In this document: positions 1 through 39,674 of the stretch, one piece after another
Layout: each line of letters begins with the position of its first letter
Position numbering within the stretch: the first letter of the stretch is position 1
Assembly: GCA_947179245.1 (NCBI GenBank)
Contig: CAMXBD010000012.1
Location: 1-39,674 of the forward strand
Length of the DNA: 39,674 nucleotides
Reading direction: 5' to 3'
Source of the DNA: an uncultured Lachnospiraceae bacterium
GTDB lineage: Bacteria > Bacillota > Clostridia > Lachnospirales > Lachnospiraceae
Notes under the pieces: generated by a model
Seen by the model: the letters and a program-made list of their open reading frames with translations, nothing else
What the model was told of the DNA's origin: nothing
The model's database searches: none
Program-made: the position numbers and the translations under genes

Positions 1-743
1 ATCATAGTATTTTTAACGGCGTGTGTCTTAAAGCCGATTTTTTTGAGAAAAGCTTTCGCGCTTGCTCTTGGAGCGACGAAGGAAAGCAGGTCGCCTTTTT
101 GTATATGGAAATTACCGGACGGAATGTGTATGTCTTTGTCGCGTTCCACTGCGCAGATCAGAATGTTATCAGCGATGTTTTTGCCCAATGCCCTGCCCAG
201 TTCCATGATCGTCATGCCGTCTAACTGATTGCCGTCCGGCACTTTAAATTTGACCATCTCCGCCTGTCCGTGTGCAAAAGTGCTTACCTCCAACGCGGTG
301 GGAAGGAAAAGGATGCGTGCCGCTTCGCGTGCTGCCTCCAATTCCGGGTTGATAATCATGGCAAGGCCCAGTTTTTCCCTCAGGTAGTTAGCTTCTTTGC
401 TGTAATCAGGGGTGCGGACTCTGGCGATGGCGGAGCAGTTACCGACACGTTTGGCAACCGTACAGCACAGCAGATTTAATTCGTCGGAATCAGTCACGGA
501 AATGATCAGGTCGGCATTTTCAATACCGGCTTCCATCTGGACACTGAAACTTGCACCGTTTCCCACGATTCCCATAACGTCATACAGTCCGGTCAATTCC
601 TGAATCTTCTGCGCATTGTGGTCGATCAGAGTAATGTCGTGCCCTTCTTTGGTCAGTTGGGCGAGCAGTGTTCTGCCGACTTTGCCGCATCCGACAATAA
701 TGATTTTCAGTCCTTGTTCATCAGAATTCTTTTGTTTAAACAT
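1..743 (-). CDS. trkA: Trk system potassium uptake regulator TrkA (5' part, cut by window edge)
   Basis: I translated this open frame by hand; it has no stop before the window edge, so only about 247 N-terminal residues are seen. It starts at the ATG whose last base in window order is 743, with GGAGAAG just upstream. Residues about 13-30 hold a Rossmann NAD-binding start (IIIVGCGKVGRTLL), followed by LIDHNAQK and by a conserved GNGAS and DLIISVTDSDE stretch, as in RCK_N domains. A TrkA_C-like segment follows (about 140-225). The last visible residues (VKNTM) look like the start of a second RCK_N repeat, as in two-repeat TrkA proteins of about 450 residues. TrkA proteins are cytosolic, bind nucleotide and gate the TrkH/TrkG K+ channel. 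The partner gene is not in the window and would be expected to the left. Confidence 0.9.
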   Translation of the reverse strand, partial: MFKQKNSDEQGLKIIIVGCGKVGRTLLAQLTKEGHDITLIDHNAQKIQELTGLYDVMGIVGNGASFSVQMEAGIENADLIISVTDSDELNLLCCTVAKRVGNCSAIARVRTPDYSKEANYLREKLGLAMIINPELEAAREAARILFLPTALEVSTFAHGQAEMVKFKVPDGNQLDGMTIMELGRALGKNIADNILICAVERDKDIHIPSGNFHIQKGDLLSFVAPRASAKAFLKKIGFKTHAVKNTM

Positions 744-916
744 TTCTTCTCCATTCCGAAGCGTTATAAACTTCCACGCATCTTACCATATCTATGATAA
801 GCATATGCAAGTATAATATAGCACCTTATGTGGAAAAAAGCATTATGTTTTTAAATTCGTACAAAAAGGAAAAATGCAGGATCAGTCATTGAAATTGCAG
901 CTTGTGCTTGGGAGGC

Positions 917-944
917 TTGCGATTTTGTGCAGAAACTGTAGAAT
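917..944 (+). promoter_or_regulatory. Candidate sigma-A promoter of the LytTR operon
   Basis: TTGCGA (917-922) and TAGAAT (939-944) are separated by 16 bases, and the GTG start of the LytTR gene lies 39 bases downstream. This is the best match in the 744-982 gap. The rest of that gap is AT-rich leader for the divergent trkA gene, where I see only weak promoter-like hexamers. Confidence 0.4.
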
Positions 945-982
945 AGGACAAAAGAAAACGTGTAAGAGACGGAGGAGCGGCA

Positions 983-1447
983 GTGAGAGTAAGCTACAAT
1001 AGAGACCCTTCCTTGCAGGAGGACAGGGCAGATATACACTATCGGGAAGACTGTGATCAGATAGAGATCATCCGAAACTTTTTTTCCTCATTGCAGAGCA
1101 TTACGGGGAAAAAAGATAATGAAGTATGTGTGCTTCAACCGGGGAGCATCTATTATCTGGAAGTGGTTGACAGGAAACTTTTTGCTTATCAGGCAGGCGA
1201 AGTGTACCAGCTCGATTACAGTATGAAGTATTTTCTGGATTGTTTCGGCGCTGACGGATTTGTGCAGATCAGCAAGAACACGATCGTGAACCTGTATCGG
1301 GTGAAGCGTGTACAGACTGACTTGAACATGCGCCTGAAGCTGATATTGGACAATGATGAGATGATCGTTTTAAACAGGACTTACAAGAAAAATTTCCTTG
1401 ATGCTTTGTATCATATACAGGAGGTGTGCCATGAAAATCATTTATAA
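983..1447 (+). CDS. LytTR-family DNA-binding regulator
   Basis: A 154-residue protein with a GTG start preceded by GGAGGAG at 5-base spacing. The C-terminal two thirds match the LytTR DNA-binding domain: IYYLEVVDRKLFAYQ, then FVQISKNTIVNLYRVKRV, then MIVLNRTYKKNFLDAL. There is no receiver domain, so it is not a classical AgrA/LytR response regulator. Stand-alone LytTR proteins of this size are usually encoded next to a small membrane protein that restrains them, as in the streptococcal HdrRM and BrsRM pairs. That arrangement is seen here, because the next gene overlaps this one by 17 bases. It most likely regulates its own operon and unlinked targets. The DNA-binding assignment is firm; the signal is unknown. 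Confidence 0.85.
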   Translation: MRVSYNRDPSLQEDRADIHYREDCDQIEIIRNFFSSLQSITGKKDNEVCVLQPGSIYYLEVVDRKLFAYQAGEVYQLDYSMKYFLDCFGADGFVQISKNTIVNLYRVKRVQTDLNMRLKLILDNDEMIVLNRTYKKNFLDALYHIQEVCHENHL

Positions 1448-1862
1448 ACATAATTTTTTCTCTACGGTGTGCGTGATCTATACGCTGCTGGTGCTGGGTA
1501 AACTTGTGCTTGAGTATATTGTGCAGGGGGCGTGGGGGAACTATCAGAGCAATCTGCTCGTGATGTTTGTACTGTCTACACTGGCGGTTTTCGTGCTGTC
1601 TCAATATTATCGTTTTCAGAAATATCCGCTGCTTGCAGTGATTGTAGTGCAGTATCTGGTGTTGATCGGCGGGGTGATGCTTTTTACATGGATATCGGGA
1701 TTCTTCGAGCCATTACATGAGGATGGATATCGGGACATGTTTCTGTCTTTCAGTATTCCCTATGCTATCGGGGTGATTGTCTACTATGCGTCAATGTTCC
1801 ATGAGGTGAGGAGAGTCAACCAAGTGTTAAAACAGATCAAGGAAGAAAAAACGGAGGAATAG
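1431..1862 (+). CDS. DUF3021-type four-TM membrane partner of LytTR regulator
   Basis: A 143-residue protein. The ATG at 1431 has a very good ribosome binding site (CAGGAGGTG, 1419-1427) inside the end of the LytTR gene, so the two are translationally coupled. Four hydrophobic segments are visible (about residues 9-30, 39-58, 65-87 and 101-122), followed by a charged cytoplasmic tail (EVRRVNQVLKQIKEEK). Size, topology and position fit DUF3021. Proteins in this position in streptococcal LytTR regulatory systems hold the regulator at the membrane. By analogy this one is probably the inhibitory or sensing partner of the upstream gene. Earlier in-frame starts lie inside the LytTR gene and lack a ribosome site. 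Confidence 0.75.
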   Translation: MKIIYKHNFFSTVCVIYTLLVLGKLVLEYIVQGAWGNYQSNLLVMFVLSTLAVFVLSQYYRFQKYPLLAVIVVQYLVLIGGVMLFTWISGFFEPLHEDGYRDMFLSFSIPYAIGVIVYYASMFHEVRRVNQVLKQIKEEKTEE

Positions 1863-1866
1863 AAAG

Positions 1867-2523
1867 ATGAAAGAGAAGAAAATAAAGGGGATGGATTATT
1901 TCGGGCTTGGTTTATACGCTTTTGGCGGACTCGGAATGGAAGTGCTTTATGCATATCTGCTGGAGCCGTTGCTTTATGGCGGCCCAATGCAGGAGTGGTC
2001 TCCGGCGCAGACAATCATGCACTGGATACTGACGTGTGTTACATGGGGAATTTTTGCGGCGGTTCTTATCAGACAATCTGCGGTAAAATACAATTTTCCC
2101 CTGACGGATAGAGGAACGAAGATAACACTCGTGAGAGCAGGCGCATGTATTATTTTTATTGTTGCGGCATTCTGGCTTGATTATGTGTCATGGGGCGGAT
2201 GCAAGGTGTATTTAGAGTATGCGGGAAAGGGGCTTGTGCTTTTTGTTTTCCAGTATATTTATTATGCCTTTGAGACAATGCTGTTTCTGCTCATTGTCGT
2301 CTTCGGGCAGAAAGCGTGTGAAGTATGGTTTCATAAAGAAAATTTCCCTTTCGGCGGAGTAATATGCGGACTCACATGGGGACTTGCACATATGTTTACA
2401 AAAGATATTCTGACAGGGATTCTGGGACTGCTTCTAGGTGTGGCGCTGGGCAGTGTATATCTGATAGTCAACAGAGACTTAAGAAAAGCGTATATCGTAA
2501 TGTTTCTAATGTTTGTACTGTGA
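1867..2523 (+). CDS. Polytopic membrane protein, CPBP (CAAX protease-like) family, degenerate
   Basis: A 218-residue, very hydrophobic protein starting 4 bases after the DUF3021 stop, so it is in the same operon. About six membrane segments are visible. The C-terminal part (GVICGLTWGLAHMFTKD, followed by a Gly-rich segment) resembles motifs 2 and 3 of the CPBP intramembrane protease family (the FxxxH motif). The usual first motif, EExxxR, is missing: the equivalent place reads YAFETMLFLLIVV. It is therefore either a non-peptidase CPBP relative or an unrelated membrane protein. Its linkage to a LytTR system suggests it is the effector of that operon, perhaps in peptide self-protection as proposed for other CPBP proteins. 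Function is not established. Confidence 0.55.
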   Translation: MKEKKIKGMDYFGLGLYAFGGLGMEVLYAYLLEPLLYGGPMQEWSPAQTIMHWILTCVTWGIFAAVLIRQSAVKYNFPLTDRGTKITLVRAGACIIFIVAAFWLDYVSWGGCKVYLEYAGKGLVLFVFQYIYYAFETMLFLLIVVFGQKACEVWFHKENFPFGGVICGLTWGLAHMFTKDILTGILGLLLGVALGSVYLIVNRDLRKAYIVMFLMFVL

Positions 2524-2550
2524 GCCACCCTGCACTATAAGTTAAATTAT

Positions 2551-2602
2551 GGTTGCGCAACTGATAGTCGCCTGTTTGACGCTCTGAATGTGTCGCGCAA
2601 CC
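2551..2602. repeat. 8-bp perfect inverted repeat upstream of MFS gene
   Basis: GGTTGCGC (2551-2558) is repeated inverted as GCGCAACC (2595-2602), with 36 bases between. The left arm lies within a GGTTGCGCAA sequence. The pair sits between the CPBP-like gene and the MFS exporter. It has no T-tract, so an operator for the exporter is likelier than a terminator. Confidence 0.35.
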
Positions 2603-2689
2603 GGAATTGCAACTCTATGATAATGACAAGAAAACTGCATTCGGGAAGTCAGGTAGAAAGCCTGTGTGCAGAAAAAGGAGGATATTATC

Positions 2690-3928
2690 ATGGAGAAGAA
2701 ACTATTCACAAGAGATTTCACATTGGTGGTGATCGGACAGATCATCTCGCTTTTCGGCAATGCGGCGATTCGGTTTGCATTGCCATTGTATTTATTGAAT
2801 CAGACGGGATCATCCGCACTGTACGGAACGGTTATGGCATGTGCGATGGTGCCGTCGGTTTTGTTGTCGCCCGTGGGAGGGTTGATTGCTGACAGGGTAA
2901 ACAAGCGCAACGTGATGGTGATACTTGATTTTTCCACGGCGGGACTGGTTTGTCTGTTTATGTTATTAATGGGTCATATGAATCTGGTGCTTGTGCTCAC
3001 AGTCACGTTGATGCTTCTGTATGGCATTGCGGGTGCTTATCAGCCGACTGTGCAGGCAAGCGTCCCTGCGCTAGTGGGACAGGAGCAGTTCATGCGGGCA
3101 AATGCCGTAATCAACGTAATCAGTTCTTTTGCATCGATGCTCGGTCCGGTGTTAGGCGGTATTCTGTATAGTGCATATGGGTTAATTCCGGTATTGGAAG
3201 TCTGCATTGTCAGTTTCGTGCTGTCTGCCGTGATGGAGATTTTTATCAGGATTCCCTATCAGAGACAGGAGTCGCAGGGCAGTATTTTACAGACTGCGCG
3301 GCAGGATCTTGGGGAAAGCGTTCGTTTTATTTATAAAGACAATCCGCTGATTGGGCAGGGGATTCTTGTGGTATGCGGAATCAATCTGTTTCTGTCGGCG
3401 ATGATTATCGTCGGGCTACCCTATCTGATTACAGAAGTGCTTCCGTTTACGGCAATGCAGGCTAACAGACTGTACGGCTATGCACAGGGAGCCTTGGCAG
3501 CAGGCGGTATTATAGGTGGTATTGGCGCGGGGGTTCTGGCGGATAAATTACAGGTCACAAAGGTGGGAAACCTGTTGATTGCCGGAGCAGTATGTGTATT
3601 TCCGATAGGACTTGCGCTTCTTTGGACGGATTCGGGTATGGTAGTTTATGTTACAATTACGATATGCTGTTTTGTGATTATGTCGATTTCTACAGTTTTC
3701 TCGGTGCAGATCATATCCTTTGTGCAGACACAGACACCCCAGAATCTGATTGGCAAAGTGATTGCTGTTGCCATGATGGCGTCAATGTGTGCGCAGCCTC
3801 TTGGTAATGCGATGTATGGCTTCCTTTTTGAGCTGTGTAAAGGATGGGAAGCGGCAGTTGTGCTGTTCGCGGGAATGGTATCGCTAGTTATTGCTGTCGG
3901 GGCGAGGAAATTGTTTATGAAGTTGTAA
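2690..3928 (+). CDS. MFS exporter (DHA3/macrolide-efflux-like)
   Basis: A 412-residue protein. The ATG at 2690 follows AAAGGAGG at good spacing; an in-frame ATG at 2666 has no ribosome site. Twelve hydrophobic segments can be traced. The loop between segments 2 and 3 carries the MFS signature GGLIADRVNKRNVM, and a second-half copy reads GGIGAGVLADKLQ. The start (RDFTLVVIGQIISLFGNAA) is typical of the DHA3 group that includes macrolide exporters and EntS. It probably exports a hydrophobic drug or metabolite across the cytoplasmic membrane by proton antiport. The substrate cannot be told from sequence. It appears monocistronic, with its own upstream repeat and two terminators after it. Confidence 0.85.
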   Translation: MEKKLFTRDFTLVVIGQIISLFGNAAIRFALPLYLLNQTGSSALYGTVMACAMVPSVLLSPVGGLIADRVNKRNVMVILDFSTAGLVCLFMLLMGHMNLVLVLTVTLMLLYGIAGAYQPTVQASVPALVGQEQFMRANAVINVISSFASMLGPVLGGILYSAYGLIPVLEVCIVSFVLSAVMEIFIRIPYQRQESQGSILQTARQDLGESVRFIYKDNPLIGQGILVVCGINLFLSAMIIVGLPYLITEVLPFTAMQANRLYGYAQGALAAGGIIGGIGAGVLADKLQVTKVGNLLIAGAVCVFPIGLALLWTDSGMVVYVTITICCFVIMSISTVFSVQIISFVQTQTPQNLIGKVIAVAMMASMCAQPLGNAMYGFLFELCKGWEAAVVLFAGMVSLVIAVGARKLFMKL

Positions 3929-3961
3929 TCAGTATCAAGCAGTCATGCGGGAAACAAAAAC

Positions 3962-4009
3962 ATCAAAAAAGCAACCGCACCCACCCAAAGTGATTGGTTG
4001 CTTTTTGAT
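3962..4009 (+). terminator. Rho-independent terminator after MFS gene
   Basis: ATCAAAAAAGCAACC and GGTTGCTTTTTGAT form a stem around a loop at 3977-3995. The T-run sits in the 3' arm and is followed by an AT-rich stretch. The stem begins 33 bases after the MFS stop. Confidence 0.7.
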
Positions 4010-4024
4010 TAAAAACCAATAAAC

Positions 4025-4075
4025 AAGGTGAACCGTTTGCTTTACGGGTAGCACCTTTTATAGTTTTATTATAAC
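4025..4075 (+). terminator. Second hairpin with T-rich tail, backup terminator
   Basis: AAGGTG (4025-4030) pairs with CACCTT (4052-4057), and an inner CCGT/ACGG helix (4033-4036, 4044-4047) stacks within. TTTTATAGTTTTATT follows. Together with the previous hairpin it isolates the MFS gene from the next operon. Confidence 0.5.
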
Positions 4076-4150
4076 AATCTTTTATGTAATGTCAACTAAA
4101 TATATGCTGAAAATTTGTTCTGAGACTACAGTGTATCACTTTGAATCTTA

Positions 4151-4159
4151 TGCTATAAT
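4151..4159 (+). promoter_or_regulatory. Extended -10 promoter of the PAP2 operon
   Basis: TGC followed directly by a perfect TATAAT (4154-4159) makes an extended -10 element. There is no good -35 hexamer at 17 bases. It lies 41 bases upstream of the chosen ATG at 4201. Confidence 0.55.
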
Positions 4160-4200
4160 AACAGAAGGTTATATGCTTGAAAAGGAGAAGTGAGGACAAT

Positions 4201-4764
4201 ATGCTGAATCTACTATCGAGTCTGGACGACAATATACTACTCTTTTTTCAGGAGGTAATCAGGAATCCTGTACTGACGCCGATCCTTAGAGTGATTACGA
4301 CCCTTGGGAACGGCGGCGCAATATGGATTGCGTTGACGATTCTCCTGCTTATTATTCCTAAGACAAGAAAAGTCGGGTTTATGACAACACTGTCATTAAT
4401 CGGGACATTGGTAATTAATAACATGCTGCTCAAGAATCTCGTGAACCGTACACGGCCTTATGAGGTGATTGAAGGGCTGACCTATCTGGTGCGCACGCCG
4501 GTAGACTCCTCTTTTCCGTCAGGGCATTCGGCGTGTTCCTTTGCGGTGGCGTGTATTATGTTCCGAAGGCTTCCCAAGAAATACGGTGTACCCGCGCTTG
4601 TTCTTGCAATATTGATTGCATTATCGCGGCTGTATGTGGGTGTGCATTACCCTAGTGATGTGTTGTTCGGGACGATCAGTGGTATTGCAATCAGCTACGC
4701 GGCGGAGGCAGCTGCGGGATGGATTATGAAACGAAAGGAGCAGATGAAACATGGAAAAGATTAA
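4201..4764 (+). CDS. PAP2-family membrane phosphatase
   Basis: A 187-residue integral membrane protein. I chose the ATG at 4201, preceded by AAGGAG and GTGAGGA; a TTG at 4177 would add eight residues but begins inside the ribosome-site region. All three catalytic motifs are present: K78-x6-R85-P86, PSGH at 106-109, and S142-R143-x5-H149-x3-D153. This is the acid-phosphatase/PAP2 fold that removes phosphate from lipids such as undecaprenyl pyrophosphate or phosphatidic acid, with the active site on the outer face of the membrane. A role in recycling the cell-wall lipid carrier, or bacitracin tolerance, is possible. It overlaps the following oxidoreductase gene by 14 bases and is co-transcribed with it. 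Confidence 0.85.
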   Translation: MLNLLSSLDDNILLFFQEVIRNPVLTPILRVITTLGNGGAIWIALTILLLIIPKTRKVGFMTTLSLIGTLVINNMLLKNLVNRTRPYEVIEGLTYLVRTPVDSSFPSGHSACSFAVACIMFRRLPKKYGVPALVLAILIALSRLYVGVHYPSDVLFGTISGIAISYAAEAAAGWIMKRKEQMKHGKD

Positions 4765-5728
4765 ATTTGCGATTCTAGCGCCGGGCGGTATTGCTAATTG
4801 TATGGCAGAGGCGGTAAATCAGATCGAAGAGCTTGAGTGTTATGCGGTTGCGTCCAGAAGTTATGAGAGAGCGAAGAATTTTGCGGACAAATGGGGATTT
4901 CAGCAAGCATACGGCTCCTATGAGGAGATGGTAGAAGATCCGCAGGTAGAACTGGTCTATGTAGCTTCGCCGCACTCACATCATTATCCTTATGCGAAGC
5001 TGTGTCTGGAACATGGGAAACATGTGCTTTTAGAAAAAGCTTTTACCGTGAACGCAGTACAGGCGGAAGAATTGATTACATTGGCGAGGAGTAAAGGGCT
5101 TCTTCTGGCGGAGGCATTCTGGCCCAGATATATGCCCAGCAGGAAGATCATTGACGATCTGATTGCGCGGGGAGCCATCGGGGAAGTGCATTCGGTGGTG
5201 GCGGATTTCGGCGCGCCGCTTACGCATGTGGAGCGATTGAGTAATCCGGAACTGGCAGGCGGCGCACTGTTGGATCTGGGTGTATATCCGCTCAATTTTG
5301 CATTGACTGTTTTCACGGGAGAGGTTCAGGACATTCAGTCAAGTGCGGTCATGTCCCCGCAGGGCGTAGATTGGATGAATGGTATCACACTTACTTTTGA
5401 GGACGGCAAAATGGCGGTTCTTCACAGCAATATGCTGGCATATATGGATAACCGGGGAGTGATATATGGGGACAAAGGGTATATTGAGATGGGCGATCTG
5501 AATAACTGCTCTAAGATCCACGTTTATGATGAGAATAAGAAATTGACTATCTGCTATCCGGTGCCGGAGCAGATCAACGGTTACGAGTATGAGGCGATGG
5601 CGTGCGTGCGCGCGATTCGGGCCGGTCAGGTTGAATGTCCGGAAATGCCGCACAGTGAAACACTTCGTCTGATGAAGATTCTGGATTTGGTCAGAAAGCA
5701 GTGGGGATTCACACTTCCATGTGAGTAA
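4751..5728 (+). CDS. Gfo/Idh/MocA-family oxidoreductase
   Basis: A 325-residue cytosolic NAD(P)-dependent dehydrogenase. AAAGGAG at 4734-4740 lies inside the end of the PAP2 gene. The N-terminal Rossmann fold has FAILAPGGIANCMAEAV; the conserved ASPHSHHY stretch lies near residue 75 and the family EK pair at residues 95-96 (VLLEKAF). The C-terminal substrate domain has GGALLDLGVYPLNFAL. The DLGVYP motif is like that of dimeric dihydrodiol or xylose dehydrogenases and differs from the inositol dehydrogenase DxxxH form. It probably oxidises or reduces a sugar or cyclic polyol; the substrate is not predictable. Coupling to the PAP2 gene is by overlap only and does not show a shared pathway. Confidence 0.85.
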   Translation: MEKIKFAILAPGGIANCMAEAVNQIEELECYAVASRSYERAKNFADKWGFQQAYGSYEEMVEDPQVELVYVASPHSHHYPYAKLCLEHGKHVLLEKAFTVNAVQAEELITLARSKGLLLAEAFWPRYMPSRKIIDDLIARGAIGEVHSVVADFGAPLTHVERLSNPELAGGALLDLGVYPLNFALTVFTGEVQDIQSSAVMSPQGVDWMNGITLTFEDGKMAVLHSNMLAYMDNRGVIYGDKGYIEMGDLNNCSKIHVYDENKKLTICYPVPEQINGYEYEAMACVRAIRAGQVECPEMPHSETLRLMKILDLVRKQWGFTLPCE

Positions 5729-5776
5729 TTGGCAAAACTTTTGTAGTGTTTTGCGCAGAAAGAAGGACACATACAT

Positions 5777-7123
5777 ATGACTAAAAGCATGACGGAAGGG
5801 AAACCGCTGCCGCTGATTTTGCAGTTTGCCCTTCCACTGTTGATAGGAAATCTGCTGCAACAGACTTACAATATTATAGATGCTGCTATTGTCGGGCGGA
5901 TTTTAGGTGCAGATGCATTGGCGGGAGTTGGCGCTTCCAGCAGTGTACAATTTCTTGTGTTGGGCTTTTGTATCGGTATCTGCTGTGGATTCGGTATTCC
6001 GGTTGCGCGCAGTTTCGGGGCGCGGGATTATGGCAAGATGCGGAGCGATATTTTTCATGGAATGGTATTGACCGGGATATTTGCGGTAGTGTTGACGGTA
6101 TCCTGCGTACTGCTGTGTCCGCAGATATTGCATCTGCTCTCTACGCCGGAGGATATCTATGCAAATGCCTACCAGTATCTGGTGATTATTTTTATGGGGA
6201 TTCCTTTTAATTTACTGTATAATCTGCTGGCGGGAATATTCCGGTCGGTGGGTGACAGCAGAACGCCGTTTATGTTCCTTGCGTTTTCCACGGTGCTGAA
6301 TATCGGTCTGGATTTGTTCTGCATTCTTGGTCTTCAATTGGGATGTGCAGGCGCGGCGCTGGCAACGATCATGTCACAGGCGGTAAGCGGTATACTTTGT
6401 TATGTTTATATGAGAAAAAAGATTCCGATTCTGCGATTAAAACGACAGGAGTGTCATATCGATAGTGACACGCTCAAAATGATGCTGGCGATGGGAATTC
6501 CTATGGGATTACAATATTCGATTACTGCTATCGGGAGTATGGTTATGCAGTCTGCTAATAATGGCTTGGGCAGCATATACGTGTCAGGGTTTACGGCTGG
6601 TATGAGAATCAAGCAGTTCGCAATGTGTCCTTTTGATGCGCTTGCAACGGGCGTTTCCGTCTTTTGCAGCCAGAATCTTGGCGCTGGCAGGATGGAACGT
6701 ATCAAAGCTGGAATCAGACAGGGAATTGTAATCGGTGTGTTATATGGAACGGTGGCAGGTCTGGTGATTATCTTTTTCGGCAGGACGCTGTCGATGCTGT
6801 TCGTGTCAAAAGAGGATGCGGCGGTATTGGATGCCTCAGCCAAATATCTGCGTTGTATGGGATATTTCTTCTGGAGCCTTGGTATTCTGAACGTCTGCCG
6901 TATGTGCACGCAGGGACTCGGTTTTTCGGGACGGGTAATCTTCTCCGGGTTGGCGGAGATGGTGGCAAGGATTGCAGTCAGTTTGTGTTTTGTGCCGATG
7001 TTCGGATTTACGGCGATTTGTTTTGCAGATCAGTCGGCATGGCTTTCGGCGTGTGTCTATATCGTGCCGACATGTCTGTATTGTCTCAAGAAGTGTGAAA
7101 AAAGACTGCAGGGTTCTGCGTAA
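5777..7123 (+). CDS. MATE-family efflux transporter
   Basis: A 448-residue protein with two similar halves of six membrane segments each. The start MTKSMTEGKPLPLILQFALP and the LLGNLLQQTYNIID-like region (here LLIGNLLQQTYNIIDAAIVG) are characteristic of the MATE clade common in Clostridia. It exports cationic drugs or metabolites by Na+ or H+ antiport. The gene follows the oxidoreductase by 48 bases with AGAAAGAAGG as ribosome site, so it may be read through from the PAP2 promoter. It is only distantly similar to the second MATE gene of the window (23964-25334). The substrate is unknown. Confidence 0.9.
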   Translation: MTKSMTEGKPLPLILQFALPLLIGNLLQQTYNIIDAAIVGRILGADALAGVGASSSVQFLVLGFCIGICCGFGIPVARSFGARDYGKMRSDIFHGMVLTGIFAVVLTVSCVLLCPQILHLLSTPEDIYANAYQYLVIIFMGIPFNLLYNLLAGIFRSVGDSRTPFMFLAFSTVLNIGLDLFCILGLQLGCAGAALATIMSQAVSGILCYVYMRKKIPILRLKRQECHIDSDTLKMMLAMGIPMGLQYSITAIGSMVMQSANNGLGSIYVSGFTAGMRIKQFAMCPFDALATGVSVFCSQNLGAGRMERIKAGIRQGIVIGVLYGTVAGLVIIFFGRTLSMLFVSKEDAAVLDASAKYLRCMGYFFWSLGILNVCRMCTQGLGFSGRVIFSGLAEMVARIAVSLCFVPMFGFTAICFADQSAWLSACVYIVPTCLYCLKKCEKRLQGSA

Positions 7124-7233
7124 ATATGACATGCTGTTGTCAGGGTTTCTGGTGTATGGTTCAGATATTAATAAGTGTCTGATGTGAATGAAAAAACCAA
7201 TCATTGCAGATAGGGAAAAGGAGAACCACCGGA

Positions 7234-8103
7234 ATGCATTTTGTAGACGCGAAAGGTATCTTGTCAGCCCAAAATGGTATGAATCTGTATCGTGGGTGTA
7301 CCCATGGATGCATTTACTGTGACAGCCGGAGCGAATGTTACCAGATGAAGCATGATTTTGAAGACATCGAAGTCAAGCAGAACGCGCCGGAACTTTTGGA
7401 GAAGGCGCTTCGCTCCAAACGTAAAAAATGTATGATTGGCACGGGAGCCATGTGCGATCCGTATATGCACTGCGAGGAGCAACTTGGGCTTACAAGAAAG
7501 TGTCTGTCGTTGATTGATGAGTATGGCTTCGGCGTTGCCATTCAGACGAAATCAGACCGGATTCTCAGAGATTTGGATTTGCTGACGAGCATTAACCGCA
7601 AAGCGAAGTGCGTGGTACAGATGACGCTCACGACTTACGATGAAGATTTATGCCGTATCGTAGAGCCGAAAGTGTGTACGACAAAGCGGCGTTATGAAGT
7701 GCTGCAGATTATGCGGGAAAACGGTATTCCCACAGTAGTGTGGCTGTCGCCGATTCTGCCTTTTATCAACGATACGAGGGAAAATATCGAAGGGATTCTG
7801 GAGTATTGTAAGGCAGCAGGTGTGTATGGGATTATCTGCTTCAGCATGGGAGTGACACTCAGACAGGGTGACAGGGAATATTTCTATGCGGCGTTGGAGA
7901 AGTATTTTCCGGGACTGCATGAGAAATATCACCGTAAGTTCGGGTATGCCTATGAGATTCCAAGCGACAGGGCTGGAGAATTGATGAAGTACTTTAAAAG
8001 CTTTTGCAGGGAAAATCATATTGTGAGCAATGCGGAGAAGGTTTTTGAGTATCTGAGGGAGTTCCCTATGGATACAGGGTATGAGCAGTTGTCGTTGTTT
8101 TGA
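7234..8103 (+). CDS. Radical SAM protein, spore photoproduct lyase-like family
   Basis: A 289-residue protein. The ATG at 7234 has AAAAGGAG upstream; a TTG at 7204 has no site. The radical SAM motif C22-x3-C26-x2-C29 (LYRGCTHGCIYCDSRS) is at the N-terminus. It is followed by the family features MIGTGAMCDPYMHCE (start of the second strand region), AIQTKSDRILRDLDLL and VWLSPILPFINDT. These are typical of the SPL-like subgroup related to Rv2578c, which are not true spore photoproduct lyases. It should bind a 4Fe-4S cluster and S-adenosylmethionine in the cytosol. No substrate is known for this subgroup. It appears to be transcribed alone or with the MATE gene. Confidence 0.85.
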   Translation: MHFVDAKGILSAQNGMNLYRGCTHGCIYCDSRSECYQMKHDFEDIEVKQNAPELLEKALRSKRKKCMIGTGAMCDPYMHCEEQLGLTRKCLSLIDEYGFGVAIQTKSDRILRDLDLLTSINRKAKCVVQMTLTTYDEDLCRIVEPKVCTTKRRYEVLQIMRENGIPTVVWLSPILPFINDTRENIEGILEYCKAAGVYGIICFSMGVTLRQGDREYFYAALEKYFPGLHEKYHRKFGYAYEIPSDRAGELMKYFKSFCRENHIVSNAEKVFEYLREFPMDTGYEQLSLF

Positions 8104-8142
8104 AGATAGTTTTGGTGACGGACTATTTTTAACAAAAATAAA

Positions 8143-8172
8143 TTTACAATTCCGTCAAATGTGTGTTATAGT
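8143..8172 (+). promoter_or_regulatory. Candidate sigma-A promoter of the Rpn-like gene
   Basis: TTTACA (8143-8148) and TATAGT (8167-8172) are separated by 18 bases. The predicted leader is about 180 bases long. It contains a hairpin (CAGGAGA 8268-8274 with TCTCCTG 8288-8294) and, 10 bases further, a run of six T. This could be attenuation-like, but the T-run is not adjacent to the stem. Nothing else was seen in the 8104-8358 gap. Confidence 0.45.
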
Positions 8173-8358
8173 AATAAAAAGCATATTTTCTAAAAAGATT
8201 CTTCTTTCTATCTATATTCTATGTTTCAGAAAATCCATGCTTTGATTCCAGTTAACAATTCCAGAAGCAGGAGAGACTGAAACGTTTTCTCCTGTGGCAG
8301 GCAGTTTTTTGACTTATTGTTCGAAAAGCCGTCTGGTATTTATTAAGGAGGACATGAG

Positions 8359-9204
8359 ATGAGCGAACCAAATGTACAACGCAACTATAAAGACACAGTA
8401 TTTCGTATGTTATTCAAGGAGAAAGAAAATTTGCTGAGTCTATATAACGCTCTGAATGGAACGGATTACACAGATGTGGACAATTTGGAAATCACAACAC
8501 TGGAGAATGCAGTCTATATGAGCTATAAGAATGATATTTCCTTCGTATTCGCTTTTGAACTGCTCCTCTATGAACACCAGTCCACACTAAATCCCAACAT
8601 GCCGTTAAGAGATTTATTTTATGTGAGTAGTGTACTTCAAGGCAGAGTTAGAGATAACGACTTGTATAGCAGTAGAATTGTCAAGATTCCGGAGCCAAAG
8701 TTTATCGTATTTTATAATGGAACGGATAATCAGCCGGAACAGCAATTTCTCCGGCTGTCAGATGCTTTTGAGAAAAAGCAGGAGAAGCCGGCATTGGAAT
8801 TAGCAGTAATTGTTTATAACATTAATCTTGGACATAATCCTGAACTTTTAGAGGCTTGCAAGCTTTTAAAAGAATATGTGCAGTATGTAGAGCAGGTCAG
8901 GACATTTGCAAAAGAGATATCTTTTGCAACCGCCGTTGAGAAAGCAGTAGATTATTGTATCAGAAATGGAATACTTTCAGATTTTTTATCTAGGAATCGT
9001 GCGGAGGCGATAGCGATGAGTATCTTTGAGTATGATGAAGAAAAGCATTTGAGGAATGAACGTGAAGAAGGTCGTGAAGAGGGAGAAGACAGAATTGTTA
9101 AATTGATGCAGAAGCTTATGGAAGCTGAGAGGGATGAGGACATAAAGCGTGTCCTTTCTAATCGGGAGTATCGCGGACAATTGTATCAGGAATATGGGCT
9201 TTAG
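8359..9204 (+). CDS. Rpn/YhgA-like PD-(D/E)XK nuclease family protein
   Basis: A 281-residue protein with an AAGGAGG site 8 bases before the ATG. The N-terminus (NYKDTVFRMLFKEKENLLSL) and the core with D59 (NDISFVF), followed by LLLYEHQST (E72-x-Q74), match the Rpn family of recombination-promoting nucleases, once annotated as transposases. The ExQ replaces the more usual ExK, as is common in this family. The C-terminus is a long charged helix (EREEGREEGEDRI and MEAERDEDI), also typical. These proteins occur in many copies in Lachnospiraceae. Family members cleave DNA in vitro and promote RecA-independent recombination; the role here is unknown. No terminal repeats surround the gene, so it is not called a mobile element. 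Confidence 0.8.
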   Translation: MSEPNVQRNYKDTVFRMLFKEKENLLSLYNALNGTDYTDVDNLEITTLENAVYMSYKNDISFVFAFELLLYEHQSTLNPNMPLRDLFYVSSVLQGRVRDNDLYSSRIVKIPEPKFIVFYNGTDNQPEQQFLRLSDAFEKKQEKPALELAVIVYNINLGHNPELLEACKLLKEYVQYVEQVRTFAKEISFATAVEKAVDYCIRNGILSDFLSRNRAEAIAMSIFEYDEEKHLRNEREEGREEGEDRIVKLMQKLMEAERDEDIKRVLSNREYRGQLYQEYGL

Positions 9205-9264
9205 AAAAGTCTTTTTGGATACAAAGAAGCAAACCTTAGTGTTTTGAAGAAGGACATGAAAAAT

Positions 9265-9957
9265 ATGGGAGTAAATAGCCAAACAGTTAAAGAACTTATG
9301 TTGTCGCTGGGAGCAGATTTATGCGGGATAGCGGGTATTGACAGATTTAGCGGTGCACCGAAAGGATTTCACCCGTCAGATGTGATGCCGTCCTGTAAGT
9401 CAGTGATATCGTTTGGATGTCGCTTCCCTGTAGGGACACTGCGCTGTAACAGTCCGATTCCGTATACGAGAGTGCGCAACTCCATCACACCGAAAATGGA
9501 TGCCATAGCCTTGGATTTTTGTATGGAGATGGAGCGGAGAGGAGTTGCCTGTGTGCCGATTCCCACCAATGAGAGCGTATGGGATGACAATACGCATAGA
9601 TGGCGCTCTATTGTTTCACAGAAGCACGCGGCGCAGGCAGCAGGGCTTGGTACGGTGGGACGGCACTCGCTGTTGATCACGCCGGAATTTGGGAGCATGG
9701 TTTGGCTGGGAGCGGTTCTGTGTGAACAGGAGCTTGAGCCTGACAAATTAAAAGAAAATATATGTAACGGATGTAGTCTCTGTGTGGATGTATGCCCGGT
9801 TGGCGCACTGGATGAGCAGGAACTTAAGCAGCAGGTATGTTGGGATCATGCTTTTGGAGATGATGAGAAATTGCAGACGTGGACGATTTCCTGTCATAAG
9901 TGCAGAGATATCTGTCCGTTTAATTTGGGGAGTGAGAATGATTTATCTAATATCTAA
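9265..9957 (+). CDS. QueG-like 4Fe-4S double-cluster protein
   Basis: About 230 residues; the ATG at 9265 has AGAAGGA 10-11 bases upstream, while in-frame TTG 9244 and ATG 9256 lie within or too near that site. The C-terminal part carries two iron-sulfur motifs. One is CNGCSLCVDVCPVGAL; the other is CHKCRDICPFN, with an additional Cys at QQVCWDH. The middle (RWRSIVSQKHAAQAAGLGTVGRHSL) is the conserved core of epoxyqueuosine reductase QueG and its relatives. It is clearly shorter than QueG (about 350-380 residues), so it is probably a QueG-like reductase or ferredoxin of unknown substrate and not the tRNA-modifying enzyme. Its last codons run into the relic of a ribbon-helix-helix gene on the other strand. 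Confidence 0.75.
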   Translation: MGVNSQTVKELMLSLGADLCGIAGIDRFSGAPKGFHPSDVMPSCKSVISFGCRFPVGTLRCNSPIPYTRVRNSITPKMDAIALDFCMEMERRGVACVPIPTNESVWDDNTHRWRSIVSQKHAAQAAGLGTVGRHSLLITPEFGSMVWLGAVLCEQELEPDKLKENICNGCSLCVDVCPVGALDEQELKQQVCWDHAFGDDEKLQTWTISCHKCRDICPFNLGSENDLSNI

Positions 9958-10014
9958 TTCTGGCGGCACATCTATCTCATCATTTAGTTTTGCAGATAAT
10001 TAAAAGGTACTTAC
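9940..10014 (-). pseudogene. Relic of Arc-like ribbon-helix-helix gene (second copy of 13488-13691)
   Basis: Positions 9940-9981 match 13485-13526 with only five differences in 42 bases, and still encode [12 protein letters not shown] plus stop on the minus strand. From 9982 the match jumps to 13638 onward (AGTTTTGCAGATAAT shared). Exactly 111 bases (13527-13637, 37 codons) are therefore missing from the relic. The missing block is bounded in the intact gene by CATC at 13523-13526 and 13634-13637, a typical slippage or microhomology deletion. The Arg codon before LSAKL has become TAA and a one-base deletion shifts the frame further upstream, so the copy is dead. It overlaps the last 18 bases of the QueG-like gene. 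Confidence 0.85.
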
Positions 10015-10063
10015 CCGGAGTAGGGTGTAGCGATGGACAAGCGAAGGAGGAACGAAGGCTGCA

Positions 10064-12694
10064 ATGAGCAAAGACAGTAAAACAAGCCGACTACAGGAAC
10101 GGAAAGTGTCCGACAGAATGATTAAGAACATAGCATCTAAGCTTTATCATGCGGACAGACGGCGGAACATCACTGCCATCGTGGCAATCGCATTATCGGC
10201 GATGATGGTGGTTGCAGTGTTTTCCACGATTATATCCATTACAACGCTGACGAGGCGTAACCAGCAGATGATGTTTGGCTCGCAGGCGGAAGCCATCTAC
10301 ATGTATTGTCCAAACATATACTGGCAGGCATTGTTACAGGACAGCGGATATTTTGATGAGGTAACGTATGCGGTGTATATGGGGAATTATGAGACGGACA
10401 TGTCACCAGAGAATGGAAACAACATTCTTTATACTGATGAAAAGACTGCCGGGTGGAATTTCAACGAAATAATTGAAGGAAGCTGGCCGCAGAAGGACGG
10501 GGAGATTGCAGTAGACGGACATTTTATTGAAAACCATGGCGGAGACATCCATGTGGGAGACGTTATCCATATCAGGTTGATAACGGCAATGGAGGAAATA
10601 GAACAGGATGCGGTAGTCAGCGGAATCTGTGCAACCAACGATGAGCTGAATGAAGCAAGGGTATATGTATCAGAAGAATTTTTCATGAATCATCCCAGCG
10701 GCAACAATCTGATAACTTACTGCCGTTTTGAGAACGGGATGTATACCAGCGAGGATTTGACGAACATTTTGAATGAGGTATTAGCCCCGGAGTATGAGGC
10801 CCGCGGACGGGAATTTCTGAAGTGGGAGCCGCTTACAGCAATCAATCCGGCAGCAGGTGATAAGCTGAGTGTGGGAGCGGTGGTTCTGCTGGGCGGACTG
10901 GTATCAATCACCGTAATCTGTGCAGGGCTGCTGGTCTATACGATCTACTATATTTCCAGTGTCAAAAATGTAGTGCAGTACGGACAACTCAAGTTGATCG
11001 GTGTGACGGAGAAGCAGATCAGGAGTATTGTGCGCCGTCATGCCATCAGGCAGTATGTGACTGGACTACCTATAGGGTGTCTGACCGGGGTTCTATTTGG
11101 TTATGTGCTGATGCCGGTGATGGCATTCTATGCGGGGCTTGGCGGGAAGCAGACACTTATGTTAAAGCCTGAATATTTCCTATATGCGGCGGCGCTGTCC
11201 TTTATTGTAGTTTATATCGGTACGAATAAGCCTATGCATATCTTGTCACAGACGCCGCCGGTCCATACGGTTGGTTTCACGGACAGTCATAAGGAGAAAG
11301 CAGGCAGGGTGTACAGTGTGCGGTTCACGCCGGGACGCTTTGCGCGTAAGAACATCAGAAAACGTAGGAAAAAAACAGTACTTGTGGTCACATCCGTGAG
11401 CACTGTCATGTTGATTTTTGTAGTGACCATGAATATCATACATAGTCTGGACGTGGATTCGCTTGTAGCAATATTTAATCAGTTTGCGGATATTGAGATA
11501 GCCACGGACGATGCGTTGATGCTGATGGAAGTTGGTGCGGTGGCAAACGTGGAGGAAATTCCGGGTGAGCTTCGTGCGGAACTTGAGAAGGTTTCGGAAG
11601 GGATGGAAACAGTCTATCATTATAACCTGTATGCATATTCTTTTCTATATGATGAGGATGCTGAAAAATACTGCGAAATTTTGCTGGACAATGCCAATTA
11701 TCAAGAAGGCTTGGAAGAAAACAGCACAGGGAGAGAGATTCTCATGCCTCGTGCAAAAGCATATAGGGAAAAAGGGACGCCTATACTGGTGCAGCAGAGT
11801 TACCGTTTCTATGATTATAATCAGATTTCGGATTTTGAAGTTTTTGAGGGTGAGATTGACAAAGAGAAATTCGAGTCTGGCGAGTATGTGCTGGCGGTGG
11901 CAATGGATGGCTATGGAAACACATGCTATCATGCAGGTGATGTGGTAAGGCTGTATGAGGAGTTTCCGGAGAAACTGGACAAGACACAGGACGAGAACGG
12001 AAGATATATTTTATATGATTCCTTACCCATGAAGGAATATACGGTGATGGCGGTAGTCAGTGACACTTATCAGAATCAGATGGCATGGGGAGATGCGCAT
12101 ACGGGTGGATTTGAATATATTCTTCCCACACAGCTTATGGATAGCTTCTGGGAACAGCCGGAGTTATTCATGGTGACTATGAATGCGCCTGATGCAGATA
12201 CACTTGCCAGAGTAGAGCCGGAAGTGCGGGCATGTCTTGAGAGAATGGGCGGGGAGGACGTAGTATCCATCCGTTCGAGAAGCACTTATAAAGAAGGATT
12301 GGACCGGTTTGCCATGCAGATTGGTCTGATTGGTAATGGTCTGGCAGTTCTGGTGGGCGTGATGGCGCTGGTGAATTTCTTAAACAGCACAGTCAGCGGT
12401 ATTGCCGAACGCAAGGAGGAGTTTTCGACCTTACAGGCGATCGGCATGATGAAGCGGCTTTTATTGAAAGTACTGCGGCTGGAGAATCTCTATACCGTGT
12501 TGTGGGCTGTGGTGCCGGGGTTCTTACTAGGACAGCTCATAAGTGCGGCAGCGATCAACAAAATCTCAGAGTCTCTTTCGTATTTCAAGTGGAATGGAAC
12601 AATCCTTCCGGGTGTTCTGCTGGCGGTAGTGATCATACTGATAGCTATGATCTATCCGAACAGGCGGACCGATGTCGGATATCGCAAACTATGA
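10064..12694 (+). CDS. ABC transporter permease with two FtsX domains
   Basis: An 876-residue membrane protein. It has a first membrane segment near residues 37-60, then a large extracellular domain. An FtsX-type three-helix block follows at about 270-390 (VVLLGGLVSITVICAGLLVY, with VVQYGQLKLIGVTEKQ). A fourth segment at about 450-470 leads to a second extracellular domain, and a second FtsX block lies at about 755-870 (GLAVLVGVMALVNFLNS, then EFSTLQAIGMMKRLLLK). This is the layout of macrolide/peptide-type mechanotransmitter ABC systems. The cognate ATPase lies 79 bases downstream. It probably expels or releases an antimicrobial peptide or lipoprotein; no two-component genes are adjacent. 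AAGGAGG precedes the ATG. The cassette is flanked by the two ribbon-helix-helix copies. Confidence 0.85.
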   Translation: MSKDSKTSRLQERKVSDRMIKNIASKLYHADRRRNITAIVAIALSAMMVVAVFSTIISITTLTRRNQQMMFGSQAEAIYMYCPNIYWQALLQDSGYFDEVTYAVYMGNYETDMSPENGNNILYTDEKTAGWNFNEIIEGSWPQKDGEIAVDGHFIENHGGDIHVGDVIHIRLITAMEEIEQDAVVSGICATNDELNEARVYVSEEFFMNHPSGNNLITYCRFENGMYTSEDLTNILNEVLAPEYEARGREFLKWEPLTAINPAAGDKLSVGAVVLLGGLVSITVICAGLLVYTIYYISSVKNVVQYGQLKLIGVTEKQIRSIVRRHAIRQYVTGLPIGCLTGVLFGYVLMPVMAFYAGLGGKQTLMLKPEYFLYAAALSFIVVYIGTNKPMHILSQTPPVHTVGFTDSHKEKAGRVYSVRFTPGRFARKNIRKRRKKTVLVVTSVSTVMLIFVVTMNIIHSLDVDSLVAIFNQFADIEIATDDALMLMEVGAVANVEEIPGELRAELEKVSEGMETVYHYNLYAYSFLYDEDAEKYCEILLDNANYQEGLEENSTGREILMPRAKAYREKGTPILVQQSYRFYDYNQISDFEVFEGEIDKEKFESGEYVLAVAMDGYGNTCYHAGDVVRLYEEFPEKLDKTQDENGRYILYDSLPMKEYTVMAVVSDTYQNQMAWGDAHTGGFEYILPTQLMDSFWEQPELFMVTMNAPDADTLARVEPEVRACLERMGGEDVVSIRSRSTYKEGLDRFAMQIGLIGNGLAVLVGVMALVNFLNSTVSGIAERKEEFSTLQAIGMMKRLLLKVLRLENLYTVLWAVVPGFLLGQLISAAAINKISESLSYFKWNGTILPGVLLAVVIILIAMIYPNRRTDVGYRKL

Positions 12695-12773
12695 GATTAT
12701 ATGAGAGTAACAGCCAAATCGGATGAAGACCTATTGACAGGCTGAATAGAATGTCAGGAAAAAGGGGATAACA

Positions 12774-13451
12774 ATGGAGAAAGAAAAAGTAGTAGAATTA
12801 GTAGATGTATGCCGGCAGTACGGCGAAGGTGAAAATGTAGTGAATGCTTTAGACCATGTGAGCGCTGTGGTCAGCAGAGGAGAATTTGTGGCCGTTGTGG
12901 GCGCGTCGGGAAGTGGTAAGAGCACGCTCCTAAATGTGTGCGGTGGTCTGGACAGGCCTACCTCCGGCGGAATCTACATAGAAGGGACGGATATCGGGAA
13001 GCTGGCGAGTGACGAATTGACAGAGTTTCGACGAAAGCGGATTGGATTTATTTTCCAGAATTATAATCTGATCTCTGTGATGTCTGTCTATGAGAACATT
13101 GTACTGCCGGTGCAGATCGGCGGGCATCTGGAAGACAAGGAACTGCTTGGCAGGATTATGGATACGCTTGGATTGACAGGGTTGGAACACAGACTTCCCT
13201 CAGAGCTTTCCGGCGGACAGCAGCAGAGGGTGGCGATTGCCCGTGCGCTGATTTCCACACCGGCTATTATTCTTGCGGATGAACCGACGGGTAATCTTGA
13301 CTCGTCTTCTACGGATGACGTTATGAGGCTTTTGACGAGTGCGGTCAGGGACTTCGGACAAACGGTTATTATGATTACCCATAATGAGGCATTGACAAAA
13401 GACTGCGACCGGATTCTGAACATGAAGGACGGCAGGCTGACGGAAAGGTGA
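12774..13451 (+). CDS. ABC transporter ATPase (LolD/MacB type), partner of the FtsX permease
   Basis: A 225-residue cytosolic ATPase. Walker A is G43ASGSGKST51, the Q-loop lies in GFIFQNYNLISVMSVYEN, the signature is [16 protein letters not shown], and Walker B is ILADEPTGNLDS, with the H-loop in MITHNEAL. The GNLDS sequence is typical for the MacB/LolD/BceA subfamily that partners FtsX-like permeases. AAAAAGGGG is the ribosome site. It is very probably co-transcribed with the permease, because no convincing promoter lies in the 79-base gap: TTGACA at 12734 has no -10 partner. Confidence 0.9.
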   Translation: MEKEKVVELVDVCRQYGEGENVVNALDHVSAVVSRGEFVAVVGASGSGKSTLLNVCGGLDRPTSGGIYIEGTDIGKLASDELTEFRRKRIGFIFQNYNLISVMSVYENIVLPVQIGGHLEDKELLGRIMDTLGLTGLEHRLPSELSGGQQQRVAIARALISTPAIILADEPTGNLDSSSTDDVMRLLTSAVRDFGQTVIMITHNEALTKDCDRILNMKDGRLTER

Positions 13452-13461
13452 ATGTAATTTT

Positions 13462-13496
13462 ATCAGGTAAATCTTCATGGAAAAGATTTACCTGAT
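13462..13496. terminator. Perfect 14-bp hairpin between converging genes
   Basis: ATCAGGTAAATCTT (13462-13475) pairs perfectly with AAGATTTACCTGAT (13483-13496) around a 7-base loop. It separates the ABC ATPase (plus) from the ribbon-helix-helix gene (minus) and includes the stop codon of the latter. No T-run follows on either strand, so it may act as a transcript-end stabiliser as well as a terminator. Confidence 0.55.
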
Positions 13497-13691
13497 ATCC
13501 AATTCAGGCGGCACATCAATCTCATCGGATACATACTTACCGTTCTTCTTGCGCTGGCGCACGCATTCTGTCAGCAAGTATTCAATCTGACCGTTGACGG
13601 AGCGGAAGTCGTCTTCCGCCCACGCCGCGATTGCATCATAGAGTTTTGCAGATAATCGAAGGGGCACTTGCTTTTTACCTGTATCGCCCAT
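13488..13691 (-). CDS. Arc-like ribbon-helix-helix DNA-binding protein
   Basis: A 67-residue protein; GGAGG lies 5-6 bases before the ATG. Residues 8-50 read [20 protein letters not shown] then [18 protein letters not shown], which is the Arc/MetJ fold: a beta strand for DNA contact (QVPLRL) followed by two helices with the NGQIEYLL turn. The C-terminal tail [12 protein letters not shown] is also kept in the decayed second copy at 9940-10014. It lies 108 bases downstream of the SPFH gene on the same strand. Genes of this type often sit next to SPFH genes in Clostridia, so an autoregulatory role for that pair is likely. The inverted repeat just upstream is a candidate site. Confidence 0.75.
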
Positions 13692-13717
13692 AATGTCCTC
13701 CGTTTCTAAAGTTTAGC

Positions 13718-13740
13718 TGTCAAAAGATTCAGCTTTGACA
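13718..13740. promoter_or_regulatory. Inverted repeat upstream of the ribbon-helix-helix gene
   Basis: TGTCAAA (13718-13724) and TTTGACA (13734-13740) form a perfect 7-bp inverted repeat with a 9-base spacer, about 27 bases upstream of the start codon. Its position suits an autoregulatory operator of a ribbon-helix-helix repressor. This is inference only. Confidence 0.35.
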
Positions 13741-13799
13741 ATCGAACCTTCATAGGGTAACAACATGTATAATGATTAAATAAGTAAACTTCGCATGGT

Positions 13800-14837
13800 T
13801 TAGTACAGGCTGCCGGAATTAACTACCGGCTGTGCGTCATGGTTGCCGCACAGGACGACTAATAAGTTGGATACCATAGCAGCTTTGCGCTCTTCATCAA
13901 GTTCTACAGTATGATTTTCATTCAGCCGCTCTAACGCCATCTCGACCATACCTACTGCGCCGTCAACAATCATTTTTCTTGCATCAATAATAGCAGATGC
14001 CTGTTGCCTCTGCAACATAACTGCCGCAATCTCAGGTGCGTATGCAAGGTAGGTGATTCTTGCTTCTATAATCTCAATGCCCGCTTCGTCAACTCTGGAC
14101 TGAATCTCGTCACGTATTTTTCCAGCGACAATTTCACTGGAACCGCGCAGACTGCCTTCATCTGCCATACCGTCCCCTGTAGTGTCTACGTTGGGAGCTA
14201 CATCGTAGGGATAGATGCGCACGATATTACGAAGTGCACTGTCACACTGTAAGGACAGAAATTCTTTGTAGTTATCTACGTTAAAGACTGCCTTGGCAGT
14301 ATCCACGATGCGCCAAGTTACTGCGATACCAATCTCTACCGGATTGCCGAGACAATCGTTGATCTTCTGGCGGCTGTTATTTAAGGTCATGATCTTTAAG
14401 GAAAGTTTCTTGGTCGGAACTTCCTGCCCGATGCTGACAGAAGAATCCGCGATGACCAGTGCACCGGCAGGACTGCCAGATCCTTTTACGTCGCCGCTCT
14501 GGCTTAACTTGGTGTGTGAAGCCGGATTGACACCTGAGCAGAATGGGTTGACAAAGTAAAAGCCGTCGCCTTTAAGTGTTCCGACATATTTACCGAACAG
14601 AGTCAATACTAATGCTTCCTGTGGTTTCAAAACTTTCAGACCGCAAAACAGAATCCAGCCGAAAAGTACATAGAGCAAACCAATAACAAGGATTGTGGTA
14701 GTGAGTGTGGTATCGTGAGTGATACCGATAATGATTCCTGCAATAGACAATGCATATAGCAGGAGAGTGAAGAGTAGCATAGGCAGTCCGTTCTTTTTGC
14801 CTTGAATGAGTTTTTCTTCTAAAATTTTATCTTCCAT
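13800..14837 (-). CDS. SPFH-domain (stomatin/flotillin-like) membrane protein
   Basis: A 345-residue protein with GGAGG before the ATG. Two hydrophobic segments (about residues 18-40 and 44-66) form a membrane hairpin or anchor. The SPFH domain follows from GLKVLKPQEALVLTLFGKYVGT to about residue 300, including NPVEIGIAVTWRIVDTAKAVF and the late SPFH stretch EAGIEIIEARITYLAYAPEIA with MLQRQQASAIIDARK. A short C-terminal helix region ends the protein. SPFH proteins oligomerise on membranes and organise or regulate membrane proteases and stress responses; this one has no NfeD partner in the window. The next gene on the strand is the Arc-like regulator. Confidence 0.85.
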   Translation of the reverse strand: MEDKILEEKLIQGKKNGLPMLLFTLLLYALSIAGIIIGITHDTTLTTTILVIGLLYVLFGWILFCGLKVLKPQEALVLTLFGKYVGTLKGDGFYFVNPFCSGVNPASHTKLSQSGDVKGSGSPAGALVIADSSVSIGQEVPTKKLSLKIMTLNNSRQKINDCLGNPVEIGIAVTWRIVDTAKAVFNVDNYKEFLSLQCDSALRNIVRIYPYDVAPNVDTTGDGMADEGSLRGSSEIVAGKIRDEIQSRVDEAGIEIIEARITYLAYAPEIAAVMLQRQQASAIIDARKMIVDGAVGMVEMALERLNENHTVELDEERKAAMVSNLLVVLCGNHDAQPVVNSGSLY

Positions 14838-14924
14838 GATTTCCTCCGTTCTGAAGCGTCAGCGATAGGACACATGCGATAGATAGGAAATGTGTAGCGC
14901 TTGCTTCAAGTGAAATATTTATTT

Positions 14925-14961
14925 GATATCATTATGATATCACTTTGATTTTAAAAGTCAA
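14925..14961 (-). promoter_or_regulatory. SPFH promoter with overlapping palindromic operator
   Basis: On the minus strand TTGACT (14961-14956) and TATCAT (14939-14934) are 16 bases apart. The -10 lies inside a perfect palindrome, GATATCA-TTA-TGATATC (14925-14941). A repressor bound there would block the promoter. The Arc-like protein encoded downstream is the obvious candidate, although its own upstream repeat has a different sequence. Confidence 0.55.
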
Positions 14962-14982
14962 TATGGATTAAGAAAATTTTTG

Positions 14983-15918
14983 CTACAATAAATCAAAAAT
15001 ATCCAACTGCCCATCCTTCCACGTTTTTTGTTCCGCCAATTTAACCACATCATTTTCAGTTACGTTCCCGATCAGGAGAGGTGACAAGGGATTGTGCAGG
15101 CGCATGTTTTTCACAACGGTTTCCCTGTCGTAGTTCGCATAGCAATACAAACAACCATGTCCGCATGTGTTATATGCTCCGATATCTGCACCCAGCAGGC
15201 AAGAGCATTCGCTTCGTGCGGCTTTCTTCTTTGGGACATGAAGTTTACAATCCAAAGCTTTTTCCAGCACAGTTTGCGACATACAGCCGTTCGCGTCTAC
15301 ATTTTCCCGGACAAGTTTCGCGTTTTCACAACATAAATGAATTTGCAGGTGATTTTCTTTTGCGATGGATGCAAATGCGGAAATCAGGCGTTCCTGTTCG
15401 GTGTCTGTAACGCTGTGTACGCCGTGAAAATTCCGTTTTGTTTTTTCGTATAAGTCAATAAAGCTCACAACACATTGGGATGTATATCCTGAAAGTGATT
15501 CTGCCATTTGGGCAAACTGTTCTATGTGGTAATCGACTGAATAACGGTCTGTAATAAAGATTGGGTCATACCGCCAGCTCATCCGCGCACAGCCAACCAG
15601 TGCAGAAAGCTGCTTAAAGGAATGGAGGACTTGTTCTTTGGGAGGCACATGCGGCTCAATATCCTGTCCGTACGGAGTAATCGTCACGAACCAGAATGTA
15701 TCGAAACCGGATAAAAGGAAAAGCCTGTCAAGCATTGGTGTGGGATTTTTTGTACAAAAAACCATAACATCTATGACTTCCGGGTTCATCAGGTATTTAG
15801 TTATCTGTGCCGGATAATAGGGATTGCGCACATATACATAGCCAGCCGCAATGCGGTTGTAAAACCAGTCGCTGTAGTACGCAGGGATATCCGTTCTGCT
15901 TCCTGTATTCAGTATCAT
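14983..15918 (-). CDS. DUF1848 protein, radical-SAM-like with C-terminal CxxxCxxC
   Basis: I chose the ATG at 15918 (MILNTGSRTDIP, the usual family start) with AGAGGTG 8 bases upstream; the frame is open 18 codons further but without a site. It has 311 residues. The body (VIDVMVFCTKNPTPMLDRL, FVTITPYGQDIEPHVPP, MSWRYDPIFITDRY) looks like the strands of a TIM-barrel radical SAM protein. The CxxxCxxC motif comes late, at C252, C256 and C259 (CGHGCLYCYAN), with two more Cys at 238 and 240. As I recall, the family description of DUF1848 also notes the C-terminal cysteine cluster. The reaction is unknown. The 15919-16089 gap before the divergent DUF4422 gene shows no clear promoter. Confidence 0.8.
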   Translation of the reverse strand: MILNTGSRTDIPAYYSDWFYNRIAAGYVYVRNPYYPAQITKYLMNPEVIDVMVFCTKNPTPMLDRLFLLSGFDTFWFVTITPYGQDIEPHVPPKEQVLHSFKQLSALVGCARMSWRYDPIFITDRYSVDYHIEQFAQMAESLSGYTSQCVVSFIDLYEKTKRNFHGVHSVTDTEQERLISAFASIAKENHLQIHLCCENAKLVRENVDANGCMSQTVLEKALDCKLHVPKKKAARSECSCLLGADIGAYNTCGHGCLYCYANYDRETVVKNMRLHNPLSPLLIGNVTENDVVKLAEQKTWKDGQLDIFDLL

Positions 15919-16089
15919 TTCGCTATGCACCTCTTTTTCATCATACCATAAATAGGGATAAAAATCTTGCACCCGATATATTTTACAGGTATGATGGAAG
16001 AAGCCCGGAGCAGGAAGTGTGGAAATTTCTTGGTAATTTTCCGGGTTCGCGCGATTTAGTAAAATTAGTAGAGAAAAGAGGCAGACTAT

Positions 16090-17286
16090 ATGTCAGTTAC
16101 GATTTTTACGATGACCCATAAAAAATTCACGGAACCGGAGGACCCAATTTATATGCCGCTTCATGTGGGGCGCGCAGGTGGAGCAGACTACGGTTATGCC
16201 GGAGATGATACGGGCGATAACATATCTGAGAAAAACTGCTACTACGGAGAATTGACGGGCGTGTACTGGGTGTGGAAGAACATACGCATGTCGGACTATG
16301 TGGGGATTTGCCATTACAGGCGGTATTTCTGTACCGAGGAGGGCAGGATCTTTAATGAAAAAGACTATCTGTCGATTTTGAAAGACCATGATATGATTGT
16401 TTCAAAGAAATTAAAGCTGAATTTCTCTTATTTTGACGGCTATGCGAGTGATTACAATATCTTTGATCTGGTAACAACAGGTGAGGTGATCAGGCAGATG
16501 TATCCGGAGTATTATGATACATTTGAGCGGCTGGTGCATGGGAACGGCACATACTTTGGCAATATGATGGTGGCGTCCAAGCAGTTATATGACGAGTATG
16601 CCGAGTGGCTTTTTTCTATTTTTGCAGAGGTGGAAAAGAAGATCGATCCCAGCGGTTATGATGATTATCATAAGCGGGTGTTTGGTTTTATATCGGAATT
16701 TCTGCTTTATGTCTGGGTGGAGGTAAAGGGGCTTAAAGTCTATGAGTGCAAGGTCGGCATGACTACCGAAAAATATGAGACAAAACAGATGAAGGACAGA
16801 TTGTCGGACTTTTTCTTACAGGGAGATATTGCGGGTGCGAAAGAATATTTTTTAAGCGTGCTTGAGAAGCGCCCGGACGTGCTGATGGAGGCATCGGACA
16901 TCACGGGTGAATTGAAGCTGTCCATGCAGGTGATCGCAGTCTGTGAACTGGAGCGGCAGGAGTATGGAGACAGCGTGCTTGACAGGATCAGGTGCACACA
17001 TGAAGCGTGTGCCGATGATGGAAATGGGCAGGCGTGCGGTCAGACAGATTCCGGACGTTCCGACAAGGAGAGACTGTTTGAGGAACTGATGCACTATTTT
17101 AGCAGACTGAACGGAATTGTGGGAGACTGCAGGACGGAGCAGGTGAGTGAGGAAGATATTCGTTTTTTACGGGATGAGAAGGTGAGCAATATTGCCATAG
17201 AGTCTTCCGCAAGACTTTTTATCTCGGAGGAGACAGAGCTTGCGGAAGTCACAGGGCAGATATTGTCTATTCGGGATCGAGCGTAA
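16090..17286 (+). CDS. DUF4422 glycosyltransferase-like protein with C-terminal extension
   Basis: A 398-residue protein. Residues 3 to about 230 match DUF4422: VTIFTMTHKKF, MPLHVGRAGG, DNISEKNCYYGELTGVYWVWKN and VGICHYRRYF are the hallmark segments, with FGNMMVASKQLYDEYAEWLF later. These domains occur in capsule and exopolysaccharide glycosyltransferases. After that comes an extension of about 170 residues not typical of the family: one TPR-like helix pair (FFLQGDIAGAKEYFLSVLEK), then acidic and helical sequence. There are no other polysaccharide genes nearby, so the acceptor is unknown. AGAGG lies before the ATG. Its 3' end overlaps the converging DUF3298 gene by 20 bases. Confidence 0.75.
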   Translation: MSVTIFTMTHKKFTEPEDPIYMPLHVGRAGGADYGYAGDDTGDNISEKNCYYGELTGVYWVWKNIRMSDYVGICHYRRYFCTEEGRIFNEKDYLSILKDHDMIVSKKLKLNFSYFDGYASDYNIFDLVTTGEVIRQMYPEYYDTFERLVHGNGTYFGNMMVASKQLYDEYAEWLFSIFAEVEKKIDPSGYDDYHKRVFGFISEFLLYVWVEVKGLKVYECKVGMTTEKYETKQMKDRLSDFFLQGDIAGAKEYFLSVLEKRPDVLMEASDITGELKLSMQVIAVCELERQEYGDSVLDRIRCTHEACADDGNGQACGQTDSGRSDKERLFEELMHYFSRLNGIVGDCRTEQVSEEDIRFLRDEKVSNIAIESSARLFISEETELAEVTGQILSIRDRA

Positions 17287-18382
17287 GTTCAGAGGTGTCT
17301 ACTGCAGGATTGCTGGCATCACCTTTTATCATGCCCAGATAGGTAAGAGTGCCATCCTCCATGTAGCGGTAGAAATGACTGTAGTAGACGTATTTGTCAC
17401 CTTCGTTTTCTATGAGGATATGCATGAGTTCAATATAAGAATCAGTTTTATCCAGATCGCATAGGTACTGTGGTGGATATTCCGGTGCAAAATCTATACC
17501 GTTAATGATCAGATGTGAATAATAATCCCGCGTATAATCTTCGTGATCTACATATTCGTTATAAAAAAGCACAGAATCCTGTCTGCCGTCGCCATTCAAA
17601 TCTATATTGTAGAGCTGATCTTCTTCCATGGACAGAATCTGTCTGTCATAGTAAGCATATTTGTCTTGCAATCCCATATCGAAGAGAATGCAGTAAGGAA
17701 TCGTCCATTCAATGACGATCCAATCACCTTTGATACAGGTGAGTCCGGCAGAAGACATGTACCAGTGACTAGTATCGTCTCCTTCGAGCCGCATTCCTTT
17801 ATAGGAAAGAGTTTTTGCTGCCGCTTGATTGCAGGCATTGAAATTTGTGCAAAAAGATGTGGAACTTGAACCTAAATCGGAGAGACTAAGCAATATTCCT
17901 GTCTTTGCATCATAATTGGAGCCGTATACTTCATACCCCGGATGAACGCCGCCGGTGAAATAGGAATGCTCCATGGTAAATGAGATAATATTGTCGTCAG
18001 TCCTTTGAATTTTGAAAGAAAGGTCTTCATTGTAAGGAGAATGCATTTCGCCGTCTGCATACTGTTTTTTTGCCCAGTCAACATTTCCGGAATAATCTAT
18101 AGTGGACAGCCATTCATCAACTTTGGAACGAATGTCAGCGTTGATTTTCTCGGCGGCAGAATTGTTCCCGGCTATTGAGACAATGGGATAACGATACGAG
18201 AGTACGAAACACATTGTACCATCGTCAGCACTTTCTTCTCTGTGTACTTCCTGAATCTCAATTTCAATATGAGATTCAGGAGCATAAGAAGTGTTGTCAT
18301 AAAAAGTAACATCGATCGGCAGTCGTCCCTGAAAGCAGAGAACGGCGTATGATAGAAGAATACATGGCAAAGTAGTTTTCAT
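17267..18382 (-). CDS. Secreted DUF4163/DUF3298 (RsiV-like) protein, second paralogue
   Basis: A 371-residue protein with an N-terminal hydrophobic segment (LPCILLSYAVLCFQG) resembling a weak signal peptide; a Cys is present but the lipobox is not convincing. The body follows its upstream neighbour: YRYPIVSIAGNNSAAEKINADI, YFTGGVHPGYEVYGSNYDAKTG, WTIPYCILFDMGLQDKYAY, then a Ca2+-loop-like DLNGDGRQDSV and a C-terminal YYSHFYRYMEDGTLTYLG. RsiV, which has this domain, binds lysozyme in Bacillus subtilis, but here no anti-sigma domain is present. It starts 12 bases after the stop of the paralogue with a poor ribosome site, so translation is probably coupled. The function is unknown. Confidence 0.7.
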   Translation of the reverse strand: MKTTLPCILLSYAVLCFQGRLPIDVTFYDNTSYAPESHIEIEIQEVHREESADDGTMCFVLSYRYPIVSIAGNNSAAEKINADIRSKVDEWLSTIDYSGNVDWAKKQYADGEMHSPYNEDLSFKIQRTDDNIISFTMEHSYFTGGVHPGYEVYGSNYDAKTGILLSLSDLGSSSTSFCTNFNACNQAAAKTLSYKGMRLEGDDTSHWYMSSAGLTCIKGDWIVIEWTIPYCILFDMGLQDKYAYYDRQILSMEEDQLYNIDLNGDGRQDSVLFYNEYVDHEDYTRDYYSHLIINGIDFAPEYPPQYLCDLDKTDSYIELMHILIENEGDKYVYYSHFYRYMEDGTLTYLGMIKGDASNPAVDTSELTLDPE

Positions 18383-18394
18383 AATAGATACTGC

Positions 18395-19792
18395 CTATTC
18401 GATGCTGACAGTGAGTTCGGAAGTATCCACCGTAGGATCGTTGCCATCACCCTTAGTTTTACCGAGATAGGAGAGAGAGCCATCCTCGTGGTATCGGAAG
18501 AAATGGCTGTAGTAGACAAATTCGTCATTTTCGTATTCACCGGCTGTAAACATGATCTCTATGAAGTTGTCAGCGGGGTTTAAGTCATACAAGGCAACTT
18601 CATACCATTCGGATAAAAGCGCTGTAATCTGTTCCTGAACCGCGGTATCTCCAGTTGATGCAAAATCAGTGTCGTTGACGATCAGATGTGGCACTGTGTT
18701 ATAGGCGCCATCAGAGTCTTCAACATATTCACTGTAAAAATGAATAGAATCTTCTGAACTGTCACCGTTTAAGTCATAATTATAAGTTCCGTTGTCCTGC
18801 ATTTTAAATACAAATCTGTCTGTATAGGCATAAGCATTATTAAATCCCATATCGGCTAAATCGCCGTAGGGAATAATAAATTTGATTGTGCCCTCAGCAT
18901 AAGAGCCGAGTGCGTAAGGGCCGCTCATGAAGACAAGACCGGAAGTGGACAAATACCATACATCGTCAGCGTACAGCACGGATTCCAAGGTACCGTCGGT
19001 AATGAAATCCTCTGAAAACAGCCGGTCCTTATAGGCATCTGATTCTGCCAGTTTCTGATTGTAAGCGAGAGTATCTTCATGAAATGCAGTGGGGTCATCG
19101 CTTAAATCAGAGAAAGAGATCAGTTCGCCGGTCTTGGCATTATAGTTGATTCCGCGGGTATCGTTGTTTCCGTGGGCTCCGCCCGTATAAGAATCGTATG
19201 TCATAGTAAAAGAAATGACATCTCTGTCAGCCCTTGCTGTCCTGAAATCTAAGCCTTCGCTATAGCCAATAAAAGTGTAACCAGTGTCGTCTGATTCAGC
19301 TTCATAAAATTCCAGATCATTTTTCGCCCATTCTTCCACTTCTGTATTGGCATTGAAGGTATCGATTCTGGAACGGATATCAGCGTTGATCTTCTCAGCA
19401 GCAGCTTCATTTCCCTCTATGGTAACAACAGGATAAGTACTGCTTTTGTAGAGGTATACTGTACCGTCCTCTGTAGTCTTATCGTTTTCTTCCGTCATCA
19501 TTTCAACTGAGATATGGGATACCTCGCCACTGACAGATGTGTCAGTTTCTGTAGTACTGTTATCTGTGCCGGCTTCCGGACTGGCGGTTTCGTCAGATGA
19601 ACTGATATTTTCATCGGCTGTATTGTCTTCCGGCTGCTGTAAGTCATTTTCTGTGGCTCCTTCTGCAGTATCTGATTCGGGTGCTTCTCCGCTATCTGTG
19701 CCGCATGCTGTAAATGCGAGTGATGCGCATAACAGCAGGACACAGAATTGGATTTTGTTTGTGCTGTTTTTGTTTACGAGTTTCTTTTTCAT
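18395..19792 (-). CDS. DUF4163/DUF3298 (RsiV-like) lipoprotein, first paralogue
   Basis: A 465-residue protein. I chose the ATG at 19792, preceded by AGAGGAG; an open frame of 62 extra codons upstream has no site. A signal peptide ends in a lipobox (LAFTAC, Cys30), so it is a membrane-anchored lipoprotein on the outer face. Residues 31 to about 105 are acidic, Ser/Thr-rich linker. Then come YPVVTIEGNEAAAEKINADIR (DUF4163), the YTGGAHGN motif shared with RsiV, IIPYGDLADMGFNNAYAY (DUF3298), and DLNGDSSEDSI, an EF-hand-like loop. It shares its architecture with the next gene and is the better preserved copy. A lysozyme- or wall-sensing role is possible but unproven. Confidence 0.75.
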   Translation of the reverse strand: MKKKLVNKNSTNKIQFCVLLLCASLAFTACGTDSGEAPESDTAEGATENDLQQPEDNTADENISSSDETASPEAGTDNSTTETDTSVSGEVSHISVEMMTEENDKTTEDGTVYLYKSSTYPVVTIEGNEAAAEKINADIRSRIDTFNANTEVEEWAKNDLEFYEAESDDTGYTFIGYSEGLDFRTARADRDVISFTMTYDSYTGGAHGNNDTRGINYNAKTGELISFSDLSDDPTAFHEDTLAYNQKLAESDAYKDRLFSEDFITDGTLESVLYADDVWYLSTSGLVFMSGPYALGSYAEGTIKFIIPYGDLADMGFNNAYAYTDRFVFKMQDNGTYNYDLNGDSSEDSIHFYSEYVEDSDGAYNTVPHLIVNDTDFASTGDTAVQEQITALLSEWYEVALYDLNPADNFIEIMFTAGEYENDEFVYYSHFFRYHEDGSLSYLGKTKGDGNDPTVDTSELTVSIE

Positions 19793-19826
19793 AAATTCTC
19801 CTCTTTTCCTCATCATCGTATGGATT

Positions 19827-19855
19827 AGTATGCCACGGCAATGCCAAAATGGCAA
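19827..19855 (-). promoter_or_regulatory. Promoter of the DUF3298 pair (minus strand)
   Basis: On the minus strand TTGCCA (19855-19850) and CATACT (19832-19827) are separated by 17 bases, 35 bases before the ATG at 19792. It diverges from the amino-acid transporter promoter at 19906-19934. Confidence 0.45.
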
Positions 19856-19868
19856 GTCAGGGAAATGA

Positions 19869-19888
19869 AATGATGCAAAAATGATGCA
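19869..19888. repeat. Two direct AATGATGCA repeats between divergent promoters
   Basis: AATGATGCA occurs at 19869-19877 and 19880-19888. The period is 11 bases, about one helical turn, upstream of the amino-acid transporter promoter. The half-motif TGCA recurs in the palindromes at 19955-19980. It may be part of the same operator region. Confidence 0.4.
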
Positions 19889-19905
19889 TTCCTTATGAAT
19901 AATGC

Positions 19906-19934
19906 TTTTCAACAGGAATTCTTTGTGATATAAT
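19906..19934 (+). promoter_or_regulatory. Sigma-A promoter of the amino-acid ABC operon
   Basis: TTTTCA (19906-19911) and a perfect TATAAT (19929-19934) are separated by 17 bases. Transcription would start near 19941, leaving a leader of about 60 bases that contains the palindromes at 19955-19980. Confidence 0.6.
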
Positions 19935-19954
19935 GCGAGTCGGACGTTAGGTAA

Positions 19955-19980
19955 TGCATATATATGCACGATATGCATAT
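19955..19980. promoter_or_regulatory. Tandem palindromes in the leader, ArgR-box-like
   Basis: TGCATATATATGCA (19955-19968) is a perfect 14-bp palindrome, and ATATGCATAT (19971-19980) a perfect 10-bp one. The first matches the ArgR box core (TGAATAATTATTCA) at 10 of 14 positions and lies just after the predicted transcription start. A repressor acting on this amino-acid importer is plausible. The ArgR assignment is inference. Confidence 0.45.
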
Positions 19981-20001
19981 AAAGTGAAAGGATGCAGACA
20001 A

Positions 20002-20700
20002 ATGACAGGGATTCAAGTATGGTTTTCCGATTTCTGTGACTTATTTGAGAAATGTTTTATAAGAGAAGAGCGCTACAAATTATTGTTGAGCGGAATCGGC
20101 GTTACGATTAAAGTTTCACTTTTAGCAGTTATTATTGGTATACTGATTGGTATGCTGATTGCAATGTGTAATTTATCCAAGAGGAAATTGCCGAGAGCGA
20201 TTGGTGGAATTTATACGGATATAATACGAGGAACGCCTTCCGTCACACAGTTGATGATTATTTATTTCGTTATTTTTGCGACGGTGAATCTGGATAAATG
20301 GATTATCGCAGCAATCGCATTTGGTGTCAATTCCGGTGCGTATGTGTCGGAGATTATCAGAGGCGGTATTCTATCTGTCGATCATGGACAGACAGAAGCC
20401 GGAAGGTCGCTTGGACTGAATGCTTTTCAGACGATGACGAGAATCGTTATTCCGCAGGCGGTCAAGAATATTTTCCCGGCATTATGTAACGAGTTTATCG
20501 TACTTATCAAGGAGACGGCAATCGTCGGCTATGTGGGGCTGATGGATATCCAGAAGGCAGGCGACTTTATCAAGAGCGCTACGTTTGAGGCGTTTATGCC
20601 TCTGGTCGGAACTGCGGTAATCTATTATGTGCTGATTAAGATATTGACTTTGTCACTTCGTCAGGTGGAAAAACATCTGAGGAAATCTGATGCCAGATAG
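20002..20700 (+). CDS. Polar amino-acid ABC transporter permease
   Basis: A 232-residue membrane protein. The ATG at 20002 has AAAGGATG upstream; an ATG at 19954 lies within the palindromic leader without a site. It has about five membrane segments, an N-terminal LLLSGIGVTIKVSLLAVIIG of HisM/GlnP type, IRGTPSVTQLMIIYF, and the EAA loop EAGRSLGLNAFQTMTRIVIPQAVKN that contacts the ATPase (read in parts). It forms the membrane channel of an importer with the next two genes, which follow in the order ATPase then binding protein. Only one permease is present, so it is expected to act as a homodimer. Confidence 0.92.
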   Translation: MTGIQVWFSDFCDLFEKCFIREERYKLLLSGIGVTIKVSLLAVIIGILIGMLIAMCNLSKRKLPRAIGGIYTDIIRGTPSVTQLMIIYFVIFATVNLDKWIIAAIAFGVNSGAYVSEIIRGGILSVDHGQTEAGRSLGLNAFQTMTRIVIPQAVKNIFPALCNEFIVLIKETAIVGYVGLMDIQKAGDFIKSATFEAFMPLVGTAVIYYVLIKILTLSLRQVEKHLRKSDAR

Positions 20701-20715
20701 GGAGGAGAGCGCCTG

Positions 20716-21438
20716 ATGATTAAAGTAAAGAATTTACATAAAAAGTTCGGCGACCTGACGGTTCTGGACGGAATTGACGAACATATTACGCAGGGCGAGG
20801 TTGTGGTCGTAATCGGACCTTCCGGTTCTGGTAAAAGTACATTTTTAAGATGTTTAAATCTGCTTGAAAAGGCGACTGACGGTGAGATTTATGTGGACGA
20901 TCAACTGATCAATGCGCCGAAAGTGAATGTGAATCATGTCAGGCAGAAGATGGGAATGGTATTTCAGCAGTTCAATCTTTTCCCACACCTGACTATTATG
21001 GATAATATTACATTAGCGCCGGTACTCCTTAAGAAAATGACGAAAGCGGAAGCTGTCAAGAGAGGACAGGAACTTTTGGAGCGTGTCAACTTGTCCGAAA
21101 AAGCAGATGCTTATCCGGCGCAGTTATCCGGCGGACAGAAACAGCGTGTTGCGATTGCAAGGGCGCTTGCCATGAATCCGGAGATCATGCTTTTTGATGA
21201 GCCTACTTCGGCGCTTGACCCTGAGATGGTCGGAGAGGTGTTAGATGTTATGAAAGACCTTGCCAAATCCGGTATGACGATGGTGATCGTTACCCACGAG
21301 ATGGGATTTGCCAGAGAAGTGGCATCCAGAGTGCTTTTTATCGATCAGGGCAAAGTCATGGAGAGCGGCACACCGGAAGAAGTATTTAATAACCCTAAGA
21401 ATGAGAGAACCCAGTTGTTCTTAAGCAAAGTCTTGTAA
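20716..21438 (+). CDS. glnQ: Polar amino-acid ABC transporter ATPase (GlnQ/HisP type)
   Basis: A 240-residue cytosolic ATPase beginning 15 bases after the permease stop with GGAGGAG upstream. Walker A is GPSGSGKST at 34-42, then the Q-loop [14 protein letters not shown], the signature [17 protein letters not shown], Walker [19 protein letters not shown], and the H-loop [12 protein letters not shown]. All are canonical for the GlnQ subgroup. It powers import through the preceding permease. The substrate class (a polar or basic amino acid) follows from the subfamily and not from any single residue. The symbol is by family and not proof of glutamine specificity. Confidence 0.93.
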
Positions 21439-21491
21439 GAAGTAATGTGGTATCGGCCGTTTGTCTTTGCAAGCGGTTAAGATATAGGGAA

Positions 21492-21524
21492 CCGTCCGGT
21501 TTAGGGCGGCTGCCGAGCTATAAT
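21492..21524 (+). promoter_or_regulatory. Hairpin and TATAAT ahead of the binding-protein gene
   Basis: CCGTCC (21492-21497) pairs with GGGCGG (21504-21509) using one G-U pair, and a TATAAT (21519-21524) follows. This 110-base gap may raise binding-protein expression by an internal promoter or by an mRNA-stabilising hairpin. A good -35 is missing. Confidence 0.3.
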
Positions 21525-21548
21525 ATATCAATTCAGGAGGAGATTATT

Positions 21549-22442
21549 ATGAAAAAGACAACAAAAGTAGCAGCGCTTATGCTTGCTGTAGCTATGATGC
21601 TGACAGCGTGCGGCGGTAATGCAGATCAAGCAGCGGATGCGGCTGACACAGGAATAGCAAGCCCAGAGGCGTCAACTCCCGACGAAGCGCCAGCAGACAC
21701 TGAAACACCAGCTTCCGATGAAGAGGCATCTACAGACGCAGAGACAACTGCAGCAGTTACAAAGACAGAAGGTGTTATCACGTTCGGAACAAATGCAGAG
21801 TTCCCGCCTTTTGAGTTCGTTGCAAGCAGCGGTGTGATCGATCAGTATGATGGTATCGATATGGCAATCGCAAAACAGATCGCAGAAGAGAACGGTATGA
21901 CAGCAGCAGTTGAGAATATGGAGTTTGATTCTCTGCTTGTAGCATTGCAGAATGGTCAGATTGATGCGGCAATCGCAGGTATGACAGTGACAGAGGAGAG
22001 AAAAGAAGCAGTTGACTTCTCAACACCTTACTATACGGCTACACAGGTTATGATTGTGAAGGAAGATTCCGATATCGCATCAGCGGCTGATATGGCAGAT
22101 AAGAAGATCTGTGTTGTACAGGGCTATACTGGAGAAGTATGTGTTCAGGATATGGGATATCCTTATGAGGCATTCAAGAAGGGTACAGAGGCAGTTATGG
22201 AGCTGGTAAACGGCAAGTGTGACGTAGTCGTTATCGATTCCGCAACAGCTCAGAAATATGTTGGTGACAATGAAGGTCTCAAGATTGTGGAAGATTCCGA
22301 AGCTTTCGAGTCAGAGGAATATGCGATCGCAGTGCAGAAGGGCAATACAGCACTTCTTGACATGATCAACACGGCAATCGAGGCGAAACTTGCTGACGGT
22401 ACGATTTCCGAGCTCGGTGTGCAGTATACTGAGGCTGAATAA
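21549..22442 (+). CDS. Polar amino-acid ABC transporter substrate-binding lipoprotein (normal domain order)
   Basis: A 297-residue protein. The ATG at 21549 has CAGGAGGAG upstream. The signal peptide ends at a lipobox (MLTAC, Cys21), then comes an acidic, Ala/Thr-rich linker to about residue 75. The SBP_bac_3 domain is in normal order. It starts with VITFGTNAEFPPFEF, continues with DGIDMAIAKQIAEENGM and IAGMTVTEERKEAVDFSTPYY (ligand loop with Arg), crosses to lobe 2 at KKICVVQGYTGE and VVVIDSATAQ, and returns with IEAKLADGTISELGVQY. It captures the amino acid outside the membrane for the permease at 20002. It serves as the internal reference for the permuted paralogue at 34708. A strong terminator follows. 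Confidence 0.93.
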   Translation: MKKTTKVAALMLAVAMMLTACGGNADQAADAADTGIASPEASTPDEAPADTETPASDEEASTDAETTAAVTKTEGVITFGTNAEFPPFEFVASSGVIDQYDGIDMAIAKQIAEENGMTAAVENMEFDSLLVALQNGQIDAAIAGMTVTEERKEAVDFSTPYYTATQVMIVKEDSDIASAADMADKKICVVQGYTGEVCVQDMGYPYEAFKKGTEAVMELVNGKCDVVVIDSATAQKYVGDNEGLKIVEDSEAFESEEYAIAVQKGNTALLDMINTAIEAKLADGTISELGVQYTEAE

Positions 22443-22485
22443 ACTTTGCGGCAGGTAAGTTAAATAGATTAATAAGAAATGATTT

Positions 22486-22524
22486 GCGGGGACGCTTCGG
22501 AAGTGAGGTGTCCCCGCTTGTTTC
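22486..22524 (+). terminator. Rho-independent terminator of the amino-acid ABC operon
   Basis: GCGGGGAC (22486-22493) pairs with GTCCCCGC (22510-22517), and an inner CTTCGGAAG caps the loop. TTGTTTC follows. It lies 44 bases after the binding-protein stop. Confidence 0.8.
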
Positions 22525-22550
22525 GGGTTTGCGAAGTGAAGTTCAATTTT

Positions 22551-22820
22551 TTAGGATTTCCACCGTGCCAGTGTCGGAAAATACTGCATCAATCCTGCTT
22601 TTGCTTCCTCAACTGTCTTGCTTCGTCCGCCCTCGACCTCGAAAGGTGCGCAGAAGTCAGCCATCTCCTCCATTGTGCAGTCCTGTGCGAATGCGCCGTC
22701 CTTATAGCAGTAGCAACAGTACATATCATTTTTGCTTCCGTCCTGATTAGTTCCGTACTGCTCCTCCTGCATCGGCATACCACAGCTTTGGCAGATTTTT
22801 AATTCTGTTTTTGTGTCCAT
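22551..22820 (-). CDS. Small zinc-ribbon protein (putative zinc ribbon domain family)
   Basis: An 89-residue protein. The ATG at 22820 has GGAGG 8 bases upstream; further in-frame starts are within that site or lack one. CQSCGMPM (C10, C13) and YCCYCYKDG (C35, C36, C38) match the small zinc-ribbon family that carries GTNxDGSK between the two knuckles, followed by MEEMADFCAPF. Nothing is known of its reaction; homologues are commonly next to WYL or AraC regulators. Here the WYL regulator lies directly upstream on the same strand with a palindrome in the gap, suggesting this gene is its target. Confidence 0.8.
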   Translation of the reverse strand: MDTKTELKICQSCGMPMQEEQYGTNQDGSKNDMYCCYCYKDGAFAQDCTMEEMADFCAPFEVEGGRSKTVEEAKAGLMQYFPTLARWKS

Positions 22821-22919
22821 CTTGTAATCCTCCATGTTAAATTGATTTCCGCAGACAACAGGATAAGAGATGTTTCGTTGTCTGGCTGATATTGTAGGAT
22901 TACTATAACAGAAATAAGC

Positions 22920-22935
22920 TGACATCAGAATGTCA
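22920..22935. promoter_or_regulatory. Palindromic candidate operator for the zinc-ribbon gene
   Basis: TGACAT-CAGA-ATGTCA is a perfect palindrome, six bases per arm, between the WYL gene and the zinc-ribbon gene. On the minus strand a TATAGT -10 (revcomp of 22902-22907) lies 12 bases downstream, so the palindrome covers the -35 region. It is a likely binding site for the WYL regulator. Confidence 0.5.
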
Positions 22936-22956
22936 TATTTTAAGAAAAATAATCAA

Positions 22957-23895
22957 TCATTCATACAACCGCCCCATCTCAGAAATGCGGCGATGTACTT
23001 CCGTTTTCACAAACTCCGGCGTCAACACCTTTGCTGAGGGGCCAAAAGATAAAATCAGACCGTACGTCCAATCGTCCAATGGGCAGTTAAATTTGACGAT
23101 GAAGTGTCCATCGGGCAGCACGCTGATTTCACTCTCATCGAAGCGGTCATAGATGCGGTAAGCTTCTTTCTTGTCAATCCATAGGGTGATTTCAGTACTC
23201 CAGTCGATATCAGCGGTGATGTTTCCACATTCGGGATTCATATCATTCGGTTTTGCATCTTCCGGCAAGTCCGCAGTCTCAGAAAGAACTCTCGGCTCAA
23301 AAGTCTCATCAAGCACAGTAACTCTTTTCATGCGAAGTACTTTGAACAGCCGCATAGCCTGTTTACTCCTGCAGAAAGCGCGCACGTACCATGTATACTC
23401 TTTAAAAAGAAGCTGTACCGGTTCTACGCATCGGCTGCTCATGTCACCGTACTGCCCGTAATAATCAAACTGTAAGACATGTCTGCCCAGAATGGCATCT
23501 TTGATTTGATTGAACAGTTCCTTTCTGCGTCCGCTCCAATCAGAGAAATCTATGGCAACCCAGCTTTGGGGGTTTTCCTTAAAAAATTCTCCCAGCTTGT
23601 TTAAAATTTCTTCCTCCTCGTGGGCTCCGGTTTCCTGAAGACTAGCGAGAGCGGCAAGAATCTGCTGTTGTTCCTTTTTGGAAACAAGCATTTTATCGAG
23701 GACAAATTGTTCTGTCAGACTGATGCCGCCGTTCCTTCCCTTGGTAGTGTAGACAGGGATTCCCGCCATACTGAGGGTATCAATATCGCGGTAGATTGTC
23801 CTTACGGATACCTCAAACCGTCTGGCTAGTTCTCCGGCAGTTACAGTTCCTTTATTCATTAATATATAAATGATACTAAGCAATCGGTTGATCAT
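22957..23895 (-). CDS. HTH-WYL transcriptional regulator (YafY/DeoR type)
   Basis: A 312-residue protein. The N-terminal HTH_11 domain (residues 2-60) reads INRLLSIIYILMNKGTVTAG then ARRFEVSVRTIYRDIDTLSM, the usual YafY start. The WYL domain occupies about 140-215 (VLQFDYYGQYG, then VEPVQLLFKEYTWYVRAFC, with RLFKVLRMKRVTVLDETF). The C-terminal WCX extension is at about 235-305 (ITLWIDKKEAYRIYDRFDE). WYL domains sense ligands, sometimes single-stranded nucleic acid, and control stress or toxin genes. It lies upstream of the zinc-ribbon gene and downstream of a MATE exporter on the same strand; both may be its targets. Confidence 0.9.
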   Translation of the reverse strand: MINRLLSIIYILMNKGTVTAGELARRFEVSVRTIYRDIDTLSMAGIPVYTTKGRNGGISLTEQFVLDKMLVSKKEQQQILAALASLQETGAHEEEEILNKLGEFFKENPQSWVAIDFSDWSGRRKELFNQIKDAILGRHVLQFDYYGQYGDMSSRCVEPVQLLFKEYTWYVRAFCRSKQAMRLFKVLRMKRVTVLDETFEPRVLSETADLPEDAKPNDMNPECGNITADIDWSTEITLWIDKKEAYRIYDRFDESEISVLPDGHFIVKFNCPLDDWTYGLILSFGPSAKVLTPEFVKTEVHRRISEMGRLYE

Positions 23896-23963
23896 GTGTT
23901 CCTAAACTCCTGAAAGCATAAACTCGTAACCCCGCGTTCATTGTCCGATTTCTTCTGCGGTTA

Positions 23964-25334
23964 TTAAATCTTGATCTGTGTCCATTTTCCCTTTTTAAAC
24001 CGCGTCGAGGCAAATATAAACCGGGAAACCTGATCTGCCAGTACGCCAAGCCAGATGCCCACAATGCCAAGTCCGAACACATATCCGCCGAGGTAAGAGC
24101 CGGCAGTACGGATAAAGGTCACGCTGATCGTGGATGCAACCGCAGTGTAGAATGTATCTCCCGCGCCGCGCAGGCATCCCATATATACGACCTGACTAAT
24201 CTGAAAGGCTACTACGAAGATAATGACACGCATAATACTTACGCCGATTGCGACGATATGCTCTTCCTCAAAGAAAAGTTTCATAAGTGGTGCGGCACCG
24301 ATGAAGTAGATTACTGCAAGGCATACAGAAATGATACCGCCGAACATTCTGCATATACTGCCGTATTCTTTGGCAAGACCCTCATCTCCGGCACCGAGGC
24401 TTCGCCCGATCAGCGCTACTGCAGCGGCTTGGAGTCCGTCTCCAAACGAGAAGGATAAGCCCATGATATTCATGCCGACCTGATGTGCCGCCATGGCATC
24501 CGTCCCCTGCTTTGCCGCCATGATCGCTGTCATCATAAAGCCGATTCTCATCAAGAGCTGCTCGAAGAAAACGCTGTATCCCACTTTGACCAGATTTAGG
24601 AAGCTGCTGACAGCAGGAAAAATCCGTTTTTTCATGATATAAGGAAGGCTGATAAAGCCGTCGGGTTTTAGAATCGAGAGGATACTCATGATGCATGCGA
24701 CCACGGTTCCTAAGACTGTTGCCAGTGCCGCACCATGGATTCCGAGGGCGGGAAAGCCGAGGTGCCCGCCAATCAGCAGATAGTTGAAAATGATATTGAC
24801 TGTGTTGGAGGTCACGTTGGTGCGCATAGTGATCTTCGTATTACCTGCACCCCTCTGGGCGGAATTGATTCCCATCTGGATGCAGTTGAAGATCATGCCG
24901 CCCATGATGATTTTGAAATATGCAACCGCGCTGTCGTGAGTTTCGGGTGTAGAGCCGCACAGCCGGATGATCGGGCTTGCCATAACAACGAATATGATAC
25001 TTAATACGATGGCTGCCGCTATGATAAAGACAATGGCAGTGCTTAAGATTCGGTTCGCTTCTTCAGGCTTTTCCTCTCCGCGCCTTCTTGCAATCAGCGC
25101 AGAGATTGCCACATTTAAGGCAAAAAACAAGGACAGACCTATGAACTTAGGCTGTGTTGTAAGCCCCACGGCGGCAACCGCATAGGAACCTAACGAACTG
25201 ACCATCAGTGAGTCCACCAGTCCTGCGAATGCGACGAAGAAAGATTCCACTATGGATGGCCATGCCATATTAAATGTAATGCGGATATTTTCTTTACTGT
25301 GTTTGGGAGTTGCTTTTTGTGTCTGCGTTGTCAT
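23964..25334 (-). CDS. MATE-family efflux transporter (second)
   Basis: A 456-residue membrane protein with two six-segment halves. Its start (NIRITFNMAWPSIVESFFVA) and MVSSLGSYAVAAVGLTTQP are typical of MATE proteins. The second half has MGLSFSFGDGLQAAAVALIG and a late RGAGDTFYTAV. AAGGATG precedes the ATG. It is separated by 45 bases from the hydrolase upstream and 68 bases from the WYL regulator downstream, suggesting a hydrolase, exporter, regulator, zinc-ribbon unit on the minus strand. The drug or metabolite exported is unknown. It is not a close copy of the MATE gene at 5777-7123. Confidence 0.9.
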   Translation of the reverse strand: MTTQTQKATPKHSKENIRITFNMAWPSIVESFFVAFAGLVDSLMVSSLGSYAVAAVGLTTQPKFIGLSLFFALNVAISALIARRRGEEKPEEANRILSTAIVFIIAAAIVLSIIFVVMASPIIRLCGSTPETHDSAVAYFKIIMGGMIFNCIQMGINSAQRGAGNTKITMRTNVTSNTVNIIFNYLLIGGHLGFPALGIHGAALATVLGTVVACIMSILSILKPDGFISLPYIMKKRIFPAVSSFLNLVKVGYSVFFEQLLMRIGFMMTAIMAAKQGTDAMAAHQVGMNIMGLSFSFGDGLQAAAVALIGRSLGAGDEGLAKEYGSICRMFGGIISVCLAVIYFIGAAPLMKLFFEEEHIVAIGVSIMRVIIFVVAFQISQVVYMGCLRGAGDTFYTAVASTISVTFIRTAGSYLGGYVFGLGIVGIWLGVLADQVSRFIFASTRFKKGKWTQIKI

Positions 25335-25379
25335 CGTATCATCCTTGCTATGCTATGCGAAATTTATCGGATAACTGAA

Positions 25380-26348
25380 TCACGATAAAATACTGTTGTC
25401 TATAAATTCAAATACTTTTGTAAAATAGGCGGGCGGATCGAAGTCCATTGCGTTTGCGTGTCCTGCGTCCTTTGCGATGTAGAGGTCTTTTTTGCCGGGG
25501 AATGCTTCGTATACCTGATGTCCCATGTCCGTAGGTACGAAATCATCTTTTTCGCCGTGTATAAAAAGCATCGGCTTGTTGCATTTCTTAAGTTCTGTGA
25601 GGGCGGATGCTTTGACATAATCATAGCCGAGCTTACGTATGCTGATCAGTCGGCAGGTATGAAGGATTGGGAAAGCCGGCAGGTGATAGTCCCTTTTCAT
25701 AACACACGCAAAGATGTCCCAGACGCTGGTATAACCGCAGTCCTCAATATATCCGGCTACATGTTCAAGATTTTTGCCTGAGGTCATCATGACGGTTGCA
25801 CCGCCCATGGAGATGCCGTGAAGAATGATTCTGGCATCTGCATCCTGCTCTATGACCCATTGTACCCACTCGGCGATGTCCTCTTTGTCAAGCCACCCCA
25901 TTCCTATGTAATTGCCTTCGCTTGTGCCATGCGCCCTGTTGTCGGGAAGAAGCACGTTATAACCTTTCTTATAAAAGACCGCGCCGTAGGGAAGCATAAA
26001 ATGATGACTGTCCTTGTAGCCGTGAATGGAAATAATCCAGTTATGGGTCTGCTCATCCTGAACACGGTACTTCGCGCATAATTTTAGACCGTCATGGTTT
26101 GTGATCGAAGCATCCTTCATTGTCTGCTCAAACTCGCGACCCATCGCCCGCAGTTTACGCCTGTTCTCCATATATGCGGCTTTGGATGGATCGCCGGAAG
26201 AATCTTCCGCACTTGCGGGAGACTCTGTAAGCGGGTTGTTTCTGTCCGGCACTGCGGCAAGAATATTTTTGATAAAAATAAGGCTGACCCTGCGGGTCAG
26301 AAGAATAGGAGCAATCACTGCTGCTCCAATTTTAATTGATTTTTTCAT
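25380..26348 (-). CDS. Membrane-anchored alpha/beta hydrolase
   Basis: A 322-residue protein. An N-terminal hydrophobic stretch (residues 5-33) may act as anchor or uncleaved signal. The alpha/beta-hydrolase core has oxyanion HGYKDSHH, LPDNRAHGTSEG, the nucleophile elbow HGISMGGAT (Ser in GxSxG), the acid in FIHGEKDDFVP, and a His in KDAGHANAMDFD. It resembles the YqkD/BAAT-like group of Firmicutes. The substrate, an ester or peptide, is unknown. AGAGGTG lies before the ATG. It starts divergently from the LanFEG-type operon, with a good promoter of its own at 26402-26429. Confidence 0.85.
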   Translation of the reverse strand: MKKSIKIGAAVIAPILLTRRVSLIFIKNILAAVPDRNNPLTESPASAEDSSGDPSKAAYMENRRKLRAMGREFEQTMKDASITNHDGLKLCAKYRVQDEQTHNWIISIHGYKDSHHFMLPYGAVFYKKGYNVLLPDNRAHGTSEGNYIGMGWLDKEDIAEWVQWVIEQDADARIILHGISMGGATVMMTSGKNLEHVAGYIEDCGYTSVWDIFACVMKRDYHLPAFPILHTCRLISIRKLGYDYVKASALTELKKCNKPMLFIHGEKDDFVPTDMGHQVYEAFPGKKDLYIAKDAGHANAMDFDPPAYFTKVFEFIDNSILS

Positions 26349-26401
26349 GATAAGATATCACCTCTGTTAAAAAATTTGGTTCTTTAATTACTATTATGTA
26401 C

Positions 26402-26429
26402 AGTATATCACTTTTTGGATGTCATTCAA
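26402..26429 (-). promoter_or_regulatory. Sigma-A promoter of the hydrolase operon
   Basis: On the minus strand TTGAAT (26429-26424) and TATACT (26407-26402) are 16 bases apart, 54 bases before the ATG at 26348. The plus-strand promoter of the divergent LanF-type gene was not clear; candidates around 26430-26500 are very AT-rich. Confidence 0.6.
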
Positions 26430-26536
26430 TAGATGGCAGATTTGAGTTTTTAATATATCTTTATCAAATCTTCATAATTGCCATGTATCCTGTTTGTAAC
26501 AATCAAAAAGCAATATTAGGAAAGGACAGGGTACAA

Positions 26537-27241
26537 ATGGATACAATTCTGGAAACAATTGATCTTAGTAAAAAATTCAAAAAACAGACAGCAGTCAGTA
26601 AGCTATCTCTTCGGATTGAAAGAAATTCCGTGTACGGGCTTTTAGGTCCCAACGGAGCGGGCAAATCCACGACGCTCAAGATGATTACGGGGATGCTTCA
26701 TCCGTCTTCAGGTTCTATCCGGTTTGACGGGCATGAGTGGAACAGACAGGATTTGAGTCGGATTGGGGCACTGATTGAGACGCCGCCTCTCTATGACAAT
26801 CTTACCGCCAAAGAGAATCTTAAAGTGCGGACTACCATGCTTGGATTACCGGAATCTAAGATAGAGGAGGTCTTACAGGCGGTAGACCTGACTGACACAG
26901 GAGCAAAAAGGGCAGGGCAGTTTTCCATGGGAATGAAACAACGGCTTGGGATTGCACTGGCGCTGCTAAATGATCCTTTGCTGCTTATTCTGGATGAACC
27001 GACCAACGGGCTTGATCCGTTAGGGATACAGGAATTGCGCGAACTGATAAGGTCTTTTCCGGCAAAAGGCATTACAGTAATTCTGTCGAGCCATATCTTA
27101 AGCGAGGTGGAACAGATTGCCGATCATATAGGAATCATTGCGGGCGGCAGACTCGGCTACAGCGGTATGATAAATCAAGGTGAAAATCTGGAAGAGCTTT
27201 TCATGAAAGTGGTTCGGGATGCGGGAAAGGAGTGTGCATGA
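26537..27241 (+). CDS. LanF/CprA-type ATPase of antimicrobial-peptide ABC exporter
   Basis: A 234-residue ATPase with AGGAAAGGACAGG before the ATG at 26537. Walker A is GPNGAGKST at 37-45. The Q-loop Gln is replaced by Glu in GALIETPPLYDNLTAKEN. This E-loop is a known hallmark of LanF proteins of lantibiotic immunity transporters. The signature is FSMGMKQRLGIALALL, Walker B LLILDEPTNGLDPLG, and the H-loop LSSHILSE. The two permease genes and a two-component pair follow in one operon, as in the Clostridioides difficile cprABC-cprKR locus. No lantibiotic precursor or modification genes are present, so this is resistance to foreign peptides and not producer immunity. Confidence 0.88.
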   Translation: MDTILETIDLSKKFKKQTAVSKLSLRIERNSVYGLLGPNGAGKSTTLKMITGMLHPSSGSIRFDGHEWNRQDLSRIGALIETPPLYDNLTAKENLKVRTTMLGLPESKIEEVLQAVDLTDTGAKRAGQFSMGMKQRLGIALALLNDPLLLILDEPTNGLDPLGIQELRELIRSFPAKGITVILSSHILSEVEQIADHIGIIAGGRLGYSGMINQGENLEELFMKVVRDAGKECA

Positions 27242-27242
27242 T

Positions 27243-27974
27243 ATGTTTGCTTTGATTCGTTCGGAAAGGCTTAAGATGCGGCATTCATTTGCCGGATTTC
27301 TTCCCATATCTGCCGTAAGCCTGCAAGTGCTGATCTCGCTTTCTTTAAGTATGGGCACTGATTATTATTCTGTAAATGCATGGAACTGGTGGTACACGAT
27401 GATTTTGCCGGGAATGCTGGCAATTCTGTGTTATCTTGGTGTGAAAAAAGAGAAAAGACAGCAATACGCAAATCTGCTGGTGACACATGTGCCGCCGGAG
27501 CGATGCTGGGCCGGTAAGATATTATATTGTGCAATAAAGTTGTTAAGTGCCAATCTGCTTATTTTCCTCGGCACATTTGTGGGCGGAATCCTGATCGGCT
27601 CACCAATACCTCCGGTCAATGGTTTTGCGGCCGCACTTCTCTTAAGCATCTGTTACTTGTGGGAGATACCGCTGTATATGATGTTAGCTGCGCGTTTTGG
27701 TATGTTTGCGAGTATTTTTACATGTATGGTGCTTACAATAGGAAGTCTGATTGTGCTGGGAGCCAGCAGGTTGTGGTGGATTTGTCCTGCGTCAATCCCT
27801 TTCCGGCTGATGTGTCCTGTACTGCAGATTATGCCCAACGGACTGCTTGTAGAGCCGGGCAGCCACTATATGAATGCGGCTGTCATCGTACCCGGCGTAG
27901 TGATATCACTGCTCTGGTTTGCGGTGCTTACCTTTGTCACGGCACGTTGGTTTCGCAATACGGAAACCTTTTGA
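27243..27974 (+). CDS. LanE/MutE-EpiE-type permease subunit
   Basis: A 243-residue membrane protein. The ATG at 27243 follows AAAGGAG (27226-27232) and begins one base after the stop of the ATPase gene. It has six hydrophobic segments, an N-terminal LIRSERLKMRHSFAGFLPI motif (KMRHS is typical of lantibiotic-immunity permeases), and a WWYTMILPGMLAILCYLGVKKEKRQ region. It forms the exporter channel together with the next gene. It is assumed to extract the antimicrobial peptide from the membrane to the outside, as for EpiE and NukE. Confidence 0.82.
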   Translation: MFALIRSERLKMRHSFAGFLPISAVSLQVLISLSLSMGTDYYSVNAWNWWYTMILPGMLAILCYLGVKKEKRQQYANLLVTHVPPERCWAGKILYCAIKLLSANLLIFLGTFVGGILIGSPIPPVNGFAAALLLSICYLWEIPLYMMLAARFGMFASIFTCMVLTIGSLIVLGASRLWWICPASIPFRLMCPVLQIMPNGLLVEPGSHYMNAAVIVPGVVISLLWFAVLTFVTARWFRNTETF

Positions 27975-27989
27975 GAAAGGAGCAGATCC

Positions 27990-28739
27990 ATGTGTACATT
28001 GTTACGTTATATGAAATCTGATTACATTAAGACAAAACGCACCCCGCTCCGCATAGCCCACTTGATCGTTCCCTGTGTAATGGCAGCAGTGTTTTTAGTC
28101 TATTATGCCGTTACTCCATGGAATGCTTACGGCAAAGTGCAGGCATACTTCGAGATAATGGGGATGGGATATCCTTTTCTGATCGGAACTTTTTGTGCTA
28201 TAGTAGCAGAGCAGGAGTCTTATGCAGGAGCTTATCAGGCAATGTTGTCTGTTACAAACAGGAAAATGGCATTTATGTCTAAGTTATTTCTTTTGATACT
28301 GTTCGGAGCATTTTCGGTTGTGCTGGCATCGGTCTTGTTTGGCACGGGATATTATTTTGTGTTGAAACAGCACATTGTGAGTTATTCATTCTATTGGATT
28401 GCGGCATTTGTTATGCTGGGAGGTAACATTTTCCTCTATATATGGCATATGTTTCTTGCATTGCGGTTTAACAAAGGAATATCGATCGGGCTGGGAATCG
28501 CCGAGAGTCTGTTGGCGGCGGTTCTTCTGACCGGGCTGGGAGATTCTGTCTGGATATTTATTCCGGCGGCGTGGGCCTCCAGACTGGTATGTTCTATGAT
28601 GACGGCATACAGCTTAGAAGAAGTACCATTTATTGATTGCAGTAAGGGTATAGGGATTTGCGCGGCTGTGACAGCGACAGTACTTATTGCCTATGGGATA
28701 TGGTGCTGCCACTGGGAAGGCGGCAAGGGGAATGACTAG
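27990..28739 (+). CDS. LanG/MutG-type permease subunit
   Basis: A 249-residue membrane protein, with GAAAGGAGCAG before the ATG. The start (LLRYMKSDYIKTKRTPLRIAH) and the six hydrophobic segments fit the MutG-family partner of LanE. EQESYAGAYQAMLSVTNRKMAF is the conserved cytoplasmic loop, where the ATPase is likely to dock. It is the third member of the LanFEG set. It ends immediately before the response regulator, with stop TAG followed by an ATG. Confidence 0.82.
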   Translation: MCTLLRYMKSDYIKTKRTPLRIAHLIVPCVMAAVFLVYYAVTPWNAYGKVQAYFEIMGMGYPFLIGTFCAIVAEQESYAGAYQAMLSVTNRKMAFMSKLFLLILFGAFSVVLASVLFGTGYYFVLKQHIVSYSFYWIAAFVMLGGNIFLYIWHMFLALRFNKGISIGLGIAESLLAAVLLTGLGDSVWIFIPAAWASRLVCSMMTAYSLEEVPFIDCSKGIGICAAVTATVLIAYGIWCCHWEGGKGND

Positions 28740-28757
28740 ATGGGAGCAGATACAGAT

Positions 28758-29420
28758 ATGGCAAATATACTTGTAGTAGATGATGACACGGCGATTCTGA
28801 CAATGATAAATAGGATTTTAAGTAAAGACGGGCACAATGTGACAACCGTGTCAGATTCTATGACGGTCAGTGAAATCAGGACAGAGAATCTTGATCTGAT
28901 TATACTGGATGTAATGATGCCGGGCAAAGATGGATTTGCGCTGTGTGAAGAGCTGCGCGGCAGCGTGGATTGTCCTATACTTTTCCTTACAGCGAAGTCG
29001 GAGGAAAGCAGTCTTGTGTACGGGCTGGAAAAAGGTGCGGATGACTATATCTGCAAGCCCTTTGGAGCGGCTGAACTGCGCGCGAGAGTGGCGGCGCATC
29101 TGCGAAGGGAGACGAGAGAACATTTCGTCGGGCTTTTGTTTGCAGGTTCCCGCTTTCGTCTTGCGGCGAAACAGCTTGTCGTAAATGACAGAGTAATCGC
29201 TTTGACAAAGGCGGAATATTCAATCTGCGAATTTCTTGCAAGGAATCATGGTCAGGTTTTTTCCAAGGAACAGATTTATGAGAGGGTATTTGGCTTCGAT
29301 GGTGAGAGTAATGAGGCGACAATCACAACTCATATCAAGAATATTCGTATGAAACTGGAAGAGCATCACTATTCACCGATTAAGACTGTGTGGGGAATCG
29401 GGTATAAGTGGGAGGATTAG
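28758..29420 (+). CDS. OmpR-family response regulator of the LanFEG operon
   Basis: A 220-residue protein. I prefer the ATG at 28758 (MANILVVDDD) with GGGAG about 10 bases upstream; the ATG at 28740 adds six residues and also has AAGGGG upstream. The receiver domain has D8/D9/D10, phospho-acceptor D51 (LIILDVMMPG) and the switch Lys in DDYICKPF. The C-terminal winged helix shows ALTKAEYSICEFLARN, SNEATITTHIKNIRMKLE and KTVWGIGYKWED. It probably activates the exporter operon when the sensor kinase detects an antimicrobial peptide, as for CprR. The DNA site was not identified. Confidence 0.85.
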   Translation: MANILVVDDDTAILTMINRILSKDGHNVTTVSDSMTVSEIRTENLDLIILDVMMPGKDGFALCEELRGSVDCPILFLTAKSEESSLVYGLEKGADDYICKPFGAAELRARVAAHLRRETREHFVGLLFAGSRFRLAAKQLVVNDRVIALTKAEYSICEFLARNHGQVFSKEQIYERVFGFDGESNEATITTHIKNIRMKLEEHHYSPIKTVWGIGYKWED

Positions 29421-29421
29421 G

Positions 29422-30804
29422 ATGGGAGAGCGCAGGGAAATTCCGATAGGCTTATTTTTTCTGAAATATTTCTTATATATTTTTGTGGGAATTATATTGA
29501 CAGTTATTCTGCTGGCAGGTGCATTCGGTCTGATGCTTGGGAGTGACATTGTCTATCCGGCACATTATGCGGAAGATCAGGCGAAACTTGCAGTTCCGGC
29601 TATACAGACTGCGGATCAGGTGACGGAGAATCTGATTCCAGAATTGTGCCGTTATGTGGTGGTTGACAAGAACGGTCAAATACTAAGCGGAAATATGAGC
29701 AAGCGGGATGCGGAACATGCGTGGAATGTAATTAACGGCAAAGCGTTCAATGGCGGCAGCTATTTCGGGGCAGATTATTATCTGGGAATACCGAGGGAAT
29801 CAGAATACTGCATATTGCAGTTTCGGCTCATAGTGCAGTACCAGTCTGCCCTGCTCAGAAAATATCTGCCGCTGCCGGAAGTATTATTTCTTCTGATTTT
29901 TCTTGTGCTGGTCTTTGTAATCATTCTGTCGGTGGCGGTGCGGTTTAATCGTGGCATAAAGCGAAAATTGTCGCCTTTAGCCGATGCGGCGGATATGATA
30001 CAGAGACAGGAGCTGGATTTTAACATTGTGCGTGGTTCCGTGAAAGAGATCAACACAATCTTAAATGCCATGGACGACATGAGGATTGCCCTAAAGGAAT
30101 CTTTGGAAAATCAGTGGCGGATGGAACAGATGAAAAATGAACAGATGTCGGCGTTGGCTCATGACTTAAAGACTCCGCTCACGCTTGTGCGCGGCAACAC
30201 AGAGCTGCTTGCAGACACAATCCTTACAGATGAACAGAAAGAATATACAGGATGTATTATAGACAGTGCATTGCAGATGCAGGATTATGTGCAGATGATG
30301 ATAGACATCACCAGATCTTCTTCCGCTATGTCTGTCAATAAGCGGCAGACGGATATCGGAGAATTTTGTGAAGAACTTAAGAAAAAGGCTGGGGCTCTTT
30401 GTGCCATGCGGCATATCCGCCTGCAATGGAATTGTGCAATTTCTGCAAACGAAATATGTGTGGAACCGACACTTTTTGCAAGGGCGCTCATGAATATCTT
30501 TGCGAATGCGGTCGAACATACGCCGGATGGCGGAACGGTTCTGTTTGAAGAAAGCGAAAACGAGGAATATTTTACTTTTACAATTTCTGATTCAGGTAAA
30601 GGATTTACGGAAAATGCGCTCCGACATGCGAAAGAACAGTTTTATATGGACGATGAAAGCCGCAATGCCGCAGGCTCCCACTACGGTATGGGGCTGTATA
30701 TAGTTGATACGATTGTGAAACAGCATAATGGTCTGCTGATTCTGGAAAATGTATCTGCGCAGGGCGGTGCGAAGGTTACTGTTAAGATTCCGCTAGGAAT
30801 GTAA
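29422..30804 (+). CDS. Sensor histidine kinase of the LanFEG operon
   Basis: A 460-residue protein, with GGGAGGATTAGG before the ATG and one base after the regulator stop. Two membrane segments (about 13-38 and 152-173) enclose an extracellular sensor of about 110 residues. The H-box is SALAHDLKTPLTLVRGN (H247), the N-box NIFANAVEHTP (N358, N362), then G1 DSGKGF (390-395) and G2 GMGLYIV (422-428). The short extracellular domain fits peptide-sensing kinases such as CprK. It phosphorylates the preceding regulator. Confidence 0.88.
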   Translation: MGERREIPIGLFFLKYFLYIFVGIILTVILLAGAFGLMLGSDIVYPAHYAEDQAKLAVPAIQTADQVTENLIPELCRYVVVDKNGQILSGNMSKRDAEHAWNVINGKAFNGGSYFGADYYLGIPRESEYCILQFRLIVQYQSALLRKYLPLPEVLFLLIFLVLVFVIILSVAVRFNRGIKRKLSPLADAADMIQRQELDFNIVRGSVKEINTILNAMDDMRIALKESLENQWRMEQMKNEQMSALAHDLKTPLTLVRGNTELLADTILTDEQKEYTGCIIDSALQMQDYVQMMIDITRSSSAMSVNKRQTDIGEFCEELKKKAGALCAMRHIRLQWNCAISANEICVEPTLFARALMNIFANAVEHTPDGGTVLFEESENEEYFTFTISDSGKGFTENALRHAKEQFYMDDESRNAAGSHYGMGLYIVDTIVKQHNGLLILENVSAQGGAKVTVKIPLGM

Positions 30805-30826
30805 CAGCGAATATGGTATACTGTTA
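30802..30826. promoter_or_regulatory. sstT promoter (extended -10) within an inverted repeat
   Basis: TGG precedes TATACT (30817-30822), giving an extended -10. The right arm of TAACAG (30802-30807) and CTGTTA (30821-30826), a perfect 6-bp inverted repeat, overlaps it. This could be a repressor site for the Ser/Thr transporter gene 111 bases downstream. Confidence 0.35.
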
Positions 30827-30936
30827 AGCGTAGATTTTTCGAGGTCTGGTCCGTAGACAGGCATCGGATAATGTCGGCAGCGACTATCGTACGCCATTTG
30901 CGGCACTGGCAGCACACAAGAAAGGATTATGTGAGG

Positions 30937-32163
30937 ATGAAAAAAATGTGGGAGAAATGGACGGGTATCAGCCTCGTCAAACGTATTATCGTAGGGTTAG
31001 TAATCGGTGTCATTCTGGCGCTGGTGGTTCCTCAGGCTTCCGGAATCGGAATCTTGGGAGATGTATTTGTAGGTGCGCTTAAGGCAATCGCACCGCTTTT
31101 AGTATTTTTCTTAGTTATGAGTTCTTTGTCGAATGCCGGTAAATCGCATGGAGGCGTTATCCGTACGGTTATTATTCTGTATATGTTCAGTACCGTACTC
31201 GCGGCAGTGATTGCGGTTTTTGCAAGCATGATTTTCCCGGTGGAGATGGTGTTACAGGAAGCGGCAGACACAGCGGCTTCTGCGCCGCAGGGCATTGTGG
31301 AAGTGCTTAGTACATTGTTGATGAACGTAGTAGCGAATCCGGTATCTGCGCTTGTCAATGCCAACTATATCGGTATTCTTTCATGGGCAGTGCTTTTAGG
31401 TGTCGCATTCCGCGGGGCTAAAGATACGACCAAGGCGGCATTGGCAGACATTTCGGAGGCTGTTTCCAAAGTTGTTACAACGATTATCAATCTGGCTCCT
31501 TTGGGTATTTTAGGTCTGGTATATACCAGTGTGACGACCAGCGGCTTAGAAACATTTACAGTGTATGGCAAACTGCTTATATTGCTGGTGGGATGTATGC
31601 TGGGTATCTACTTTATTACCAATCCGATTCTCGTATACTGGTGTATCCGTAAGAATCCCTATCCGCTTATTTTCAAGTGCCTGAAAGAGAGCGCGATCAC
31701 CGCGTTCTTTACGAGAAGTTCTGCGGCTAACATTCCGGTCAATATGAAAATATGTGATGAGATGGGACTGGATAAAGATACATATTCGGTGACGATTCCG
31801 CTTGGCGCGACCATCAATATGGACGGTGCGGCGATTACAATTACGGTCATGACAATGGCGACAGTACAGACACTCGGTATTCCGGTAGACATTCCGACGG
31901 CAATCGTCTTAAGTCTGCTTGCGGCTCTGGCAGCCTGCGGTGCCTCCGGTGTGGCGGGAGGTTCTCTGCTGCTTATCCCCATGGCATGTTCGCTGTTCGG
32001 AATTTCGGACGCGGTATCTATGCAGGTTGTGGCAGTCGGATTTATCATCGGTGTGATTCAGGATTCCGTGGAGACGGCACTCAACTCGTCTTCCGATCTG
32101 CTGTTGTCTGCTTCAGCGGAGTTCAGACAGTGGAGACTGCAGGGGAGAGAAATTAAGTTTTAG
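30937..32163 (+). CDS. sstT: Serine/threonine:Na+ symporter SstT
   Basis: A 408-residue protein with AAAGGA 10 bases before the ATG at 30937; an ATG at 30946 with GTGAGG is possible. It aligns along its whole length with SstT as I remember it from Escherichia coli. The segments are [72 protein letters not shown], then [15 protein letters not shown] and [20 protein letters not shown]. These cover the DAACS-family substrate and sodium sites (the SSAANIP, NMDGA and QDSVETALN stretches). It imports L-serine and L-threonine with Na+ and appears to be monocistronic. Confidence 0.93.
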
Positions 32164-32202
32164 GTTTCTAATGTCAACAGAGAATATTTATAAGTTCAAC
32201 AG

Positions 32203-32429
32203 GCAGACTGTATAAAATGTTCTCTTGTGCCGGGTTTCGGTATATGGATTTTCTAAAATAATCCGGTTAGGCTGTGGTGAACGGACGCAACCGTCCTCTA
32301 TGCGCATCCATGCGCACTTCGGACTTTTCGGGACGTCCGTGTCCCTCAATTGCTGGATGAATTACGGAATATTAAGAAAATCTCATATTCCTGCACACGA
32401 CAACTGCGTGAACATTTTATACAGTCTGC
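32203..32429. mobile_element. MITE-like element with 20-bp perfect terminal inverted repeats
   Basis: GCAGACTGTATAAAATGTTC (32203-32222) recurs inverted at 32410-32429 with no mismatch. Weaker similarity continues inward: GTGC..GG..ATATG..ATTTTCT with ATA..TCCG is present in both arms. The centre (about 32280-32340) holds short hairpins and a direct repeat, ATGCGCA twice. No transposase is encoded. No clear target-site duplication is visible next to the arms. The element fills most of the 32164-32498 gap between sstT and the alpha-galactosidase gene; the remaining sequence shows only the ribosome site. Confidence 0.6.
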
Positions 32430-32498
32430 TTGCGGCAACTCATGAATGTGCTTGTGGACATTTAAAACATTAGAAAATAACAATACATGGAGGAGCAT

Positions 32499-34646
32499 AT
32501 GGCTAAAATCGTAGATCAGATCAACATAGAAGAGGATGGAATTTATCTGGTATTTGGTGTGACGGATGAGGAGCAGTTAAAGCTCCTCCATTTTTCGTCC
32601 AATCCATTCCAAGGAATAGAGGAAAATGAGCAGTATATACAGGAAGGTTTTCAGTTTGTTCAGGTGAACTTTTCAGGATATAACAGACCTTATGAGAAAC
32701 ACGGAAATAAGCATATTGTCACGGCGCCGGGATACCTTCTGGCTTATGCGGGCATGGAAGATGGGCGAAATGAGATTGGAAGAAGACTTGTGATCACACA
32801 GCAGGATAAAGTTACCGGGGCAAAAGTGGTGTCCTATATGCAGTTCTACAGTGGAACTTCTACCTTGCGTATCTATCATGAGGTCGTGAATGAGGGAGCG
32901 GAAGAACAGACATTGGAGTATGTTTCTTCTTTCTATTATCTTGGAATCGAGAAAGAGGGGAAAACAAGTTCTGATGATAAAATGAAGCTCACCTATGCCT
33001 GTCATGGATGGCAGAAAGAAATGAATTTCCGCACGGTGACTTTTCCGCAGATGGGACTGGGACAGACCCAGCCTATGGTAAATCAGCGTACTTCTTCTAC
33101 TTTTGAACTGACGAATACGGGAAACTGGTCTACTAAGAAATATCTGCCCATGGGTTATCTGGAAAACACGGAGGCTGACAGTGGTTTATACTGGCAGATT
33201 GAGCATAACGGTTCATGGCATGCCGAGATCAGTGATGAGAACGGACATTTCTATCTGGCGCTCAGCGGTCCTACGGAAGTACAGTCACATTGGTTTAAAC
33301 AGTTGAAACCCGGAGAGCATTTTACGACAGTTCCGGTGGCGGTAGGAGTTTCGGGAGCGGATTTTGATCAGGCAATGGGACAGCTGACAAGATACCGCAG
33401 GATGATCCGGCGCCCCAATAAGGATAACGAAAATCTTCCGGTTATATTTAACGACTATATGAATTGTCTGTTTGGCGATCCGACGACGGATAAAGAGATT
33501 CCGTTGATTGACGCAGCGGCTGAGATTGGTTGTGAGTACTATGTGATCGATGCGGGGTGGTATGCGCCCGGTGAATGGTGGGACAGCGTAGGGGAATGGC
33601 AGCAGTGCAGAGAGCGTTTTCCCGGCGGGATAGAGGAAGTGACGCAGTATATCCGTGATAAAGGTATGATACCCGGACTGTGGCTGGAATTAGAGGTCAT
33701 GGGAATCAACTGCGAGAAGGCGAAGCGCGTACCGGACGACTGGTTTTTTGTCAGACATGGCAAAAGAGTTTTCGATCGGAGCAGATATCAGTTAGATTTC
33801 CGCAACCCGGCAGTAATCGAGCATGTCAACGAGGTCATTGACCGCGTAGTGAATCAGTATGGCGTGGGTTATATCAAAATGGATTATAATATTGAACCGG
33901 GAATCGGTACAGAACTGTATGCGGATAGCGTCGGACAGGGCATGCTGGAACATGAGCGGGCTTATCTGAAATGGCTGGACGGCGTGTTTGAGAAATATCC
34001 GGATCTGGTTATTGAGAACTGTTCCAGCGGCGGTTTGAGGACGGACTATGCCATGCTGTCACGTTACAGTATACAGTCTACCTCTGATCAGGAAGATTAC
34101 CGCAATTATGCTACGATTGCGGCAAATGCCTGTGCGGGACTGACGCCGGAGCAGGCAGCCGTGTGGTCTTATCCCCAGAGAGACGGTGACGAGGAAGAAA
34201 CAATTTACAACATGGTCAATGCGCTTCTTCTGCGTATTCATCAAAGCGGGCATCTGCCGCAGTTGTCGGCAGAACGCAAGGCATTGGTGAAAGAGGGAAT
34301 TGACTATTATAAAAATATCCGCGGTGATATCCGTGTGGCAGTTCCGGCGTGGCCGCTGGGGTTGGCGGACAGCTTAGATCACTGGCTTGCCGCCGCATTG
34401 AAAACAGAAGATAAAGTTTATCTTGCTGTCTGGCGGAGAGGCGGAGACGAAAGCGTTTGTGAGATTCCTCTGGATAAACTGGTTCCGGCGGGTGGGAAAG
34501 CTGTTGTACGTCTGGCGTATCCGGAGAATGCATTGGCGGAGAATGTGGAGTATTCCGTGGCTGGACAAACGCTCACGGTGAAATATCAGCAGCCCGTTAT
34601 GGCAAGGATATTTGAGGTTACCATTTACTTTAGTCCGCTACTATGA
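32499..34646 (+). CDS. Alpha-galactosidase, glycoside hydrolase family 36
   Basis: A 715-residue cytosolic enzyme without signal peptide. The ATG at 32499 has GGAGGAG 4-5 bases upstream; an ATG at 32487 is inside that site region. The N-terminal beta-domain lies at about 1-300. The TIM barrel begins near PVIFNDYMNCLFGDPTTDKE and continues with YVIDAGWYAPGEWWDSVGEW. The nucleophile D462 is in YIKMDYN and the acid/base D516 in CSSGGLRTDYAM. It hydrolyses alpha-1,6-galactosides such as melibiose and raffinose. No sugar transporter is linked to it here, so its uptake partner must be elsewhere. A mixed exo-activity on alpha-N-acetylgalactosaminides is also possible in this family. Confidence 0.9.
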   Translation: MAKIVDQINIEEDGIYLVFGVTDEEQLKLLHFSSNPFQGIEENEQYIQEGFQFVQVNFSGYNRPYEKHGNKHIVTAPGYLLAYAGMEDGRNEIGRRLVITQQDKVTGAKVVSYMQFYSGTSTLRIYHEVVNEGAEEQTLEYVSSFYYLGIEKEGKTSSDDKMKLTYACHGWQKEMNFRTVTFPQMGLGQTQPMVNQRTSSTFELTNTGNWSTKKYLPMGYLENTEADSGLYWQIEHNGSWHAEISDENGHFYLALSGPTEVQSHWFKQLKPGEHFTTVPVAVGVSGADFDQAMGQLTRYRRMIRRPNKDNENLPVIFNDYMNCLFGDPTTDKEIPLIDAAAEIGCEYYVIDAGWYAPGEWWDSVGEWQQCRERFPGGIEEVTQYIRDKGMIPGLWLELEVMGINCEKAKRVPDDWFFVRHGKRVFDRSRYQLDFRNPAVIEHVNEVIDRVVNQYGVGYIKMDYNIEPGIGTELYADSVGQGMLEHERAYLKWLDGVFEKYPDLVIENCSSGGLRTDYAMLSRYSIQSTSDQEDYRNYATIAANACAGLTPEQAAVWSYPQRDGDEEETIYNMVNALLLRIHQSGHLPQLSAERKALVKEGIDYYKNIRGDIRVAVPAWPLGLADSLDHWLAAALKTEDKVYLAVWRRGGDESVCEIPLDKLVPAGGKAVVRLAYPENALAENVEYSVAGQTLTVKYQQPVMARIFEVTIYFSPLL

Positions 34647-34652
34647 TAAAAT
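34624..34652 (+). promoter_or_regulatory. Promoter of the permuted-SBP operon (extended -10)
   Basis: TTTACT (34624-34629), a 17-base spacer ending in TGA, and TAAAAT (34647-34652) form a good sigma-A promoter with an extended -10. The -35 and spacer lie inside the end of the alpha-galactosidase gene. It isolates the importer operon as its own unit. Confidence 0.6.
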
Positions 34653-34707
34653 ACAACAGGATTTTTATTTTCAGAGGCGTAAACGCTTCGGAATGGAGGA
34701 GAAGATT

Positions 34708-35511
34708 ATGAAAAAGAAACTTGCACTTATGCTGGCACTGTCCCTGACAGTGGGAACGGTACTGACAGGATGCGGTAACGCATCTGACACAGCAGACACG
34801 GCGAATGCTGACCTTGTATATGCGGTGGAAGCTGGTTCAGCCGGTGAGGCAGCAGCACAGGACAACGGATTTCAGACAAATGTGGTAGCATCTCAGGCGG
34901 ATGCACTGATGGAAGTTGCTTCCGGCACTTCTGATGCGGCAATTATTGATCTGCTTATGGCTGGCGCTATGATCGGTGAGGGAACAAGCTATCCGAATAT
35001 GAAGTATACTGATGAGCTGACTACAGAGGAATATGGTGTGGGATGCCGTAAAGGTTCCGATCTTGCTTCTTACATCAATTCCGTATTTGCAGAAAGCTAT
35101 GCAGATGGCTCTATGAAAGAGACAGCTACTACCTATGGCGTGCAGGAAGCATTGGTTGAACAGCCTGCTTCTGAGTTCACTGCATCAGCAGAAGACAGTG
35201 ATGTGGCTTATATTCAAGATAAGGGTACAATGATCATAGGCATCACCGATTTTGCTCCGATGGATTATAAAGATGAGTCCGGTGAGTGGATTGGCTTTGA
35301 CGCGGATATGGCTCGTATTGTAGCTGAGAAATTGGGTGTGGAGGCTCAGTTCGTAGAAATTGACTGGGATAACAAGATCATGGAGCTGGAGTCCAAGAAC
35401 ATTGATGTTGTATGGAATGGCATGACACTTACTTCCGAAACAACATCTGCTATGGAATGTACAAACCCCTACTGTAATAATGCGCAGGTAATTGTAGTGC
35501 CTGCTAACTAA
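34708..35511 (+). CDS. Amino-acid-type ABC substrate-binding lipoprotein, circularly permuted
   Basis: A 267-residue protein. The ATG at 34708 has GGAGGAG upstream; the lipobox is VLTGC (Cys22). Residues 36-151 (VYAVEAGSAGEAAAQ, SDAAIIDLLMAG, EEYGVGCRKGSDLASYI, ESYADGSMKETATTYGV) match the second half of ordinary SBP_bac_3 proteins: lobe 2 plus the C-terminal helices. Residues 152-172 are a linker. Residues 173-267 (TMIIGITDFAPMDYKD, GFDADMARIVAEKLGV, NIDVVWNGMTLTSE, AQVIVVPAN) match the normal N-terminal half. Together they give one complete fold in rotated order. The usual Arg of the ligand loop is absent (LTSETTS instead of TxxxR). The next two genes encode its permease and ATPase. The assignment to the polar amino-acid importer family is clear; the ligand is unknown. 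Confidence 0.88.
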   Translation: MKKKLALMLALSLTVGTVLTGCGNASDTADTANADLVYAVEAGSAGEAAAQDNGFQTNVVASQADALMEVASGTSDAAIIDLLMAGAMIGEGTSYPNMKYTDELTTEEYGVGCRKGSDLASYINSVFAESYADGSMKETATTYGVQEALVEQPASEFTASAEDSDVAYIQDKGTMIIGITDFAPMDYKDESGEWIGFDADMARIVAEKLGVEAQFVEIDWDNKIMELESKNIDVVWNGMTLTSETTSAMECTNPYCNNAQVIVVPAN

Positions 35512-35523
35512 AACATAATTTCC

Positions 35524-35560
35524 CTGCCAGTCCGGACAAAAATATGAGCCGGACCGGCAG
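35524..35560 (+). other. Strong hairpin between binding protein and permease genes
   Basis: CTGCCAGTCCGG (35524-35535) pairs with CCGGACCGGCAG (35549-35560), with one A-C mismatch in twelve. No T-run follows at once (AAGATTTTGG). It is more likely an mRNA-stabilising or partial-attenuation stem, giving more binding protein than channel, than a full terminator. Confidence 0.65.
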
Positions 35561-35586
35561 AAGATTTTGGCGAAGGAGAAGTATTT

Positions 35587-36243
35587 ATGTTTTGGAGTGT
35601 TACACAATCGCTGTTAGGCGGTCTGCTCACAACGTTTCAGATTTTTATTTTTACACTGTTGTTTGCATTGCCGCTCGGTCTGATTCTGGCATTTGGTTCC
35701 ATAAGTAAGTTCAAACCGTTGCGCTATCTGATACAGGTACTGGTGTGGATTATTCGCGGTACGCCGCTTATGCTTCAGCTTATCATTATATTTTATGGTC
35801 CCGGTCTGTGGCTTGGACATAATATATGGAGCGGCAATGAAGCGGGTCGTATCACTGCTACCGTTGTAGCGTTCAGTATCAATTATGCCTGCTATTTTTC
35901 GGTTATTTTCCGTGGAGGTATCGAGGGCGTACCGGCAGGACAGCGTGAGGCGGGACAGGTGCTTGGTATGACCAAGTCGCAGATATTTTTCAGAGTAACA
36001 CTTTTGCAGATGGTGAAACGTGTAGTGCCGCCTATGTCCAATGAAATCATTACACTGGTAAAAGATACTTCGTTGGCACGTATTATTGCCGCATATGAAC
36101 TGACTTTTGCGGGATATTCTTTCATGAAGAGCAATGGACTGACATGGCCGTTGTTCTACACCGGTGTATTTTATCTGATCTTTGTAGGCATCTTAACACT
36201 GCTGTTCAATTACATTGAGCGCAGACTGGATTATTTTAGGTGA
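35587..36243 (+). CDS. Amino-acid-type ABC transporter permease, partner of permuted SBP
   Basis: A 218-residue membrane protein, with GAAGGAGAAG before the ATG. It has an N-terminal LLGGLLTTFQIFIFTLLFAL, five membrane segments, IIRGTPLMLQLIIIFYGPGL, and the EAA loop in parts (EAGQVLGMTKSQIF, then VPPMSNEIITLVKDTSLAR). It is a HisM/GlnP-type channel and presumably a homodimer. It is similar in type to the permease at 20002-20700 but not a close copy. It docks the permuted binding protein from outside and the next-encoded ATPase from inside. Confidence 0.92.
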   Translation: MFWSVTQSLLGGLLTTFQIFIFTLLFALPLGLILAFGSISKFKPLRYLIQVLVWIIRGTPLMLQLIIIFYGPGLWLGHNIWSGNEAGRITATVVAFSINYACYFSVIFRGGIEGVPAGQREAGQVLGMTKSQIFFRVTLLQMVKRVVPPMSNEIITLVKDTSLARIIAAYELTFAGYSFMKSNGLTWPLFYTGVFYLIFVGILTLLFNYIERRLDYFR

Positions 36244-36252
36244 GGTATACAT

Positions 36253-37038
36253 ATGGCGATTCTTGAGGTGAAAAATATTGGAAAACAATTTGATTCGACT
36301 ATGGTGTTGAATGATGTCAGCTTTTCTCTTGAGGAAGGTAATGCGCTTGCGATCATCGGTTCTTCGGGTTCGGGTAAGACGACGCTTTTACGCTGTCTTA
36401 ATTTCTTGGAGACGCCTGACAGAGGTTCCATTATCGTGAAAGGGGAGACTCTTTTTGATGCGTCCATGCCCCTTAAAGAGCAGGGAAAAGGTCTGAGGAC
36501 AAAACGTCTGCATTTCGGCATGGTATTCCAGTCTTTTAATTTGTTTCCTCAGTATACGGCATTGGAGAATGTTACGTTATCCGAGAAGCTGCTGGCGAAG
36601 GAAAGAGAGGACTTTAAGCAGAATAAAAAGGATATCTATGCGCAGATAGAGAAACATGGCGTAGAACTGTTGGAGCAGATGGGGCTAGCCGACCGTATGA
36701 CGCACTATCCCCACCAGTTGTCCGGCGGACAGCAGCAACGTGTCGCAATCGCCAGAGCATTGGCGCTTAAGCCGGATATTCTGTGTTTCGATGAACCGAC
36801 TTCCGCACTCGACCCGGAGCTGACCGGAGAAGTGCTTAAGGTAATCAGAGGGCTTGCAGACCAGAAAACGACGATGATCATCGTCACTCATGAGATGGCA
36901 TTTGCAAGAGATGTGTCCGATCAGCTTATTTTCATGGATGACGGCGTGATCGTGGAGCAGGGCGATCCCAAGCAGGTGATTGACCATCCGCGCGAGGAGA
37001 GGACGAAGCAGTTCCTGACCAGATATGCACAGGGATAA
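36253..37038 (+). CDS. Amino-acid-type ABC transporter ATPase
   Basis: A 261-residue ATPase starting 9 bases after the permease stop. Walker A is GSSGSGKTT at 36-44, the Q-loop GMVFQSFNLFPQYTALENV, the signature [19 protein letters not shown], Walker [19 protein letters not shown], and the H-loop VTHEMAFARDVS. Compared with GlnQ at 20716 it carries an insertion of about 20 residues in the helical domain (KEREDFKQNKKDIYAQIEK), seen in several Clostridia amino-acid ATPases. It energises the channel of the preceding gene. Confidence 0.92.
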   Translation: MAILEVKNIGKQFDSTMVLNDVSFSLEEGNALAIIGSSGSGKTTLLRCLNFLETPDRGSIIVKGETLFDASMPLKEQGKGLRTKRLHFGMVFQSFNLFPQYTALENVTLSEKLLAKEREDFKQNKKDIYAQIEKHGVELLEQMGLADRMTHYPHQLSGGQQQRVAIARALALKPDILCFDEPTSALDPELTGEVLKVIRGLADQKTTMIIVTHEMAFARDVSDQLIFMDDGVIVEQGDPKQVIDHPREERTKQFLTRYAQG

Positions 37039-37042
37039 TACA

Positions 37043-37771
37043 ATGGATGAGAACTTAAATAAAAAGAAAGCAATAACCATGGCGGTTGTTGCGGGAATTT
37101 TGATTATAATCGCTTTTTCTTCATTATTCGTGGCGGCTCTTATGCAGGATAATGGTATTTCTGATGCAGTCATCGTGCCTATGGCGTTGATTGCATTTTT
37201 GGGTGGCAATATTACTGCGTTCGTTTTGATAATTAAATCTTATCCCTCACTGCTTATGGAAGAGTGCAGGAAAATGGAGCAAAAGTATGACAAACAGGAA
37301 GTGACAAAAATACCCTTGCCGGATGAGAGGGATATCGTTAAAACATTTCTTCAACATAAATTCAAATATATAGATGAGGGATATTATAGAAGGAAGAAGT
37401 TTTCTTTCCTAAAAGACTCTGTCAGTTATTATGCCCGCATCACCGAGGATTTTGAGATAGAAAATGCTCTGAGGCGGGAGATTGAGCGAATACTTAAAAT
37501 GCATAGAAAAGAGAACAATCTGTGTCTGCTTCTGTTCGTATATATGGATGAGATAGGTGAACGTGAGAAAAAGGATGTCAAAGAGCTTGGGAAAGACCAG
37601 ATCATTGTACAATATGTGATCAATCCGAATGTTTTAGTGTCAGTGATTATTATTGTCATAGATCGTCAAACAGGTACAGGATACTATATGGAAGGCAGGA
37701 AATTTGGATGGATTTCTTCCTATTCGTATGGCTGCAGGATGCTTAGGAAGTTGTTTGGGGTAAAGGACTGA
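37043..37771 (+). CDS. Hypothetical protein with N-terminal membrane hairpin
   Basis: A 242-residue protein starting 4 bases after the ATPase stop, with AGGG 9-12 bases upstream of the ATG at 37043. Two membrane segments lie at about 12-34 and 42-64, followed by a cytosolic domain (about 70-242) with DERDIVKTFLQHKFKYIDEG, YYRRKKFSFLKDSVSYYARI, LLLFVYMDEIGEREKKDVKE, VLVSVIIIVIDRQTGTGYYM. I do not recognise the family. Its tight spacing suggests it is read with the ABC importer, but no link in function is shown. Confidence 0.6.
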   Translation: MDENLNKKKAITMAVVAGILIIIAFSSLFVAALMQDNGISDAVIVPMALIAFLGGNITAFVLIIKSYPSLLMEECRKMEQKYDKQEVTKIPLPDERDIVKTFLQHKFKYIDEGYYRRKKFSFLKDSVSYYARITEDFEIENALRREIERILKMHRKENNLCLLLFVYMDEIGEREKKDVKELGKDQIIVQYVINPNVLVSVIIIVIDRQTGTGYYMEGRKFGWISSYSYGCRMLRKLFGVKD

Positions 37772-37802
37772 GGCTATGCTTGTGTAGCGGCATTAGCATG
37801 CC

Positions 37803-38237
37803 TTACCAGCCTGCTGTAAAATCGATGTCATATCTTGTCCCATGGGAAAAAAGAACACCATCAGTAAGCTGAATGCAAAGGATACAGGTGTTTTCGTCGT
37901 CAAAATTATTATGACCGTTATCAATCCAAGTATAAAATGCTTTTTTTAGTTTGTCGGCTATATCTTTATTCTCAGCTTTGCCAAAATAGCCAAGATTGAT
38001 TCCCTTCCCATGGGCGGTAAACCAATCACCGGCAATTGCAACGGCAGGATTTTTTTCAATTTGCTCCATTTTATTTGAAAGTGCATAGGTAATTACGTAG
38101 AATGCTCCGTCTTCATAAAAAGCATCTACGTTTCGGACATATGGTATATTGCCATCAACGGTTGCTAATGCGATAATATTATCTTTGCCGAACCTCTCAT
38201 CCATGATCTGTTTTGCTTCAGAAGTCAGGTTTTCCAT
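37803..38237 (-). CDS. Pyridoxamine 5'-phosphate oxidase-like flavin protein
   Basis: A 144-residue protein, with GAAGGGATCG before the ATG. It shows the split-barrel pattern of small PNPOx-like proteins: IIALATVDGNIPYVRNVDAFY, AFYVITYALSNKMEQIEKNP, VAIAGDWFTAHGKGINLG. Such proteins bind FMN, F420 or heme. They are often annotated as stress or nitroimidazole-related reductases, but the reaction cannot be told here. It is separately transcribed from its own promoter and converges on the hypothetical gene. Confidence 0.8.
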   Translation of the reverse strand: MENLTSEAKQIMDERFGKDNIIALATVDGNIPYVRNVDAFYEDGAFYVITYALSNKMEQIEKNPAVAIAGDWFTAHGKGINLGYFGKAENKDIADKLKKAFYTWIDNGHNNFDDENTCILCIQLTDGVLFSHGTRYDIDFTAGW

Positions 38238-38320
38238 TTTTCGATCCCTTCAAGTTTTTCTTTTCCCACCTTGAAATTGATTGACGGGAAACATTTCATA
38301 TAATCACTTTGGATAACTTT

Positions 38321-38349
38321 ATTATAACTCTTTAACTGAAAAAAGTGAA
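38321..38349 (-). promoter_or_regulatory. Promoter of the PNPOx-like gene
   Basis: On the minus strand TTCACT (38349-38344) and a perfect TATAAT (38326-38321) are 17 bases apart. The predicted leader is about 75 bases. Confidence 0.55.
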
Positions 38350-38365
38350 CCAATTTGAAAGATAG

Positions 38366-38620
38366 ATAATTAATGAAACAGTAAATCATTGGTATGGAGT
38401 TTATCAAATATTTCTGAAATATGAAAACGACATTCCTGTCGGTTTTGCGCAATGCCAATTACGGCATGATTATGTGGAAGGCACCGAAACATCTCCTGTT
38501 GGATATCTGGAAGGAATTTTTATTATGGAAAACTATCGTAACAGGGGATATGCCAAAGAGCTGTTAAATGAGTGCGAGAAGTGGGCAAAAAAATATTGGC
38601 TGAAAAGAATTTGCCAGTGA
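38366..38620 (+). pseudogene. Fragment of an AAC(6')-like GNAT acetyltransferase
   Basis: This frame is open for 84 codons after a TAG at 38363-38365 and ends with TGA at 38618-38620. It reads in parts VYQIFLKYENDIPVGFAQCQ, LRHDYVEGTETSPVGYLEGI, and ENYRNRGYAKELLNECEKWA. These are the middle strands and the acetyl-CoA loop (RNRGYA) of AAC(6')-type aminoglycoside or GNAT acetyltransferases. The first about 50 residues and the last third, including EFASDCE-like sequence, are missing, and the end reads KKYWLKRICQ. No start codon or ribosome site serves it. It is a remnant joined directly to the following gene. Confidence 0.75.
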
Positions 38621-38637
38621 TTAAGGGGGATATACTT

Positions 38638-39519
38638 ATGAATACGTTAAAACAGGGAGATACCATCGGAATTATAGCACCAAGCTGGGTGGCAGATAGA
38701 ACAAATTACGAAAAATATGCAAAAAGCATTGAAAAATTAGGATTCCAAATCAAATTCGGCGAGAATATATATAAAGACACCTATAAATATACTGCGAGCG
38801 TAGAAGAGCGTGTCGATGATTTAAATGAGATGATATATGACGAAACCGTAAAGATGGTATTCTTTGGCGGAGGATATGGAAGTGTTGATTTGCTTCCGTA
38901 TATAGATTATAGAAAAATAAAGGAATCTCCGAAGCTTTTCTTAAGTTATAGTGATGGGACATCCATTCTTAATGCCATATATGCTCAAACAGGGATAATG
39001 ACATATTATGGTCAGACGCCGGGATTATTTGATGATATCAGCGAATATGATAAAGCACAGTTTATTTCACATTTGGTAGAAGGAAAAGTGACTGATTATA
39101 TCAGCAATAGCGACTGGCATACGATAACAGAAGGATGTTGTCGGGGAACTCTGATTGGTGGATATTTACTTAATTTTGGTTTGACGTTAGGGAATAGTTT
39201 TTTTCCCTACCCAGCAGACAGGAAGTATATACTTTTTATTGAAGAACTGGATAAATTCCGTCCCGTTCAAGAAGTCAGTATGCTCTTAACTTGTATAGGA
39301 CAAAGCTGTTTGATGGAACAAGTTACAGGGGTGCTGTTTGGACATTATTCGGATGAGGTTTCACCGGAGTTGTTTGAAATACTTGAACGATTTGGTAAAA
39401 AATATAATATTCCAGTGGCTTATTGTGATGATTTTGGTCATGGAGCTAATCATGCAATTTTTCCTATTGGAAGAGAGGCTGTTTTGGACACTAAGAATAA
39501 AACATTATTATTTCAATAG
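38638..39519 (+). CDS. LD-carboxypeptidase / MccF-like S66 peptidase
   Basis: A 293-residue protein. The ATG at 38638 has AAGGGGGA upstream; an in-frame GTG at 38572 lies within the acetyltransferase remnant. S66 features are clear: LKQGDTIGIIAPSW at the start, FFGGGYGSVDLLPYID, nucleophile S105 in LSYSDGTSIL, Glu 202/203 in FIEELDKFRPVQE, and H268 in DFGHGANHAIFPIG. Family members remove the terminal D-Ala from muropeptides (LdcA) or cleave microcin C7 (MccF). No signal peptide is present, so it acts in the cytosol. Which of the two roles applies cannot be decided. Confidence 0.88.
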   Translation: MNTLKQGDTIGIIAPSWVADRTNYEKYAKSIEKLGFQIKFGENIYKDTYKYTASVEERVDDLNEMIYDETVKMVFFGGGYGSVDLLPYIDYRKIKESPKLFLSYSDGTSILNAIYAQTGIMTYYGQTPGLFDDISEYDKAQFISHLVEGKVTDYISNSDWHTITEGCCRGTLIGGYLLNFGLTLGNSFFPYPADRKYILFIEELDKFRPVQEVSMLLTCIGQSCLMEQVTGVLFGHYSDEVSPELFEILERFGKKYNIPVAYCDDFGHGANHAIFPIGREAVLDTKNKTLLFQ

Positions 39520-39599
39520 GGCATACGCTGACAACACTTTTTCAAAAAAACTCCCTTTTTGGAATTGTGTACCCATGAAAACGAGCTTATAAATATACA

Positions 39600-39628
39600 T
39601 TGCAAGCAGCAGGCACATATTTTATAAT
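39600..39628 (+). promoter_or_regulatory. Near-consensus promoter at the right edge
   Basis: TTGCAA (39600-39605), a 17-base spacer and a perfect TATAAT (39623-39628) are followed 42 bases later by an ATG at the window end (ATGAAT). It should drive the gene that begins beyond 39674. Confidence 0.65.
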
Positions 39629-39674
39629 CAAATGTATAGTTCGGGATTTGAAAGTGAGATGAAGTATTATGAAT

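Follow-up and report, generated by a model that had tools for sequence, protein, structure and literature searches.

The window, by which we mean the whole 39,674-nucleotide stretch of DNA analysed here, from an uncultured Lachnospiraceae bacterium, carries at positions 34708-35511 of the forward strand a gene for a 267-residue lipoprotein whose lipobox cysteine, Cys22, is read directly from the sequence. Two genes adjoin it on the same strand: a permease (35587-36243), which matches PF00528 and scores above the cut-off of TIGR01726, HEQRo_perm_3TM (62.6 against 42.2), and an ABC ATPase (36253-37038), which matches PF00005 and whose nearest NCBIfam model, cystine TcyN, is matched below its cut-off (308.4 against 406). 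A first-pass annotation had described the lipoprotein gene as intact, equipped with a good promoter and accompanied by a matched permease and ATPase; the two partners are as described, while the good promoter is only weakly supported: the promoter-like hexamers on the same strand at 34618-34652 come from a scan that gave 6 sites where 4.8 are expected by chance. The same promoter-like stretch is also found upstream of the related gene of genome G012 discussed below. Elsewhere in the window, an RNA of the TwoAYGGAY family (Rfam, cis-regulatory type; 89.7 bits against a cut-off of 43) lies on the reverse strand at 32232-32398, between the ORFs 30871-32163 and 32487-34646 of the opposite strand.

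All parts of the lipoprotein lie on the forward strand. The signal peptide (34708-34773) ends at Cys22 in the motif LTGC, and is followed by a spacer of residues 23-35 (34774-34812) running from the lipid anchor to lobe 2, as judged from the sequence, from low pLDDT at residues 21-30 and from spacer lengths. Residues 36-151 (34813-35160) correspond to the C-terminal half of the normal fold, comprising lobe 2, hinge strand 2 and the C-terminal helices of lobe 1. A new linker, residues 152-172 (35161-35223), bridges the old C- and N-termini and holds a helix at 165-172 in the predicted model. Residues 173-267 (35224-35508) then supply the N-terminal half of the normal fold, up to the new C-terminus VIVVPAN. 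The predicted strands at residues 108-113 (35029-35046) and 260-265 (35485-35502) are taken by homology to be hinge strand 2, predicted to be the sole covalent crossing between the lobes, and hinge strand 1, now a free C-terminal strand with the cut directly behind it.

This reversed order of the halves was claimed in the first-pass annotation, and it is confirmed here far beyond chance. In HMMER the protein is matched by the SBP_bac_3 profile (PF00497) in two stretches, swapped, and in no single collinear one; the best of them aligns residues 179-266 to profile positions 5-92, and the whole-protein score is above the gathering score (92.6 bits against 26.4). The paralogue at 21549-22442, cited in the same annotation as the example of normal order in this genome, is matched in one collinear stretch (residues 77-294 to profile positions 1-130). 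Two further comparisons agree: residues 169-264 match positions 6-102 of the TmArgBP chain 6svf (i-Evalue 2.6e-18), residues 38-134 match positions 121-217 (i-Evalue 8.5e-5), and, on a model of 228 positions made from 65 relatives of normal order, the window protein matches positions 109-227 first (156 bits) and positions 1-100 after them (181 bits). The normal relatives L030, L227, L229, L233 and L235 are read by this model in one piece. Some eight model positions, 101-108, which in normal proteins form part of the link between the lobes, have no match in the window protein. From the profile, 6svf and normal-model mappings we conclude that the order is really swapped and that the cut separates the first hinge strand from lobe 2; the break at 100|109, together with strand 260-265 of the predicted model, agrees with the earlier placement of the cut at the first hinge crossing. 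The collinear lobe-1/lobe-2/lobe-1 order is absent, and the protein is thus a permuted derivative of the family, not an ordinary SBP_bac_3 member. One of the normal-order relatives, L227 (G503, contig 43), is preceded by three repeats beginning YAPDGR, perhaps a surface-anchoring region.

Folded by AlphaFold2 with 67 permuted sequences, the window protein gives one confident fold (pLDDT 89.4, pTM 0.80), with no sign of two incomplete lobes, the outcome that the first-pass annotation had named as counting against permutation; pLDDT drops below 50 nowhere outside residues 1-30, and the linker is predicted with confidence. In all probability the protein adopts the familiar two-lobed flytrap shape and passes its ligand, which would be bound as in a normal flytrap, to the downstream permease and ATPase. 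The chain would start in lobe 2 beside the lipid anchor, cross once to lobe 1 via hinge strand 2, pass through the joined old termini and end in hinge strand 1, docked as a free strand. In the family-3 fold both of the old termini belong to lobe 1, so that a short linker would keep lobe 1 whole; the insert between BLAST-defined halves measures 8-16 residues (median 10) in 110 permuted ORFs, and in 109 of these 110 the tail is 6-9 residues long when measured from the conserved Q of NNAQ. A lobe-2 cut beside the hinge would leave one covalent crossing and one docked strand, and we infer from the model that the window protein has a single covalent connection between its lobes, which may alter opening and closing as the first-pass annotation suggested. 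Such a gene may have originated by tandem duplication followed by loss of the outer pieces; no tandem-fused intermediate was found among the ORFs scanned.

The permuted order is widespread in the genus. Among 77 same-genus genomes, 50 carry the permuted gene, 12 carry a normal-order gene of the subfamily (G012 included) and 15 have no match at E<=1e-30; none carries both orders, and five of the 50 permuted carriers also have a more distant match to the N-terminal half, at 50-54% identity. Keeping only ORFs in which both halves scored above 90 bits left 137 ORFs from 142 loci (119 of them distinct), 110 permuted and 27 normal. In a family sample of 397 genomes, nine, the window's own among them, align with the permuted protein over its full length in a single run, and 68 do so in separate or partial pieces. 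All 80 loci on named public contigs are permuted, a figure that is no measure of frequency because these are the best 80 of 512 matches to a permuted query; the permuted public records include strains 0.1xD8-71 and 1xD42-87 and Oscillibacter sp. PC13. The neighbours recur as well: a permease followed by an ATPase lies within 1500 bases downstream in 97 of the 110 permuted loci, and a permease with two ATPases in one more (98/110 in total), leaving 11 loci with one partner only and one with neither. Compared with eight permuted relatives, the window gene shows a dN of 0.012-0.102; dS exceeds 1.2 for seven of them, with dN/dS of 0.009-0.05, and is saturated for the eighth. The window genome is a draft in 233 contigs and 87.6% complete, so that an assembly artefact, or a broken and shuffled gene, might be suspected; the recurrence of the order across genus genomes and public records, strain records among them, and the strength of purifying selection rule this out for the window, and we regard such an origin as having practically no chance of being correct. 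The gene is therefore intact, as had been claimed, and the circular permutation of an SBP_bac_3-type lipoprotein is supported jointly by profile mapping, structure prediction, conservation, synteny and purifying selection.

By its sequence and setting the window protein is most likely the lipoprotein that binds the substrate for a polar amino-acid type ABC importer. SBP_bac_3 domains occur in sensors too, and a chemoreceptor-like sensor lipoprotein that forms no part of an importer might be considered on that ground; the Pfam matches of the window protein include no sensor domain, and a permease and an ATPase directly follow the gene in 98 of the 110 permuted loci, which makes a sensor very improbable. 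As to the ligand of the importer, residue 245 (35440-35442) stands at the place of the Arg in the ITEER motif of TmArgBP, presumably a ligand of the alpha-carboxylate; unlike TmArgBP, the subfamily of the window protein lacks this Arg, having V or T in 92/92 permuted rows and V in 26/26 normal rows. Asp81, which we take to be a ligand of the alpha-amino group, is invariant in 67/67 permuted proteins. The loss of the Arg with retention of Asp81 hints at an unusual ligand, perhaps not an ordinary amino acid since the carboxylate Arg is absent. Permutation and Arg loss are not tied to each other, as the Arg is missing in both orders of the subfamily and is kept by several other permuted groups: by eye, it is present in L161-L163, L178-L183, L218-L221, L223-L225, L240-L242 and L256, and missing in L167-L169, L184, L222 and L226.

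One genome of the genus, G012, carries the gene in normal order and in a single copy (L026, 1069-1893). Its product is nevertheless very close to the window protein (C-terminal half 94% identical, N-terminal half 92%, and 92% over 224 columns), the adjoining permease shares 98.6% identity with that of the window and the ATPase 95.9%, and the gene is constrained (dN 0.03-0.06 against dS of about 1.2-1.3 to the window). The junction of its halves, DTADAAGAEFVYAVEAG (IPDTADAAGAEFVYAVEAG), resembles the permuted N-terminal spacer of the window protein, DTADTANADLVYAVEAG. Normal relatives link their halves differently: L030 does so by VPADVADQYQDTDSLSELTFAVEAG, and the link has the same length in all 26 normal rows besides L026, whose junction is six residues shorter (an insert of 5 residues against 11 in each of the others). 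At the end of the C-terminal half, the DNA of L026 repeats gtagaacagaca. Cys113 (35044-35046) is common to 92 permuted rows, L026 and five sister normal rows, with Phe in the 21 other normal rows, and is a marker of the lineage that gave rise to the permutation seen in the window.

In a careful tree of 54 rows, hand-picked from the 119 distinct ones, L026 groups with eight permuted rows (95/80); all normal rows come together in 0/200 bootstrap trees, and an AU test rejects them as one clade (p=0.024, 23.5 log units). Since a normal-order protein is nested among permuted ones and has a junction like the permuted N-terminal spacer, the order in G012 has apparently changed back to normal, a conclusion that rests on one genome. 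The simplest history would run from normal to permuted to normal again, the last step starting from a permuted tandem copy. Alternatively, G012 may have kept the ancestral order, or gained it by recombination, with no reversion at all. The quick tree of all 119 rows points that way: there the AU test does not reject the normal rows as one clade (p=0.73), and the tree with that grouping imposed came out 23 units better, a result put down by the tool to a free search that had not reached this tree, and one that we count as evidence against reversal; the p value on the careful tree is, moreover, moderate, and a single genome is involved. The close identity of L026 and of its permease to those of the window, its nested placement in trees and its short, spacer-like junction argue the other way, and we consider a history free of reversion improbable, with an apparent return to normal order the preferred reading.

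The permutation of the window gene has counterparts in the class Clostridia. Class-wide searches with segment and whole profiles, covering 391, 381 and 376 genomes, revealed three permuted orders, types A, B and C, with all cuts in lobe 2. In type A, to which the window gene belongs, the cut lies at model 100|109. Type B (L167-L169, L179-L184, L218-L225 and L250) is cut at about position 169, and its chain starts at the second hinge strand; of these, L218-L222, L224 and L225 were typed by eye and then mapped on the normal-order model. Type C (L226 and L240-L243) is cut at about position 131, inside lobe 2, and occurs in five genomes of three families; L243 is a shorter ORF that ends inside the N-terminal half. 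Sequence-checked permuted genes are present in at least seven sampled class genomes for type A (G000, G120, G744, G617, G579, G703 and G711), at least 17 for type B and at least five for type C, counts that are lower bounds because only three queries were used. For the type-B rows L220-L225, no permease was matched within the short flanks available, and for two of these six the longer loci, from G554 and G522 (L252 and L255), show one; L195 has no permease match in 1497 bases of flank. In one type-B protein, L181 (G511, contig 12), an N-terminal membrane-like segment and a long charged spacer stand in place of the lipobox; the same genome holds a second type-B gene, L180, on another contig.

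Phylogenetic trees were built from sequences rotated to a common start. A tree of 83 rows (81 of 184 distinct rotated rows together with the normal-order L032 and L033) implies nine order changes, and one of 87 rows, without L222 and L236, implies ten where the minimum possible is three; in the latter, well-supported branches force at least four changes for type A, at least five for type B and at least eight for normal order, and type C forms one clade. This 87-row tree is unrooted, so that gains and losses are not fully separable in it, and long branches meet among its divergent B and C rows. Leaving out the four longest rows (L222, L226, L236 and L178) gives a reduced tree with seven order changes, on which a single clade is rejected for type A with L026 (p=5.0e-9) and for type B (p=1.8e-5), as is the union of two near B groups in one clade (p=1.0e-14). 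The direction of the changes, gain or loss, is read from the prevalence of the normal order across the whole family.

These scattered orders could instead derive from a few permutations and several reversions. The apparent reversion in G012, the placement of the normal rows L032 and L033 inside type-B rows and the absence of a root are all in keeping with such a history. Set against it are the junctions, as the 26 other normal rows inspected share the long insert that L026 lacks and the links of L032 and L033 look ordinary by eye, and also the prevalence of the normal order in the family; we judge it unlikely, though less so than a history of G012 free of reversion. Independent permutations are the better reading, and we favour, with some reservation, the view that in the family-3 binding lipoproteins of Clostridia chain order evolves freely and reversibly, through at least six separate permutations at three lobe-2 cut sites and one return.

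On that view each permutation would shift the membrane tether off lobe 1 and onto lobe 2, the return would shift it back, and the position of the tether is possibly under selection. A simple lipobox pattern was sought in residues 1-75 of the open frame; it is present in 91/100 type-A, 13/16 type-B, 0/1 type-C and 64/67 normal rows, and the median spacer from the lipid cysteine to the fold is 9 residues in type A (n=91), 10 in type B (n=13) and 22 in normal proteins (n=64). We infer that all three cut types place the lipid anchor on or beside lobe 2, and the tether of the window protein would accordingly sit on lobe 2, no longer on lobe 1.

Taken as a whole, the best explanation, and one that we hold with considerable confidence, is that the window encodes a family-3 solute-binding lipoprotein in permuted form, serving a polar amino-acid ABC importer and belonging to a family in which chain order has changed repeatedly in Clostridia, at three or more lobe-2 cut sites and with an apparent return in G012. 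Many natural circular permutations have been deduced from comparisons of very distant proteins; in the present family the two orders can be set side by side at about 60-94% identity per half, with the same transporter genes as neighbours and inside a single genus. Several separate changes, and what appears to be one reversal, amount to a natural experiment in which chain order changes while the shape would stay. Direct tests thereby become possible of the way a permutation comes about and of its cost, of whether both covalent crossings are required for hinge motion, and of whether it matters where the lipid anchor sits. There is a practical consequence too, in that the collinear profile PF00497 reports such proteins as two stretches and not as one domain.

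Known binding proteins differ from that of the window in several ways. Normal-order family-3 proteins (PF00497; TmArgBP 4prs/6svf, GlnH, HisJ and LAO) lack its swapped halves and its termini in lobe 2. Assignment to the OpuAC/ProX class was considered and rejected, as the only Pfam matches of the window protein at E<=10 are PF00497, PF10613 and PF14503, in a search whose filters drop most matches above about 0.1. Membership of type Ic / cluster Bc was likewise set aside, the window protein matching family-3 proteins and no type I family in Pfam, and being predicted to have a single chain crossing in place of a fourth. That type was proposed for Tp0684 (TpMglB-2) of Treponema pallidum, described as a naturally permuted lipoprotein, the binding component of an ABC importer, for which glucose binding with conformational change is reported and membrane anchoring is raised as a possible reason for the permutation (PMC4990184). 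Unlike the window protein, it belongs to the type I sugar-binding class and, according to the same paper, has an N-lobe permutation with a fourth crossing added, the permuted part being 13% identical (PMC4990184). The CPSARST paper gives natural permutation among glycine-betaine OpuAC/ProX, molybdate-binding proteins and CysB, relations seen by structure at less than 24% identity (PMC2395249), far below the identity between the two orders of the window's family. The best structural match of the window protein is PfVFT1 of Plasmodium falciparum (5jkq_B, 16% identity), a eukaryotic flytrap protein and in that respect different; it may have a type-B-like order, since it aligns in one run over the old C-terminal part and the N-terminal half. 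Searches of open-access full text, which miss most subscription papers, yielded no natural permutation of family-3 binding proteins. Natural permutation as such has thus already been published for other classes of binding protein, and it is the recurrence of the change, together with its apparent reversal, that forms the new element here.
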